64,000 nt of DNA, taken from positions 1 to 64,000 of the forward strand of contig NZ_JAFKDE010000006.1 in assembly GCF_017255295.1 (NCBI RefSeq), given 5' to 3'. Positions 1 to 64,000 of this stretch are shown piece after piece (position 1 is the stretch's first letter; the number at the start of each line of letters is the position of its first letter). The position numbers and the translations under genes are program-made. The notes under the pieces were generated by a model. It did no database searches, was not told the origin of the DNA, and saw only the letters and a list, made by a program, of their open reading frames with translations. This DNA comes from Nitratireductor aquimarinus. GTDB taxonomy: Bacteria; Pseudomonadota; Alphaproteobacteria; Rhizobiales; Rhizobiaceae.

Positions 1-54
1 ATGCTCCTTCAAGATGCCAATGATCTGTTCTTCTGAGAACCGTGACCGTTTCAT
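1..54 (-). CDS. IS3-family transposase OrfA, N-terminal 18 residues only
   Basis: The minus strand from 54 reads MKRSRFSEEQIIGILKEH and runs off the window. This is the stereotyped N-terminus of IS3-family OrfA proteins, which carry a helix-turn-helix that binds the terminal repeats and act with OrfB, the DDE integrase subunit, by programmed frameshifting. That identity follows from knowledge of the family; only the first 18 codons are visible. The ATG is preceded by GGAGACAGGCA, an acceptable ribosome binding site. Whether the rest is intact cannot be seen. Confidence 0.8.
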   Translation of the reverse strand, partial: MKRSRFSEEQIIGILKEH

Positions 55-119
55 TGCCTGTCTCCTTCGTTGAGGAACAGGCTAACCCAAAATCGGGAAC
101 ATCTCAGGGGAGCAGGTCA
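1..119 (-). mobile_element. Edge of an IS3-family insertion sequence (truncated by the window)
   Basis: The window opens inside an insertion sequence read on the minus strand. The first 18 codons of an IS3-type OrfA lie at 1-54. About 65 bases upstream of that start the sequence ends in a terminal repeat that reads TGACCTGCTCCCCTGAGATG on the minus strand, beginning at 119. IS3-family ends characteristically start with TG. The other end and any target duplication lie outside the window, so completeness cannot be judged. A partial inverted match (gctaaccc at 81-88 against gggttagc at 157-164) straddles the edge and may be coincidental. Confidence 0.75.
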
Positions 120-249
120 GGGGCCGCAACGAGACCGGCGCTAGCGTGCTCCGATTGGGTTAGCTGACATGATTCAGCCCCTGAATACGTCAACACTCGG
201 CCCTTTGCGGACACTCAGATTGCACGCATCGAACGACCGCTTAAGGCTC

Positions 250-2457
250 CTAATGGCGCGCTTGCTCCATGGCGCTCTCCAACTCTCGAGCCAACTCGCC
301 ATGTTCGCTCTTTCGAAGCGCTGCTAGTCGTGCAACAGCATTTTCGAGATCGAAGAATGCTTCGATAGACGACTTGTGCAGCGGATAATAAACGCTGTCA
401 CTCACGGCCCAACTACGAAGATGATTGAGGATAGAAAGAAAACCCTCATCGGTAGCGCTGTTAGACGCCACCCACTCTTTTGCCTCTTTGTCACCCGATA
501 AGTCCCGCCACCCGAACAGGAATGTCGAAACGTCGGGCATTCCTGCGATACTCTCTTGCACATCAGCTGATGAAATCCGCCCTCTCATGATGTCCAGAAG
601 CATATCAAGGAACTCATCAGAGAAGACCAATCGCCCAGGCTGGCTTGGTCGGTCGCCAACTTTACCATGGTCCCACATTTGGTCTCTGAAGAAGTTGCCC
701 ACAAGCCAGTTCAATGCCGTGCCTTTTTCAGCCATCTCTTTTGAGACCTTCTCGAAGGCCTCCTGGTCAACGGTCCTCAATCGAACCAACAAACGCTCGG
801 CCACGCGCACTGCCGTGCTGGTAACGGAGAAGGCAAACGCTCGGGGCTTGTTATCGGTCGCGATGACGGAGTCCATGGTATCGGACATTGCCAGAACAAT
901 CCCACCGACGGTTTCCTTGTCCAACTTGGATACGAGGGAGTCATCGAGCCGGTCGAGAATATGCTCAAACCACGTCCTACCCGATTGACGAAGACTCCTT
1001 GCGTGATGTTCGAGGCGCGCCTTCAAAGAGGGTAAATCTGATCTCGCAAACTCAAGGAGCTGGTTGAAATCTTCATCGGACATCACCGTTTTAGGCCCTG
1101 TCAGGGCAAAGTAATAGCGGTAGTGTAGGGGGCTTCCGAGACGCTTAAGTTCAATCGCATCGCTTGCCTCCCTGAGCGAAGCCTCTGAAAACACTCGCTT
1201 TGAGGCGTCTTCATTTGCCCGAACGCCTGGAATAAACTGCTTCAAAGCCCATATCGATCGCGATGCGCCGATCTCCTCGGATGGCAGGAGCTCCTTAAGG
1301 GTTGTGCCCAAAGTTGCTTTTGAATCGTTTGTGATCGAACCGTCACCCGTGACCAATATTGATCGGACAGACAGATATTCTTCCAGCCACTTATAGAGCT
1401 TGAAGTTCGTGGTCTTGATCAGGTGAAGGCGGCAAAAATCGGGGAAATAGACATCATCGACTACGGAGGGGTAGACAAACCGTATGCCGTTAAGAGCGAG
1501 CTTTACTTCTCTCGGTGTGTTCAAGCCCATCCCCTCGCGATCCACGGCTGAGGCCAGATCCTCCAGCAGCTCGTCGTCTGGAGCTGCACCGGTAACTTCC
1601 GCAAAAATAGCTTCCGCTTCGTTTCGGAACTGTGTTCGGAGATCGAAAGGCTCTGGAAGTGGAATGGCGAAGGTTAGCTGAACGATTTTCTGCAGGAACA
1701 AGTCACCATCATGGACCTTGAGGCCTTCCTTTAGGGCTTGAGCCAAGACTTCGCGATCATAGCACATAAGATATGCGACCCGTGGGAAGTCGGCGACAGA
1801 GCGTACAAGTCGAACAACTTCAACGGCTTGCTCTGGCTCAAGTCGGTCGAGATCATCAAGAATGACAACAAAACCAACATTGAGTGCTTTGATTTTCTCT
1901 GAGATCGCCCGCTTCAGTTCTGAGGGCGTGGGCTCTCTGCTTGAAAACTGCTCAAGTGCATCACCGCCAGCTTTTAGCGCGCCTGCTGCAACATGCGCTC
2001 CGGGAATAAAGTATCCGGCCAGACTTGCGAGCGGAACCAATGTCCTTGCCGTTTTTTGGCCGTAGAGGCTGATCAAGTCTCCGACGTCACTGGCCTTCTT
2101 CCGGCTGAACTTACCTCGGATGCCTTTAACCTCGGATCTTTCCGCCTCTCTCCTTTCAAGCAAGTCTGCAATCGGCCCCAGTAACGACATCACCAAGGTA
2201 GACGAGTCACCGTTTAACCACGGAGCCACAGTTATCGTGTAGATGTCCTCAGACTCCGCCGCAGCCAGTTCCTCGCGCAGGAAGTTCAGGAGCGAGGTTT
2301 TTCCCGACCCCCAGCGACCTTCCAGCCCCACGACCATACCGCCACCTTTTGAGGCCTCAATAATTGACGGAGCGAGGCGCTTGGCCATGCCCACAAATCC
2401 AAACTGATCTTCGGATTCATCTTCAAGCGCCCGATCAGAATCTAACCCAATAGCCAT
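250..2457 (-). CDS. KAP-family P-loop NTPase, possible phage-defence protein
   Basis: A 735-residue protein. Walker A is GRWGSGKTS near residues 47-55, and Walker B is VVILDDLDRL near 197-206, followed by the acidic/hydrophobic continuation typical of KAP ATPases. A hydrophobic stretch near residues 139-163 between the two motifs fits the membrane insertion found in many KAP proteins. The C-terminal 450 residues have no motif I recognise. The chosen ATG at 2457 has AGAGGG just upstream; a TTG at 2487 is open but lacks a ribosome binding site. Base composition is visibly more AT-rich than in the flanking genes, and an IS3-family edge lies 130 bases downstream, so horizontal acquisition is likely. 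Relatives such as F-plasmid PifA act in phage exclusion. Defence is an inference here; the NTPase family is firm. Confidence 0.85.
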   Translation of the reverse strand: MAIGLDSDRALEDESEDQFGFVGMAKRLAPSIIEASKGGGMVVGLEGRWGSGKTSLLNFLREELAAAESEDIYTITVAPWLNGDSSTLVMSLLGPIADLLERREAERSEVKGIRGKFSRKKASDVGDLISLYGQKTARTLVPLASLAGYFIPGAHVAAGALKAGGDALEQFSSREPTPSELKRAISEKIKALNVGFVVILDDLDRLEPEQAVEVVRLVRSVADFPRVAYLMCYDREVLAQALKEGLKVHDGDLFLQKIVQLTFAIPLPEPFDLRTQFRNEAEAIFAEVTGAAPDDELLEDLASAVDREGMGLNTPREVKLALNGIRFVYPSVVDDVYFPDFCRLHLIKTTNFKLYKWLEEYLSVRSILVTGDGSITNDSKATLGTTLKELLPSEEIGASRSIWALKQFIPGVRANEDASKRVFSEASLREASDAIELKRLGSPLHYRYYFALTGPKTVMSDEDFNQLLEFARSDLPSLKARLEHHARSLRQSGRTWFEHILDRLDDSLVSKLDKETVGGIVLAMSDTMDSVIATDNKPRAFAFSVTSTAVRVAERLLVRLRTVDQEAFEKVSKEMAEKGTALNWLVGNFFRDQMWDHGKVGDRPSQPGRLVFSDEFLDMLLDIMRGRISSADVQESIAGMPDVSTFLFGWRDLSGDKEAKEWVASNSATDEGFLSILNHLRSWAVSDSVYYPLHKSSIEAFFDLENAVARLAALRKSEHGELARELESAMEQARH

Positions 2458-2775
2458 GCGCCCTCTGGAATTTATATTAAAAATCAAGCACTTATGTTCT
2501 TACCGTGCGCACCAAAACCTGGAAGCCCGAACGCAATCAACGTGGCGCTACTGAAGAGATAATGTCAACTTGTATCAAACCATTCTGGATGATTAGTCGT
2601 CTGCCAAGTCATCTCATGAGAAAGGTTCACATTCTCCAAGTGGCATATTTCCTATGTGCGCATCTCGGTCATTTGCGCACTCTGCAGCGAACGGCACAGC
2701 AGGAGCCGCGTTGCCGCAAAAGTGCAGTCGGGGCCCAAATGACCGCCTCCCCAAATTGGTCGCCAGCCCGCCCCC
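2458..2775. other. 318-base gap with no convincing gene
   Basis: This is the upstream region of the KAP gene. The part next to its start is AT-rich (tttatattaaaaatc) and probably holds its promoter. The remainder shifts back to high GC toward the PilZ-like gene. Short open frames exist but have no recognisable protein and no good ribosome binding site. No tRNA, and no repeat shared with the rest of the window, was seen, so the right border of the presumed acquired segment is not marked by a visible repeat. Confidence 0.5.
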
Positions 2776-3096
2776 TCACTCAAACGCCACGCCGATCTCC
2801 GTCAGGCTCCGCCAGCGGATGACCGCCGGGCGGACGCGGTCGCTCCCTTCTATCTCGATGTAGAAGGCATCCGGCACGGCGCAGATGTCGCCGAAGCGGA
2901 TGCGGGCGCCGTGCGCGTTCTGGTCCAGAACGACGCCCAGAAGCATGCAGCCGCCATGGTTCCAGAAGAGCCTCGCGTGACGCGTCGCATCCTCGCGCCC
3001 GGCCGCGCGGCGGTCTGAGGGAAACGGGCTGCCTGCGTGCGCCGGTTTTCCGCCTACATGTCTTTCGCCCACGGGCCTTTTCACGTCCGACATCAT
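2776..3096 (-). CDS. Small PilZ-domain-like protein
   Basis: A 106-residue protein. The second half (GVVLDQNAHGARIRF, then VRPAVIRWR and EIGVAFE at the end) follows the beta-barrel pattern of short alphaproteobacterial PilZ-type proteins, which bind cyclic di-GMP or are degenerate relatives. The canonical RxxxR motif is not clearly present before the barrel, so ligand binding is uncertain. Translation probably starts at the first of two ATGs, preceded by GGAGGCGAGG, a strong ribosome binding site. It stands alone between the KAP gene and ilvC. Two diguanylate cyclases elsewhere in the window could supply the ligand, which is inference. Confidence 0.65.
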   Translation of the reverse strand: MMSDVKRPVGERHVGGKPAHAGSPFPSDRRAAGREDATRHARLFWNHGGCMLLGVVLDQNAHGARIRFGDICAVPDAFYIEIEGSDRVRPAVIRWRSLTEIGVAFE

Positions 3097-3291
3097 CCTC
3101 GCCTCCTGGCCTCCCCCACGCCCGCAGGCGCGGCTGGCTTTTCGCCTCCATGCCCGTTCACCTCCATGCCCATCAGGCGCGCCTGACCGGCGGCAGGAGG
3201 CCCATGCGGTTCTTGCGGTACTTACGGGTTATGCAGCGAAAACCGTGCCAGAAACCTGTTTCATCGCGGGACAGGCAGGCGGAAGACCGGC

Positions 3292-3324
3292 AAAGAAAAA
3301 GGCCGCGGGCGATGCCGCGGCCTT
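3292..3324 (-). terminator. Rho-independent terminator of ilvC
   Basis: A 10-bp perfect stem (AAGGCCGCGG at 3299-3308 pairing with CCGCGGCCTT at 3315-3324) with a 6-base loop. On the minus strand it is followed by TTTTTCTTTG. It lies just downstream of the ilvC stop codon. Confidence 0.9.
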
Positions 3325-3346
3325 CTCTCTGTGACTTTGGAAAAGA

Positions 3347-5075
<1,729 letters not shown>

Positions 5076-5101
5076 GAAGGTCTCTGTTCCCGTTTACGGA
5101 T

Positions 5102-5117
5102 CGTACCGTACGGTACG
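5102..5117. promoter_or_regulatory. Perfect palindrome, probable TetR operator
   Basis: CGTACCGTACGGTACG is identical to its reverse complement over 16 bases. It sits 26 bases upstream of the TetR start, the expected place for a dimeric TetR-family repressor to block its own promoter. Binding by this particular regulator is inferred from position. Confidence 0.7.
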
Positions 5118-5322
5118 GTTCTGTCATAGGGAAAAACAAAATGCAAGCCGCTTTGCCACAGGGTCCGGGGAGATTGCGCCCCTCGCCCGCCCGGCCCTGC
5201 GAAACGGCATCGGCCCCGCATCCGGCGGATACGGGGCCCAGCGATGAAGACAGGCGGTCAGGCCGGGCTCTGGCTATGAGCTTTTCAGGAAAAGCGGAAG
5301 CGCTCCACATGGATGACAGCTT
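5118..5322. other. Gap between the TetR operator and the repeat mosaic, no gene seen
   Basis: About 205 bases of high-GC sequence. Open frames cross it on both strands, but they continue into the repeats on one side and into the TetR shadow on the other, and none has a recognisable product. There is no divergent partner for the TetR regulator here. Confidence 0.5.
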
Positions 5323-5778
5323 CCTTCTCCCCGCGCGCGGGGAGAAGGTCCCGGCAGGGGGATGAGGGGCTGACGCGGCGCATGAAAGTCTCGCCATTTG
5401 TGGGTTCGCAGAACCTGGCGCCCGCCCCTCATCCTCACCTTCTCCCCGCTTGCGGGGAGAAGGGGGCCTTGACGGTGGGGCCTGGTCGTTTGACGGCGTG
5501 CGGCATTGGGCCGTTGGGCGGGACGGTCGGGCAGCCTCCTTCTCCCCGCGCGTGGGGAGAAAGGGGCCTTGACGGTGGGGCCTGGTCGTTTAACGGCGTG
5601 CGGCATTGGGCCGTTGGGCGGGACGGTCGGGCAGCCTCCTTCTCCCCGCGCGCGGGGAGAAGGTCCCGGCAGGGGGATGAGGGGCTGACGCGGCGCATAA
5701 AAGTCTCGCCATTTGCGGGTTCGCAGAACCTGGCGCCCGCCCCTCATCCTCACCTTCTCCCCGCGCGCGGGGAGAAGG
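5323..5778. repeat. Mosaic of five palindromes and duplicated spacers (P-A-P-B-P-B-P-A-P)
   Basis: Five copies of a roughly 26-base palindrome, CCTTCTCCCCGCG followed by its mirror CGCGGGGAGAAGG, lie at 5323-5348, 5438-5463, 5538-5564, 5638-5663 and 5753-5778. The first, fourth and fifth are perfect. The spacers are duplicated: an 89-base unit A (5349-5437 and 5664-5752) and a 73-74-base unit B (5464-5537 and 5565-5637), with only a few differences between copies. The array is symmetric in order. No protein-coding sequence is credible here. Palindromic intergenic units of this kind are common in rhizobial genomes. Confidence 0.9.
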
Positions 5779-5871
5779 GGCTTCAAAGTCGGCGCCCGCA
5801 ATTGTCCAAGAAGAATGAATGAGAGCGTTTCGCTATGCAATGAAGAGTGGAGACCGCTGGAAGCAGGTCGT

Positions 5872-6453
5872 TCAGCGCCCGCACTGGCGCATCTGGCGGC
5901 CGTAATTGCTGGACATGGTGGCCGCCTTGCGGGCGGATTTCTGCATCTGCGGATTGTTGCGCCATACGCCGCGCCGATAGCCCGCATGGCCGGCATAATA
6001 GTTCAGGTAAAGGCTGTAGGCGTCGTTGAGCGCCACGCCGTTGGTGCGGTTGCTGGTCTGGTGATACCAGCCGACGAAATCCACCGCATCGGCGAAGCTG
6101 CTGCGCCGCGCCATCATATTGCCGGTCTCGCGCTTGTAGCGCTGCCAGGTGCCATCAAGCGCCTGCGAATAGCCATAGGCGCTGGAGGCGCGCTTCCACG
6201 GAATGAAGCCGAGCAGCTTGCGGCGCGGCGGGCGTGCATCGGCGTCGAAGCCGGATTCGATGCGGATGGTGGCCATCAGCACTTCCGCCGGCACGCCATA
6301 TTTGCGCTCGGCGCGCTTGGCCTGCGTATACCAGCCGCCGAAAAAGCTCTGCTTCTGGTCGAACACGGTACAAACATTGTTGATGCTGCGCGGCGTCGAG
6401 GCACAGCCTGCCAACGCCAGCGCGAGCAGCACGGTCACTGCAACGATACGCAT
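5872..6453 (-). CDS. Lytic transglycosylase (SLT domain) lipoprotein
   Basis: A 193-residue lipoprotein. The signal peptide ends in a lipobox (LALAGC, Cys near residue 17). The SLT domain follows, with the catalytic glutamate in ATIRIESGFDADA and the downstream AYGYSQ and YLNYYAGH motifs of the lysozyme-like fold. It should cleave peptidoglycan glycan strands from the outer-membrane face of the periplasm, releasing anhydromuropeptides. It lies downstream of pdxJ on the same strand with a 115-base gap, so it may be separately transcribed. The repeat mosaic follows its 3' end. Confidence 0.9.
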   Translation of the reverse strand: MRIVAVTVLLALALAGCASTPRSINNVCTVFDQKQSFFGGWYTQAKRAERKYGVPAEVLMATIRIESGFDADARPPRRKLLGFIPWKRASSAYGYSQALDGTWQRYKRETGNMMARRSSFADAVDFVGWYHQTSNRTNGVALNDAYSLYLNYYAGHAGYRRGVWRNNPQMQKSARKAATMSSNYGRQMRQCGR

Positions 6454-6568
6454 GAAAACACCTCAAAACCCACCCCATGCATAGGTCAGGGAATCCTAAG
6501 AAACCCTGTCCATGCGCGTTAACGGTCTGGGCAATGCCGTGACCATTTGCGGGCGATTTGGAGGTGGA

Positions 6569-7309
6569 TCAGCCCTCGCAGGCGCGGATGAAGCGGCGCA
6601 CGGTTTCCGCCATGCCGTATTCCAGCGCGTCGGCGGTGAGACCGTGGCCAATGGAAACCTCGCAGAGTTCCGGCATGCGGCGCGCAAGGGCCGGAAGGTT
6701 CGCCACCGTCAAATCGTGACCGGCATTGACGCCGAGCCCGTGCGCGGCAGCGGCGTCCGCCGTTTTGCCGAGCTTTTCCAGTTCGATAGCGGCCTTTGCG
6801 GAATCATCATGGCAACCGCCATAAGGGCCGGTGTAGAGCTCGATACGGTCCGCCCCGAGTACTGCCGCCGCCGGCACCTGATCGGGATCGGGGTCTGCGA
6901 AAAGCGAAACGCGAAAGCCCTGCTTCTTGAGCCGCGCGATGACGGGTTTTAGAAAACCGCCCTGCCCGGCAAAGTCCCAGCCATGGTCGGAGGTGGCCTG
7001 TGCCGGATCGTCGGGCACCAGCGTCACCTGTTCGGGCTGATGCTCTTCGACGAGCGCCAGGAATTCCTCGGTGGGAAAGCCCTCGATGTTGAACTCGCGG
7101 CCGGGAAACTCGTCATCGAGCAGCGCGCGGATCTCCGGCAGGTCGGAAAAGCGGATATGGCGCTGGTCGGGGCGCGGATGCACGGTCAGCCCGCAGGCGC
7201 CCGCTTGAAGCGCGATGCGGCCAAGCCCGATCACGCTCGGCCATGGCAGATCGCGCCGGTTGCGCAGCATGGCGACAGCGTTGAGATTGACGGAGAGTTT
7301 TGCCGGCAT
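6569..7309 (-). CDS. pdxJ: Pyridoxine 5'-phosphate synthase
   Basis: A 246-residue TIM-barrel enzyme condensing 1-deoxyxylulose 5-phosphate with 3-amino-2-oxopropyl phosphate in de novo vitamin B6 synthesis. Family hallmarks are [15 protein letters not shown] at the N-terminus, [21 protein letters not shown], and the C-terminal [10 protein letters not shown] and VSIGH. The start at 7309 ([10 protein letters not shown]) matches homologues; the upstream open extension does not. It is followed on the same strand by the SLT lipoprotein and is divergent from the SpoIIAA-like gene. Confidence 0.97.
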
Positions 7310-7454
7310 TGTTGCGTCCCGCTTTTCTGTTGCGCTCGATGCGTTACCATCGCTCCATACCGCGTTCGGGTCGGAACGGACAGGCCCAGATCGCGTTGTC
7401 GATACAGACAAGCCGGGTCGATAGAGGCAAGCCGGAAAGCGTCAGGAGCAGACC

Positions 7455-7862
7455 ATGACCGTCAACGACAATCCCCCCAATGTGCGGCGCATCGAGACAG
7501 ACCGCGACGACGCCTATGCCTTCGAGATCGTCGGCCACATCACGGCAGCCGACATGGAAAACCTCTACGGTCTTCTCGAAGGCGCTTATGAAGTGCACGA
7601 CAAGATCGACGTGCTGGTCATCATTCACGACTATGAAGGCTTCGACTGGCATGCCGCCTTCAAGGAACAGACGATGATCGGCAAGACCAACGCACTGAAG
7701 CACATCCGCAAATATGCAGTGGCCGGCGGACCGGCCTGGATGGGCACGACCATCGCCTTTTTCCGTCCGTTCTTCTCCATGGAGATGGAGTATTTTCCCT
7801 ATGAGAAGGTGGAGGACGCCTGGAATTGGCTGGGCGCGGAACCAGCCCCGCCGCCGGGCTGA
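7455..7862 (+). CDS. SpoIIAA-like (STAS-type) protein
   Basis: A 135-residue protein of the SpoIIAA-like family, a STAS-like fold found singly in many Proteobacteria. Typical features are FEIVGHITAADMENL, the central VLVIIHDYEGFDWHAAF, and a C-terminal helix containing EMEYFPYEKVEDAWNWL. Members are thought to be small regulatory or lipid-binding proteins, but no biochemical role is established, and none is claimed. The gene stands alone and is divergent from pdxJ. A pair of hairpin repeats follows within 30 bases of its stop codon. Confidence 0.85.
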   Translation: MTVNDNPPNVRRIETDRDDAYAFEIVGHITAADMENLYGLLEGAYEVHDKIDVLVIIHDYEGFDWHAAFKEQTMIGKTNALKHIRKYAVAGGPAWMGTTIAFFRPFFSMEMEYFPYEKVEDAWNWLGAEPAPPPG

Positions 7863-7885
7863 CCGGCATTGGCCAGTGCCCTATC

Positions 7886-7985
7886 GCATTTGTGCTGCGC
7901 CGGATGCGCACATCCGGCTGCAAAATGCTCTTTGATTTCCCGCATTTGTGCGACGCCGGATGGACGCATCCGGCTGCAAAATGCT
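7886..7985. repeat. Two tandem 44-base hairpin repeats
   Basis: Copies at 7886-7929 and 7942-7985 both run from gcatttgtgc to ctgcaaaatgct. Each has an inner stem GCCGGATG/CATCCGGC with a different 4-base loop (cgca or gacg) and an outer GCATTT/AAATGC pairing. They separate two convergent genes, so a transcription-ending role is possible, but no T-run follows. Confidence 0.8.
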
Positions 7986-9113
7986 TTAGCGCACGATGGT
8001 CAGGCGCTCGGAGGCACGGGTGATGGCCGTGTAGAGCCAGCGCTGGCGCGTGTCGCGGAAGGCATAGCTCTCATCAAAGAGCACCACCTCATCCCACTGC
8101 GAACCCTGCGCCTTGTGCACGGTCAGCGCGTAGCCATAGTCGAAATCGTCGTAACGCTTCTTGGTCTGCCACGGAATTTCCGCCGTGGGATCCTCGAACG
8201 CCGCCTTTAAAAGCTTGATCTTGGCCACGCCGCGATCGGGATCATCCTCTTCGGGCGAGACCAGAAGGTTGATGCCCGGCTTCACGGTCTCGCGCGACGA
8301 GGTCATCACCTTCCACAGCGAGCCGTTCAACAGCCCCTTGGCGGGATCGTTGCGCAGACACACCAGCTTGTCGCCGGCCTGCGGATAGTCGGCGTCGAAC
8401 CCCTTCAGCTCGCGCAGGCGCTGATTGTAGCGGCGGCGCGTGCGGTTGGTACCGACAAGCACCTGATCGGCAGAAAGCACCAGATCCTGATCGACCTCGG
8501 CCTTTGAAATGACCCTGGCCGCACCATAATCCCCATAGGAGATATCCCGCCCCTCGCGCACATCGAGCGCAAGCTGGATGATGGGATTGTCGCGCGCCTG
8601 CCGGTGGATTTCGGTCAGGAGATGGTCCGGCTCATGCTCGGTGAAGAACCCGCCACCGGAGATCGGCGGAAGCTGGCCGGGATCGCCCAGAACGAGAATC
8701 GGCGTGCCGAAGGACAGGAGGTCGCGGCCAAGCGCCTCATCCACCATGGAGCATTCATCGATGATCACCATCGCAGCCTTGGCGATGGGGCTCTGGCGGT
8801 TGAGCGAGAAGGTGGGCGACATGGAGGTGCGTCCCGTCACCTCGTCTTCCACCTCTTCCTCGCCGCGCGGGCGATAGATCAGCGAATGGATGGTGCGGGC
8901 ATTCTTGGCGCCGCGCGAGCGCAGCACCTGCGCGGCCTTGCCGGTGAACGCGGCGAACTGCACCTCGCCATCGACATGCTCTGCGAAATAGCGCGCCAGC
9001 GTGGTCTTGCCCGTTCCGGCGTAGCCGAACAGACGGAAAACCTGGGTCTGACCGGCCTTGAGCCAGCTCGCCACAGCGTTAAGCGCTGCATCCTGTTGCG
9101 GGGAGAATTCCAT
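7986..9113 (-). CDS. RecD-like ATP-dependent DNA helicase (SF1B)
   Basis: A 375-residue helicase, far shorter than RecD or RecD2, consisting of the helicase core only. Walker A is GYAGTGKTT near residue 30, the DExx motif is VIIDECSMVD, motif III is LVLGDPGQLPPI, and the C-terminal UvrD-C2 part ends with YALTVHKAQGSQWD and LYTAITRASERL. The start at 9113 (MEFSPQQDAAL) is chosen because the open frame upstream runs into an inverted repeat. Such proteins are conserved in Rhizobiales and presumably unwind DNA 5'-3'; their exact role is unsettled. Confidence 0.9.
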   Translation of the reverse strand: MEFSPQQDAALNAVASWLKAGQTQVFRLFGYAGTGKTTLARYFAEHVDGEVQFAAFTGKAAQVLRSRGAKNARTIHSLIYRPRGEEEVEDEVTGRTSMSPTFSLNRQSPIAKAAMVIIDECSMVDEALGRDLLSFGTPILVLGDPGQLPPISGGGFFTEHEPDHLLTEIHRQARDNPIIQLALDVREGRDISYGDYGAARVISKAEVDQDLVLSADQVLVGTNRTRRRYNQRLRELKGFDADYPQAGDKLVCLRNDPAKGLLNGSLWKVMTSSRETVKPGINLLVSPEEDDPDRGVAKIKLLKAAFEDPTAEIPWQTKKRYDDFDYGYALTVHKAQGSQWDEVVLFDESYAFRDTRQRWLYTAITRASERLTIVR

Positions 9114-9218
9114 GCCGTCCAGAAAGCAGATTCGGCCCGAAATGAACAGGCTGCAATCACACCGGAGGCAGCAGGATCGCTCACGCCATTCGTGCCCAAA
9201 CCCGTTGCAACAGTGTTG

Positions 9219-9342
9219 TGCGTGGTTCGACAGGCTCACCATGAGGGTGGGGTATGGGACGGCAAAACCCGTCTGAAGCATCATGGAACAAGCCTCTGAC
9301 GCAAAGCCGGCCTCCCTCATGGGGAGCCTGTCGAACCACGCA
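9219..9342. repeat. Inverted repeat with 29-base arms
   Basis: The left arm at 9219-9247 (containing GTTCGACAGGCTCACCATGAG) and the right arm at 9314-9342 are reverse complements with one mismatch, separated by 66 bases. This motif is a well-known intergenic repeat in many Proteobacteria. It fills the gap between the helicase and the next gene, about 274 bases in which no gene is seen. Confidence 0.85.
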
Positions 9343-9387
9343 AGACATCAATGCAGCAGGGCATTGAAACCGGTGTCCGCCCCCTCC

Positions 9388-9888
9388 CTAGCGCGTGTGC
9401 GGCGAGAGGTCCCGGCCGGGCCAGGTGGTCAGGGGCGGCTCGGGCATCACGTCTTCGCCCAGATGGCTGCTCACATAGATGATGTCGCTCCACAGCTCTT
9501 CCTCGCCCTGATCGTTCAGAACCCGCAGCATGACGAGATAGCGCTTGCGCGCCCGCACCCCGCAAACGGGCGGTGAACGCAGGCTGTAGCGCTTGCGCCA
9601 GCGCTGCACGCGCTCGCGCACCACATAATAGCCATTGCCCGCAGGGTCTTCGAAGTCGGCCTCGATGATCATGCCGTGGCGCAGATGACGGATCTCCCGC
9701 ACCGCCAGATCGTAGTGAATTTCCGAAGAGTTGTGATCGATCGTGAAACCACCGCCCAGGACGGCGAGCAGCGGCTTCTCCTCGGCGCGCTCACAGGTCA
9801 CCCAGCCTATGGCCAACAGCACAAGGCATATGCCAGACGTCACCAGAAACAGTCGCCAGGTAAGGGCGGCCTCGTCGAATTCCGCCAT
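9388..9888 (-). CDS. Hypothetical protein with one N-terminal membrane segment
   Basis: A 166-residue protein I do not recognise. One transmembrane helix lies near residues 11-30 (WRLFLVTSGICLVLLAIGW). A soluble domain of beta-rich appearance follows, rich in Arg and aromatic residues (RVQRWRKRYSLRSPPVCG). The topology suggests an anchored periplasmic or cytoplasmic domain. The start at 9888 has GGAG eleven bases upstream; an in-frame start 13 codons earlier is possible but has a poorer context. It is flanked by the inverted repeat downstream and a 135-base gap upstream. Confidence 0.6.
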   Translation of the reverse strand: MAEFDEAALTWRLFLVTSGICLVLLAIGWVTCERAEEKPLLAVLGGGFTIDHNSSEIHYDLAVREIRHLRHGMIIEADFEDPAGNGYYVVRERVQRWRKRYSLRSPPVCGVRARKRYLVMLRVLNDQGEEELWSDIIYVSSHLGEDVMPEPPLTTWPGRDLSPHTR

Positions 9889-10023
9889 TTGCTCGCTCCG
9901 CGTTTCACGCGGGGCGCATTCAATCATATAGCCGACTAACTATCTAGCCGCAGAAATTGTGGCTGAGAGACCCGCTCACCCCGCATTTTGTGGAATGGAT
10001 TGTTGTCAGCCTGCCCGCGAATG

Positions 10024-10620
10024 CTAGCGCATCATCGGCCATAAGGTGGCGGCGAGCGCCAGCCCCATGACGATGTTGAACCATTTAAGCCGCACGGGAT
10101 CGGCCAGAAAGCCGCGCAGAACCACGCCGAACCCGGCCCAGACGGAAACGCTCGGGAAATTGACGATGACGAAGGCGAGCGCCACGAGAAGAACCGTCGC
10201 AAAAGGCGCCGTGGGGTCGGTGTAGACCGCCATGGCGGTCAGCGCCATGACCCAGGCCTTCGGATTGACCCACTGGAACGCGGCGGCCTGCAGGAACGTC
10301 ATCGGCTGCGCATTGCCTTCACCGCCCTGCCCCAGCGCGCGCGACATGGCGATGCGCCAGGCGAGGTAGAGAAGATAGGCCCCGCCGGCGATTTTCAGGA
10401 TCGTGTGGAGCGCGGGAAACGCCGTCAGAACAGCGCCAAGCCCGAAGCCAACCGCGAGCAGGAGCGACGCGAAGCCACCGGCAATGCCAAGCATGTGAGG
10501 GATGGTACGGCGGAAACCGAAATTCACGCCCGAGGCCAGCAACATGAAATTGTTCGGCCCCGGCGTCACCGAAGCGACGAAGGAGAAAACCAAGAGGGCA
10601 AGGAAAACGTCCGGCGACAT
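10024..10620 (-). CDS. LysE/RhtB-family amino acid exporter
   Basis: A 198-residue inner-membrane protein with about six hydrophobic segments. The N-terminal signature SVTPGPNNFMLLASGVNFGFRR is diagnostic of LysE/RhtB exporters, and FQWVNPKAWVMAL is the conserved central motif. The substrate is not predictable from sequence. It sits downstream of ilvH on the same strand (127-base gap), and an inverted repeat GGTCA-N7-TGACC lies about 45 bases upstream of its start, suggesting its own regulated promoter rather than simple read-through. Confidence 0.9.
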   Translation of the reverse strand: MSPDVFLALLVFSFVASVTPGPNNFMLLASGVNFGFRRTIPHMLGIAGGFASLLLAVGFGLGAVLTAFPALHTILKIAGGAYLLYLAWRIAMSRALGQGGEGNAQPMTFLQAAAFQWVNPKAWVMALTAMAVYTDPTAPFATVLLVALAFVIVNFPSVSVWAGFGVVLRGFLADPVRLKWFNIVMGLALAATLWPMMR

Positions 10621-10660
10621 CCGCCAACTCCCAAACGGTCGCCCGGCACAGGGGCAATTA

Positions 10661-10677
10661 GGTCAGTATTATTGACC
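10661..10677. promoter_or_regulatory. Inverted repeat upstream of the LysE-type gene, possible operator
   Basis: GGTCA-gtattat-TGACC is a 5-bp inverted repeat in an AT-rich setting 41-57 bases upstream of the exporter start. No regulator gene is adjacent, so the binding protein is unknown. Confidence 0.4.
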
Positions 10678-10747
10678 TTATTTTTCCTGCGGGCAAGATA
10701 CAGATCGCCCTGCCCGCAGAAAATATCCGTTCACGGAGAGGCTGCGC

Positions 10748-11320
10748 CTACATGCCTTCCGGGCCGCGGTTCATGGCGGCAACGCCCGTGCGGCACACTT
10801 CGACCAGGCCGAGCGGCTTCATGATGGCGATGAACTGCTCGATCTTGGAGACACGCCCCGTGATCTCGAAGATGAAGTGCTCGGTGTTGGCGTCGATCAC
10901 CTGAGCGCGGAAAGCGTCTGCCAGGCGCAGCGCCTCGACGCGGTCCTCGCCCTGTCCGCGAACCTTGACCAGCGCCAGTTCACGCTCCATCGGGCGGTCA
11001 TGGCCGCGCTCATCGGCGACGATGGAGAGGTCCACCACGCGGTGCACCGGAACGATGCGCTCGAGCTGATGCTTGATCTGCTGAAGCACATGGCCCGTGC
11101 CGCGCGTCACGATGGTGATGCGCGAAAGGTGGCGTTCGTGCTCGGTCTCGGAGACGGTGAGGCTGTCGATGTTGTAGCCGCGACCGGAGAACAGGCCGAT
11201 CACGCGGGCAAGAACGCCCGGTTCGTTGTCGACGAGGACGGCCAGGGTGCGCGTCTCGGCAACCTGGGTTTCCTTGGTGATGAAATAGGCAGAGCCGGTG
11301 GGTTGTAGCTGCGCGTTCAT
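10748..11320 (-). CDS. ilvH: Acetolactate synthase small (regulatory) subunit
   Basis: A 190-residue regulatory subunit that binds IlvI and confers valine feedback. The N-terminal ACT domain (TLAVLVDNEPGVLARVIGLFSGRGYNI) is followed by the conserved DSLTVSETEHERHLSRITIV and the ALS small-subunit C-terminal domain. The start at 11320 (MNAQLQPTG) is preceded by AAGAGA. It lies 83 bases downstream of ilvI; the spacer holds a terminator-like hairpin that could set the subunit ratio. Confidence 0.97.
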   Translation of the reverse strand: MNAQLQPTGSAYFITKETQVAETRTLAVLVDNEPGVLARVIGLFSGRGYNIDSLTVSETEHERHLSRITIVTRGTGHVLQQIKHQLERIVPVHRVVDLSIVADERGHDRPMERELALVKVRGQGEDRVEALRLADAFRAQVIDANTEHFIFEITGRVSKIEQFIAIMKPLGLVEVCRTGVAAMNRGPEGM

Positions 11321-11360
11321 TGCATGAATCTCTTTTGCAAAACCATCGTGTAACTGACTG

Positions 11361-11393
11361 AAAACAAAGCGTCCTGCCGCTGAGACAGGACGC
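11361..11393 (-). terminator. Terminator-like hairpin between ilvI and ilvH
   Basis: An 8-bp stem GCGTCCTG/CAGGACGC with a 9-base loop, followed on the minus strand by TTTGTTTTC. It lies inside the presumed ilvI-ilvH operon and may act as a partial terminator or an RNA-processing site. Confidence 0.6.
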
Positions 11394-11403
11394 CTCATAA
11401 CCG

Positions 11404-13206
11404 TCACACCAATTGCCGGCCCTCTTCGTCGATGGCGTTGGCCACCGCCTCGTCGCTGGCCTCGTCGGGAAGCAGCATCTCGTTATGCGCCTTGCCCGAC
11501 GGGATCATCGGGAAGCAGTTGGCGAGTGCGGCAACACGGCAATCGAAGATCACCGGCTTGTCGACTTCAATCATCTCGCGGATGGCGTCATCCAGCTTGC
11601 CCGGCTTGTCGCACATGATGCCGTGGCAGCCATAGGCTTCGGCCAGTTTGACGAAGTCAGGCATCGCTTCCGTATAGGAGTGCGACAGGCGGTTGCCATG
11701 CAGCAGCTGCTGCCACTGGCGCACCATGCCCATATACTGGTTGTTCAGGATGAAGATCTTGATCGGCGCATTGTGCTGCACCGCTGCACTCATCTCCTGA
11801 ATGGTCATCTGCACCGACGCATCGCCTGCAATGTCGATGACCAGCGCATCGGGATGCGCGATCTGCACGCCAAGCGCCGCCGGCAGGCCGTATCCCATCG
11901 TGCCCAGACCGCCGGAGGTCATCCAGTGGTTCGGCGCATCGAAACCGAAATGCTGCGCCGCCCACATCTGGTGCTGACCGACTTCGGTCGTCACATAGAC
12001 ATCGCGTTCCCTGGTCAGCTCATAGAGCCGCTGGATCGCGTATTGCGGCATGATGATGTCGTCATTCGGCTTGTAGGCGAGCGAGTCGCGTGCGCGCCAG
12101 ATGTCGATCTGCGTCCACCAGGGTTTGAGCGCGGCCTTGTCCGCCTTCGCGGTCGCGCGCCACAGGCGCACCATGTCTTCAAGGATACGGCCTGCATCGC
12201 CGATGATCGGCACGTCAACATGAACGTTCTTGTTGATCGAGGACGGATCGATGTCGATGTGGATCTTGCGCGAATGCGGCGCAAAGGCGTCGAGACGGCC
12301 GGTGATGCGGTCATCGAAGCGCGCACCGATGCACAGCATGACGTCGCAGTCATGCATCGCCATGTTGGCTTCATAGGTGCCGTGCATGCCCAGCATGCCG
12401 AGCCAGTTGTCGCCGGATGCCGGATAAGCGCCCAGTCCCATCAGCGTGGAGGTGATCGGGAAGCCCGTCAGATCCACCAGCTCGCGCAGCAGATGGCTCG
12501 CCTCCGGACCGGCATTGATGACGCCGCCACCCGAATAGATCACCGGCCGCTTGGCGTTGGCCATCAGTTCGATCGCCGCCTTGATCTGGTTGATGTCGCC
12601 CTGCTCCTGCGGGTGATAGCTGGTGCGCGGCGCGGTCTGCGGCGGGGTGTAGGTGCCCTTGGCAAACTGGATGTCCTTGGGAATGTCCACGACGACCGGT
12701 CCCGGGCGGCCCGTGGTCGCCACGTGGAAGGCCTCGTGAATGATCGCGGCAAGCTGGTTCACGTCCTTCACCAGCCAGTTGTGCTTGGTGCAGGGACGGG
12801 TAATGCCGACCGTGTCGCACTCCTGGAAGGCGTCCGAGCCGATCAGCGCGGTGGGAACCTGACCACTGATGCAGACGAGCGGGATGGAATCCATCAGCGC
12901 GTCCTGCAGCGGCGTCACCGCATTGGTCGCGCCGGGGCCGGAGGTCACCAGCATGACGCCGGCCTTGCCGGTGGCGCGCGCATAGCCCTCGGCTGCGTGG
13001 CCTGCTCCCTGCTCGTGACGTACAAGAATGTGCCGGACATCTTCCTGCTGGAAGAGCTCGTCGTAGATGGGAAGTACGGCGCCGCCCGGATATCCGAAAA
13101 TATCCTCGACACCATTGTCCTTGAGCGCCTGCACGACGATCTCTGCACCCGTCATCTCGTTTTGGGCGGATGCGTCCGCTGCTGGCTCCGACACTGCCTT
13201 GTTCAT
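11404..13206 (-). CDS. ilvI: Acetolactate synthase large (catalytic) subunit
   Basis: A 600-residue thiamine-diphosphate enzyme catalysing the first common step of branched-chain amino acid synthesis. The catalytic glutamate is in LVRHEQGAGHAAEGYARATG. The ThDP/Mg motif runs from GDASVQMTIQE to ILNNQYMGMVRQW, and the FAD-binding middle domain contains IDIDPSSINKNV. The start at 13206 (MNKAVSEPAAD) has GGAAAGACC upstream and fits homologues, with a roughly 20-residue lead before EMTGAEIVV. It is preceded by a leader peptide and an attenuator. The symbol could equally be ilvB; the ilvI-ilvH pairing favours ilvI. Confidence 0.97.
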   Translation of the reverse strand: MNKAVSEPAADASAQNEMTGAEIVVQALKDNGVEDIFGYPGGAVLPIYDELFQQEDVRHILVRHEQGAGHAAEGYARATGKAGVMLVTSGPGATNAVTPLQDALMDSIPLVCISGQVPTALIGSDAFQECDTVGITRPCTKHNWLVKDVNQLAAIIHEAFHVATTGRPGPVVVDIPKDIQFAKGTYTPPQTAPRTSYHPQEQGDINQIKAAIELMANAKRPVIYSGGGVINAGPEASHLLRELVDLTGFPITSTLMGLGAYPASGDNWLGMLGMHGTYEANMAMHDCDVMLCIGARFDDRITGRLDAFAPHSRKIHIDIDPSSINKNVHVDVPIIGDAGRILEDMVRLWRATAKADKAALKPWWTQIDIWRARDSLAYKPNDDIIMPQYAIQRLYELTRERDVYVTTEVGQHQMWAAQHFGFDAPNHWMTSGGLGTMGYGLPAALGVQIAHPDALVIDIAGDASVQMTIQEMSAAVQHNAPIKIFILNNQYMGMVRQWQQLLHGNRLSHSYTEAMPDFVKLAEAYGCHGIMCDKPGKLDDAIREMIEVDKPVIFDCRVAALANCFPMIPSGKAHNEMLLPDEASDEAVANAIDEEGRQLV

Positions 13207-13275
13207 CTTGGTCTTTCCGTTCTCTCTACCGGCGATTTGTTTAGCTGCCCAACGCCCCCAAGGAAACACCAGGCC

Positions 13276-13301
13276 AATAAAAAAGGCCCCCGAGGGAGCC
13301 T
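13276..13301 (-). terminator. Attenuator terminator of the ilvI leader
   Basis: A G+C-rich stem (AGGCTCCC pairing with GGGGGCCT around a very short loop, 13284-13301), followed on the minus strand by TTTTTTATT. It lies between the leader peptide and the ilvI start. Upstream, GCGCATGGG (13348-13356 on the complement) can pair with CCCATGCGC (13309-13317), giving the competing structure expected of ribosome-mediated attenuation. Confidence 0.8.
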
Positions 13302-13334
13302 GTGTTTCGCGCATGGGGTGCTTTCGCCAGACAG

Positions 13335-13388
13335 CTACGCTGCCTTGCCCATGCGCCTTCCTACGATAAGAATGTTTCCTGTCATCAT
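13335..13388 (-). CDS. ilvI leader peptide, 17 residues with an ILIV run
   Basis: The minus strand reads MMTGNILIVGRRMGKAA and stops at TAG. It contains Ile-Leu-Ile-Val consecutively at residues 6-9, exactly the amino acids made by the pathway. It is followed by a competing hairpin and then a terminator with a T-run before ilvI. By analogy with classical ilv attenuators, stalling at these codons when charged tRNAs are scarce would favour the antiterminator. There is no ribosome binding site; the promoter spacing places transcription initiation within one or two bases of the first ATG, so the peptide is probably translated from a leaderless mRNA. Confidence 0.8.
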   Translation of the reverse strand: MMTGNILIVGRRMGKAA

Positions 13389-13396
13389 GGCTGCGC

Positions 13397-13425
13397 ACAA
13401 TAAGGTTGCTTGAACGTATCGTCAA
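13397..13425 (-). promoter_or_regulatory. Promoter of the ilvI leader
   Basis: On the minus strand, TTGACG (13420-13425) and TATTGT (13397-13402) are separated by exactly 17 bases, a good sigma-70-type promoter. Only eight bases separate the -10 from the leader-peptide ATG. Confidence 0.75.
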
Positions 13426-13538
13426 CCAGCTTGATAAGGCCAATTTGAAGAGCCCCGTTTACCCCTCCTCAACCATCCCGCGACACGCCGCCTTAACTTC
13501 GCGGCACTAGCCTTGAGCGTTAGGGATAATGGGGTGGC

Positions 13539-15419
13539 ATGATGTTTGTGGAACGCGGAACGACGCAGGGCGAGACGACATCTCAGGAAAGGCGCGCAGC
13601 CGATCAGCCGCGCACGCGCCTGCTTGGCCATGTCGTGCATTGCGACGGCTCCCGCGCCACCATTGCCGCCGAGACCGACACCGATGACAGCGGCCAGTCC
13701 AATTACTGGACCGTCGGCAAGATGATCTCCATCAATCTCGGGGCGATCCGCACGGTCGGTCTCGTCTATGCGGTGGAGCGGCCCGAACACCGCTGGCGCG
13801 ATGGCGAGGCGAACCCCATCGCGATCTCGGTCGAACTGGTCGGCGAAGTGCGCGACCGTGGCGCCGAGCCCGTGTTCGACCGCGGTATCACGGAATATCC
13901 GCATATCGGCGCCCCCGCCCACCGCATCCGCTCGCGCGACCTGCAGGCGGTCTACGATCTGGCCGGCCGCCAGCAGGCCGTGATCGGCAAGCTGTCGCAG
14001 GACGAAAGCATCGATGCCTGTATTGCGGTGGATGACACGCTGAACCGCCATTTCGCAGTGGTCGGCACCACCGGTGTCGGCAAATCGTCGGCCGTATCGC
14101 TTCTTCTGCGCAAGACCATCGCCTCACGCCCGGATCTGCGCGTGCTCATTCTCGACCCGCACAATGAATTCGCCTCCGCCCTGCCGGAATACGCGGTGCG
14201 CATCGACACCAACACGCTGGACCTGCCGTTCTGGTTGTTTCGCCTTGAAGAACTGGTGGAAGTGCTTTTCCGGGGCCGCGAGCCGGTGACGGAAGAGGTG
14301 GAACTGCTGCGCGAGATCATTCCCGCTGCCAAGCATCTCTACCGCAATCCGGGAAGCGCTGCCTCGCTGCGACGGTCAAACGACACGGGCGGGCTGACGG
14401 CGGACACGCCGGTCCCCTACCGCATGGCCGATGTGCTGAAGGAAATCGAGGAGCGCACCGGCCAGCTTGCCAACAAGTCCGACCGGCCGATCTATCGCAG
14501 CCTGCGCACACGCATCGAGGCTGCCCAGAACGATCCGCGTTACCGTTTCATGTTCGCCTCGCGCCTCATCGAGGATTCGATCCACGAAACGATCGGCAGG
14601 CTCTTCCGCATCCCCAGCCACGGCAAGACGGTGACCTGTTTCGAAATGGCCGGCATGCCGCCGGAGGTGGTCAATTCCGTCTGCTCGGTCATGGCCCGCC
14701 TCGCCTTCGACCTGGCGCTGTGGAGCAATGGAAAGCTCAACCTTCTGGTCGTCTGCGAGGAAGCACACCGCTACATGCCCGCCGATCCGCGCCTGGGCTT
14801 TGCGCCGACGCGCCATGCGCTCGCACGCATCGCCAAGGAAGGCCGCAAATATGGCTGCTATCTCGGTGTGGTGACACAGCGCCCGGGCGAACTCGACCCG
14901 ACGGTCCTGTCGCAGTGCTCCACCGTGTTCGCCATGCGGCTCGCCAACGATCAGGACAAGGCGATCATCCGTTCGGCAATCGCGGACTCCTCTGCGTCCA
15001 TGCTGTCATTCCTCTCGGCCATGGGCCGGCGCGAAGCCATCGCCTTTGGCGAGGGTGTCGCGACGACCATGCGCATGAAGTTCGAACAACTGCCGGCGCA
15101 TGCGCTTCCGGGCCAGCGGGACGATGCGAAGAAGAAGGCGTCGCGCCCCGAAGACATCGACAATGACGTGGATCTCGCCTCGATCGTGGCAAATCTGCGC
15201 GATGCCGGCCGCTCCATGCGCTCGCAGGTGCAGTCGCCACCGGATATCGGCTCGCCCGTCCCCGCAGACATGCAGGCCGGCGACCGCGACTACCGGCCCC
15301 GGCCGGCAAGGACGCCTGTTCAGCCCGAGACCTTCGAACAATGGTCCCGGCCGTCCGACGATTACGCGCGTCCGGCGAGCTACACAGTGCCGTCGCGCAG
15401 CCATTTCGGAAACCGCTAG
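13539..15419 (+). CDS. HerA-like ATPase/helicase (DUF87)
   Basis: A 626-residue protein with the HerA-FtsK organisation. An N-terminal HAS-barrel-like beta domain covers about residues 25-150. Walker A is VVGTTGVGKSSAV near residue 175, a LRVLILDPHNEF strand follows, Walker B is LLVVCEEAHRYMP, and an arginine-rich region (VVTQRPGELDPTVLSQC) precedes the end of the core. The last 100 residues are low-complexity and Pro/Arg-rich. HerA forms hexameric rings that process DNA ends with the NurA nuclease in archaea; no NurA is adjacent here. It is divergent from ilvI. The first of two adjacent ATGs is used; the ribosome binding site is weak. Confidence 0.88.
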   Translation: MMFVERGTTQGETTSQERRAADQPRTRLLGHVVHCDGSRATIAAETDTDDSGQSNYWTVGKMISINLGAIRTVGLVYAVERPEHRWRDGEANPIAISVELVGEVRDRGAEPVFDRGITEYPHIGAPAHRIRSRDLQAVYDLAGRQQAVIGKLSQDESIDACIAVDDTLNRHFAVVGTTGVGKSSAVSLLLRKTIASRPDLRVLILDPHNEFASALPEYAVRIDTNTLDLPFWLFRLEELVEVLFRGREPVTEEVELLREIIPAAKHLYRNPGSAASLRRSNDTGGLTADTPVPYRMADVLKEIEERTGQLANKSDRPIYRSLRTRIEAAQNDPRYRFMFASRLIEDSIHETIGRLFRIPSHGKTVTCFEMAGMPPEVVNSVCSVMARLAFDLALWSNGKLNLLVVCEEAHRYMPADPRLGFAPTRHALARIAKEGRKYGCYLGVVTQRPGELDPTVLSQCSTVFAMRLANDQDKAIIRSAIADSSASMLSFLSAMGRREAIAFGEGVATTMRMKFEQLPAHALPGQRDDAKKKASRPEDIDNDVDLASIVANLRDAGRSMRSQVQSPPDIGSPVPADMQAGDRDYRPRPARTPVQPETFEQWSRPSDDYARPASYTVPSRSHFGNR

Positions 15420-15455
15420 CGCTCTTCATTTTTTCAGTGCACGGCTCATGAAGGT

Positions 15456-15472
15456 TCCGGCAAGCTGCCGGA
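15456..15472. terminator. Hairpin between convergent genes
   Basis: TCCGGCA-agc-TGCCGGA forms a 7-bp stem with a short loop between the HerA-like gene and the convergent diguanylate cyclase. There is no T-run, so function as a terminator is uncertain. The rest of the 136-base gap shows nothing. Confidence 0.35.
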
Positions 15473-15555
15473 GCCGGACGCCACGCATGCGGTAGCGCGC
15501 CACGCGCCAGCGCAGCGTTCAGCTCTTTCAGTTGAGCGTAGGGAAGTGTCGCCTC

Positions 15556-16338
15556 TCAGGCGCAGACGCGGTTGCGGCCCAGGCGTTTGGCCTCATAGAG
15601 CATCTTGTCGGCGCGACGGTAGAATTCCTCAGCCGATTCCCGCCCGTCCCAGATGGACAGGCCGACGCTGATCGTCACCCGGATGTTCACATTGCTCGCT
15701 TCGATCAACAGCTGTGACACGGCGCGGCGAATGCGCTCGGCAAGCTTGACCAGAGATTCATTGTTCATGTTCGGCGCGACCACGGCAAATTCCTCGCCGC
15801 CCATGCGCGCGACCACATCATGATAGCGGGTCAGGTCTTTCAGGCAGCGCGCCACTTCGCGCAACACATCGTCGCCCACATCGTGACCATGCGTGTCGTT
15901 GACCTGCTTGAAATGATCGAGATCGAGAACCATCAGGCCGACCGGCTTTTCGATGCGGCGGAACTCCTGAAGATATTCGCGCAGCGCATCATCGAAGAAG
16001 CGCCGGTTCTGCATGCCTGTCAGGCTGTCGGTCAGGGCGGCGTGCTGGAGCGATTCCGAACGGGCGCTGAGCGTTTCCGTCATGGCCCGTAACTTCCCCT
16101 CCTCGCGCACCTGGGTGCGGATCAGCGGATAGATGAAGAAGATGCCGAAAATGATGGCGGTCGCCAGAAGGACGCCGGTGACGAACAGAATCTGGATAAA
16201 ACTCTTCAGATCCTGCGGAGCCGGAAAAATGCTGATGTCGGAGCGTAAAAGCCAATAGGCGTAGGCAAGCAGGGCACCCGCGCCCAGCACCAGCAAAATG
16301 AAAACAAAGAACGCGGATTCCGCTTTGTGGAAACGCAT
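15556..16338 (-). CDS. Membrane diguanylate cyclase (GGDEF domain)
   Basis: A 260-residue inner-membrane enzyme predicted to make cyclic di-GMP from two GTP. Two transmembrane helices lie near residues 8-30 and 50-72 with a short periplasmic loop, too small for a classical sensor domain. The GGDEF domain carries the active-site variant GGEEF (ARMGGEEFAVV) and an intact inhibitory I-site RYHD just upstream, so product feedback is likely. ATG at 16338 has GGGG nine bases upstream; a GTG at 16356 is an alternative. It follows miaA on the same strand. Confidence 0.92.
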   Translation of the reverse strand: MRFHKAESAFFVFILLVLGAGALLAYAYWLLRSDISIFPAPQDLKSFIQILFVTGVLLATAIIFGIFFIYPLIRTQVREEGKLRAMTETLSARSESLQHAALTDSLTGMQNRRFFDDALREYLQEFRRIEKPVGLMVLDLDHFKQVNDTHGHDVGDDVLREVARCLKDLTRYHDVVARMGGEEFAVVAPNMNNESLVKLAERIRRAVSQLLIEASNVNIRVTISVGLSIWDGRESAEEFYRRADKMLYEAKRLGRNRVCA

Positions 16339-16418
16339 GCCTGCCCCGAATGACACCCTTTATCGCCTTCTCGCACAGTCTCACTTACGCAAGGTTAATC
16401 TCCACAGGCGGAATGCTT

Positions 16419-17363
16419 CTATTCCGCCGGTTTGGCGCTCGCCTGAAGAACCCCGGCAAGACTTCGCGGAAGCGCGTTTTCCGAAGAAAGCGGCACACGG
16501 AGCCAGTCTTCGCCAAGCTGGTTGCGGAACCAGGTGCCCTGGCGTTTGGAATAGCGCCGCGTGGCGGTTTTCGCCCGCTCGATTGCGTCTTCCAGCGTGC
16601 ATTCATTGGCGAGACAGGCTGCCAGTTCGGGCACGCCAATGGCTTTCATCGCCGGCAGTTCGGGTGGCAGATCAAGCGCCAGTAGCGCCTTCACCTCTTC
16701 CAGAGCGCCCTCTTCCACCATGCGGTCGAAGCGCTGGCCGATGCGCTGCCTGACAAATTCGCGTTCCGGCTCCAGAACAATGCAGCGGCTGGATGCCCGG
16801 TCGACCAGCGGCGGCGTGTTTTCCTGCTGCCAGGCGCTCAGCGGACGCCCCGAAGCCTCGAAAACCTCGAGCGCGCGGGTGATGCGCTGCGCATCTCCCG
16901 TGCCTATGGCGGAAGCGGCGTCAGGGTCGCGCTCGGCCAGAAGCCCGTGCAGCGCCTCCGGCCCGTCTTTCTCCATGCGCTGACGCCAGTGCCGGCGCAC
17001 CGCATCGGGCACCGGCGGCACCGGCGCAATGCCTTCCAGAAGCGCGCGGAAATAAAGCCCCGTACCACCCACGAAGACAGGGCGCTTTCCTTCAAGCGCG
17101 CCGCTCTCGACAAGCTTCGCCACATCGTCGAGCCACGCGCCGGTTGAATAGGCGACCGATGGCGACACATGCCCATAGAGAAAGTGCGGCGCGCGTTTCA
17201 GATCTTCGGCAGAGGGCCGCGCGGTCAGGCGCGAAAGCACGTCATAGACCTGCATGGAATCGGCGTTGATCACCACCCCGCCCGTTTCCTGCGCAAGCGC
17301 CAGCGCCAGAGCGGACTTGCCGCTGGCAGTCGGCCCCGCTATCAGGATCGCATTATTCAACAT
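16419..17363 (-). CDS. miaA: tRNA dimethylallyltransferase
   Basis: A 314-residue enzyme adding a dimethylallyl group to A37 of tRNAs that read UNN codons. The P-loop GPTASGKS is near residue 11, followed by NADSMQVY, and the tRNA-binding part contains RDPDAAS and the C-terminal [14 protein letters not shown]. Length is normal. The start ATG at 17363 lies 29 bases from the divergent serB start, so the two genes share a compact promoter region. This miaA-serB divergent arrangement is common in Rhizobiales. Confidence 0.97.
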
Positions 17364-17392
17364 GCCCGCCGCTCACTATTCCGGAAACGCTC

Positions 17393-18280
17393 ATGTCCCT
17401 CGTCGCCACACTCATCTCTCATCCGGCAAAGCGCGCTCTCACGCCCGCGGTTGCGACTATGGCCATGGAGGCGCTCGATGCAAGCGCCATCGACTGGCTG
17501 GGTGAAAACCTGGCCTGCGACATCGCCCTGGCCCCCGGTTCCGATCCCGCAGAGGCCGAAGCACGCCTGCGCACGGCACTGGCCGGTGCGCCCATCGATG
17601 TCGCGGTGCAGAAAACCGACAACCGGCGCAAGAAGATGCTGATCGCCGACATGGATTCCACCATGATCGATCAGGAGTGCATTGATGAACTGGCAGCCGA
17701 GCTTGGTCTGAAGGACGCCGTTGCCGGCATCACACGGCGCGCGATGAATGGCGAGATCGCCTTCGAGCCGGCGCTGGAAGAGCGCGTCGGGCTCTTAAAA
17801 GGCCTGCCGCTCAACGTCATCGACAGCGTGATCGAAAAGCGCATCACGCTCGCATCCGGCGGCCCGGCGCTCGTCGCCACGATGAAAGCCGCAGGCGCAT
17901 TCACCGCCCTCGTCTCGGGCGGGTTCGAACAGTTCACCGGGCCGGTCGGCGCAAAACTCGGCTTCCACACGCAGCAGGCCAACCATCTTTTGACCGATGG
18001 TGACCGGCTGAGCGGCGAGGTCAAGAAGCCCATTCTGGGGCGGGAGGCAAAGGCCGTCGCGTTAAACCGCTTTGCCGCAGAACACGGCCTGACGCCGGAC
18101 GATGTGCTGGCCGTGGGTGACGGCGCCAACGATCTCGACATGCTGGTTCTGGCCGGCCTCGGCGTTGCCCTCCACGCCAAGCCCGCAGTTGCGGAACAGG
18201 CGCGGGTGCGCATCGACCATGGCGACCTCACCGCACTTCTCTTCCTGCAGGGCTATCGCGAAGCGGACTTCGTCACATGA
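17393..18280 (+). CDS. serB: Phosphoserine phosphatase
   Basis: A 295-residue HAD-family enzyme for the last step of serine synthesis. The catalytic motif DMDSTMI is at about residue 85. Motif II serine is in ALVSGGFEQF, and motif III/IV (GDGANDLDML) binds Mg. The N-terminal 75 residues form the extra domain seen in longer SerB proteins. The stop codon overlaps the start of the following acetyltransferase by four bases, indicating translational coupling. Confidence 0.97.
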   Translation: MSLVATLISHPAKRALTPAVATMAMEALDASAIDWLGENLACDIALAPGSDPAEAEARLRTALAGAPIDVAVQKTDNRRKKMLIADMDSTMIDQECIDELAAELGLKDAVAGITRRAMNGEIAFEPALEERVGLLKGLPLNVIDSVIEKRITLASGGPALVATMKAAGAFTALVSGGFEQFTGPVGAKLGFHTQQANHLLTDGDRLSGEVKKPILGREAKAVALNRFAAEHGLTPDDVLAVGDGANDLDMLVLAGLGVALHAKPAVAEQARVRIDHGDLTALLFLQGYREADFVT

Positions 18281-18840
18281 CGCTTCTTGAGACCGAGCGC
18301 CTGATCCTGCGCAACTGGGGCGAGGAAGACCGCGCCTTCTTCCACCACATCAACTCCGATGAGACGATCATGGAGTTCTTCCCCTATCGTCGCAGCCGCG
18401 AGGACGCCGACGCAGCGATGGATTTCATCCGCGATGGCATCGAACAGAACGGTTTCGGCTTTGCAGCGGTGGAACTGAAGGAAACCGGCGACCTTATCGG
18501 CTTTGTTGGGCTGCACCGCCCGCGCGGGCTCTCCAACCTGCCCGAAGACGCCATCGAGATCGGCTGGCGTCTGGCACCGGAATTCTGGGGCAAGGGCTAT
18601 GTCACGGAGGCTGCGCGCGCATGGCTTGCCCATGGTTTCGAAACGCTCGGCCTTGATGAAATCGTTTCATTTGCGGTTGCCGGCAATGAGCGCTCCACCG
18701 CCGTCATGCGCCGCATCGGCATGCGCCACGACGCAGCTGACGATTTCGACCATCCCGCCGTGCCCGACACGCACCGCGGGCTGAAGCGCCACGTGCTCTA
18801 CCGCCTGTCCCGCGCGGACTGGAAAGCCCGGCAGGCATAG
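18277..18840 (+). CDS. GNAT-family N-acetyltransferase (RimJ/RimL-like)
   Basis: A 187-residue protein of the RimJ/RimL-type acetyltransferase group. It opens with TERLILRNWGEEDRAFF, characteristic of this clade. The acetyl-CoA-binding segment is around IGWRLAPEFWGKGYVTEAARA, and a beta-bulge follows in FAVAGNERSTAVMRRIGM. Substrate is unknown; relatives acetylate ribosomal proteins, antibiotics or small molecules. It overlaps serB by ATGA and is followed by a strong terminator. Confidence 0.92.
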   Translation: MTLLETERLILRNWGEEDRAFFHHINSDETIMEFFPYRRSREDADAAMDFIRDGIEQNGFGFAAVELKETGDLIGFVGLHRPRGLSNLPEDAIEIGWRLAPEFWGKGYVTEAARAWLAHGFETLGLDEIVSFAVAGNERSTAVMRRIGMRHDAADDFDHPAVPDTHRGLKRHVLYRLSRADWKARQA

Positions 18841-18868
18841 CCGGCACTTTTCTCCCCAAAGACAAGAG

Positions 18869-18904
18869 AACGGCCCGGAAACCATCGCTTCCGGGCCGTT
18901 TTGC
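18869..18904 (+). terminator. Rho-independent terminator after the serB operon
   Basis: A 12-bp stem AACGGCCCGGAA/TTCCGGGCCGTT with an 8-base loop followed by TT then GC on the plus strand (the stem itself supplies two more Ts). It lies between the acetyltransferase and the convergent degP. Confidence 0.85.
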
Positions 18905-18930
18905 ATTGATCTGGCAAGTTTGCCTGAAGA

Positions 18931-20439
18931 TCAGTCCATCCGCAGCGTCACGAAGCGCAGCTCGCCATTCTTGGAAGCCAGCATCAGAAGCGCATTGCGG
19001 CGGCCCTGCCCTTTCAGCTCCTCAAGACGGTCCAGCGCCTCCTTCGGCGTAGAGACCGTCGCCTGGGCGATCTCGACGATGACATCGCCAACGGCAACGC
19101 CCTTGTCTGCGGCAACCGAATCCTCATCTACCTTGGTGATGACGACGCCGTTCACATCGGCGGAAATCTCATACTGCTCGCGCAGCGCGTCATTCAGCTC
19201 GGCCATGTGCATGCCCAGAACGGCAGCAGACGACACGGCTTCGCTCTCGCCGGCCTGCTCATCGCCCGGCGTTTCGGTGGAAGCCAGCTTCTCACTGTCT
19301 TCAAGACGGCCGAGCGTGACCTTCACGGTCTCTTCTTCGCCCTTGCGGACAACGGTGACATCCACTTCCTTGCCCACCGGGCTTTCAGCGACGATGCGCG
19401 GCAGTTCGCGCACATTTTCGACCGTCTGACCGTCGAAGGTGATGATCACGTCACCGGGCTGGATCGACCCGTCATCGACCGGACCGCCTTCGATCACGCC
19501 GCTCACCATCGCACCCATGGCCTCGTCCATGCCGAGGCTCTCGGCAATGTCGTCGGTCACTTCCTGAATGCGAACGCCGAGCCAGCCGCGACGCGTCTCG
19601 CCGAACTCGCGCAGCTGATCGACAACCTTGATCGCCAGCGCCGAGGGAATGGAGAAGCCGATGCCGATGGAACCGCCGGTCGGGGAAATGATCGCCGTGT
19701 TGATGCCGATCACCTCACCATCCATGTTGAAAAGCGGGCCACCGGAATTGCCCCGGTTGATGGCCGCATCCGTCTGGATGAAATCATCATAGGGGCCGGA
19801 ACCGATTTCGCGGTTGCGGGCCGAAACGATGCCCACCGTCACCGTGCCGCCAAGGCCAAACGGGTTGCCGATGGCCATGACCCAGTCACCGATGCGCATC
19901 CTGTCGGAATCGCCAAACGGCACTTCCTGCAATTCGCGCTTGCTCGCATCCACCTTCAGAACGGCAAGATCCGTCTTGGTGTCGACGCCCAGCAGCTCGG
20001 CGTCCAGCTTGCCGCCATCGGTGAAGTTTACGACGATCTCGTCGGCATCGGAGATCACGTGATTGTTGGTGACGACGATGCCTTCCTTGGCGTCGATCAC
20101 GAAACCCGAGCCCAGGGACTGGGCCTGACGCGGACCGCGATCGGCCTCCGGCTCATCCTGAAAGAAATCGTCGAAGAACTCCTGCAGGGGCGAGCCCTCG
20201 GGCAGCTTGGGCAGCGGCACCCGGCCAGAGCTTCCGCCACCTGCGGAGCGCGAGGTGGAAATGTTGACCACCGCGCCGGCAAGCCGCTCGGCAAGGTCGG
20301 CAACCGAGGCAGGGCCTTCCGCCCGCGCTTCCTGCGCAACGATGACCGGCGTTGCGGCAAGACCTCCAAGCGCAAGGAGAGCGGCCACTGGCGCCACCCG
20401 CGTGGCGCGTAAAATCTTGGATGGGGTCATAAAGAGCAT
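18931..20439 (-). CDS. degP: Periplasmic serine protease of the DegP/HtrA (Do) family
   Basis: A 502-residue periplasmic chaperone-protease. The signal peptide is near residues 1-40, ending in VAQEARA. The catalytic triad is visible: His in VVTNNHVIS, Asp in TKTDLAVLKV, Ser in RGNSGGPLFN. Two PDZ domains follow, near residues 285-375 and 405-500. Unlike E. coli DegP, the C-terminal PDZ is followed immediately by the end. Two starts nine bases apart are possible (20439 or 20430). DUF2065 and hflCK lie upstream on the same strand, making an envelope quality-control group. Confidence 0.95.
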   Translation of the reverse strand: MLFMTPSKILRATRVAPVAALLALGGLAATPVIVAQEARAEGPASVADLAERLAGAVVNISTSRSAGGGSSGRVPLPKLPEGSPLQEFFDDFFQDEPEADRGPRQAQSLGSGFVIDAKEGIVVTNNHVISDADEIVVNFTDGGKLDAELLGVDTKTDLAVLKVDASKRELQEVPFGDSDRMRIGDWVMAIGNPFGLGGTVTVGIVSARNREIGSGPYDDFIQTDAAINRGNSGGPLFNMDGEVIGINTAIISPTGGSIGIGFSIPSALAIKVVDQLREFGETRRGWLGVRIQEVTDDIAESLGMDEAMGAMVSGVIEGGPVDDGSIQPGDVIITFDGQTVENVRELPRIVAESPVGKEVDVTVVRKGEEETVKVTLGRLEDSEKLASTETPGDEQAGESEAVSSAAVLGMHMAELNDALREQYEISADVNGVVITKVDEDSVAADKGVAVGDVIVEIAQATVSTPKEALDRLEELKGQGRRNALLMLASKNGELRFVTLRMD

Positions 20440-20555
20440 TTCTCCAGATGGCTTGCTTGGTGGAACGACGATTGGCCGGAATTCTACGCCCTATGCTGGG
20501 CCGATTCCATTAACAGGCGCTTCAAATTTCCATGATTCGCCGTGATTACGGCACG

Positions 20556-20592
20556 TTTGCGGCCCGCACGGGATTTCCGTACGGGCCGCAAA
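20556..20592. terminator. Hairpin after the DUF2065 gene
   Basis: An 11-bp stem TTTGCGGCCCG/CGGGCCGCAAA with a 15-base loop, immediately downstream of the DUF2065 stop codon and upstream of degP. It lacks a T-run, so it could be a stability element or a weak terminator separating hflKC-DUF2065 from degP. Confidence 0.5.
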
Positions 20593-20597
20593 ATGTT

Positions 20598-20783
20598 TCA
20601 TCCTCTGACGAGCCAGACCAAGAACACCCCCAGCATCATGGCGGTGATGCCGGCAGTGCGAAGCGCACTGTCCGGCATTTCGAGGACCTGCTCGGCAAGC
20701 CTCTTGGCCAGCCCTGGCATGCCGCCGTAGACCAGACCCTCGATAACGAGGACAAGGCCCAGAGCGGCAAGGAAGTCGCTCAT
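20598..20783 (-). CDS. DUF2065 small membrane protein
   Basis: A 61-residue protein with two hydrophobic segments (AALGLVLVIEGLVYG and ITAMMLGVFLVWLV), matching the DUF2065/YjeT family. In many Proteobacteria it lies beside hflC, as here, 12 bases downstream. Its function is unknown; the location suggests an accessory role in the HflKC-FtsH membrane complex, which is inference. Confidence 0.88.
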   Translation of the reverse strand: MSDFLAALGLVLVIEGLVYGGMPGLAKRLAEQVLEMPDSALRTAGITAMMLGVFLVWLVRG

Positions 20784-20795
20784 GTCGACCGCCGG

Positions 20796-21734
20796 CTACT
20801 GGCCGGCCGTCGCGCCCTGTGCGGCCGGAGCCGCCGGAGCGGATGAGCCCGAGGCACCGCCGGTCGAGTCGTTGAAGAAGCGGAAGAACTCCGAATCCGG
20901 CGAAAGCAGCATGGTCGTGCCTTCCGGGTTCAGCGCCTGCTGGTAAGCATTCATCGAACGATAGAACTCGAAGAAGTCCTCATCGCGCGAGAAAGCATCA
21001 GCGAAGATGGCGTTGCGCTCTGCTTCGCCCTCACCACGCAGGATTTCCGATTCACGCTGTGCAGCAGCCAGGATCTCGACGACCTCACGGTCGGCGCGGG
21101 CGCGGATGCGGGCAGCGGCCTCACGACCACGGGCACGCAGGCGCTCGGCCTCGGCCAGACGCTCGGCCTTCATCCGGTCATAGGTCTGCTGAGAAACCTC
21201 TGCCGTCAGATCCGTCCGGCGAATGCGCACGTCTTCGATCTCCAGGCCCAGCGATGCAGCGGCGGGACGCAGTTCGTCGGCGACTTCACGCATCATCGAT
21301 GCGCGCTCTTCCGAGAGAGCAGCCTCAAAGCCGCGACGGCCATAGACACCGCGCAGGGCGGAGTCGAGACGCGTGCGCAGACGCTGCTCGGCAAGAGCGA
21401 CGCTACCCGAAACGGCCTGCCGGAAACGGCGGGGATCGCTGATCGAGTAAGCAATGAAGGCGTCCACTTCGTAGAACTTGCCGCCCGAGACCTGAACGCG
21501 GATGTCGTCAAGATCGAAGCGCAGGATGCGGTCTTCGATGATCTGGACGTTGTCCGCTTCGAGGAAGCCGAACGGAAGTTTGAAGTAGAGACCCGGCTCG
21601 GTCTTCACATCGACGATTTCACCGAAGCGAAGAACGATGGCCTGCTGGCGTTCATTGACCACGAAGATCGACGAATAGACCAGGAACAGGATGACTGCGC
21701 CAATGACGACGAGAATGGGGAAACGGTTGGACAT
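20796..21734 (-). CDS. hflC: HflC, SPFH-domain regulator of FtsH protease
   Basis: A 312-residue protein. One N-terminal transmembrane helix (ILVVIGAVILFLVYSSIFVV) is followed by the SPFH/prohibitin domain with VNERQQAIVLRFGEI, and a long helical coiled-coil with RADREVVEILAAAQRESEILRGEGE. The C-terminus is Ala/Pro/Ser-rich. With HflK it forms the large periplasmic assembly that encloses FtsH and modulates its proteolysis. The ATG overlaps the hflK stop codon in TGATG, so translation is coupled. Confidence 0.96.
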   Translation of the reverse strand: MSNRFPILVVIGAVILFLVYSSIFVVNERQQAIVLRFGEIVDVKTEPGLYFKLPFGFLEADNVQIIEDRILRFDLDDIRVQVSGGKFYEVDAFIAYSISDPRRFRQAVSGSVALAEQRLRTRLDSALRGVYGRRGFEAALSEERASMMREVADELRPAAASLGLEIEDVRIRRTDLTAEVSQQTYDRMKAERLAEAERLRARGREAAARIRARADREVVEILAAAQRESEILRGEGEAERNAIFADAFSRDEDFFEFYRSMNAYQQALNPEGTTMLLSPDSEFFRFFNDSTGGASGSSAPAAPAAQGATAGQ

Positions 21735-22834
21735 CAGTTGCTCCCTCCCGCAGTCGTGCGCGGCTGCGATTGCTGGCGAAGTTCAGGCAGCGGCAGATAG
21801 GGCACAACGCCCGAACCGCCATCCTGGCCGACAATCACCTTGTTCGAGCCCTGAAGCACGTTTTCCATGGTTTCGAGGAACAGCCTCTTGCGTGTCACGG
21901 CCGGGGCCTTTGCGTACTCGTCATAGACGGAGACGAAGCGCTGGGCCTCACCTTCGGCTTCCTGCACGACGCGGTTTTTATAGGCCGCGGCTTCTTCGCG
22001 AATCTGGGCCGCTTCACCACGGGCCTGACCGAGCTGCTGGTTGGAGTACTGGTTGGATTCCTCAACGAAGCGGTCTTCGTCCTGCTCGGCGCGCTGCACC
22101 TCGTCAAACGCATCGGCCACTTCGCGCGGCGGCGCAGCGTCCTCGATCGACAGGGCGTTGACCGTCAGACCCGTGCCATACTCATCAAGCGCGGTCTGGA
22201 TGGTCGTGCGCACGTCTTCTGCAATGCCCTGACGGTCATCGCGGAAGATGTCCTGAGCCGGCCTGCGACCGACAACCTCACGCATGGCGCTTTCGGCAAC
22301 CTGGCGCAGAGTTTCGTCGGGATTGGCGACATTGAACAGATAGGCTGAAGGATCGGCAACCTGATAGGCGACGGAGAACTTCACGTCGACGATGTTCTGG
22401 TCACCGGACAGCATGAGACCGCTGGACGTGCCGCCCCGCGTCTCACCAATGTCCACCAGACGCTCGGCGACCGTGGCCTTCTCGACCGTTTCGATCGGCC
22501 ACCAATGGAAGTGCAGGCCCGGCTCGGAGAGTTCCGGCTTCGGCTTACCGAAACGCAGTTCCACCGCCAGTTCGTCCGGCTGAACCGTGTAAACGGATTT
22601 GAACAGCCACAGACCGGCCAACGCAACGAGCACCAGAACGATCATGGCCGGGCTGACGCCACCGCCACCGGGCAGTGCGTTCTTCAACCGGTCCTGTCCG
22701 CGTTTGATGATCTCTTCCAGATCGGGCGGAGATCCCTGCGGTCCGCTCGGCCCACGCGGTCCCTGGTCCCAGGGCCCCCCGTTATTGCCGCCGCCCCAAG
22801 GGCCGCCTCCGCCACTTTGATTGTTCCAGGGCAT
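21734..22834 (-). CDS. hflK: HflK, SPFH-domain regulator of FtsH protease
   Basis: A 366-residue partner of HflC. It begins with the Gly/Pro/Trp-rich N-terminus typical of HflK (MPWNNQSGGGGPWGGG). A transmembrane helix near residue 75 (MIVLVLVALAGLWLFKSVYTV) precedes the SPFH domain and coiled coil. The start at 22834 is chosen because this glycine-rich beginning is conserved; the upstream open frame is not. It is the first gene of hflK-hflC-DUF2065. Confidence 0.96.
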   Translation of the reverse strand: MPWNNQSGGGGPWGGGNNGGPWDQGPRGPSGPQGSPPDLEEIIKRGQDRLKNALPGGGGVSPAMIVLVLVALAGLWLFKSVYTVQPDELAVELRFGKPKPELSEPGLHFHWWPIETVEKATVAERLVDIGETRGGTSSGLMLSGDQNIVDVKFSVAYQVADPSAYLFNVANPDETLRQVAESAMREVVGRRPAQDIFRDDRQGIAEDVRTTIQTALDEYGTGLTVNALSIEDAAPPREVADAFDEVQRAEQDEDRFVEESNQYSNQQLGQARGEAAQIREEAAAYKNRVVQEAEGEAQRFVSVYDEYAKAPAVTRKRLFLETMENVLQGSNKVIVGQDGGSGVVPYLPLPELRQQSQPRTTAGGSN

Positions 22835-22981
22835 TCGTGTTCCTTTTCTTGATCCGGGCTCCGGCCCAAAGGCCAGCTCTCCCATCCGGTCAGTTATAGG
22901 TAGCGGCAAATCCCCTTTCAACGCGGCAGCCCGCCGCGTTCCCTGATCTTTGCAGGGAAAAGAGTGCCTTGCCCAGCCTGT

Positions 22982-23476
22982 TCAGCGCCGTTGGTAGACC
23001 ACATAGGTTGTGGCGTAAACGTCCTTTTCGCCTTCGGGCACGTCCTCACGCGAGACTTCTTCCCAGATTTCCGGGTCGATTTCGGGAAACACCGTATCAC
23101 CGTCGATCTCGGCATGCACATGCGTGACATGCAGACGGTCGGCCATCTCCATCGCCTCGCGGTAGATCTGCCCGCCGCCGATGACGCAGACATCGGCCTT
23201 CGCATCGCCACCGCCAGCCAGCGCAAGCGCAACGGCAAGCGAAGAGACGCATTCCGCCCCTTCAGCCTCGTATCCCGCCTGCCGCGTGATGACGATGTTG
23301 CGCCGTCCCGGCAGCGGTCTGCCGATGCTTTCCCAGGTCTTGCGCCCCATGACCACGGGCTTGCCCGTGGTGATCGCCTTGAAGCGCTTCAGATCGGTCG
23401 ACAGCCGCCACGGCAGGTCGCCCTCGCGGCCGATCACACCGTTTTCGGCCATTGCCACAACCAGTTCGATGCTCAT
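22982..23476 (-). CDS. folA: Dihydrofolate reductase
   Basis: A 164-residue enzyme reducing dihydrofolate with NADPH. The N-terminal IELVVAMAENGVIGREGDLPW contains the conserved Trp loop. VVMGRKTWESIG is the NADPH-binding motif, and VIGGGQIYREAM the second nucleotide motif. The start at 23476 has GGGGAGGGGGCG upstream. It lies 14 bases downstream of thyA, whose reaction produces dihydrofolate, so the two form a functional operon. Confidence 0.97.
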   Translation of the reverse strand: MSIELVVAMAENGVIGREGDLPWRLSTDLKRFKAITTGKPVVMGRKTWESIGRPLPGRRNIVITRQAGYEAEGAECVSSLAVALALAGGGDAKADVCVIGGGQIYREAMEMADRLHVTHVHAEIDGDTVFPEIDPEIWEEVSREDVPEGEKDVYATTYVVYQRR

Positions 23477-23490
23477 CGCCCCCTCCCCGC

Positions 23491-24285
23491 TCAAACGGCA
23501 ATCGGCGCACGGATCGTCGGATCCGCGACATAGCCATCGAGACGGAAATCCTCAAAGCGGAACGCAAAGAGATCCGTCACATCCGGGTTCATCCACATGG
23601 TGGGCAAGGGCTTGGGCGTGCGCGTCAGCTGCTCGCGCGCCTGATCGAAATGGTTGGAATAAAGATGGGCGTCGCCCAGCGTGTGCACGAAATCGCCGGC
23701 GCGCAGCCCGGTCACCTGGGCGACCATCATCGTCAAAAGCGCATAGGAGGCGATGTTGAAGGGCACGCCCAGAAAAATGTCGGCGGAGCGCTGGTAGAGC
23801 TGGCAGGAAAGCCGCCCGTCGGCCACGTGGAACTGGAAAAGGCAGTGGCATGGCGGCAGCGCCATGGAATCCACCTCGGCCGGGTTCCACGCCGACACCA
23901 CGTGACGCCGCGAATGAGGATTGTCGCGCAAACCTTTCAGAAGATTCGCGATCTGGTCGATATGCCCGCCATCCGGCGCCGGCCAGGAGCGCCACTGCGC
24001 ACCATAGACGGGCCCCAGATCGCCATTCTCATCCGCCCACTCATCCCAGATGGAAACACCGTTTTCCTTCAGGTAGCGAATGTTGGTGTCGCCCTTCAGA
24101 AACCAGAGCAGCTCGTGAATGATCGAACGCAGATGCAGCTTCTTGGTGGTGAGAACGGGAAAGCCTTCTTCCAGATCAAAGCGCATCTGATGGCCGAACA
24201 CGCCGCGCGTGCCGGTTCCCGTGCGGTCGTCGCGGTCGACACCGTTTTCGAGAACATGGGAAAGAAGATCGAGATACTGGCGCAT
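23491..24285 (-). CDS. thyA: Thymidylate synthase
   Basis: A 264-residue ThyA-type enzyme making dTMP from dUMP with methylene-tetrahydrofolate. The nucleophile Cys is in [10 protein letters not shown]. The N-terminal [18 protein letters not shown] and the dUMP-binding [20 protein letters not shown] are typical. The C-terminus APIAV matches the essential terminal valine. It is followed by folA 14 bases on. Confidence 0.98.
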
Positions 24286-24418
24286 GGCTGTCCGATTCGG
24301 GCTGGCGTTATCGCGCCATCATAAAGCAGCCACCTGCCACGAAAAGTGCGCGCCACAGGGTTTGGCGACGCCATCCACATACGCCGGCGCACATTCGGGC
24401 AACAGGGTTAAGGAGAAA

Positions 24419-24449
24419 GCCGCCCCTCCCCCCGGCAGAAAGAGGCGGC
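24419..24449 (-). terminator. Probable terminator of the DUF2853 gene
   Basis: GCCGCC (24444-24449 on the complement) pairs with GGCGGC (24419-24424). On the minus strand it is followed by TTTCTCCTT. The stem is only 6 bp and the loop is 19 bases, so this is a moderate call. Confidence 0.4.
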
Positions 24450-24471
24450 GAAGTTCAGCGAAGCCGGAACC

Positions 24472-24783
24472 TCAAAGTTCGGAAAGCTGGCCCAGATGCT
24501 TCGCAACCAGATAGTAGAACGTCACGCGGCTCTTGGACCGGTCGCCAGACATGGTTTCGCACACGGTCTCGATCACGGCATCGCATTTTGCGGCGTCGGT
24601 CTGTCCGAGCTTCTTCATGCACCAGCTGGTGCGAACGCGGTCAAGCTCGCTGGAATCGCTGCAGGAGACCAGGGAGGAATCCCTGTTGCGCAACGCGATG
24701 CCAAGATGCTTCACGATCTTGTTGACGACTTCCTCACTCGCGGTGGCATCGTATTTGCGGACATCCGCAAGATAATCGGCCAT
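24472..24783 (-). CDS. DUF2853-family protein
   Basis: A 103-residue all-helical protein. It matches the DUF2853 pattern: an N-terminal MADYLADVRKYD, central IALRNRDSSLVSCSDSSELDRVR and WCMKKLG, and a C-terminal SRVTFYYLVAKHLG. Function is unknown in the family. The start at 24783 lies two bases into a run with AAAGATC upstream. It stands alone between thyA and the tmRNA locus. Confidence 0.8.
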   Translation of the reverse strand: MADYLADVRKYDATASEEVVNKIVKHLGIALRNRDSSLVSCSDSSELDRVRTSWCMKKLGQTDAAKCDAVIETVCETMSGDRSKSRVTFYYLVAKHLGQLSEL

Positions 24784-24979
24784 GATCTTTTCCCTCACTT
24801 TTCAACGTGGGTACGCTTCCACAGAAACGGCCGGACCTCACGCAACCTGTGCGTTTGCCAAAGCCGCCTCACACCAAAAAAGACATTTATTAAAGGTTGA
24901 CGCTAAGTCAATGCGAAAACCCCACGGGTTTCACGCGAAGACCCCTTTTCTTGCGAGGGCCGGGTCACTATATTCGCTG

Positions 24980-25322
24980 CGTCGGCTTGACCGACTATGG
25001 CGATAAACTGCCGGTGAAATAAGCCATTCGGACCCGGGGGCAGTGCCCGGCGCCTCCACCACAAACCGCCGCAGGGCTCCGGCCCAAGGGCGGCTTCTGA
25101 TGGGGGCGAAACAGGATCGACGAGGGTGTAAAGATCGGACTTTCGCTCGGCATGATACCACCGTTATCGGGTCAAACTAGTAGTTGCAAACGACAACTAT
25201 GCGGAGGCACGTCTCGCTGCTTAATGCAGTGCGACAGCTTCACTTGAACTCCTAAGGGTTCGCACCTTTAGGCGGGGTCCGGAGGCACCTGGCAACAGAA
25301 GCCTCCACTCTTGCCCCGCTCT
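24980..25322 (+). ncRNA. ssrA: Two-piece (circularly permuted) tmRNA
   Basis: The order is permuted, as in alphaproteobacteria. An upstream acceptor piece ends at 25062 in GCGCCTCCACCA, with a T-arm CCGGG/CCCGG. A 39-base intervening segment follows. The coding piece begins at 25102 with GGGGGCGAAACAGGATCGAC; its GGGGGC pairs with the acceptor GCCTCC. The tag frame starts at GCA (25186) and reads ANDNYAEARLAA before TAA at 25222-25224. A pseudoknot region follows, with GCGGGG pairing with CCCCGC near 25315. The outer boundaries are approximate; a TATATT at 24969-24974 may be the -10. The RNA rescues stalled ribosomes and tags proteins for ClpXP. Confidence 0.93.
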
Positions 25323-25577
25323 CGACCTCTCCTTTCAATCTCCCCTTCCCTGCATCGACATTCGCGCGCAGACAGCGAAGCTGTCAGGCAATGTCTCCGG
25401 CGCAGTGCAGCGTCCCGCAGCGATTGTCTGCAATACAGACAAGAGGGCCATGGTTGAAAAAACTGGTCTGTCAGGCGGGTGGGAGCGTGCGAACAGACAT
25501 AAGCCGCCTTTTGCCGGTTTACGTGAGCACGGTCCTTGATTAGAGGTAAGTCAAAGATTCAACAACCGGTTCGCAGA

Positions 25578-26165
25578 ATGGCCGAAGACCGCATTAGATA
25601 CGATATTCTCGCTCAGGATGCGCTGCGTGGCGTCATGCGCAAAGTCCTGACTGAAGTTGCGCGCACGGGGCTTCCCGGCGAGCATCACTTCTTCATCACC
25701 TTTCTGACCAATGCACCCGGTGTCCGTGTATCGTCACGCCTGCGTGAACGTTATCCCGAACAGATGACAATCGTGTTGCAGTATCAGTACTGGGACCTGA
25801 AAGTCAGCGAGACGGGTTTCGAAGTGGGCCTCTCCTTCGCCGATGTGCCGGAAATGCTCAGCGTTCCCTTCTCTGCAGTGCGCGGGTTTTACGATCCGTC
25901 CGTGAATTTCGAGCTCGAATTCGATGTGAAGCCCGAGCAGGAAGACGCTCCCAGCGCCGAGATCACCGCGGTTCACACCGATGGCGACGAGGCGGATGAG
26001 GGATCGGCGAAAAAGGCCGGCGCAAAGAAAGCCGCCCGCAAGCCGAAGAAGAAGGAAAAGGCCGAAGCGGATGCCGAGACGGCAACCGATGAGGCAGAAG
26101 ACGACGCCGGGCCCGGGAACAAGGGTGCGCAAGTGGTTTCCCTGGACGCCTTCCGGAAGAAGTGA
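25578..26165 (+). CDS. sspB: SspB, ClpXP adaptor for ssrA-tagged proteins
   Basis: A 195-residue alphaproteobacterial SspB. The conserved substrate-binding domain covers about residues 1-125 (RIRYDILAQDALRGVMRKVL, GEHHFFITFLTNAPGV, VLQYQYWDLKV). A long acidic/lysine-rich linker follows, and the C-terminal VVSLDAFRKK is the ClpX-tethering tail. The start at 25578 (MAEDRIRY) fits homologues; an earlier TTG at 25536 is open. It lies about 250 bases downstream of ssrA, which encodes the tag it recognises, and is followed three bases on by a DUF4169 gene. Confidence 0.95.
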   Translation: MAEDRIRYDILAQDALRGVMRKVLTEVARTGLPGEHHFFITFLTNAPGVRVSSRLRERYPEQMTIVLQYQYWDLKVSETGFEVGLSFADVPEMLSVPFSAVRGFYDPSVNFELEFDVKPEQEDAPSAEITAVHTDGDEADEGSAKKAGAKKAARKPKKKEKAEADAETATDEAEDDAGPGNKGAQVVSLDAFRKK

Positions 26166-26167
26166 CG

Positions 26168-26365
26168 ATGGGCGAGCTGGTCAATCTTCGCCAGCGCCGC
26201 AAGCAGCGTGCGCGTGCGGAAAAAGAGCAGCGCGCCGCCGAAAACCGCATCCTGCATGGCCGCAGCAAGGCCGAGCGCATGCGCGATGAGAGTGACAGAT
26301 CGCAGACCATCGCGCAGCTGGACGGGCACCGGCTCACCGGTCGCCCGGAACGCGATCCAAAATGA
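26168..26365 (+). CDS. DUF4169-family small basic protein
   Basis: A 65-residue, highly charged, probably helical protein. The pattern ELVNLRQRRKQRARAEKEQ, then SKAERMRDE and a terminal LDGHRL, matches DUF4169, a small family linked to sspB in Rhizobiales. It starts two bases after the sspB stop codon and overlaps the next gene, so all three are almost certainly one operon. Function is unknown. Confidence 0.8.
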   Translation: MGELVNLRQRRKQRARAEKEQRAAENRILHGRSKAERMRDESDRSQTIAQLDGHRLTGRPERDPK

Positions 26366-26601
26366 GCGGAATTGCCAAGCGTTCGGTCAGCATTCGCGGC
26401 CACCGCACGAGCATTTCCCTCGAAAAACCATTCCTTCAGGAACTTGAAGCCATAGCCCGGCGGCAGAACATGCCGCTGGCCACGCTGATTGCCGAGGTGG
26501 ATGAGAACCGCAGCGCGGACAACAATCTGTCCTCCGAGCTTCGCCTCCATGTGCTGCGTGATCTCAAGGCGCGTCTTGAGGAAACGAACGACAAGGCATG
26601 A
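26362..26601 (+). CDS. Ribbon-helix-helix domain protein
   Basis: A 79-residue protein. An N-terminal beta strand, RTSISLEKPFLQELEAIARRQ, followed by MPLATLIAEVDENR, matches the ribbon-helix-helix fold found in Rhizobiales. It could bind DNA as a dimer; targets are unknown. It overlaps DUF4169 by four bases, and is the last gene of the sspB operon. The convergent AsmA-like gene ends 32 bases beyond. Confidence 0.8.
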   Translation: MSGIAKRSVSIRGHRTSISLEKPFLQELEAIARRQNMPLATLIAEVDENRSADNNLSSELRLHVLRDLKARLEETNDKA

Positions 26602-26633
26602 GAGCCTGCCGGGAGAATTGAGCGGCGACCGCT

Positions 26634-29600
26634 CTACTGGCCACCGTCCAGAAGTTCGCGCAGACGATCCGCTGAAAGATCCTTGGCCCGGAAAAACTCC
26701 GACACCGCATCAGGCGTATTGATGCCGCCTGACAGCGGCTCAAGCGGCGCACGCTCGATCTCTGCTGCGGAGCCATTTCCAGAAGGAGCCGGCGCGACAC
26801 GCTGCGTACGCTTAAGGGCTTCGGCGGCGCGAGCGGCTTCCGCCTCGCGGCGGCGGGCCTCTTCAGCCTCCAGCCGGGCCGTTTCCTCGGCTTCACGGCG
26901 GCGGGCCTCTTCCGCCTCACGCGCCTTGCGCTCCGCCTCTTCAGCCGCGCGGCGCTCGGCCTCCTCGCGCTCCAGCCGGAGTTCGCGCTCAAGCCGCTGC
27001 CGCTCGGCTTCGGCCTGCTCGCGCTTGACCTCAAGCTCTGCGAAATATCGCGCTTCACGGCGTAGGCGCTGCTTCTCCAGAAGCACCGACTGCATGCGCT
27101 CCACACGCACCTGCTCGCGCTCAAGCGCGCGCTGGGTGAGATACTGCGCCAGAGGTTCGACCGAAAGCCGGGAACCAACAAAGCCGAATGGCCCGGAGGC
27201 AACCACCTCGACACGCGGCTCCGCCCCCACCACCGCATCCACACCGGGATCGAAGACCAGCGCGCCATCGGTGGAGACTTCCATCTTCTGCAAATCGGCC
27301 GTGGCCGTGGTGCTGAAGGTCGCGCCATCCGTCGCCAGCTGCACGGGCGGCGTGCGCGCCATGCCGCCGGCAATGGTGAAGGCGAATTCCGTTTCGCCTG
27401 CGGAAAACTGTCCTTCGCGGATCAGCCGCGGCGCGAAAGCCTCGGTCTTTTCAAGATCGATCCCATTGCCCACCGCATCGGCTTCTTCAAGGATCTGCGG
27501 CAGCGCCTTCGGGTTCAGCCCGTTGATGACCAGATCCTTCAGCGTCGCGGAACCGGAGCCCGTCAGGGCCGCCGCCATCGCATTCACGCTCTTGCCGCTG
27601 GCGGTCACGCTGGCGCGAGCGCTCATGCGCCCTTCCAGGCTGCCCTGCGGCATCAGCGTATCAAGCGCGGTGTCGTTGAGACCGATCTGGGCCGAAAGAA
27701 GCCCGGTGCCTGCATTGTTTTTCAGCGTGGCAAAGCCTTCAACGGAACCATCGAACAGGGACGCCTTGAGATCGGAGACCGTCAGCCCCTCATCGTCCAG
27801 CCTGAGTTTCAGGCGCGCATCGCGGCCAGCCGAGAGAAATCCCGTCCAAAGCGCATCCGTGCGCAGGTCGAGATTGGCCGAGAACGGCAAAGACACGTCG
27901 TTGCCGAATGGCGCCTGCGGCCATGCCCCGTCTTCTTCGCCCGAAAGCACGTCCGGCCCCATGACGAGTTCGGCAGCCGGTGCGAGATCAAAGCGCGTCA
28001 TGGTGAGCGCGCCATCGATATGCGGCTTGCCGCCATCGAGCGCGATGTTCAGATCCCCCGTCACACCGCTGCCTGCCACCTCGCCTTCGAGATCGGTCAG
28101 AACGGCAAGCTTCTCGCTCCATTCAAGATCAGCGGAAAGCGCAACGGGCATGCCAAGCCCGAAACCGGGCAGAACCACGCCGCCAACGGCAAGCCAGGTT
28201 TCAATGTCATCGCTGACAAGCTTCACCTCGCCGTCGAGCGATGGCGCGGAAAGCGCATTGAGCGCCTGCCCCTTGAAGGAGGCGACAAGCCCCTCGCCCA
28301 TCACCCGCGCCTGCCCGTCAACCGTATCGGCCAGAGAGCCTTCGGCCGAAAGCTCAAGCCGCGCCTCGCCGACCAGACCAAGCGGCAGGGCCGGAATGCC
28401 GGCCAGTCCATAAAGAACGGCGGCTTCGTCGTTTCGCGCCGTCAGCGAGAGCTTGAAATCACCGCGCGCCAGATCGTCCTCTGCACCGCTGTCGGAAAGC
28501 GAAAGGCTCAGATCCGTGCCGCCGGCAACGCCTTCGGCACTGACGGCGATGCCCATGGTTTCATCGCCATTCTCGGCGGCACTGGCGACGAGGTTCAGCT
28601 CGGCGTCCTGAAGCAGACCGGGAAACGCCTGAACGCGCTGCGCCAGCGCCCTGAAGACACGGTTCTCGGGAAAGCGTCCCGCCAGCGCCAGAACCAGCTC
28701 GCCAAGATCGGTCGACAGAACCGTCGCATCGACCTGCCCCGTGGGCATGCCTGCAAAATTGCGCAACTGACCGGTCGCGCTCAGCTGCGCGCCGGCAAAC
28801 CCGCCGAGCGTCAGCCGGTCGATTTCCAGAACGCCCTCGCGCAGGCGAAGTGCCGTGTCGAGCGTGTTGGCCTGCATGCCCAGCGCCGCCACCGGGCCGG
28901 CCTTGATGTCGAGATCCACATCATGGCCCGAAAGCCGGTTCACGCCCGCATCGCTGACAAACAGCGACATGAAGGCCTGAATGCCTTCCAGATCGAGCGT
29001 CTCACCGTCGAGCGTTGCATCGAGCCAGGGCTTTGCGTTCTCCGGTTCCCGGCGCTCGACGCGTCCGTTGAAACGCGCGTCACCCAGGATGAGTTCAAGC
29101 CCCTCAAAGGTCTGCGCGCGGCGCGAAAGCGCCACATCGGCGCTGAAACCCGCAGCCGGAAGTCGGCGGATCGCGTCGTCCACATCGCGCGAAACCCAGG
29201 CGGCAAAGCCCGAGGGCTGGGCGATTGCCAGAAGCATGTGCCCGTTGAAGCCGAGTTCTTCATCCGTCGCCAGAAATCCGTTCGCCTCGAAGCGGGTGCG
29301 CCCGGGAAGTGTGGCCGCAACGGACCCCACCGCCCAGCCGCCCTCGGCGGGTTCGGCGCGCAGTTCGATGTTGCGGATGGTCGTGTCGCCGGCAACGATC
29401 GCCGGCAGGTTGATTGCAACCTCGCCCGGTATGGTTGGCGAAGGCACGGCGCGGATCAGTGCGGCAAACGCCTCGAAACGCCTGGCGATATCCAGACCGC
29501 CCGACGCGCTGTCGCCGTCATTCTCGCCATCGAAACGCAATTGCGCGCCGTCGGCTGAAATGAAGAAGCGCGGTTCGCCGCCAAGCTCCAGACTGGCCCG

Positions 29601-30506
29601 CCCCTCGGCGGTGTAAGGCGCGTCGGCCGGCCCCGTCTCGAAACGGAACTGCTCGACCGCCAGACGGTCGTGGCGCAGGTCGAAGAGACCCGTCAGCCGG
29701 TTGGTGGCGGCGGCACTCGTCAGCGCCAGCGGCCGCTCGGCCTCCTTGCGCAGCCTGGCCATGGCCTCATCGGAATAGGTGTTGAGCGCAAAGGCGCCGT
29801 CATAAAAGGCGGCCCCTTCCTCAATCCGCGCCTGTCCATCGGTGGCGAGCCTGACCGGCAAATCGTCCGGCAGCGCCTCGAAACGCACCCGCATGCGGCC
29901 ATCATCGCCCAGCGAGCCGGTGGAAACGGAAACGCGCATCGGCATCTCGTCGAGCGAGAGCGTTCCGCCAATACGCCACGGCCCGGCCAGACTGCGGGCG
30001 GAAAGCTGCGCATCGATGTCGGTCAGTTCGTGCTGACGCCCGCTTGCCGCATGTGCCAGCGTCACCGAGCCATCGACGATGGAGACATTCTCCAGCGTCA
30101 CCTGTCGCGCATCGAACGGCCCGGACGGACGCACCGCCCAGTCGATGCCGCCATCGGCGGCAATCGCGATCTGCGCATGCGGCCGCGTGAGCTGCATGTC
30201 GAAGATCAGCACCTCGCCGCGCAGGAAGGGCGCAAGCTCCGCATGCATGGAGAACTCGTCCACCGTCATGCCCGGCGCCTGCGGCGTCTTCCCGGCCACG
30301 ACGACATCGGTGAAGGTCAGAGACGGAAACGGCAGAAGCCGCGCGCGCGCAGAGCCTTCCACCCGGACTTCACGGCCAAGCACCCGCCCCGCCTCACGTT
30401 CGAAGGCGGAGCGATAATGGTTCCAGTCGATGAAATAGGGAGCCACCAGCGCCGAGGTCAGCGCCAGCACCACAAGTCCACCGAAGAATACGAACAGCCG
30501 GGCCAG
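26634..30506 (-). CDS. AsmA-family protein, very large, with a probable CTG start
   Basis: A protein of about 1290 residues anchored by one N-terminal helix (VFFGGLVVLALTSALVAPYF). The AsmA N-terminal domain follows (DWNHYRSAFEREAGRVLGREV), then a long beta-rich body like the AsmA/TamB-type lipid-transport bridges, and an AsmA C-terminal domain (TLMPQGSLEGRMSARASVTASG). The last 180 residues are a charged Glu/Arg coiled coil. The only start that keeps the whole anchor is CTG at 30506: AGGAG lies six bases upstream and an in-frame TAG sits 12 bases upstream. Otherwise GTG at 30473 is used, cutting into the helix. A role in envelope lipid homeostasis is inferred from the family. Confidence 0.88.
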   Translation of the reverse strand: MARLFVFFGGLVVLALTSALVAPYFIDWNHYRSAFEREAGRVLGREVRVEGSARARLLPFPSLTFTDVVVAGKTPQAPGMTVDEFSMHAELAPFLRGEVLIFDMQLTRPHAQIAIAADGGIDWAVRPSGPFDARQVTLENVSIVDGSVTLAHAASGRQHELTDIDAQLSARSLAGPWRIGGTLSLDEMPMRVSVSTGSLGDDGRMRVRFEALPDDLPVRLATDGQARIEEGAAFYDGAFALNTYSDEAMARLRKEAERPLALTSAAATNRLTGLFDLRHDRLAVEQFRFETGPADAPYTAEGRASLELGGEPRFFISADGAQLRFDGENDGDSASGGLDIARRFEAFAALIRAVPSPTIPGEVAINLPAIVAGDTTIRNIELRAEPAEGGWAVGSVAATLPGRTRFEANGFLATDEELGFNGHMLLAIAQPSGFAAWVSRDVDDAIRRLPAAGFSADVALSRRAQTFEGLELILGDARFNGRVERREPENAKPWLDATLDGETLDLEGIQAFMSLFVSDAGVNRLSGHDVDLDIKAGPVAALGMQANTLDTALRLREGVLEIDRLTLGGFAGAQLSATGQLRNFAGMPTGQVDATVLSTDLGELVLALAGRFPENRVFRALAQRVQAFPGLLQDAELNLVASAAENGDETMGIAVSAEGVAGGTDLSLSLSDSGAEDDLARGDFKLSLTARNDEAAVLYGLAGIPALPLGLVGEARLELSAEGSLADTVDGQARVMGEGLVASFKGQALNALSAPSLDGEVKLVSDDIETWLAVGGVVLPGFGLGMPVALSADLEWSEKLAVLTDLEGEVAGSGVTGDLNIALDGGKPHIDGALTMTRFDLAPAAELVMGPDVLSGEEDGAWPQAPFGNDVSLPFSANLDLRTDALWTGFLSAGRDARLKLRLDDEGLTVSDLKASLFDGSVEGFATLKNNAGTGLLSAQIGLNDTALDTLMPQGSLEGRMSARASVTASGKSVNAMAAALTGSGSATLKDLVINGLNPKALPQILEEADAVGNGIDLEKTEAFAPRLIREGQFSAGETEFAFTIAGGMARTPPVQLATDGATFSTTATADLQKMEVSTDGALVFDPGVDAVVGAEPRVEVVASGPFGFVGSRLSVEPLAQYLTQRALEREQVRVERMQSVLLEKQRLRREARYFAELEVKREQAEAERQRLERELRLEREEAERRAAEEAERKAREAEEARRREAEETARLEAEEARRREAEAARAAEALKRTQRVAPAPSGNGSAAEIERAPLEPLSGGINTPDAVSEFFRAKDLSADRLRELLDGGQ

Positions 30507-30575
30507 TTCCGTCTCCTAAATATGCGTCCTCAGCCCCTACACTATGCGTATTTCAGTGGCGTTAAAGGGGCTGCC

Positions 30576-30676
30576 GCATCGGCCCGAAAATCGAGATCGA
30601 TTTTCGGAAAGCACGATGCGCAGATTCAACAGGTCAGAGCGTCCTTTGTGCGTCCGAATGGACGCACGGCGCTCTA
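30576..30676. repeat. Composite two-hairpin repeat, copy 1
   Basis: Hairpin III (GCATCG...CGATGC, 30576-30619, with inner CCGAAAATCG/CGATTTTCGG) is followed after 16 bases by hairpin I (30636-30676). Hairpin I has outer arms AGAGCG/CGCTCT and an inner stem GTGCGTCC/GGACGCAC. The same arrangement recurs at 32791-32889 (inverted) and 54304-54405, and hairpin I alone recurs at 48107-48148. It lies between the AsmA-like gene and the oxidase gene, about 200 bases with no coding sequence. Confidence 0.85.
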
Positions 30677-30704
30677 ACACCACGCATGGTCGCACAAATC
30701 CGGC

Positions 30705-32123
30705 TTATGTGCGCCTTGCCCCGATGATCTTGCCCGGGTTCATGATGTTGTGCGGATCGATGGCTTCCTTGACCGCGCGCATCACGTCCACCGCGTCGCC
30801 CAGCTCCTCTTCGAGGAAGCGCATCTTGCCCTGGCCGATGCCGTGTTCGCCGGTGCAGGTGCCGTCCATGGAGAGGGCCCGCCGGTTGAGACGCGCAACG
30901 AAGGCTTCCGCCTGCTCGATCTCCTTCGGATCGTTCATGTCCATCAGAACCAGCACGTGGAAATTGCCATCGCCCACATGGCCGATGACCGTGGCGATCA
31001 GGCCGGATTCGGCGATGTCGGCCTCGGTCTCGACAATGCATTCGGCCAGCCGCGAGATCGGCACACAGACATCGGTGGAGAGCCCCTGCGCGCCGGGGCG
31101 CAGCGCCACGCAGGCCCAGTAGGCGTTGTGACGCGCCTTCCAGAGCTTGGTGCGCTCCTCGGCAACGCTCGTCCACTGGAACGGCCCGCCGCCGAACTCC
31201 TCGGCGATCTCGCCAAAGGTTTCGGCCTGTTCCTTCACGCCTGCATCGGTTCCATGGAATTCCAGGAACAGGCACGGGCCTTCCGGGTAATCCAGATCGG
31301 AATAGGCGTTGATCGCCTTCATGGCGAGGCCGTTGACGAACTCGATGCGCGCCACCGGCACGCCCATCTGGATCGTCATGATGACCGCCTGACAGGCCGA
31401 TTCCACATCCGGGAACGAGCAGACGCCGCCGGATACCGCCTGCGGGATGCCGTAGAGCTTGAGCGTCATCGCCGTGATGATGCCGAGCGTGCCTTCCGAG
31501 CCGACCATGAGCCGGGTCAGATCGTAGCCGGCAGAGGTCTTGCGGGCGCGCCGCGCGGTGGTGATGAGACGCCCGTCGGGCATCACCGCCTGCACATTCA
31601 CCACATTGTCGCGCATCGTGCCGTAGCGCACGGCGTTGGTGCCGGAAGCGCGCGTTGAGGCCATGCCGCCAAGGCTGGCGTTCGCGCCCGGATCGATCGG
31701 GAAGAACAGGCCCGTATCACGCAGATAGTGGTTCAGATCCTCACGCGTCACGCCGGGTTCGACCGTGCAGTCCAGATCCTCGGCGTTGACGGCGATGATG
31801 CGGTTCATGTTCATGAGATCGAGCGAAATGCCGCCGGCCGGCGCATTCACATGCCCTTCAAGCGAAGACCCCGTGCCGAAGGGAATGACCGGCACGCGGT
31901 GCTCGGCGCACAGGCGCACCACATCCTGCACCTCTTCCACATTGTTCGGCGCGAACACGCCATCGGGCAATTGCGCGGGAATATAGCTGGTCGAGTGGGC
32001 ATGCTGCTCACGCACTGAAAGTCCCGTCAGCAAACGCTCGCCATAGCGCTCCCCGAGTATCTCAAGAACGCGGGCAATGCCCTCTTCGTTGCGATCCAGC
32101 TTTTCCAGTTCCGCCAGCGCCAT
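30705..32123 (-). CDS. FAD-linked oxidase, D-lactate dehydrogenase-like
   Basis: A 472-residue flavoprotein of the GlcD/D-lactate dehydrogenase (cytochrome) group. The FAD-binding domain contains VIPFGTGSSLEGHVNAPAGG and FPIDPGANASLGGMASTRASGTNAVRYG. The oxidase C-domain ends with the metal/substrate motif IGHVGDGNFH and GTCTGEHGIGQGK. It probably oxidises a D-2-hydroxy acid and passes electrons to the respiratory chain; whether the substrate is D-lactate, glycolate or another acid cannot be told. The start at 32123 has GGAGAACAGGC upstream. It is divergent from the thioesterase gene. Confidence 0.9.
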   Translation of the reverse strand: MALAELEKLDRNEEGIARVLEILGERYGERLLTGLSVREQHAHSTSYIPAQLPDGVFAPNNVEEVQDVVRLCAEHRVPVIPFGTGSSLEGHVNAPAGGISLDLMNMNRIIAVNAEDLDCTVEPGVTREDLNHYLRDTGLFFPIDPGANASLGGMASTRASGTNAVRYGTMRDNVVNVQAVMPDGRLITTARRARKTSAGYDLTRLMVGSEGTLGIITAMTLKLYGIPQAVSGGVCSFPDVESACQAVIMTIQMGVPVARIEFVNGLAMKAINAYSDLDYPEGPCLFLEFHGTDAGVKEQAETFGEIAEEFGGGPFQWTSVAEERTKLWKARHNAYWACVALRPGAQGLSTDVCVPISRLAECIVETEADIAESGLIATVIGHVGDGNFHVLVLMDMNDPKEIEQAEAFVARLNRRALSMDGTCTGEHGIGQGKMRFLEEELGDAVDVMRAVKEAIDPHNIMNPGKIIGARRT

Positions 32124-32304
32124 GCCTGTTCTCCAATTACCTGGTCCAACCCTTCGCGTGGTCCAACACTTGTCCAGCGGGGTGGTTTTCGTTTCTATCC
32201 GAATCTGCCGCAATAAAGCACCTTTACAGGCAGTTTGGATCAATTTGGGTGACACAAACGCCGCAGGTCCGAAACAGTCCACAGGCCAGAAATACGGAAG
32301 AACA

Positions 32305-32793
32305 ATGCCAGACAACGCGCCCTACACTTCCCGCGTCTTCGAATTGCAGAAAGACTGGATCGATTTCAACGGCCATCTGAACATGGCCTACTACACCGTG
32401 CTCTTCGACCGCGCCTATGAGGAAGTGGGCGAGAGCCTGGGCATGGGCGCGCACTATGCGGCCACCCGCAGGCTCACCACCTACACGGCGGAAATCCATC
32501 TTAGCTATGTGCGCGAACTGCATCTCAGCGACCGGGTGCGCGGCACCTACCAGCTGCTCGACCATGACGAAAAGCGGCTTCACTCCTATCAGGAGCTGCG
32601 CCACGCCGACGAGGGCTGGCTGGCGGCCACCTGCGAAACCATGACGCTTCACATCGACATGTCGGGGCCGAAGGTCACCCCCTTCCCCCGTGATGTGCTT
32701 GAGCGGGTCGAAGCGATGCGCACGCTCCACGCGACGCTCGAAACACCCACCCGCGCTGGCCGGTCAATCGCAATCCGTCGCCGAAAGAGCTAG
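32305..32793 (+). CDS. Thioesterase-family (4HBT hot-dog) protein
   Basis: A 162-residue hot-dog-fold protein. The catalytic-region motif WIDFNGHLNMAYYTVLFDRA near residues 18-37 is characteristic of the 4-hydroxybenzoyl-CoA thioesterase group, and the long central helix and sheets follow (TAEIHLSYVRELHLSDRV). Substrate is unknown; related domains are found with carnitine catabolism enzymes in rhizobia. Start ATG at 32305 has GGAAGAACA upstream. The stop codon TAG is the first base triplet of a hairpin repeat. Confidence 0.88.
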   Translation: MPDNAPYTSRVFELQKDWIDFNGHLNMAYYTVLFDRAYEEVGESLGMGAHYAATRRLTTYTAEIHLSYVRELHLSDRVRGTYQLLDHDEKRLHSYQELRHADEGWLAATCETMTLHIDMSGPKVTPFPRDVLERVEAMRTLHATLETPTRAGRSIAIRRRKS

Positions 32794-32889
32794 ATCACCA
32801 GCGTCCCTTCGGACGCAAAAGGCCGATCTAAACTATTGATGGAGCACCGGAATAGCCGAATACCGGATTCCACTTTCCGGTCCGATGCT
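32791..32889. repeat. Composite two-hairpin repeat, copy 2 (inverted orientation)
   Basis: Hairpin I (TAGATC at 32791 to GATCTA at 32830, inner GCGTCC/GGACGC) is followed after 11 bases by hairpin III (GAGCACCGG at 32842 to CCGATGCTT at 32889). Read on the minus strand the order matches copies 1 and 3. The TAG is also the thioesterase stop codon. Confidence 0.85.
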
Positions 32890-32914
32890 TTAGGCTCGGG
32901 AAAACGGGGCAGGC

Positions 32915-34555
32915 ATGTCGATTCTCAGGCTGATACAGCGGCTTCCGCAAATTCTGCGGACGTGGATTGAACCAAACGTCAGCGCGTTCCTCAACGCGCG
33001 CCTGCCGCTTGTCTGGCTTCTGTCGCTGTTTCTGGGGCTCGGCGTCGCCATTGCCGCAATCATCTTCCGCGAGCTGATCGGCGTCTTCCAGCTTTTCTGG
33101 CTCGGCACGCGTTCGGAGCGCGTGTTCACCGCCGCCCTGTCGCTGCCCTGGTACTGGATCGTGGCCGGCCCCACCGTGGGCGGGCTTTTCGTCGGCCTGC
33201 TGCTCACGCGGCTTGAAGCGCGCCGCACAGGCGCGGTGGCCGACGTGATCGAGGCGCGCGCGCTTTCCGGCCGCAGCAAGCTTTCCTTCCGCGAAGGCAT
33301 CCTGTCCGCATTCATCACCGCGCTTTCGCTCGGTTCGGGCGCGAGTGCGGGGCGCGAAGGGCCCGTGGTGCACCTGGGCGCAGTGCTTGCCAGCGCCATC
33401 GCCTGGCGCGCAAACCTGCCCGAATGGTGCCGGCGCACATTGCTTGGCGCAGGTGTTGCAAGCGCCATCTCCGCCTCGTTCAACGCACCCATCGCCGGCG
33501 TCCTGTTCGCCCATGAGGTCATCCTCGGGCACTACGCCATGCGCTCCTTCGTGCCCATCGTCATCGCCTCGGCGGCGGGTGCGGTGGCCTCGCGCCTCTG
33601 GTTCGGCAGTTCGGCTGCCTTTCTGGTGCCCACCCACCAGATCACGTCCTTCTGGGAGTTTCCGGCCTTCGCGCTGCTCGGCGTGACCGCCGCCGTGGTC
33701 GCGATCCTGTTCCAGTTCTCGCTCTTCGTCTCCGACTATGCGGCGCGCGGCGTGCGCATTCCCTTATGGACGCGCCCCGTGGTCGGCGGGCTCATCGTCG
33801 GCGGCATGGCCGTGGTCTTCCCGCAGATCCTCGGCGTCGGTTACGAGATCACCGACATGGCGCTGTGGAACCGCCTGCCGCTCATGACCATGCTGGCGCT
33901 CATCGTCGTCAAGACGGCCGCAACTTCCATCACGCTCGCCATGCGGTTTGGCGGCGGCATCTTTTCCCCAGCCCTCTTCCTCGGCGCGCTCACCGGCGGC
34001 GCATTCGGCATCATCGCCGCCGCAGCCTTCCCCAACATGGCATCGAGCGAAGGGCTCTACGCCATCCTCGGCATGGGTGCCGTTGCCGGAGCCGTTCTCG
34101 GCGCCCCCATCTCCACCACCGTCATCGTGTTCGAACTGACCGGCGGCTACGAACTGTCCATCGCGCTCCTGCTCACCGTTGCGGTGGCGCATGGCATCAC
34201 CCAGGCCATTCACGGCCATTCCTGGTTCCAGTGGCAGCTGGAGATGCGCGGGCTGTTTCTCGTGGAGGGGCCGCACAAGACGCTCGGCCACATGACCCGT
34301 GTGATGGATTTCATGGAGCCACTGCCGGAGGATGAGGAACCTGTGGCCTTCGACCCGGAAACGGGCGCGCCGGCGCTCAAACCGACCGACACGCTGGAGG
34401 CGGCGCTGCGCGCCTTCGACAAGGGCGGCTATGACCGCCTGCCCGTGGTCGATCTGCAGGATCCGGGCCGCGTCATCGCCTTTGCCAGCCATGTGCGGGC
34501 GCTGCGTTTCTTCAACCGCGCGCTGGTGGACATCAGCGAAGAAGAACACCGATAG
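32915..34555 (+). CDS. ClC-family chloride channel with a C-terminal CBS domain
   Basis: A 546-residue membrane protein with the ClC fold. Selectivity motifs are GSGASAGREGP near residues 144-154 (including the gating glutamate in GREGP), and GGGIFSPALFLG. A single CBS-type segment follows near residues 480-535. At the position of the internal proton glutamate of antiporters, FAHEVILGH has Val (compare FIIEEM in the E. coli exchanger), as in ClC channels. It may therefore be a channel-type rather than a Cl/H exchanger; this is inference from one residue. It starts 25 bases after the repeat pair. Confidence 0.92.
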   Translation: MSILRLIQRLPQILRTWIEPNVSAFLNARLPLVWLLSLFLGLGVAIAAIIFRELIGVFQLFWLGTRSERVFTAALSLPWYWIVAGPTVGGLFVGLLLTRLEARRTGAVADVIEARALSGRSKLSFREGILSAFITALSLGSGASAGREGPVVHLGAVLASAIAWRANLPEWCRRTLLGAGVASAISASFNAPIAGVLFAHEVILGHYAMRSFVPIVIASAAGAVASRLWFGSSAAFLVPTHQITSFWEFPAFALLGVTAAVVAILFQFSLFVSDYAARGVRIPLWTRPVVGGLIVGGMAVVFPQILGVGYEITDMALWNRLPLMTMLALIVVKTAATSITLAMRFGGGIFSPALFLGALTGGAFGIIAAAAFPNMASSEGLYAILGMGAVAGAVLGAPISTTVIVFELTGGYELSIALLLTVAVAHGITQAIHGHSWFQWQLEMRGLFLVEGPHKTLGHMTRVMDFMEPLPEDEEPVAFDPETGAPALKPTDTLEAALRAFDKGGYDRLPVVDLQDPGRVIAFASHVRALRFFNRALVDISEEEHR

Positions 34556-34726
34556 TTCTTTTGCGCCAAAGGCTTAAAGGGATAAGGACTGGTTAAAGGC
34601 TCCGTTAACCATAACGCCAGCGGCCAGATCTTTGCACAAGTTTAACCATGTCGCCCGCTTGAAGCGGCCCCTCCCCGCGCAGACCATCGCCTGAAACCAG
34701 TCGATTCGTAGGCGGCGAGAAGCCAG

Positions 34727-34957
34727 TTGTTGAACGAGGAAGCCAGAGCCCTGTCGGACAGTCTCGCGCATTCGCACGAGATCTCCGATTATGATTTCTG
34801 GCGCGCGCTCAAATCCATCGAGGACGAGCTCTACTGGCTGGAGCGCAACCGCAGGCCCATTCCCATCGATCTGATCTATGTGCGCGCCATTGTGCGCACC
34901 GCGCGCCAGAAACGCATTTTTCTGGACTTCGATCCCCTGCCCTTCGGCTCATACTGA
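34727..34957 (+). CDS. Hypothetical small protein
   Basis: A 76-residue protein of helical character (DYDFWRALKSIEDELYWLERN). I recognise no domain. Translation probably begins at TTG 34727 or the following TTG, with GGCGAGAAG upstream. Coding-like third-position GC supports a real gene. It is convergent with the dienelactone hydrolase gene, ending two bases before it. Confidence 0.6.
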   Translation: MLNEEARALSDSLAHSHEISDYDFWRALKSIEDELYWLERNRRPIPIDLIYVRAIVRTARQKRIFLDFDPLPFGSY

Positions 34958-34959
34958 AG

Positions 34960-35838
34960 TCAGGTCAGATTCTCCTTCAGAAACGCAATGGTGCGCTCCC
35001 AGGCCAGTTCCGCCGCAGCACTGTCATAGCGGGCTTCGGAGGTGTCGTTGTTGAACGCGTGGTTCACCCCTTCATAGACATGGATGGTGAAGGTCTTGCC
35101 CGCATCTTCAAGTGCGGCCCGATAAGCGTCGATGCCCGCATTCACGCGCTCATCCAGCCCGGCATAGTGCAGGAGCAGCGGTGCTTCGATCCGCACCACA
35201 TCTTCCGCCGCCGGCTGCGTGCCGTAATAGGCGACGCCCGCATCCAGTTCGGGATCGGCAACGGCCAGATTGTTCACCAGCGCCCCGCCCCAGCAGAAGC
35301 CGATCACGCCCACCTTGCCGGTCGTGGCGTCATGCCCCGCCAGAAAGGCCTGCGTGGCCACCGCATTGCCCACCGTCTGATCGCGATCCAGCGCGCCGAA
35401 CAGGCCGCGCGCCTTGTCCTCATCCTCCGGCGTGCCGCCCAGCGGTGAGAGGAAGTCCGGGGCAAGCGCCACAAAGCCTTCCAGCGCCACACGCCGCGCC
35501 ACATCGCGGATATGCGGGTTGAGGCCGCGGTTTTCGTGAACGACGATCACAGCCGGCAGTTTCTCGCCCGCATCCGCAGGCCGCACGAGATAGCCCTTCA
35601 TCTCGCCGCCCTCACCCGGATAGGTGATGTCTTCGGCTTCAAGGCGTTCGTCATCGTCTGCGACCATGGCCGCGCGGGCGGAATTTGCCGCCAGAAGGGG
35701 CGCGATGGCGGCCGCAGCTGCACCCGACCCGGCCAGTCGCGTCAGCCTGTTCATGAAGGCGCGGCGGTCGAGGGTCAGATGGGTGTATTCGTCATAGGCG
35801 TCGATCATCGCCTGGGTGATCTTCGGCTGATCCTGCAT
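34960..35838 (-). CDS. Dienelactone hydrolase-family protein with Tat-like signal
   Basis: A 292-residue alpha/beta hydrolase. The N-terminal region has a twin-arginine-type sequence (DRRAFMNRLTRLAG, near residues 24-37), followed by an Ala-rich hydrophobic stretch ending NSARAA, suggesting export. The nucleophile Cys is in GVIGFCWGGALVNNL, the catalytic Asp lies in the YAGLDERVN region, and the His is in EGVNHAFNN. The start at 35838 has GGGAGTG upstream. It is divergent from a MerR regulator that may control it. The exact ester or lactone substrate is unknown. Confidence 0.88.
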   Translation of the reverse strand: MQDQPKITQAMIDAYDEYTHLTLDRRAFMNRLTRLAGSGAAAAAIAPLLAANSARAAMVADDDERLEAEDITYPGEGGEMKGYLVRPADAGEKLPAVIVVHENRGLNPHIRDVARRVALEGFVALAPDFLSPLGGTPEDEDKARGLFGALDRDQTVGNAVATQAFLAGHDATTGKVGVIGFCWGGALVNNLAVADPELDAGVAYYGTQPAAEDVVRIEAPLLLHYAGLDERVNAGIDAYRAALEDAGKTFTIHVYEGVNHAFNNDTSEARYDSAAAELAWERTIAFLKENLT

Positions 35839-36014
35839 GAATTCACTCCCATTTCGTTGACTGGTTCCCGCCGAAGTCCAAGGTAGGGCCAGCCGGGAAA
35901 ACGTCCATTCACGCCCGCGTGAACCAATTTTCTCTTCGCCCGCCCCCCCTCTCGCCTTTCGCAGAAGACCGGCAATACCTATATAGACTAGAGATTTTGA
36001 AGGAGCCGCACGGC

Positions 36015-36428
36015 ATGTGGTCAATTGGCGAACTGTCGAAACGGGTGGGCGTAAAGGTGCCGACCATCCGCTATTACGAGGAAACCGGGCTGATCGAACC
36101 GCCCGAGCGCTCCGCCGGCAACCAGCGCCGCTATGGAAAGCAGGCGATGGAGCGCCTCGCCTTCATCCGCCACGCCCGCGACCTGGGGCTGGGCATCGAC
36201 GCAATCCGTTCGCTGATCGAACTGAGCGGGCATCCCGAAAAACCCTGCGAAACGGCGGACAGCATTGCCCGCGAGCACCTTACCGAAGTGCGCGAGCGCA
36301 TTGCCCGCCTGCAAAGGCTGGAGCATGAGCTCCAGCGCATCGTCGACAGTTGCGACAGCGGCTCGGTTTGCGATTGCTATGTGCTGCGGGCGCTATCCGA
36401 CCATTCACTCTGCGAAAGCGAGCACTGA
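36015..36428 (+). CDS. MerR-family regulator with C-terminal cysteines
   Basis: A 137-residue regulator. The winged helix-turn-helix (WSIGELSKRVGVKVPTIRYYEETGLI) covers residues 2-27, and a dimerisation helix follows. Cysteines in HPEKPCETAD and in the C-terminal CDSGSVCDCY...SLC could bind a metal or thiol-reactive effector, as in CueR, ZntR and PbrR relatives. The start ATG at 36015 has AAGGAG nine bases upstream. It is divergent from the dienelactone hydrolase, a plausible target. The effector is unassigned. Confidence 0.85.
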   Translation: MWSIGELSKRVGVKVPTIRYYEETGLIEPPERSAGNQRRYGKQAMERLAFIRHARDLGLGIDAIRSLIELSGHPEKPCETADSIAREHLTEVRERIARLQRLEHELQRIVDSCDSGSVCDCYVLRALSDHSLCESEH

Positions 36429-36545
36429 CGACGCTGTTCCCCCGCATTTTGCCGGCTTGGCACCCCCTTGGTTCGTGAGGCGCAAACCGGTACAAATAGA
36501 AAACATCCATGGGCTATGCCCCCCGAATCACCATAAGCAGGTGCG

Positions 36546-39044
36546 ATGTCCGGCTTTCCTGATGATATTCCGTTCTTTGACGAGGACGAACCCGCCCCGA
36601 CGCCCCCGGCTGCGCAGAAGCCTTCAGGCATTGCAGCGCGCGCCATGGCTGCGCGCACGGGCGGACCCGACACACGCTATCTCGATGCGCTCAATCCCGA
36701 GCAGCGGCTCGCGGTGGAAACCACCGAAGGCCCGGTTCTGGTGCTTGCGGGCGCGGGCACCGGCAAGACACGCGTTCTGACCACGCGCATCGCGCATATT
36801 CTGGCCTCCGGCCGCGCCTATCCCTCGCAGATCCTGGCCGTGACCTTCACCAACAAGGCCGCGCGCGAGATGAAAGTGCGTATCGGCACGCTGGTCGGCG
36901 AGGCCATCGAGGGCATGCCATGGCTCGGCACCTTCCACTCCATCGGTGTGAAGATCCTGCGCAAGCATGCCGAGCTGGCGGGGCTCAAAAGCTCCTTCAC
37001 CATTCTCGATACCGACGACCAGATCCGCCTCATCAAGCAGATCATTCAGGCCGAAGGGCTGGACGACAAGCGCTGGCCGCCGCGCCAGTTCGCGCAGATG
37101 ATCGACGGCTGGAAGAACAAGGGGCTCGCGCCGAAGGAAATTCCCGAGGGCGACGCCCGCGCCTTCGCCAATGGCAAGGGCCGTGAACTCTACACCGCCT
37201 ATCAGAACCGCCTGAAGACGCTCAACGCCGTCGATTTCGGCGATCTCCTTTGCCATCCGATCCGCATTCTGCGCGATCATCCCGATGTGCTTGCGGACTA
37301 TCACCGCCGGTTCAAATACATTCTGGTGGACGAGTATCAGGACACCAACACCGCCCAGTACATGTGGCTGCGGCTGCTCGCGCAGCGCCCCAGGAGCACG
37401 GAACCGGTGAACATCTGCTGCGTCGGTGATGACGACCAGTCGATCTATGGCTGGCGCGGCGCGGAAGTGGACAACATCCTGCGCTTCGAGAAGGATTTCC
37501 CCGGCGCCGCCGTGATCCGGCTGGAGCGCAATTACCGTTCCACCAAGCACATTCTGGGCGCCGCCTCGCACCTCATCGCCAACAATGAAGGGCGGCTTGG
37601 CAAAACGCTCTTCACCGAGCATTCCGACCCCGACGATCCCAAGGTGAAGGTGCATGCCGCCTGGGATTCGGAGGAAGAGGCCCGGGCCGTGGGCGAAGAG
37701 ATCGAGGCGTTGCAGTCCAAGGGCCACGCGCTCAACGACATCGCCATCCTCGTGCGCGCCTCCTTCCAGATGCGTGAGTTCGAAGACCGCTTCGTCACGC
37801 TGGGGCTCAATTACCGCGTCATCGGCGGACCGCGCTTCTATGAGCGCCTCGAGATCCGCGACGCCATGGCCTATTTCCGCATCGTCGCGCAGGCCGCCGA
37901 CGATCTGGCATTCGAGCGCATCGTCAATGTGCCCAAGCGCGGGCTGGGTGAAGCCAGCGTGCGCCAGATCCACGATGTTTCGCGCATGCGTGAGGCAACG
38001 CTCCTGCAGGCCGCACGCGATCTCGTCGGCACCGAGGAGATGAAGCCAAAGCCGCGCGCCTCGCTGCGCACGCTGGTGGAGAACATCGAGCGCTGGCAGA
38101 GCATGCTCGACCGGACGCCCCACACGGAACTGGCCGAGATGATCCTCGAGGAATCCGGCTACACGGAAATGTGGAAGAACGACCGTTCGGCCGAAGCGCC
38201 GGGACGGCTTGAAAACCTCAAGGAGCTGATCCGCTCCATGGAGGAATATGAGAGCCTGCGCGGTTTTCTGGAGCATGTGGCGCTGGTGATGGACGCCGAG
38301 CGCCATGAAGAGCTCGACGCCGTAAGCCTGATGACGCTGCACTCGGCCAAGGGTCTTGAGTTCCCGACCGTGTTCCTGCCCGGCTGGGAGGAAGGCCTCT
38401 TCCCGCATCAGCGCGCGCTTGACGAAGGCGGTCGCTCGGGCCTCGAGGAAGAGCGGCGGCTGGCCTATGTGGGCCTGACGCGCGCCAAGAAGAACCTGCA
38501 CCTGTGGTTCGCCTCAAACCGGCGTATCCACGGTCTGTGGCAGTCGACCATTCCTTCCCGCTTTCTGGACGAGCTTCCCGAAGCGCATGTGGACGTGGCC
38601 GAAGAGAGCAACAGCTATGGCGGGTATTCCGTCGGCCAGCCCGGCCGGCCCAACCCCTATGGCAAATCGCGTTTCGACGACCAGAGCGTGTTCTCCAACA
38701 GCTACGCGACGCCCGGCTGGCAGCGCGCCCAGAAGAACCGCACCGACGCAACCGCGCGCAACTGGGGCAATCGCTCCGGCCATCAGGTCGAGCGCATCGG
38801 CTATGGCGAGGCGGATTCGGGCTATGGCGCGGGGCGCGGCTCGGTGAAGGGCCGTGTGATCGAGGGCGAGCTGGTCGCCAGATCCGTGTCCGAAAAGCCG
38901 TCCACCTTCAAGGTCGGCGACCGCGTGTTCCATATGAAGTTCGGCAATGGCAATGTCTCGGCAATCGAGGGCAACAAGCTCACCATCGATTTCGACAAGG
39001 CCGGCCAGAAACGCGTTCTCGAAGGCTTCGTGAAGCCGGCCTAA
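36546..39044 (+). CDS. uvrD: UvrD/PcrA-type DNA helicase
   Basis: An 832-residue SF1A helicase. Walker A is LAGAGTGKTRVL near residue 70. Motif II is LVDEYQDTN, motif III is VGDDDQSIYGWRGA, and motifs V/VI include LMTLHSAKGLEF and YVGLTRAKKNL. The extra C-terminal Tudor-like segment (FKVGDRVFHMKFGNGNVSAIEG) near residue 785 is the RNA-polymerase/UvrB-interacting domain of PcrA/UvrD proteins. Length is slightly above E. coli UvrD. It acts in nucleotide excision and mismatch repair. The Gln/Pro/Gly-rich segment before the Tudor part is typical for rhizobia. Confidence 0.96.
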   Translation: MSGFPDDIPFFDEDEPAPTPPAAQKPSGIAARAMAARTGGPDTRYLDALNPEQRLAVETTEGPVLVLAGAGTGKTRVLTTRIAHILASGRAYPSQILAVTFTNKAAREMKVRIGTLVGEAIEGMPWLGTFHSIGVKILRKHAELAGLKSSFTILDTDDQIRLIKQIIQAEGLDDKRWPPRQFAQMIDGWKNKGLAPKEIPEGDARAFANGKGRELYTAYQNRLKTLNAVDFGDLLCHPIRILRDHPDVLADYHRRFKYILVDEYQDTNTAQYMWLRLLAQRPRSTEPVNICCVGDDDQSIYGWRGAEVDNILRFEKDFPGAAVIRLERNYRSTKHILGAASHLIANNEGRLGKTLFTEHSDPDDPKVKVHAAWDSEEEARAVGEEIEALQSKGHALNDIAILVRASFQMREFEDRFVTLGLNYRVIGGPRFYERLEIRDAMAYFRIVAQAADDLAFERIVNVPKRGLGEASVRQIHDVSRMREATLLQAARDLVGTEEMKPKPRASLRTLVENIERWQSMLDRTPHTELAEMILEESGYTEMWKNDRSAEAPGRLENLKELIRSMEEYESLRGFLEHVALVMDAERHEELDAVSLMTLHSAKGLEFPTVFLPGWEEGLFPHQRALDEGGRSGLEEERRLAYVGLTRAKKNLHLWFASNRRIHGLWQSTIPSRFLDELPEAHVDVAEESNSYGGYSVGQPGRPNPYGKSRFDDQSVFSNSYATPGWQRAQKNRTDATARNWGNRSGHQVERIGYGEADSGYGAGRGSVKGRVIEGELVARSVSEKPSTFKVGDRVFHMKFGNGNVSAIEGNKLTIDFDKAGQKRVLEGFVKPA

Positions 39045-39116
39045 AGCCGGCCTAGACCCAGCGGCAGAATCGGGAAACGGTTTTCCGTCCAGAATTTCGT
39101 GAAAACAGGAACGAGG

Positions 39117-39138
39117 GGTCAGGTGGAATCACCTGACC
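39117..39138 (+). terminator. Hairpin downstream of uvrD
   Basis: A perfect 9-bp stem GGTCAGGTG/CACCTGACC with loop gaat, 70 bases after the uvrD stop codon. The following sequence is TGCAAAATG, without a T-run. The rest of the 200-base gap shows no gene. Confidence 0.45.
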
Positions 39139-39246
39139 TGCAAAATGCGCGGCCCCGACGGGAATCGAGCGTTTCGGTTTTCTGGAAGGAGCAAACCCGG
39201 GCGGCTGTAAGCGCACTCACCCGGCCCGCAATGTGTGCGCGCTGCT

Positions 39247-39711
39247 CTAGGCAGCCTTTTGCGGATCGACGTAGACGAACTTGCCGTCTTCATTTTTCTC
39301 GCGGGTCAGAATGCCGTTGCGGGCATGGCGCGAGAGCGGGCCTGAAAAGGCGTTCGACTTGTAGCGCGTGCCAAACTGGCTCTGGCAGTGGGCGACGACA
39401 TCGCCAATCGTGCGCGGCTCGCTGAAGAAATCGCCTTCAAGCAGCTCATTCAGCGCCGCGACGGCGCCCCTGGCGCTGTCGGTGGTCGTCTTCTTGCGTC
39501 CGGGACGCGGCGTGTTGCGCACAATGTGCATCATGCCCGGTCCGGCAATGTATCCATCGATACCATTTTCGGACAGGCCGGCAACCTGACCGTCGCGCTG
39601 GCCCAGAACAAGCTCCACGACGCGCAATTGCACCGCTTCAGACTCGAACTTATTCACCGCCTCGGAAAGCTCGGCAAGTTGCTGCTTTAACTTGTCAAAA
39701 TCCTTGATCAT
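39247..39711 (-). CDS. Hypothetical protein with a predicted winged-helix-like C-terminus
   Basis: A 154-residue protein I do not recognise by name. Residues 1-30 look like a short coiled coil (KLKQQLAELSEAVNKFESEA). The C-terminal segment DVVAHCQSQFGTRYKSNAFSGPLSRHARNGILTREKNED resembles the HARE/winged-helix layout used for DNA binding; this is shape-based inference. The start at 39711 (MIKDFDKL) is chosen because the upstream open region crosses a rare, AT-rich intergenic stretch. It stands alone. Confidence 0.65.
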   Translation of the reverse strand: MIKDFDKLKQQLAELSEAVNKFESEAVQLRVVELVLGQRDGQVAGLSENGIDGYIAGPGMMHIVRNTPRPGRKKTTTDSARGAVAALNELLEGDFFSEPRTIGDVVAHCQSQFGTRYKSNAFSGPLSRHARNGILTREKNEDGKFVYVDPQKAA

Positions 39712-39925
39712 AAAATCCGCCCCGATGCCGCAGCTGCCCAAAACAAGCGCGCTGCCTGAACACATATGTCTCTGTCTGTATGAATGAAGTCAAGAGAGAG
39801 CCCCTGCGTATACGCTAAAGGCAAACAGGTTTCATTACCGGCTCTACTCTTTTTTACAAGAAACAGTCATTTGCGAAAAAGTACAATGGCAGGTTGCCGT
39901 TTTCAGAATTCGTATACTTTTTCCC

Positions 39926-40291
39926 TCAGCCATCCGTGCTTTCTTGAAGAAGATTGCGGATCACAGCCGCCTGATTGCGCTCACGGTCCCGTGCCGAGAA
40001 AAGCAGCGTCACAGGTCCTTTTCGCGCTTTTTCACGCAAGTCTTCGAGAAGATCAGGCTGCGCCTTCAATTCAGCGCAATATCTGTTGCAGAACGTGTCC
40101 CAGCGCTCCGGCTGATGCGCAAACCACCGGCGTAGCTCGTGGCTCGGCCCGATCTGAGGCAGCCAGCTTTCAAGTGCCGCGCGCTCCTTGCTGACGCCGC
40201 GCGGCCACAGCCGGTCGACGAGGATGCGCGCCCCATCTTCCGGCTCGACAGGATCATAGATCCGCTTGAGACGAATGCCCGCAATCGACAT
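39926..40291 (-). CDS. DUF488-family protein
   Basis: A 121-residue protein. The characteristic DUF488 features RILVDRLWPRGVSKERAALE and FAHQPERWDTFCNRYCAEL are clear, and the C-terminal strand is GPVTLLFSARDRERNQA. Family members are uncharacterised, sometimes linked to stress responses. The start at 40291 has GGAGACC upstream. It is flanked by 200-260 base gaps without recognisable features. Confidence 0.85.
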   Translation of the reverse strand: MSIAGIRLKRIYDPVEPEDGARILVDRLWPRGVSKERAALESWLPQIGPSHELRRWFAHQPERWDTFCNRYCAELKAQPDLLEDLREKARKGPVTLLFSARDRERNQAAVIRNLLQESTDG

Positions 40292-40552
40292 TGCCCGGTC
40301 TCCTGCTGATTGGCGATACAATCATCCACACCCGATGATTGAAGATCAAGGACACCATTTCCTAGCCGTGAATGCCTATTGTGTTCCTGCGGGCCAGAAA
40401 CCCGCGCAATGCCTCCAGGCAAAACACCTCAACCCCGCAGTCCTCCCGTCGCGTTCCCGGCGACGGGAGGTTCCCTCCCCTTCCGATTTTCTGCACAGGC
40501 TTGCGACAAGATGGGCTTTGCGTCCGGCAGCGCATTTCGCCTATCATGGGGC

Positions 40553-40714
40553 ATGAAAACAAACGGCTCCAGGCCTTTGGCCAACTGGATCGTGATGGGC
40601 GCGGCAGCATTGGTTCTTGCCGCCCTGACCGGTCTTGTCTTTGCCATGTGGCTGGAAAACGGAGCCGACATCTTTCTCGCGCTGGCCCAGTCCGGGCTGG
40701 CCTGGTGCCTCTGA
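40553..40714 (+). CDS. Small single-span membrane protein upstream of the SCO gene
   Basis: A 53-residue protein with a central transmembrane helix (WIVMGAAALVLAALTGLVFAMW). No family name is recognised, but the same position, immediately before a SCO protein, suggests a role in metallation or membrane docking; that is inference. It starts at the ATG of 40553 and ends 40 bases before the SCO start. Confidence 0.6.
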   Translation: MKTNGSRPLANWIVMGAAALVLAALTGLVFAMWLENGADIFLALAQSGLAWCL

Positions 40715-40754
40715 CACCGCCTTTCAGCGCTTTCTTGTTTCCGGGTGAACTTCA

Positions 40755-41333
40755 ATGATGCGATCCATTCTTATCGGCATTCTCGCGGTCATGGCCGTGG
40801 GCGTCGGACTTCTTACCTTCCAGTGGTACCAGCAGCAGAATTCCGGCAGGGCCTTCGGCGTGCCGTTCGAACTGGTCGATCAGGATGGCAACACCATCAC
40901 CGAGGCCGCCTTCAGGGGCGGGCCGCGCGTCGTCTTCTTCGGCTTCACCCATTGCCCGGAAGTGTGCCCCACCACGCTGTTTGAACTGGATGGCTATCTG
41001 GAAGAGCTTGGCGAGGAAGGCGAGGAGATCGAGCCCTATTTCGTTTCCATCGATCCCGAGCGCGACACGCCCGAAGTGATGAAGACCTATCTCTCCAACT
41101 TCTCCGACCGCATCACCGGCATCACCGGCGATCCCGAGAAGGTGGCGGCCATGGCCAAGGGCTTCTCCATCTATGTGCGCAAGGTCGAGCTTGAAGGTGA
41201 CGACTACACGATGGACCACACCGCATCGATCCTGCTGCTCGACAGCGATGGCGACTTTTTCGGAACGATCGCCTATGAAGAAAATCGTGATACCGCAATC
41301 GCCAAGCTGAAGCGTCTGGCGAACGAAACCTGA
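40755..41333 (+). CDS. SCO1/SenC-family copper chaperone
   Basis: A 192-residue thioredoxin-fold protein with an N-terminal membrane anchor (ILIGILAVMAVGVGLLTFQWY). The copper-binding motif CPEVCP lies in FFGFTHCPEVCPTTL near residue 68, and the third ligand His is in TMDHTAS near residue 154. It should deliver copper to cytochrome c oxidase CuA or act in thiol-redox of that site. No cox genes are nearby; prmA follows 12 bases downstream. Confidence 0.93.
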   Translation: MMRSILIGILAVMAVGVGLLTFQWYQQQNSGRAFGVPFELVDQDGNTITEAAFRGGPRVVFFGFTHCPEVCPTTLFELDGYLEELGEEGEEIEPYFVSIDPERDTPEVMKTYLSNFSDRITGITGDPEKVAAMAKGFSIYVRKVELEGDDYTMDHTASILLLDSDGDFFGTIAYEENRDTAIAKLKRLANET

Positions 41334-41345
41334 CATCGGAAATCC

Positions 41346-42218
41346 ATGGGCCAGACACGACTTTTCCTGACCGCTCAGCGCGAACAAGCCGAAGCGATCT
41401 TTTCTATCCTCGATACCCGTTTTGAAGAGGATGGGCTGCCGATCAGCATCTTCGAACCGGAAGAAGACAGCGGGATCTTCCAGATCTCCGTCTACACGGA
41501 AGACGATGTCGACCAGCTCGAAAAGCAGGTTCTCGAATGTCTGGCCGGCATATCGCCCACGCCCGCGCTGGAGCGCGAGACGGTGCCGGACATCGACTGG
41601 GTCAGCCATTCGCTGGAAGGGCTGCAGCCCGTCCGCGTCGGGCGCTTTCTGGTTCACGGCAGCCACGACCGACATCTGCAGCGCATCGGCGACATCGCCA
41701 TCGAGATCGATGCGGGTCTCGCCTTCGGAACCGGACATCATGGCACCACGGCCGGCTGCCTTGAAGCGATTGCCGATGTCCTGAAATGCGAGCAGCCGCG
41801 CAATGCGCTGGATCTGGGCACCGGCAGCGCCGTTCTGGCGATTGCCGTGGCCAAGGCCGCGCGCATCCCGGTTCTGGCAACCGACATCGATGACATCGCC
41901 ACGCAGGTCGCCCGCGCCAATGTCCAGCTCAACGGCGTGACCAGCCTGGTCGACACGCAGACGGCGCCGGGCTTTCACCACGCCATCTTTGCCCAGCAGA
42001 AACCCTTCGACCTGATCGTGGCAAACATTCTGGCCCGGCCGCTGATGGGCCTTGCACCGGCCATGGCCCGGCATCTCACGCCGGGTGGCTCGATCATCCT
42101 GTCAGGCATTCTCGAGCGCCAGCGCCGCGCCGTCATCGCGGCCTACAGCGTTCAGGGCTTCCGGCACATTCGCACGCAGGCGCGTGAGGGCTGGGTCACC
42201 ATTCACATGAAGCGCTAG
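41346..42218 (+). CDS. prmA: Ribosomal protein L11 methyltransferase
   Basis: A 290-residue AdoMet-dependent methyltransferase that trimethylates ribosomal protein L11. The AdoMet-binding motif [16 protein letters not shown] is near residue 155, preceded by [19 protein letters not shown], diagnostic of PrmA. The catalytic NxxxRP-like [11 protein letters not shown] is near residue 225. The gene follows the SCO gene by 12 bases, and is convergent with a diguanylate cyclase. Confidence 0.95.
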
Positions 42219-42230
42219 GGTCAGGAAAGC

Positions 42231-42254
42231 GGAACCCGGCACCGCCCGGGTTCC
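42231..42254. terminator. Hairpin between prmA and the convergent cyclase
   Basis: A 9-bp stem GGAACCCGG/CCGGGTTCC with loop caccgc, 13 bases after the prmA stop and four bases before the cyclase stop. There is no T-run; it could serve both strands. Confidence 0.5.
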
Positions 42255-42257
42255 CTG

Positions 42258-43436
42258 TCAGCCCAGGGCGCGACGCCTGTCTTCCCCTTCGGGCACATCC
42301 GTCGCATAGCCGTTTCGGCCGGAGCGCTTGGCGTCGTAAAGGGCGGCATCGGCGCGCGTGAGCGCTTCAAAAAGCCCCTCGCTTCCCACCGGACTCCACT
42401 CGGCAATGCCGATGCTCACCGACAGCGGAATGCGGCTCTTGCCGGCAATGAACGGTGTCGTAGAGATCTGCTTCACCAGCATATCGGCAATCTGCGCTGC
42501 ATCGCGCATATCCGTCGCCGGCAGTATGGCGCAGAACTCATCACCGCTCACACGGGCCAGAATGTCCTTGCGGTGCAGACCATTGCTCAGAATGCCGGCG
42601 ATATGCACGAGGCAGGCATCCCCGGCATGATGGCCGAATGTGTCGTTGATCTGTTTGAAGGAATCGACGTCCAGCATCATCACCGAAACGCACTCCCCCT
42701 GCTCACGCCCCCTTCTCTCGACCCGCCGTGCGCGGTTGCGCAGCCCACGGCGGTTGGACAAATCCGTCAGGTCATCGCGGCTGGCGAGATCAGCAAGTGC
42801 GGAGCTCAACCGGTCGATGGTCATCAGCAGGAAACCGAGATTGAGAACACTCGTTCCCAGAATGTTTGCCACCAGCAGCCATGGCGCAAACGCGTAGTAT
42901 CCCGCATCGGACAGAGAACCGGAAATCCGGGCAAGATTGGACGCAATCTCCAGAACCTGACCGGAAAGCGCAATGCCGGCAGCAAAGGTCGCCACCGTAG
43001 CGCCGAGCCGGACGGGCCGTCTTGTCGCGAGCACGAGCAACAGCAGTGATGTCGGCAGCGCCTGAAGCAGCGCAAAAACGACATTCTGCACGGCCCGGTC
43101 AGGCCCCGCCATTTCCGCCAGAACCGCGCAGACGACCGCATAGGCGGCTAAAAGTCTCCAGCGCGCGCGGCCGTCATAGAACACGGCCACGCCCTGAAGG
43201 ATCGTCGCGAAGCCGCATCCGATGAAGACCATGCCGGCCACTGTGGCAACACCGACCGCTCCATTCGCATCAACTGTGAGAAGAAGCCCGCCAATGCTGG
43301 TTCCGACCAGCGCTGCCAGCCAGTACCGCGCGGCAGCGATCTCCCGGTAAACGAAGGCAACGGAGGTCCAGACCACGATCAGCCCGAGGGAGTTCAGCAG
43401 AATGATGATGTAGAGGGTCTGGAAATCAAGTTGCAT
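42258..43436 (-). CDS. Membrane diguanylate cyclase with SGDEF variant
   Basis: A 392-residue protein. About seven hydrophobic segments occupy residues 1-210, followed by a GGDEF domain near 225-380. The active-site motif is SGDEF (LARVSGDEFCAIL), where the first Gly is Ser. The I-site position reads HRKD, lacking the Arg of RxxD, so product inhibition may be absent. Activity is uncertain, since the SGDEF variant is found in both active and inactive members. It lacks an EAL domain. It is convergent with prmA. Confidence 0.9.
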   Translation of the reverse strand: MQLDFQTLYIIILLNSLGLIVVWTSVAFVYREIAAARYWLAALVGTSIGGLLLTVDANGAVGVATVAGMVFIGCGFATILQGVAVFYDGRARWRLLAAYAVVCAVLAEMAGPDRAVQNVVFALLQALPTSLLLLVLATRRPVRLGATVATFAAGIALSGQVLEIASNLARISGSLSDAGYYAFAPWLLVANILGTSVLNLGFLLMTIDRLSSALADLASRDDLTDLSNRRGLRNRARRVERRGREQGECVSVMMLDVDSFKQINDTFGHHAGDACLVHIAGILSNGLHRKDILARVSGDEFCAILPATDMRDAAQIADMLVKQISTTPFIAGKSRIPLSVSIGIAEWSPVGSEGLFEALTRADAALYDAKRSGRNGYATDVPEGEDRRRALG

Positions 43437-43564
43437 GGTTCAGGCCAACGATGGTCATGAAGCTTCGCGCCGGCAAACAATAAAACCCGGCAGACTTCCG
43501 TCTTCCTTACATGGAAGCGGAAAGAACACTTTTAATATGCCGGCGAAATTCTCAAGGATGCTTA

Positions 43565-43603
43565 ACAAAAAACAAAAACCCCGAAAGCAGAGCTTCCGGG
43601 GTT
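43565..43603 (-). terminator. Rho-independent terminator of the DUF1127 gene
   Basis: The stem AACCCCGgAAGC/GCTTtCGGGGTT (4-base loop) is followed on the minus strand by TTTTTGTTTTTTG. It lies just after the DUF1127 stop codon. Confidence 0.9.
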
Positions 43604-43628
43604 TCGGTCAAACGCTGTTTCCAGCGGA

Positions 43629-43808
43629 TCAGAACATGTGCGACACGCTACGGCTGCGCTTCAGCTCTTCACGGTTGTAGCCGTGAGCACGCAGGGTCTC
43701 GTCGTCAAGCATCAGAAGCGCGCCGTTGACATAGCTCCGGACCTGCTTCTGACGAGCTTCGATCAGCGCGTCGAATGCGCCGCGGAAAAAGCCACGCTTA
43801 TTGGCCAT
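43629..43808 (-). CDS. DUF1127-domain small protein
   Basis: A 59-residue protein. Arg/Lys-rich and amphipathic, with the DUF1127 signature DETLRAHGYNREELKRS at the C-terminus. Alphaproteobacterial members act in phosphate and carbon metabolism, RNA turnover and stress responses, but the precise role here is unknown. ATG at 43808 has AGGAGAACTCAG upstream. A strong terminator follows. Confidence 0.88.
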   Translation of the reverse strand: MANKRGFFRGAFDALIEARQKQVRSYVNGALLMLDDETLRAHGYNREELKRSRSVSHMF

Positions 43809-44033
43809 CTGAGTTCTCCTAAAAATCCTGCGAAGGATGTTCCCTCGCCCGTGGCCCTGTAGATAGGCCTGTCTTTCCGGCACAACCAGCGCAGTTTGCG
43901 CATGGCTACCATCTCATTTTGCATTGCACACTTGAAATTGTGCAGTGCAGCATACCGCCTCGCGTGAAACCCGTTCCGCTTTCTTCGGCCATGCTGTAGG
44001 TTCGGGCCGATTTCGAAGAAGCGACAGGGTTCC

Positions 44034-45863
44034 ATGTTTCAGTCTTTTGATGTCACCGCCGATTCCAGCCAGGGCATATCCCGCGTTGGACGGCTCCGCG
44101 AAGCGCTCCTGAAGGCCAATCTGGACGGCTATCTCATTCCCAGGGCGGACGAGCATCAGGGCGAGTATGTCGCCCCCTCCTCGGAGCGGCTTGCCTGGCT
44201 CACCGGCTTCACCGGCTCTGCCGGCGCTGCCCTTGTCATGAAGGACCGCGCCATTCTCTTTGTCGATGGCCGCTACACGCTTCAGGCAGCGGAACAGACC
44301 GATCCATCCACCTTCACCGTGGAAAGCCTGATCGAGAATCCGCCCAAGGCGTGGATCGGCCAGAACGCGCCGAAGGGCGCGCGCATCGGCTTCGATCCCT
44401 GGCTTCACACGATTGTCGAACTGCGCGCGCTGCGAAAGGCGGCTGCGGCGCGCGGCGTCGAAATGGTGCCGGTCGATGACAATCTGGTGGACAGTATCTG
44501 GGATGATCGCCCCGCCCCGCCGCTTGGACCGGCGCGCATCCAGCCGAAGGAATACGCAGGCGAACTGGCGAGCGCCAAGCTCGAACGGATGGCCGAGACC
44601 GTGCGCGAAGGCGGCGCGGACTGCACCGTTCTGACAGATCCGTCATCACTCGCCTGGGCGTTCAACATTCGCGGTCAGGACGTGCCGCACACCCCGCTCG
44701 CGCTCGGCTTCGCGCTGATCCCCGGCGAAGGGCGTCCGATCCTGTTCATCGACAAACGAAAGCTCGACCGGGAGACCGAAGCCTATCTGACGCAGCTTGC
44801 CGATTTGAAAGCGCCCTCCACGCTCGACGACGTGCTGGCCGAGCGCGCCGAGGGCGGCAACGCAATCGGCCTCGACCCGGTGCTGGTCGCCGAGCGGTTG
44901 CGGCAGGTTGCCGAACAGGCCGGCGGAAGCATTGTCGATCTGGGCGATCCCGCCCGCCTGCCCCGCGCCATCAAGAACGCGACGGAGCTTGAGGGCGCGC
45001 GCACGGCGCACCGCCGCGATGGCGTCGCCATGGTGCGTTTCCTGAGCTGGCTGGACCGGCAGAACCCCGGCACGGTCGATGAGATCAGCGCCGTGCGCAA
45101 GCTGGAAGAAAGCCGGGCGGATACCGGGCAGGAATTGCAGATGCCGCTGCGCGACATCTCGTTCGACACGATTTCCGGCGCCGGCCCCAATGGCGCGATC
45201 ATCCATTATCGTGTGACCACGAAAACCAATCGCACGCTTGGCCAGAACGAGCTCTATCTGGTCGATTCCGGCGCGCAATATGAAGACGGCACCACCGACA
45301 TTACCCGCACGGTGATTTCCGGCACGCCAAATGATGAAATGCGCGAGCGCTACACGCGGGTTCTCAAGGGGCTGATCGCGCTCACCACCGTGCGCTTTCC
45401 CAAAGGCACGCGCGGCATGGATCTCGATCCCTTCGCGCGTCACGCCCTCTGGCAGGCCGGGCTCGACTATGCCCATGGCACCGGCCACGGCGTCGGCTCC
45501 TATCTTGCCGTTCACGAAGGGCCGCAACGGGTCGCCAAAACCGGTACGCAGGCGCTGGAAGCCGGCATGATCCTCTCCAACGAGCCCGGCTATTACAAAC
45601 CGGGCGGCTATGGCATTCGTCTGGAGAATTTGATCGTCGTCGAGCCTGCCACCGCAATCGAAGGCGGCGAGATCGACATGCACGGTTTCGAAACACTCAC
45701 CCTGTGCCCGTTCGACCGCCGTTTGATCGACACCGCCCTGCTCTCAACGCAGGAGCGCGCCTGGCTCGATGCATATCATGCGCGGGTGCGGGACATGCTC
45801 TCGCCCCTGCTCTATGGAGAAGCGCTTGGCTGGCTGGAGAAAGTGACCGCCCCGCTCGATTGA
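44034..45863 (+). CDS. Xaa-Pro aminopeptidase (M24B, aminopeptidase P)
   Basis: A 609-residue enzyme of the long aminopeptidase-P type, three-domain as in eukaryotic cytosolic APP. Creatinase-like N-domains cover residues 1-310 (LTGFTGSAGAALVMKDRAILFVDGRYT). The M24 catalytic domain has the metal ligands: two Asp in LVDSGAQYEDGTTDITRT, His in GTGHGVG, and Glu in SNEPGYY and GIRLENL. It removes N-terminal residues before proline. Length is near the family norm. It is convergent with azlD. Confidence 0.95.
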   Translation: MFQSFDVTADSSQGISRVGRLREALLKANLDGYLIPRADEHQGEYVAPSSERLAWLTGFTGSAGAALVMKDRAILFVDGRYTLQAAEQTDPSTFTVESLIENPPKAWIGQNAPKGARIGFDPWLHTIVELRALRKAAAARGVEMVPVDDNLVDSIWDDRPAPPLGPARIQPKEYAGELASAKLERMAETVREGGADCTVLTDPSSLAWAFNIRGQDVPHTPLALGFALIPGEGRPILFIDKRKLDRETEAYLTQLADLKAPSTLDDVLAERAEGGNAIGLDPVLVAERLRQVAEQAGGSIVDLGDPARLPRAIKNATELEGARTAHRRDGVAMVRFLSWLDRQNPGTVDEISAVRKLEESRADTGQELQMPLRDISFDTISGAGPNGAIIHYRVTTKTNRTLGQNELYLVDSGAQYEDGTTDITRTVISGTPNDEMRERYTRVLKGLIALTTVRFPKGTRGMDLDPFARHALWQAGLDYAHGTGHGVGSYLAVHEGPQRVAKTGTQALEAGMILSNEPGYYKPGGYGIRLENLIVVEPATAIEGGEIDMHGFETLTLCPFDRRLIDTALLSTQERAWLDAYHARVRDMLSPLLYGEALGWLEKVTAPLD

Positions 45864-45882
45864 GCGGGTTCGGTTCGGGCAT

Positions 45883-46182
45883 CTAACCAAGCAGGTGGCG
45901 GAGCAGAATCAGCACCGCCGCCGATGACAGAAACATCGGCATCATACCGCCCGTCACCAGCGAAACGGCGATGCCGGTCACAAGGGCCGCCGTTTCGGCC
46001 ACACCGCCATTCATCGCCGCCGGTGCGACCAGTGTGGTCAAAACCGCTGCGGGAACCGCATTGAGGCCCGCCTCCACACGCGGATGAATGCGCTCGAAGC
46101 GCGACAGCACCACATGGCCGCCAACGCGTGTCAGAAAGGTCAGGAGTGCGCCTGCCAGAATGATCCAGACTGTCGTGCTCAT
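45883..46182 (-). CDS. azlD: AzlD-type branched-chain amino acid transport subunit
   Basis: A 99-residue membrane protein with about three or four hydrophobic segments (WIILAGALLTFLTRVGGHVVL and AAVLTTLVAPAAMNGG). It matches AzlD, the small partner of AzlC. Its ATG overlaps the azlC stop codon in ATGA, so translation is coupled. The long upstream open frame through the azlC gene is a shadow. Confidence 0.9.
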   Translation of the reverse strand: MSTTVWIILAGALLTFLTRVGGHVVLSRFERIHPRVEAGLNAVPAAVLTTLVAPAAMNGGVAETAALVTGIAVSLVTGGMMPMFLSSAAVLILLRHLLG

Positions 46183-46907
46183 GACTTCTCCTTCCCTGCC
46201 CGCGTGCCCGGCGCCACGGCAGCGGCAAGCGCCACACCGGCGATGGCTCCGATCGAAACATGCCAGGGCGAGCCGACCGTGCGATACGCGATCACCGATA
46301 CAACGGCGCTCATCAGCACCACCGGCAGCCAGAAAGACCGCTTGCGAAAACTCATGACGAGGCCGAGGAAATAGATCGGCAGAAGGAAGTCGATGCCCAG
46401 CGCCTGCGGATCGGGCACCAGATTTCCAAACAGCGCGCCAACCCAGCCTTCCGCCACCCAGCACAGATAGAGCGGCAGTGCGGAGCCCATATACCAGCCG
46501 AAGGTGATCTTGCCATGTGTCTCGCCACGGCGCTCGGCTTCCGCAAAGACCGGATCGGCCAGCAGGAAGAACCCCATCAGACGCTGCACCGGCCCCCAAT
46601 GCGCAATGCGCCTGCCCGTGGTGGCCGAATAGAGCACATGCCGGAAATTGACGGCGAAGATGGACAGGACGATGAGCCATGGCGCAACCTTCTGGCCAAA
46701 CAGGTCAATGCCGACCATCTGGCTCGCGCCCGCAAAGATCGTCGCGCTCATCAGCACGACTTCGAACGTGGTGAAACCGTTTTCGACGGCCAGCGCCCCG
46801 AACAGGAGGCCGAACGGCATCGCCGCGACGACCACAGGCACGCTGTCGCGCAACCCATCCATAAATTCGCGCGGAGGCGCATCTTCTCTGGCAATTTCGA
46901 CTGACAT
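46179..46907 (-). CDS. azlC: AzlC-type branched-chain amino acid transport subunit
   Basis: A 242-residue inner-membrane protein. About seven hydrophobic segments and the family motif VAAMPFGLLFGALA plus FAGASQMVGIDL and NFRHVLYSA identify AzlC. With AzlD it exports branched-chain or related amino acids (or azaleucine) in characterised bacteria; substrate here is inferred from the family. The ATG at 46907 is preferred over the adjacent upstream TTG. The ilv genes in the same window are metabolically related. Confidence 0.92.
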   Translation of the reverse strand: MSVEIAREDAPPREFMDGLRDSVPVVVAAMPFGLLFGALAVENGFTTFEVVLMSATIFAGASQMVGIDLFGQKVAPWLIVLSIFAVNFRHVLYSATTGRRIAHWGPVQRLMGFFLLADPVFAEAERRGETHGKITFGWYMGSALPLYLCWVAEGWVGALFGNLVPDPQALGIDFLLPIYFLGLVMSFRKRSFWLPVVLMSAVVSVIAYRTVGSPWHVSIGAIAGVALAAAVAPGTRAGKEKS

Positions 46908-47022
46908 CAAACCCTCAAAAGCGCGACCCTAGGTCAGCAGTGCTGACCAGTCACGTGAATTCCTTTGAACCACGGACCAGTGAATACCGAAGCTGACCTG
47001 ACGCATCGAGCTTCCAAGGGTT

Positions 47023-48106
47023 TAGAGCGTTGCTGGCGCTGCCCGGATGCTCAGGCATGGATCCTCGGGTCAAGCCCGAGGATGACGACGGGGGATGGTG
47101 TCCAGTCCAGTTCGAATACGGTTGCGTACCAGCGTCAAAACACACTCGTCATCCTCGGGCTTGACCCGGGGATCCATGCCAGAACGCCACGACCGCATAA
47201 TCACCCAGCCAAAGACGGCCAGCCGCACGGTGCGCTTCAAACAGTGCACCAGCGACGACGCGCTGTTTGAAGCGCATCGTTCTTTCAAGGGGGTAGAGCG
47301 TTGCTGGAGCTGTCCGGATGCTCAGGCATGGATCCTCGGGTCAAGCCCGAGGATGACGACGGGGGATGGTGTCCAGTCCATTTCGAATACGGTTGCGTAC
47401 AAGCGTCAAAACACACTCGTCATCCTCGGGCTTGACCCGGGGATCCATGCCGGATCGTCACCACCCATGATCACCCAGCCAAAGACGGCCAGCGGCACGG
47501 TGCGCTTCAAACAGTGCACCACCGACGGCGCGCTGTTTGAGGCACATCGTGCTTTCAGGAGGTTAGAGCGTTTCTGGAGCTGTCCGGATGCCCGGGCATG
47601 GATCCTCGGGTCAAGCCCGAGGATGACCACGGGGGATGGTGTCCAGTACAGTTCAAATACGGTTGCGTACAAGCGTCAAAACACACTCGTCATCCTCGGG
47701 CTTGACCCGGGGATCCATGCCAGAACGCCACGACCGCATCATCACCCAGCCAAAGAAGGCCAGCGGCACGGTGCGCCTCAAACAGTGCACCACCGACGGC
47801 GCGCTGTTTGAGGTGCATCGTTCTTTCAAGGGGTTAGAGCGTTTCTGGAGCTGTCCGGATGCCCGGGCATGGATCCTCGGGTCAAGCCCGAGGATGACGA
47901 CGGGGGGGTGGTGTCCAGTCCAGTTCGAATACGGTTGCGTACCAGCGTCAAAACACACTCGTCATCCTCGGGCTTGACCCGGGGATCCATGCCAGAACGC
48001 CACGACCGCATAATCACCGAGCCAAAGACGGCCAGCGGCACGGTGCGCTTCAAACAGTGCACCACCGACGGCGCGCTGTTTGAAGCGCATCGTGCTTTCA
48101 AGGGGT
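47023..48106. repeat. Four tandem copies of a 271-base unit with nested inverted repeats
   Basis: Units begin with TAGAGCG at 47023, 47294, 47564 and 47835 (270-272-base spacing) and end at 48106. Each contains a 33-base inverted repeat (in unit 1, 47054-47086 against 47148-47180, one mismatch; motif ATCCTCGGGTCAAGCCCGAGG) and a 13-bp inverted repeat GCGCTTCAAACAG/CTGTTTGAAGCGC (unit 1, 47232-47244 and 47263-47275). Units differ by a few per cent. Open frames across it repeat the same peptide and are not credible. With the 115 bases beyond azlC this fills the gap to ligA. Confidence 0.9.
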
Positions 48107-48145
48107 TAGAGCGTCCGTTGTGCGTCCGAACAGACGCATGGCGCT

Positions 48146-48148
<3 letters not shown>
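48107..48148. repeat. Solitary hairpin I overlapping the ligA stop codon
   Basis: TAGAGCG...CGCTCTA outer arms (7 bp) with an inner GTGCGTC/GACGCAt stem. The terminal triplet is the ligA stop codon (TAG on the minus strand). It follows the 271-base array directly, in register with the TAGAGCG that opens each unit. Confidence 0.8.
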
Positions 48149-50386
<2,238 letters not shown>

Positions 50387-52060
50387 TCAGGAGGCGACTG
50401 CGTTGCCCTGAAGCAGTTTGTGCGCGGCTGCGCGCGCCTCGTCGGTCACCGTGGCGCCAGCCAGCATGCGGGCGATCTCTTCGCGCCGTGCGTCGGTGTT
50501 CATCACCGAAACGCCGGTCGCGACGCGGTCCGTATCGCCGCTCTTGGCGATCAGGTAATGCGTGCCCGCGCGCGCCGCCACCTGCGGCGCATGGGTCACT
50601 GAAAGTACCTGAATGCGGTCGGAAAGGCGCGCAAGGCGCTGACCGATGGCATCTGCCACCGCACCGCCCACGCCCGTGTCGATCTCATCGAAAACGAGCG
50701 TCGGCGCAGAACCGCGATCCGCCAGCACCACCTTGAGGGCCAGCAGGAAGCGCGAAAGCTCGCCGCCCGAAGCGACCTTCATCATCGGGCCTGCGCGGGT
50801 GCCCGGATTGGTCCGCACCCAGAACTCCACATGGTCGATGCCATCCTCGCCCCGGTCGTCGGCCTCGGTGGCAATCTCCACGATAAACTCGGCGCGCTCC
50901 AGCTTGAGGGCCGGCAGTTCTTCCATGACGGCCTTGCTCAGCGTCAGAGCCGTCTCACGGCGTCGCTGAGAGAGCTCTTCCGCCGCAGCGCTGTAGATAC
51001 CGATCGCAGCCTTCGCCCGCTCCTCCAGCGCGCCAAGGCGCTCCTCACCGGCGTCGAGATCATCCAGATCGCCCACCATGCGGGCGCACAGCTCGGCCAG
51101 ATCATCCACCTGCACATTGTGCTTGCGCGCAACGGCGCGCAGCGCAAAGAGGCGCTCTTCCGTATCTTCCAGACGCTTCGGATCGAACTCGGTTGCGCGC
51201 ATCGCCTCATCCACGCCGGACTGGGCGACATCAAGCGACAGAAGCGCTGAATCGAGCGGTTCGATGATGCCGTCAAGAAGGCCCGGCGCTTCTTCCGCCT
51301 TGCGCTGCAAGCGGCGCAGCAAGCTGGAGAGCTGTGACACGGGTGACGCATGGCCAGACAGCACTTCCTGCGCATCGGAGATGTCGGACGCGATCTTCTC
51401 CGCACGCATCATGTCCGCGCGTTCGCCGGCGAGCACCGCTTCCTCGTCCGGACGCGGATCGATCTTGGTCAACTCCTCCACCGAGGCGCGCAGGAAATCG
51501 GCCTCACGGGCCGCAGCCTCAACACGCGCACGGTGCCGCGCAAGCTCCTGCTCACACTGGCGCAGATCGCGCCATGCGGTGCGCACACGCTCAACGTCAG
51601 GCCCATGCCCGCCAAATGCGTCAAGCAGGTCGCGGTGCATCGCGGCATCGACAAGCGCGCGCTCGTCATGCTGGCCGTGGATCTCGACAAGCTGTCGCCC
51701 CACCTGCCGCATCAGCGCAACGCTGGATGGCTGGTCGTTGATGAAAACACGGGTGCGGCCATCGGCGCTCTGCACACGGCGCAGAATGACGTCGCCCTCA
51801 TCGTCAATGGCGTTCTCGGCCAGCACGGCGCGCACGGGGTGTGCCGCCGGCAGATCGAACACGGCGATCACCTGCCCCTGATTTGCGCCATGGCGCACCA
51901 GTGAGGCGTCGCCACGGCCACCAAGAGCCAGTGAGAGTGAATCGAGCAGGATGGACTTGCCCGCGCCGGTCTCACCGGTCAGAACCGAGAGCCCCGAGGA
52001 AAAATCCATGTCGAGGCGTTCAATCAGGACGATATCGCGGATCGACAGATGAGACAGCAT
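50387..52060 (-). CDS. recN: DNA repair protein RecN
   Basis: A 557-residue SMC-like ATPase that acts in double-strand-break repair. Walker A is LTGETGAGKSILLDSL near residue 33, long coiled-coil segments occupy the middle, and the C-terminal signature/Walker B is SGGELSRFLLALKVVLAD and LVFDEIDTGVGG. The gene starts eight bases after bamD ends, consistent with an operon lpxC-bamD-recN(-ligA). Confidence 0.96.
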   Translation of the reverse strand: MLSHLSIRDIVLIERLDMDFSSGLSVLTGETGAGKSILLDSLSLALGGRGDASLVRHGANQGQVIAVFDLPAAHPVRAVLAENAIDDEGDVILRRVQSADGRTRVFINDQPSSVALMRQVGRQLVEIHGQHDERALVDAAMHRDLLDAFGGHGPDVERVRTAWRDLRQCEQELARHRARVEAAAREADFLRASVEELTKIDPRPDEEAVLAGERADMMRAEKIASDISDAQEVLSGHASPVSQLSSLLRRLQRKAEEAPGLLDGIIEPLDSALLSLDVAQSGVDEAMRATEFDPKRLEDTEERLFALRAVARKHNVQVDDLAELCARMVGDLDDLDAGEERLGALEERAKAAIGIYSAAAEELSQRRRETALTLSKAVMEELPALKLERAEFIVEIATEADDRGEDGIDHVEFWVRTNPGTRAGPMMKVASGGELSRFLLALKVVLADRGSAPTLVFDEIDTGVGGAVADAIGQRLARLSDRIQVLSVTHAPQVAARAGTHYLIAKSGDTDRVATGVSVMNTDARREEIARMLAGATVTDEARAAAHKLLQGNAVAS

Positions 52061-52068
52061 GGTTAGGG

Positions 52069-52935
52069 TCAGCCGCCCAGAATTGCCGCTCCAGCCTTGG
52101 AAATCCAGGAACCGCTGTTTTCACGCGGCTCCAGCCCGCCAGACTGCAGCAATGCGTAGGAATCCTTGTACCACTGGCTGTCCGGGTAGTTGTGACCCAG
52201 AACGGCAGCAGCCGTCTGCGCTTCCGACACCAGGCCCATCGCGTAATAGGCTTCGGTCAGGCGCGCGAGCGCTTCCTCGACATGGCGTGTGTTGGGATAG
52301 CTCTCCACCACACCACGGAAGCGGCGCACGGCGGCAACATATTCACGACGCTCGAGATAGTAGCGGCCGATCTGCATTTCCTTGCCGGCGAGCTGGTCGC
52401 GGGCAATGCGGATCTTGGCTTCGGCATCCGGCACATATTCCGAATCCGGCCAGCGCTGCACAACCTCTTCCATCGCTTCGACGGTGCGGCGCGCCTCGCG
52501 CTGGTCCTGCGTCACATCGCGGATCTGGCGGAAATAGCTCAGGCCAACGAGATACTGCGCATAGGCTGCATCTTCCGTGGTCGGATAGAGCGCCACATAG
52601 CGCTTGCCGCTGTTGATGGCCTCGTCATACTTGCCCTGCCGGTAGTTGGCGAAGGTGTTCATCACCATCGCCTTGCGGGCGTATTCCGAATAGGGGTGCT
52701 GACGGTCGATGGACTCGAACTTCGCGCTCGCCTCCTTCAGCCGTCCGGCATTCATGTTGGCCAGCGCCTGATTGTAGAGCACGTCAGCCGGATCGGTCTG
52801 CTCGACATAGGTCGACAGATCAAGGTCCTTCTCCGCATTACAGGCGGAAAGAAGAAGCGAAACGCCAAGCACGGAAGCTGTCGTGATGGCAGCTCTGCCT
52901 GTCCTGGTCATGCCGGCAACAAAAGTTGAACGCAT
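52069..52935 (-). CDS. bamD: Outer-membrane protein assembly factor BamD
   Basis: A 288-residue lipoprotein of the Bam complex. The lipobox is LLLSAC, Cys near residue 32. Five tetratricopeptide-like repeats follow (for example [21 protein letters not shown] and [15 protein letters not shown]). It assists insertion of beta-barrel proteins into the outer membrane. Length is normal. It is 147 bases downstream of lpxC on the same strand and eight bases before recN. Confidence 0.95.
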
Positions 52936-53082
52936 TTCGCCTCTCGCAAACGGAAAATCGATATCGGAACGCAGTCATAGAGCAAATGACCGCCACGCGG
53001 CAACGCTATTGCCCGCCAATCGTACAATTTTGTGGCACGAGGAAGGAAGCGCAGGCCCTGAACTGGCGCATAAAGCGCAGAA

Positions 53083-54021
53083 CTAAAGCGTCCAGGGCGC
53101 GTAAACGGGTGCGCTGACGGCAACCATTTCCGCACGACGTCCCTGCTCACGACGCGTCGTTTCGACGATCTCGTAGGCAGAATGGTCGGTCAGAAGGTGG
53201 CGCAGTGCAGCCGCATTGAGTCGGTGTCCGCCACGGTAGGAGCGGAAGCAGCCGATGAAACGCGCACCGGCCAGAGCCAGATCGCCCACGGCGTCGAGCA
53301 TCTTGTGACGCACGAACTCGTCAGGGTAGCGCAGGCCTTCCATGTTGATGACCTTGTGGTCCTCACCGATGACAACCGAGTTCTCCAGCGAAGAACCCAG
53401 CGCATAGCCGGCAGCCCACAGCCGCTCAACATCCTTGATGAAACCGAAGGTACGGGCGCGCGCAACCTCTTTGCGGAAGTTCCCGGCATTCAGGTCCAGC
53501 GCAAGCGCCTGCCGGCCGATGGCCGGAGTGTCGAAATCGATATCGACCTCGAAACGCGTGCCGTCATAGGGGCGGAACTCCGCCCAGGAACCACCATTGT
53601 CGACGCGAACCGGTTTGACGACGCGGATATAGCGGCGCTTGACGGCAAGCGTTGCAATGCCGGCCTGCTCGAACGCATCCATGAAACCGATGGCGCTGCC
53701 ATCGAGAACCGGCACTTCGGTGCCATCGATCTCGATCACGACATTGTCGATGCCGACAGCCAGAAGCGCTGCCATGAGATGCTCGACGGTGGCGACATAT
53801 TCGCCGCGGGCATCGCCCAGCGCCGTGCAGAGATCCGTCTGGCAGACTTCAGAGGCGAGCGCGCGAATCACGCGACCGGTGCCGGCCTCGTCGATCCGCT
53901 GAAACACGATGCCCGTGTCAGGCTCAGCCGGAGAAAAGTGAATGGAAACGGGCTTACCGCTGTGAACGCCGATACCCGAGAGAGAACAGCGCGATTTGAG
54001 TGTCGTCTGATATTCGAGCAA
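53083..54021 (-). CDS. lpxC: UDP-3-O-acyl-N-acetylglucosamine deacetylase
   Basis: A 312-residue zinc enzyme for the committed step of lipid A synthesis. Zinc ligands are in ATVEHLMAAL, and in VRHKMLDAVGDLAL (His and Asp). The N-terminal IGVHSGKPVSIHFSPA is typical. The start is TTG at 54021 (MLEYQTT by family reading), with GGGGACC upstream; no ATG is open nearby. A terminator between ftsZ and lpxC suggests an own promoter in the 54022-54242 region, where no clear motif was seen. Confidence 0.95.
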   Translation of the reverse strand: MLEYQTTLKSRCSLSGIGVHSGKPVSIHFSPAEPDTGIVFQRIDEAGTGRVIRALASEVCQTDLCTALGDARGEYVATVEHLMAALLAVGIDNVVIEIDGTEVPVLDGSAIGFMDAFEQAGIATLAVKRRYIRVVKPVRVDNGGSWAEFRPYDGTRFEVDIDFDTPAIGRQALALDLNAGNFRKEVARARTFGFIKDVERLWAAGYALGSSLENSVVIGEDHKVINMEGLRYPDEFVRHKMLDAVGDLALAGARFIGCFRSYRGGHRLNAAALRHLLTDHSAYEIVETTRREQGRRAEMVAVSAPVYAPWTL

Positions 54022-54242
54022 AATGGTCCCCGTAAGCTCTCAAAGGCCTGCGCTCAGTCAAGCGCCAGCACGTCCATGGTTTTCAGGACAACACCCCCAA
54101 AATGCGTCCCACGCCCCGCCTTTAGTTGCGACGGAAGATAATGTCGCCAAATACAGACTCCAAATCACGCTTTCTTACTTCTTGTTACGGCATCACAAAA
54201 ATGAGATTCCGCCATAACGACATGATTTGTTTAATAAATTTT

Positions 54243-54272
54243 AACAAAAAGGGGGATGCGCCGCATCCCCCT
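54243..54272 (-). terminator. Rho-independent terminator of ftsZ
   Basis: A 10-bp stem AGGGGGATGC/GCATCCCCCT with a 3-base loop, followed on the minus strand by TTTTTGTT. It lies 130 bases downstream of the ftsZ stop codon, beyond the composite repeat. Confidence 0.85.
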
Positions 54273-54303
54273 CCCTGACATTTCGTTACAGGCGTTACCG
54301 CCG

Positions 54304-54405
54304 GAGCATCGGACCGAAAAGCGGAATCCGGTTTTCGGTTGATTCCGATGCTCTTCAAAAACCTGGATCGTCCTTTGTGCATCCAATTGGATGCACGGCG
54401 ATCTA
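54304..54405. repeat. Composite two-hairpin repeat, copy 3, overlapping the ftsZ stop codon
   Basis: Hairpin III (GAGCATCGG at 54304-54312 and CCGATGCTC at 54345-54353) is followed after 12 bases by hairpin I (54366-54405, GATCG/CGATC outer, GTGCATCC/GGATGCAC inner). On the minus strand it begins with the ftsZ stop codon TAG in TAGATCG. Confidence 0.85.
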
Positions 54406-56115
54406 GTTGGCCTGCCGGCGAAGGAAAGCGGGAATCTCCAGCTGATCCTCTTCCTGCACATTGCGCTGCTGCGTGGTCAGGCGGCCATGCTCGTCGAGAC
54501 GACCCTGACGCGGCGCATAGAGCTGACCGTCGCTTTCGGGTGCACGGCGCGCCTGCGGGGCTGCCTGACGCAGCTTCGGCTCGCGCGGCTGCTCCGAATA
54601 ACCCTGCTCGGGGTCACGACGCGAAAGACCATGCGTGAGGCGCTTGATCAGGCCCATCGGACCACGATCCTCATGCTCCTGCGCCTGGGCTTCCATCTCG
54701 GCCTTCACGACCGGCGGGAAATCCTCGACGCGCGGCATGCGCGGTGCGGCGGCCTGCGGCTGCGGCTGAACCTGCTCGGCGCGCGGCTGCATCGGAGCCG
54801 GCTGCGGCTGCTGCGGAGCCTGTGCGGCGACCGGAGCCGGTGCGGGCTGCTGCTGTACCGGCTTGGGAGCCGGCGCAGGCGCTGCGGCCTTCGGAGCCGG
54901 CTGAACCGGCTGTGCGCCACGGAAGAGCGAGCTCTGCGGCTGGAAACCACCATTGCTGACGGCAGGACGCGGCGTCGGCGCACGGGCGGCTACCGGAGCA
55001 GGCTCGGCGCGCTCGGCCTCACGGATTGCTTCGGCCACCGGATCGGCAACAACCTGCGGCTTGGCTTCAACGGCTGCCGGACGCTGCATTTCCACCGTAC
55101 GCGGCTGAGCCGGACGCGAAGCGGATGCAGGTGCGGAAATCTCCGCTGCCGACTTGTCGATGCCGGTCGCGACGACCGAAACGCGGATGACGCCTTCCAG
55201 GTCTTCGTCGAAGGTCGCGCCGAGAATGATGTTCGCGTCCGGGTCCACTTCCTCGCGAATGCGGGTCGCAGCTTCGTCCACCTCGAACAGGGTCAGGTCG
55301 CGGCCACCGGTGATCGAGATCAGAAGGCCACGCGCGCCCTTCATGGAGCTCTCGTCCAGCAGCGGGTTGGCGATTGCAGCCTCGGCGGCAGCCATTGCAC
55401 GGCCCTCGCCGGACGCTTCGCCGGTGCCCATCATGGCCTTGCCCATCTCGCGCATCACCGAGCGAACGTCGGCGAAGTCGAGGTTGATCAGGCCTTCCTT
55501 GACCATCAGGTCGGTGATGCAGGCGACACCCGAGTAGAGCACCTGGTCGGCCATCGCAAAGGCGTCGGCGAAGGTGGTCTTGTCGTTGGCGATGCGGAAG
55601 AGGTTCTGGTTCGGGATGACGATCAGCGTGTCAACGCACTTCTGCAGTTCCTCGATGCCGGCTTCCGCCGTCTTCATGCGGCGCTGGCCTTCGAAGTGGA
55701 ACGGCTTGGTGACGACGCCAACGGTCAGGATGCCCTTCTCGCGGGCGGCGCGGGCCACAACGGGCGCAGCACCGGTGCCGGTGCCGCCGCCCATGCCGGC
55801 GGTCACGAAGCACATGTGGGTGGAGGACAGGTGATCGACCAGTTCGTCGATGCATTCTTCGGCGGCGGCCTTACCAACTTCCGGCTGCGAACCGGCGCCA
55901 AGCCCCTCGGTCACGGCAGCGCCGAGCTGGATCAGGCGCTCGGCCTTGGACTGGGTCAGAGCCTGCGCATCGGTGTTTGCGACAACGAACTCGACGCCAC
56001 GCAGACCGGCATTGATCATGTTGTTGACGGCGTTGCCGCCCCCGCCCCCGACACCGAAAACGGTGATGCGTGGCTTCAGCTCGGTAATGTCCGGCTTCTG
56101 CAGATTGATAGTCAT
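54403..56115 (-). CDS. ftsZ: Cell division protein FtsZ
   Basis: A 570-residue tubulin-like GTPase that builds the division ring. The GTP-binding site contains [27 protein letters not shown] (tubulin signature) and [10 protein letters not shown]. Beyond the 320-residue core is a long Pro/Ala/Gln linker and a Glu/Arg segment ending in the conserved peptide [14 protein letters not shown] that binds FtsA. Length is typical of rhizobial FtsZ. The ATG at 56115 has AGGACGAGGACA upstream, and lies 69 bases after ftsA. Its stop codon is inside a hairpin repeat. Confidence 0.98.
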
Positions 56116-56184
56116 TGTCCTCGTCCTTTCCGCCTTTGCCGCCGCCTGGTCGCCGCCGCGGTCGTCAATTTGGGGCCGCCCCCG

Positions 56185-57501
56185 CTAGAAGTTGCTTCTC
56201 AGCCACTGGCTGACGCGCTGGAACCGGCCACCAGTGCCAGTCGCGCGAGTGAATATGCCGCTCTTTCCGCTGCGGCCACGGTTTTCGAACTCCGCAACCT
56301 GCGGATAGATCAAGAGGCCCACCGAGGCGGAGAAAGCCGCCCCCTTGGCCGCTTCCGGAAGCCCCGCCACGCCGAGCGGACGCCCGAGCCTGACATTGCG
56401 CCCGAATAGCCGGCGGGTTGCCTCAGGCAGACCGACAAGCTGGCTAGCGCCACCCGTCAACACCACCCGACGCCCCACCAGGCCGCCATATCCGGAGCGG
56501 TTCAGCTTGTCGCGAGCCATCTCCAGCGTTTCTTCGATGCGCGCGCGGATGATCCGGGTCATCACGGCGCGCGGCACCTGGATCGGCTGTTCGCTCGGGT
56601 CCGCCCCCATCGGGTGGATCGAAACGATGTCCCGGTCGTCGCTCGAAGAGATGAGCGCCGAACCGTGCATGACCTTCAGCCGCTCCGCATCCTCAAGCCG
56701 CGCCGACAGGCCGCGCACCAGATCCATGGTCACGTGGTTGCCGCCAACCGGCAGCGCCTCGGCCCACACGAACTTGCCTTCGGCGAAGACGGAAATCGTC
56801 GTCGTGCCGCCGCCCATGTCGATGCAGGCCGCACCCATCTGCGCCTCGTCATCCACAAGTGCGGCCAGACCGCTTGCGTAGGGCGTCGCCACCATGCGCT
56901 CGACCGAAAGGTGCGAACGGTTGATGCAAAGCTCCAGATTGCGCAGCGGCGCTGCGTCCGCCGTCAGGATGTGCATGTCGACGCCGAGTTCCGCACCAAC
57001 CATCCCGCGCGGATCGCGAATGCCGCGCTCGGCATCGAGGCTGAAGCCCGTCGCCAGCGAATGCACCACTTCACGCTCGGTCTCGAGCCCCTGGCGCGCA
57101 CCGGCCGCGAGAACGCGGTTGATGTCGGACCGGGCGACCTCGTGACCGCCAAGATTGATAGACGCCGAGATCGTCTCGCTGCGCAGGCGTCCCGCCGACA
57201 CGTTGACGATCAGCGAATCCACCGTCAGGCCCGCCATGCGCTCGGCAGCGTCCACCGCAAGCCGGATCGATTCCTCGGCCCGGTCGAGATCGATGATGAC
57301 GCCGGACTTCACGCCCTGCGACTGCTGATGACCGATGCCGATAACCTTCACACGATGCGTGCGATGGCGCAGCGCCCGGCCTTCTTCCGCCGGCATGAGC
57401 TTGGCGATGATGCAGCACACCTTGCTCGAACCAACATCGAGAACCGTGATGATGCCGGAGCGGCGCGCAGCGTTCTTCTTGGGATCTGATAACCAGCTCA
57501 T
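56185..57501 (-). CDS. ftsA: Cell division protein FtsA
   Basis: A 438-residue actin-like protein tethering FtsZ to the membrane. The first phosphate motif is VLDVGSSKVCCIIAKL near residue 20, followed by the 1C domain and the second ATP motif (CIDMGGGTTTISVFA). A C-terminal amphipathic tail (FQRVSQWLRSNF) is the membrane-targeting sequence. Start and ftsQ stop overlap in ATGA. Length is normal for the family. Confidence 0.97.
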   Translation of the reverse strand: MSWLSDPKKNAARRSGIITVLDVGSSKVCCIIAKLMPAEEGRALRHRTHRVKVIGIGHQQSQGVKSGVIIDLDRAEESIRLAVDAAERMAGLTVDSLIVNVSAGRLRSETISASINLGGHEVARSDINRVLAAGARQGLETEREVVHSLATGFSLDAERGIRDPRGMVGAELGVDMHILTADAAPLRNLELCINRSHLSVERMVATPYASGLAALVDDEAQMGAACIDMGGGTTTISVFAEGKFVWAEALPVGGNHVTMDLVRGLSARLEDAERLKVMHGSALISSSDDRDIVSIHPMGADPSEQPIQVPRAVMTRIIRARIEETLEMARDKLNRSGYGGLVGRRVVLTGGASQLVGLPEATRRLFGRNVRLGRPLGVAGLPEAAKGAAFSASVGLLIYPQVAEFENRGRSGKSGIFTRATGTGGRFQRVSQWLRSNF

Positions 57502-58418
57502 ATCTGCGCCCCACCTGCAATCCGCGCCTTGTAACGCTTGCGCATCGCTTCCTGGTGATCCTCGGCGGCATCCTCGGACAGACCGATGGCGATGCGGTCG
57601 CCAAGACGCATATCCACCGAGGTGATGTCACGCGACAGAAGGCCCTTCTGGCGATCAAGCGAAGCCAGTGTCGCCAGCGTCAGCGCCTCGTCACGCTCGG
57701 GCAGTTTGATGGTCACGCCATTCTTCAGACGCAGATCCCAGCGCCGGTCGCCAATGCGGATATAGGCGCGCACTGCATCCGCAATCGCGGGATGACGCGC
57801 CACCTTGGCAATGAACTCCGGTCCGGCCTCACGCGCACCAATGCCGATCACCATCGGCAGCGCCGTGTAGCGCCCGCCATCGAACGGCGCGATCACCGAA
57901 CCATCCTTCTCGATCAGGGAAAGCTCGTTGCCGTGCTGCCAGATCGCGAAAGGCTTCTTCTCGGTGATGTCGACTTCAAGCGTCGCCGGGTAAATCTTGC
58001 GGACAGCCACACCCTCGACCCATGGCAGGGCGGAAAGCCGCTCGCGCGCGCCCTCGGCGCTGAAACCGACCAGCGCCGTCCAGCCGTCGAGACCCACTTC
58101 CTGGATCACGTCGATCTCGGACGTTTCATCATTGCCGACCACATGAACCTGCGCAATCGCCAGACCGGTGCGCGCGGTCACGCTCTGCACCACCTGCGGC
58201 AGATGTCCGCCGGCAAGCGTTCCGTAGATCGCGGTCGCCCCGAGAAGGGCAGCTGTTGCAATGCTCGCGCCAAAGCGCGGCGGCTCCACTTCGCCCGCAT
58301 TGACGCGCTGCATGAAGCGGGCCGGCCGGCGCAGCCAGCGCGGCAGCACCACATCGCCGCCACGACGCCTTGCCATGTACCGGTCCTTCCCAGCCTTTGA
58401 TGACGTCAGCGAGAACAC
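57498..58418 (-). CDS. ftsQ: Cell division protein FtsQ
   Basis: A 306-residue bitopic division protein. A hydrophobic segment near residues 52-75 ([19 protein letters not shown]) anchors it, and POTRA-like ([20 protein letters not shown]) and FtsQ beta domains follow. A GTG at 58418 has GGAGG eight bases upstream and gives the MFSL beginning typical of rhizobial FtsQ. ATG at 58376 is an alternative with a poorer context. With the GTG the start overlaps ddl by 13 bases; the 3' end overlaps ftsA by ATGA. Confidence 0.93.
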
Positions 58419-59332
58419 GAAGCGTCCTCCACAATCCAACTCAACAATTCACCAAACCCAATTCCCGCCGCTGCGGCGATCTCGGGCACCAGAGAGGTTG
58501 GCGTCATGCCGGGCTGCGTGTTCACCTCCAACCAGACAAGCTCTCCATCAGCGGATTTGCGATCGTCAAAACGGAAGTCGGACCGGGACACGCCCCGGCA
58601 GCCAATAGCCTTGTGTGCCGTGAGGGCCAGTGTCTCTATTTTTTGGTAAATATTTGGTGAAATTTTTGCCGGGCATTCGTGTTTTGACCCACCCGGAACG
58701 TATTTCGAGTCGTAATCGTAGAAGGTGTGACCGACCGGAATGATCTCGGCAATGCCGAGCGCACGATCACCCATCACCGCACAGGTGAACTCGCGTCCGG
58801 CCACATAGCGCTCGACCATCACGCGCTCGCCATACTGCCAGTCCGTCGAGCTGATGATCTGCGGGGGCGTGCTCTGCCCCTCCTGCACGATCACCACACC
58901 AAAGCTGGACCCTTCATTGACGGGCTTCACCACATAGGGCGGCTCCATCGGGTGCTCATTGCCGATCTGGAAACGGTTGACCACCAGCGCGTCGGCCACC
59001 GGAATGCCCTCCGCCTTCGCCACGGTCTTGGCAAGCTGCTTGTCCATGGCAAGCGCGGACGCCAGCACGCCGGAATGCGTGTAGGGAATGTCGAGATATT
59101 CGAGAATACCCTGAATGGCCCCGTCTTCACCGAACGGACCATGCAAAGCATTGAACGCGACATCGGGATTGAGATCAGACAGGACCCGCGCAACATCGCG
59201 CCCCACATCGACGCGCGTGACAGCATAACCCTCGACTTCGAGAGCGTCGGCGCAGGCAGTACCGGAAGAAAGACTAACCGGCCTCTCGGAGGAGAATCCC
59301 CCCATCAGGACGGCAACGTGCTTCCTCTTCAT
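58406..59332 (-). CDS. ddl: D-alanine-D-alanine ligase
   Basis: A 308-residue ATP-grasp enzyme making D-Ala-D-Ala for peptidoglycan. Motifs are [18 protein letters not shown] at the N-terminus, the ATP-grasp [15 protein letters not shown]-like segment ([16 protein letters not shown]), and the Mg-binding [17 protein letters not shown] near the C-terminus. The start at 59332 is chosen from homology. The 342-base region upstream carries five GANTC sites. The 3' end overlaps the ftsQ start. Confidence 0.96.
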
Positions 59333-59435
59333 TTTCCGGCTACCCCCTTGTCCAAGCGCCCGGAATTTCGGGCAATATTCCGCATTGGCCGAGCAAGACC
59401 TCCTCAAATGGGAAAGCCCCCGACCCGAACGCCGC

Positions 59436-59515
59436 GACTCAAATCAGTGATTACTTATGGGCCAAAGAATCAGAGGTTTGATTCCAAGGCAAGGGCTTGA
59501 GATTCCCGAAGATTC
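59436..59515. promoter_or_regulatory. Five GANTC sites upstream of ddl
   Basis: GACTC at 59436, GAATC at 59467, GATTC at 59480, 59501 and 59511, all within 80 bases. GANTC is the target of the CcrM methyltransferase that times transcription in the alphaproteobacterial cell cycle. The expected number by chance in 80 bases is below one. The sites lie 104-183 bases upstream of the ddl start. Confidence 0.6.
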
Positions 59516-59631
59516 AATTTTCTGAAAATTTTACATTTTGTGAACGCAAACACCCCCGGGACGCAACTTGACACATCCGGGAGGGGCAAAACTGCTGCGG
59601 CGCAACATAGACCGCGCGGGAGCAAATATCC

Positions 59632-59655
59632 CCGGCCGCATCTTCGTGCGGCCGG
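59632..59655 (-). terminator. Hairpin after murB
   Basis: A 9-bp stem CCGGCCGCA/TGCGGCCGG with a 6-base loop, 20 bases beyond the murB stop codon. On the minus strand the following sequence is GGGATATTTG, so it is not a strong T-run terminator. Confidence 0.5.
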
Positions 59656-59674
59656 CATTCATTCAGGAACGAGA

Positions 59675-60637
59675 CTAGAGCATCTGCCCCAGAAACGGGT
59701 CGATCTCGCGACCGTCGCGGAATTCACCGATGCGCTTGATCTCCCATTCGAGACGAACGCCCGAATGCTCAAGAACCTTCGAGCGCACCGTCTCGCCCAG
59801 ATATTCCAGGTCGTAGCCGCTCGCCGTTCCGGTGTTGATCATGAAGTTGCAGTGCATGGGCGACATCTGCGCGCCGCCAATGGTCAGCCCGCGGCACCCG
59901 GCCTTGTCGACCTCTTTCCAGGCCGAGCTTTCAGGCGGGTTCTTGAAGGTGGAGCCACCCGTTTTCTCACGCACCGGCTGCACGGTCTCGCGGTGATGCT
60001 GAACCGCATCCATCTCGCTGCGGATGACATCGGGATCTTCCCGGTAACCTTCCATAAGAGCGGAGGTGAAGATCAGGTCACGGGGCGCGTCCGAATGCCG
60101 GTAGGCATAGCCCATATCGGCATTGGAGAAGACATGCAGCTCGCCCTTCCGGTCAAACGCGCGCACTTCGATCACCCGCTCTTTCGTCTCGACGCCATTG
60201 GCGCCCGCATTCATGCGCAGCGCACCGCCCAGACCACCGGGAATGCCGTGATAGAAATGAAACCCGCCAATGCCGGCCTCAAGCGCCGCTGCGGCAAGCC
60301 GCTTGTCGGGAATGGCCGCGCCCGCGCGAATGCGCGTATCGGAAACCACTTCCGCCTGGCCAAACCCCTTGGCTGAAAGCCGCACCACGAAACCGCGAAT
60401 GCCGCCCTCGCGCACCAGAAGGTTCGAGCCGATGCCCACCATGGTCACCGGAATGTCTTCCGGCACCGCTTTCAGAAATGCGGAGAGGTCTTCCTCATCG
60501 GCCGGCTGAAACAGAACATCAGCCGGACCGCCGGCGCGAAACCAGGTGATCTTGTCCATGCCGGCGTCGGGCGTCAGCCGTCCGCGCAGGCCCGACAGCC
60601 GGTCGCCGAGACGCTCCAGCAGTTCCGCTCCACTCAT
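59675..60637 (-). CDS. murB: UDP-N-acetylenolpyruvoylglucosamine reductase
   Basis: A 320-residue flavoenzyme completing UDP-MurNAc synthesis. FAD-binding motifs are [15 protein letters not shown] and [18 protein letters not shown]. The catalytic region contains [18 protein letters not shown], and the substrate site RREKTGG-like ([13 protein letters not shown]) includes the conserved Ser. This type I MurB is of normal length. It overlaps murC by ATGA. Confidence 0.97.
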
Positions 60638-62037
60638 CCCTTGGCCTCAAGCTCTTTGGGCAGCGCATAGGCCCACTGGGTGATGTTGCCGGCGCCCAGA
60701 TAGACGATGAAATCGCCTTCCTTCGCCCAGTCGCGCACAATCTGCTCGACCGCTTCCGGCCCTTCGATATACGCCACGTCGCGGTGGCCCGAAGCGCGGA
60801 TGCGCGAAACGAGCGTGTCGGACGACACGCCTTCGATCGGGTCTTCGCCCGCCGAATAGACCGGCGCGACCAGCACCTTGTCCGCCTCGTTGAAGCAGGC
60901 GGCGAAATCGTCGAACAGATCATGCAGGCGCGAATAGCGGTGCGGCTGCGCAATCGCCAGAATGCGCCCCTGACACGCCTCGCGCGCAGCCTTCAGCACG
61001 GCGCGGATCTCGACCGGGTGATGGCCGTAATCGTCAAACACGCTGACGCCGTTCCACACGCCCGTAAGCGTAAAGCGGCGCTTCACGCCGCCAAAGCCCG
61101 CCAGACCTGCGCGGATCGCCTCATGGTCGATGCCAAGCTCATGCGCCACGGCAATGGCCGCCGTCGCGTTCGACACATTGTGGCGGCCTGGCATCGGAAG
61201 GCGCAGGCCCTCAAGCGTCTGCGTCTCGCCCGTCTTGCGGTCGCGGAATGTCACGTCAAACACGGAGACCGGACCGTCCATGTGATGATTGGAGAACCGC
61301 ACATCGGCCTGCGGGTTCTCACCATAGGTGATGACGCGGCGGTCCTCGATGCGACCAACCAGCGCCTGCACCTCGGCATGGTCGATGCACATGGCGGCAA
61401 AACCGTAGAACGGCACATTCTCGACGAACTGGCGGAAGGCCGCGCGCAGCTTGTCGAAATCGCCGTAATGATCGAGATGCTCGGGATCGATATTGGTGAT
61501 GACGGCAATGTCGGCGGGCAGCTTGAGGAAGGTGCCATCGCTCTCATCGGCCTCGACGACCATCCAGTCGCCCTCGCCCATGCGCGCATTGGTGCCATAG
61601 GCGTTGATGATGCCGCCATTGATGACCGTCGGGTCGAACCCGCCCGCATCGAAGAGTGCCGCCACCATCGATGTGGTGGTCGTCTTGCCATGGGTGCCGC
61701 CAATGGCGACCGCCTGACCGAAGCGCATCAGCTCGGCCAGCATCTCGGCGCGGCGAACGATGGGCAGATGCTTCTCACGCGCCGCAACGATCTCGGGATT
61801 GTCTTTCCTGATGGCCGTCGAAACGACGATGACTTCCGCCTCGCCCAGATTTTCTCCGGCGTGACCGATGAAAACCTCGATACCCTTCTCGCGCAGGCGC
61901 ACCACATTGGGGTTCTCGGCCTGGTCAGATCCCTGCACCTTGTAGCCAAGCGTGTGCAGCGCCTCGGCGATGCCGCTCATGCCTATGCCGCCGATGCCGA
62001 CGAAATGCACGGTTCCAATCGTCTGCGGCATCTTCAT
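60634..62037 (-). CDS. murC: UDP-N-acetylmuramate--L-alanine ligase
   Basis: A 467-residue Mur ligase adding L-Ala to UDP-MurNAc. The N-terminal Rossmann motif is [14 protein letters not shown]. The ATP P-loop is [15 protein letters not shown] near residue 115, and the central motif [10 protein letters not shown] and the C-terminal [10 protein letters not shown] follow. Length is normal. It overlaps murB and murG by ATGA at both ends, indicating strong coupling. Confidence 0.97.
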
Positions 62038-63158
62038 GCGCGGGTTCCTTCCTTCATTGTGTCTGCGGGTTGGCCGGAGGCAATAGCCTCCACGAGGTCG
62101 GCAAGCAACTCCGCTGCATTGGGTTTGCCCACGCTGCGCGCGGCAGCCGCCATCTCGGCCAGATGTTGAGGATCGTTCATGGCTCCGCCGATCAGCTCTG
62201 CAAGCCGCTCGGGCGAGAGCGTTGACTGGGCGTGAAGCTCCGCGCCGCCGGCCCGCTCAAGCGCTGCCGCATTGGCCGCCTGATCGTGATCGAGCGCATG
62301 CGGATAAGGCACAAGAAACGCCGGACGGCCAATGGCCGCAATTTCCGAAACAGTCGAAGCGCCGGAGCGTGAAATGACCAGATGGCTATCGGCAATGCGG
62401 CGCGCCATATCCTTGAAAAAAGTGGAGACCTCGGCTGGCACGCCGAGCTTCTCATAGGCCGCGCACACCTCGCCCTCGTATTCGGGACGCGCCTGCTGCG
62501 TCACGACGAGCCGCGCGCGCTGCCCGGGCTCAAGCAGCGCAACCGCTGCGGGGATCGCATCGGAAAAGAACTGCGCGCCCTGGCTGCCGCCAAACACCAG
62601 AAGCCTGAAAGGTTCCTGCGCGCCTGCCGCACGATAGGGTTCTGCCGCAGCTTCGATGACCGCAGGGCGCACCGGGTTGCCCGTCGCGACGATCTTGTCG
62701 GCAAACGCGCCCTCATCCGGCAGAAAGCCGCCGGCAATCGCCTGCACGCGGCCAGCCAGCGCCTTGTTGGCGCGCCCCATCACCGCGTTCTGTTCGTGAA
62801 CCAGCGCCGGTATGCTGCGCCGTGTGGCGGCATAAAGCGGCGGAAGCGTCGGATAACCACCGAACCCCACCACGGCGGCAGGCTTGAACCGCTGCAGGAT
62901 CACCGAAGCCTGCTTGACGCCGCGCCAGATGGTCCAGCCGGCCTTCAGAAGCGCAATCGGATTTTTGGAACCGAACGTGGCGCTCTCAACGATGTGCGTC
63001 TCGTCGGCGGGAAACGAACCGGCAAAACGCGCCGCACGCCGGTCGGTCGCCAGATGCACCGACCAGCCGCGCTCATGCAGCGTGTGCGCCAGAGCTTCGG
63101 CCGGAAAAAGGTGACCGCCGGTCCCACCGGCGGCAAGAAGGATCGTACCCTTGGTCAT
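62034..63158 (-). CDS. murG: UDP-N-acetylglucosamine transferase MurG
   Basis: A 374-residue GT28 glycosyltransferase that makes lipid II from lipid I. The N-terminal [14 protein letters not shown] motif and the C-terminal [25 protein letters not shown] are diagnostic. The start at 63158 has AGGATAAC upstream, one base after the ftsW stop codon. Confidence 0.97.
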
Positions 63159-63159
63159 G

Positions 63160-64000
63160 TTATCCTGCGACTGCCTCGCGTCCCGCCGGCTGCGCATAGG
63201 CGACCGGGCGGCGCTTTTCGGGCTTGCGGCGCGTGAGCGCCAGCACGAAGCCCATGGAAATAGCCATGGCGATCAGCGATGAACCACCATAGGAGATGAA
63301 GGGCAGCGTCATGCCCTTGGCCGGCAGCATGCGGACATTCACGCCCATATTGATGATCGACTGGAAGCCGAACAGAATCACCAGCCCGCTCACCGCGTAG
63401 CGCGTAAAATCGTCTTCTTCGCGGCGCGCCTTTGAAAGACCGCGCAGCACAACGAAGGCGAAGATGCTCAAAATGATAAGAAGGATGATGATCCCGAACT
63501 CTTCGCCCGCCACGGCGAACACGAAGTCGGTGTGGCTGTCGGGAAGAATGCGCTTCACCGTGCCTTCGCCCGGCCCACGTCCAAACCAGCCGCCACGGGT
63601 GATCGCCTCGATGCTCATGTCCACCTGATAGGTGTCGCCCTCGCCGGTCAGAAAGCGGTCAATACGGTCGGCCACATGCGGGAAGATCGTGTAGGCGAGA
63701 AACGCGCCGCCCGCGCCCAGCGCGCCGAGCACGGCGATCCAGAGCCACGGCATGCCGGCGATGAAGAACATCGCGCCCCATGTGCCAAGCACCAGCATGG
63801 TCTGACCCAGATCGGGCTGCGCGACCAGAAGCGCGATGACGAGACCGAGCAGCAGCATCGCAAACAGATTGCCTGGAATTTCGGGCTGGCGCGCATGCTC
63901 ATGGAAGAGCCAGGCGCAGATCACCACAAAGGCGGGTTTCAGATATTCCGAAGGCTGAATGGAGACGCCGAATATGTGGAGCCAGCGCCGCGAGCCCTTC
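63160..64000 (-). CDS. ftsW: FtsW peptidoglycan glycosyltransferase, C-terminal part
   Basis: The protein runs off the window end, so about 280 C-terminal residues are visible. SEDS-family motifs include [44 protein letters not shown] and the final [19 protein letters not shown]. FtsW polymerises glycan strands at the septum with a class b PBP. It sits directly before murG, as in other mur/fts clusters. The open frame starting at 63927 is internal. Confidence 0.95.

Follow-up and report, generated by a model that had tools for sequence, protein, structure and literature searches.

The ilvIH genes of Nitratireductor aquimarinus lie on the minus strand of the window, by which we mean the whole 64,000-nucleotide stretch of contig NZ_JAFKDE010000006.1 analysed here, and they are preceded by a compact array of regulatory features (Table 1). 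The window IlvI is 92% identical to that of N. pacificus, with which it is also placed in an IlvI tree. Upstream of the gene, the sequence confirms two elements of the original prediction: a promoter separated from the leader ATG at 13388 by eight bases (13396-13389), and a GC-rich stem with a T run just ahead of ilvI. The first T of this run is itself paired in the terminator hairpin. Ahead of the terminator lies a 9-bp stem, P1, whose left arm falls within the leader reading frame and whose upper part contains the leader stop codon. In the window, GAAACACAGGC (13308-13298) and GCCTGGTGTTTC (13274-13263) also form an imperfect inverted repeat around the terminator hairpin, with the T run enclosed. 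Two neighbours can be noted in passing: a divergent plus-strand gene (13539-15419) encodes a 626-aa protein with a GTTGVGKS nucleotide-binding motif, recognised by eye, and an alphaproteobacterial permuted tmRNA lies at 24942-25309 (RF01849, 302.6 bits).

Table 1. Features of the ilvI upstream region and the downstream genes in the window
Feature	Coordinates	Strand	Basis
-35 box TTGACG	13420..13425	-	promoter scan
-10 box TATTGT, spacer 17	13397..13402	-	promoter scan
RF02502 (Atu_C8) match, full length	13268..13389	-	104 bits, model positions 1-122
Leader ORF MMTGNILIVGRRMGKAA, including stop TAG (13337-13335), probably leaderless	13335..13388	-	sequence and comparison
Regulatory codons ATT CTT ATC GTA (Ile-Leu-Ile-Val)	13362..13373	-	leader ORF
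P1 left arm GCGCATGGG, within leader ORF	13348..13356	-	fold, covariation
P1 right arm CCCATGCGC	13309..13317	-	fold, covariation
Intrinsic terminator hairpin, 7 bp	13284..13301	-	fold, terminator scan
Terminator T run, six T	13279..13284	-	sequence, fold
ilvI, acetolactate synthase large subunit, 600 aa	11404..13206	-	NF006581, 1207 bits (cut-off 974)
ilvH, acetolactate synthase small subunit	10748..11320	-	ALS_ss_C, ACT_AHAS_ss; probable start at MNAQ

The element coincides in its boundaries with a full-length match to the Rfam family RF02502 (Atu_C8, "Rhizobiales sRNA"), which reportedly goes back to Wilms et al. 2012; it scores 104 bits against a cut-off of 50 (E 1e-21). Rfam treats the family as an sRNA gene, whereas we read it here as an ilvI attenuator with a leader reading frame. 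It is this match, together with conservation in relatives, that lifts the element above chance. A span of 500 bases contained one promoter-like site (0.3 expected by chance) and one terminator-like site (0.5 expected), and the fold of the element, 2.1 standard deviations better than that of shuffled sequences, was equalled by 5 of 200 shuffles. Counting the window genome in each set, RF02502 matches were obtained in 15 of 20 relatives, in 161 of 297 order-level genomes, 49 of them scoring over the cut-off, and in 240 of 247 genomes of the family, with 234 over the cut-off; the 14 control genomes had no match. Of the seven genomes of the family that lack one, six measure 1.2-1.6 Mb and the seventh 2.0 Mb; four others of 1.0-1.5 Mb nevertheless carry a match, so a small genome is not by itself enough to account for the loss.

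For comparative analysis we used 118 RF02502-type loci spanning 22 family and 47 genus codes, a sample of the matches. All 118 have a short leader in frame, 13-20 residues long, that includes a run rich in isoleucine, leucine and valine. The original prediction had named relatives devoid of these codons and of the terminator as evidence against attenuation; in this set the run is at least three residues long in 117 leaders and two in the remaining one, a count that is partly circular since the leader-picking script required at least two consecutive Ile, Leu or Val residues, and a T run preceded by a hairpin at least as stable as -8 kcal/mol is present in 118 of 118, likewise partly circular since the loci were collected with an RNA model that contains the terminator. 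The codons chosen for these runs are ones little used by the window ilvI gene: GTA accounts for 144 of 223 valine codons in the leader runs and for 2 of 41 in ilvI, CTT for 85 of 161 leucine codons (6 of 42 in ilvI), and ATT for 84 of 139 isoleucine codons (8 of 45). The window has two of the features expected of an attenuator of branched-chain amino acid genes, namely a short predicted leader ORF with codons for the end products and an intrinsic terminator between this leader and a structural gene of the pathway. The proposal that ilvI is controlled through an Ile/Leu/Val leader is well supported by the RF02502 match and by conservation in relatives.

We propose that ilvIH is subject to ribosome-mediated transcription attenuation and that the terminated product is what has been catalogued as an sRNA, a reading derived from sequence to which we assign a probability of roughly 0.85. 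RNA polymerase would start at the leader ATG or within 2 nt of it, and a ribosome would load on the 5′-terminal AUG without a Shine-Dalgarno (SD) site and then read ATT CTT ATC GTA. With ample charged Ile, Leu and Val tRNA, the ribosome would reach the stop codon inside P1 and transcription would mostly end at the terminator; the RNA released, about 110 nt long, would be the "sRNA" Atu_C8. Shortage of these tRNAs would stall the ribosome before P1 and, by analogy with attenuators of this class, allow more read-through into ilvIH. An alternative in which the element acts mainly as an sRNA in trans, its position before ilvI and its reading frame being secondary, would suit the Rfam classification of RF02502 as "Gene; sRNA" and has a parallel in rnTrpL, an attenuator RNA described as acting in trans in Sinorhizobium meliloti in the part of PMC7298713 that was covered. 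We consider this improbable, as ilvI lies directly downstream and in the same orientation at 114 of the 118 loci, and the recurrent frame and rare Ile/Leu/Val codons would be needless for a function carried by RNA only. The element could also be both a trans-acting sRNA and an attenuator. Taken as a whole, the pattern suggests that the RF02502 "sRNA" family is better described as an attenuator. In a literature search that left subscription journals mostly uncovered, we found no description of RF02502 as an ilvI attenuator, and the family was named only in a benchmark list (PMC5913331, covered in part).

A further component of the original prediction, a leaderless start for the leader peptide, gains comparative support. 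The gap between the end of the best-scoring -10 box and the start codon is 5-9 nt in 44 of the 118 loci (8 nt in the window). These 44 carry an exact TTGAC 35-38 nt upstream of the leader, a motif rare in controls, where 472 windows of 60 nt contain 28 hits. Short gaps characterize all sampled loci of the window's family (23 of 23) and of families f23 (9 of 9) and f28 (7 of 7); they are also seen in family f22 (2 of 3 loci), in f6 (2 of 12) and in f16 (1 of 9). The best-scoring RF02502 matches of the window's family supplied 26 more loci, all of which show this TTGAC spacing, so that it is found in 49 of 49 loci examined under that family code. Among the other 74 loci, 70 have their best promoter, in some cases with a weak score, at a distance of at least 24 nt, and four (L060, L073, L063 and L079) at 14-20 nt; over the whole set, the gap between -10 box and start is bimodal. 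Start signals differ between the two classes as well: the short-gap leaders begin with ATG in 44 of 44 cases and have an SD-like motif in 3, in contrast to 14 GTG starts and 50 SD-like motifs among the other 74 (Fisher p 2e-11 for the motif; background 62 of 472). The window locus (L013) combines the short gap with an AUG start and has no SD-like motif, the match before its ATG extending over just three bases, GTG. The RF02502 model begins one base before the window ATG, and two bases inside the ATG in L009-L012, a boundary that reportedly reflects a mapped 5′ end.

If transcription instead began farther upstream, the leader would have a conventional short 5′ untranslated segment and its spacing would be accidental. 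The start at the leader ATG is indeed deduced from spacing, and the promoter-to-ATG pattern on its own is not special, TTGAC-N32-ATG having 48 exact matches in the genome and 13 in the reversed control. An accidental spacing is nonetheless unlikely, given the bimodal gap, a short-gap class with no non-ATG starts and few SD motifs, the uniformity of the spacing within the window's family, and an RF02502 boundary near the leader ATG both in the window and in L009-L012. Leaderless transcripts of S. meliloti are all reported to begin with AUG (PMC3616915, as far as that source was covered). From the comparison of these sequences, we infer a leaderless start for the leader peptide, and regard it as well supported.

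The same attenuator seems to exist in SD-led and leaderless forms. Named short-gap examples come from Mesorhizobium, Brucella, Ochrobactrum, Phyllobacterium, Aminobacter, Nitratireductor, Aquamicrobium, Aquibium and Bartonella tamiae, and named examples with distant promoters from Bradyrhizobium, Bosea, Microvirga, Methylocella and Rhodoblastus; the scan that supplied these names fixed the range of promoter distances and so yields names, not frequencies. Its listing covers 80 of 118 stretches, and 41 of those listed were followed up, chosen by organism name; the 39 listed stretches naming other groups are presumably chance matches, and six of the 41 (L169, L173, L175, L199, L221 and L229) gave no ilvI match. 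Against the family rule, L163, a metagenome-assembled genome named "Rhizobiaceae group", has distant promoter spacing. On an IlvI tree of 82 rows (87 hand-picked rows were labelled and five with short IlvI matches dropped), six changes of start type are required, at least four of them on starred branches, a count that may be too high given that the tree is a quick, single-gene one. With six such changes, the alternation amounts to a natural experiment on leaderless initiation in a stalled-ribosome switch, and would show whether this mode of initiation alters the way such a switch works.

Understanding how the stalled ribosome might act on termination requires a closer look at the RNA. P1 had been described as a competing stem. 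In the window, GCGCATGGG/CCCATGCGC has no bases in common with the terminator and both hairpins are present in the minimum-energy fold, so competition is not apparent from the sequence. In the RNAalifold result, too, P1 and the terminator coexist as neighbours, along with an inner hairpin, and a rough automatic measure puts P1 4-7 nt from the terminator in 80 of 118 loci. P1 is under selection: with one locus per genus code (47 of the 118), it is paired in 96.2% of cells, and seven of its nine pairs have changed on both sides. When P1 and terminator are pooled, 90.6% of cells are paired versus 80.9% in shuffles and 30-65% with the partner slid, and 84 cells have changed on both sides versus 30.0 in shuffles, a value reached by none of 500. 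Neither the number of pairs changed on both sides (reached by 20 of 500 shuffles) nor that of additional pair types (62 of 500) is as telling. At its base, P1 reads GCGC/GCGC with few exceptions (alignment A1, columns 6-9 with 59-62; at least 43 of 47 for each pair), while the rest of the stem covaries; the near invariance of the base hints at a sequence-specific role.

Our search for a base-paired antiterminator returned no clear candidate. Across the 47 genus codes, 12-nt windows upstream did not pair clearly better with the terminator 5′ arm of their own locus than with foreign ones (z from -1.3 to +3.4), whereas the arms of P1 and of the terminator, as positive comparison, gave z values of -13.8 and -8.7 in the same test; weak signals were seen with the terminator 3′ arm (z to -2.5), and the power of the test is low for pairs of conserved segments. 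Antiterminator pairing was likewise absent from the alignments of seven family groups, and over the 118 loci antiterminator scores showed no excess over shuffles (0.646 vs 0.699), 41 loci scoring above their own shuffle mean. Five Escherichia coli leaders pass this shuffle test (thrL, ilvL, hisL, pheL and leuL; 0-3 of 20 shuffles reach the native value), but trpL (12 of 20) and ivbL (5 of 20) fail it, so the test is weak and does not prove the absence of an antiterminator. By equilibrium folding, the terminator is lost at some exposed stretch in 16 of the 118 loci, the window not among them: here it is kept at a level of at least 0.91 at every ribosome position tried. Since the terminator is lost in just two of seven E. 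coli control leaders (pheL and ivbL), this test says little. In another reading, ribosomes would enter the ilvI frame at an AUG in the P1 right arm and translate through the terminator, thereby preventing termination. The window ilvI frame is open from 13443 and has an ATG at 13314; at the 114 loci that precede ilvI, however, the terminator is free of stop codons in this frame in 41 cases (36%), as against 80 of 228 (35%) for the two other frames. Openness is at chance level, and we reject this mechanism as exceedingly improbable.

Attenuation of alphaproteobacterial ilv genes by leader peptides is already known, as are leaderless leader peptides. In the covered parts of the respective sources, attenuators are described for Caulobacter ilvIH and ilvBN (PMC4117421), an "ilvIH cis regulatory" element of S. 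meliloti is tabulated (PMC2573895) and an ilvB leader peptide is cited (PMC1273637); these systems likewise join branched-chain amino acid codons and a terminator to acetolactate synthase genes, and a leaderless start is not mentioned in those parts. A likeness for the start is found in a related bacterium, S. meliloti, where the trpL/rnTrpL attenuator RNA begins with the ATG of the trpL ORF (PMC7298713) and its leaderless leader peptide is visible in ribosome profiling (PMC7298713, PMC10117765; both covered in part). It differs in having Trp codons and in preceding trpE(G), and its leaderless start is reported from experiment, whereas that of the ilvI leader is deduced; a 19-residue Agrobacterium trpL peptide used as query gave no convincing match in the window genome. 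In the portion of PMC11857589 covered, the ilv leader peptide of the Corynebacterium glutamicum ilvBNC attenuator is also discussed as leaderless mRNA, but that system belongs to another phylum and follows a three-hairpin terminator/antitermination model that was not found here. Mycobacteria, too, reportedly have short leaderless attenuator ORFs that respond to cysteine (Canestrari et al. 2020); they differ in phylum and in their cysteine codons and are cited as translation attenuation in the covered part of PMC13236596. The alternation between SD-led and leaderless forms, the missing antiterminator and the transporter copies considered below were not found described in the literature searched, of which subscription journals formed a small part.

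The element is not confined to ilvI. A second RF02502 element precedes a major facilitator superfamily (MFS) gene instead of ilvI in L021 and L022 (family f6) and in L040 and L041 (genus code g12, within the window's family), and L173 and L199, from named Rhizobiales genomes, show the same arrangement. The six MFS proteins are 47-82% identical; at 217 bits, the L021 product exceeds the NCBIfam threshold of 201 for Bcr/CflA efflux transporters, and the L041 product, a fragment, falls below it (103 bits). With the L173 transporter as query, matches were obtained in 50 of 247 family genomes, and at 7 of the 30 loci read, by script and by eye, a leader and terminator stand before the transporter gene. 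RF02502 reached its cut-off in 5 of the 11 scanned among these 30 loci (L328, L329, L330, L333 and L350) and in 4 of 4 further ones (L173, L199, L279 and L280), and in L331 and L336 the attenuator was assigned by eye only. Promoter spacing is short in 9 of these 11 attenuated loci, the exceptions being L331, with a spacing of about 55 nt, and L336, where TTGAC is absent. On a tree, the transporters with an attenuator group together, with 3 changes versus 9.5 in shuffles; its rows were picked by likeness to the attenuated query, and L336 stands apart and L350 on a long branch.

These copies point to a group of transporters possibly under the control of branched-chain amino acids, and their sequences suggest that amino acid starvation may govern their expression. 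We advance more tentatively, at somewhat less than even odds, the joint proposal that the leaderless attenuator is a mobile module, recruited to Bcr/CflA-type genes as well as to ilvI, so that branched-chain amino acid starvation would induce a transporter, and that it may work without a base-paired antiterminator. A branched-chain amino acid leader peptide joined to an MFS gene was not found in the literature, within a search that reached few subscription journals. In L332, a TPP riboswitch (RF00059, 74.4 bits, 1277-1392) takes the place of the attenuator before a transporter homologue whose gene has an in-frame stop. Since attenuator and TPP riboswitch both report on acetolactate synthase, the one through its products and the other through its cofactor, we speculate that the transporter expels inhibitors of this enzyme or of its pathway. 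In L273 and L278 (the latter the same locus as L039), both from genomes with two RF02502 elements, a further ilvI-like gene has its own attenuator.
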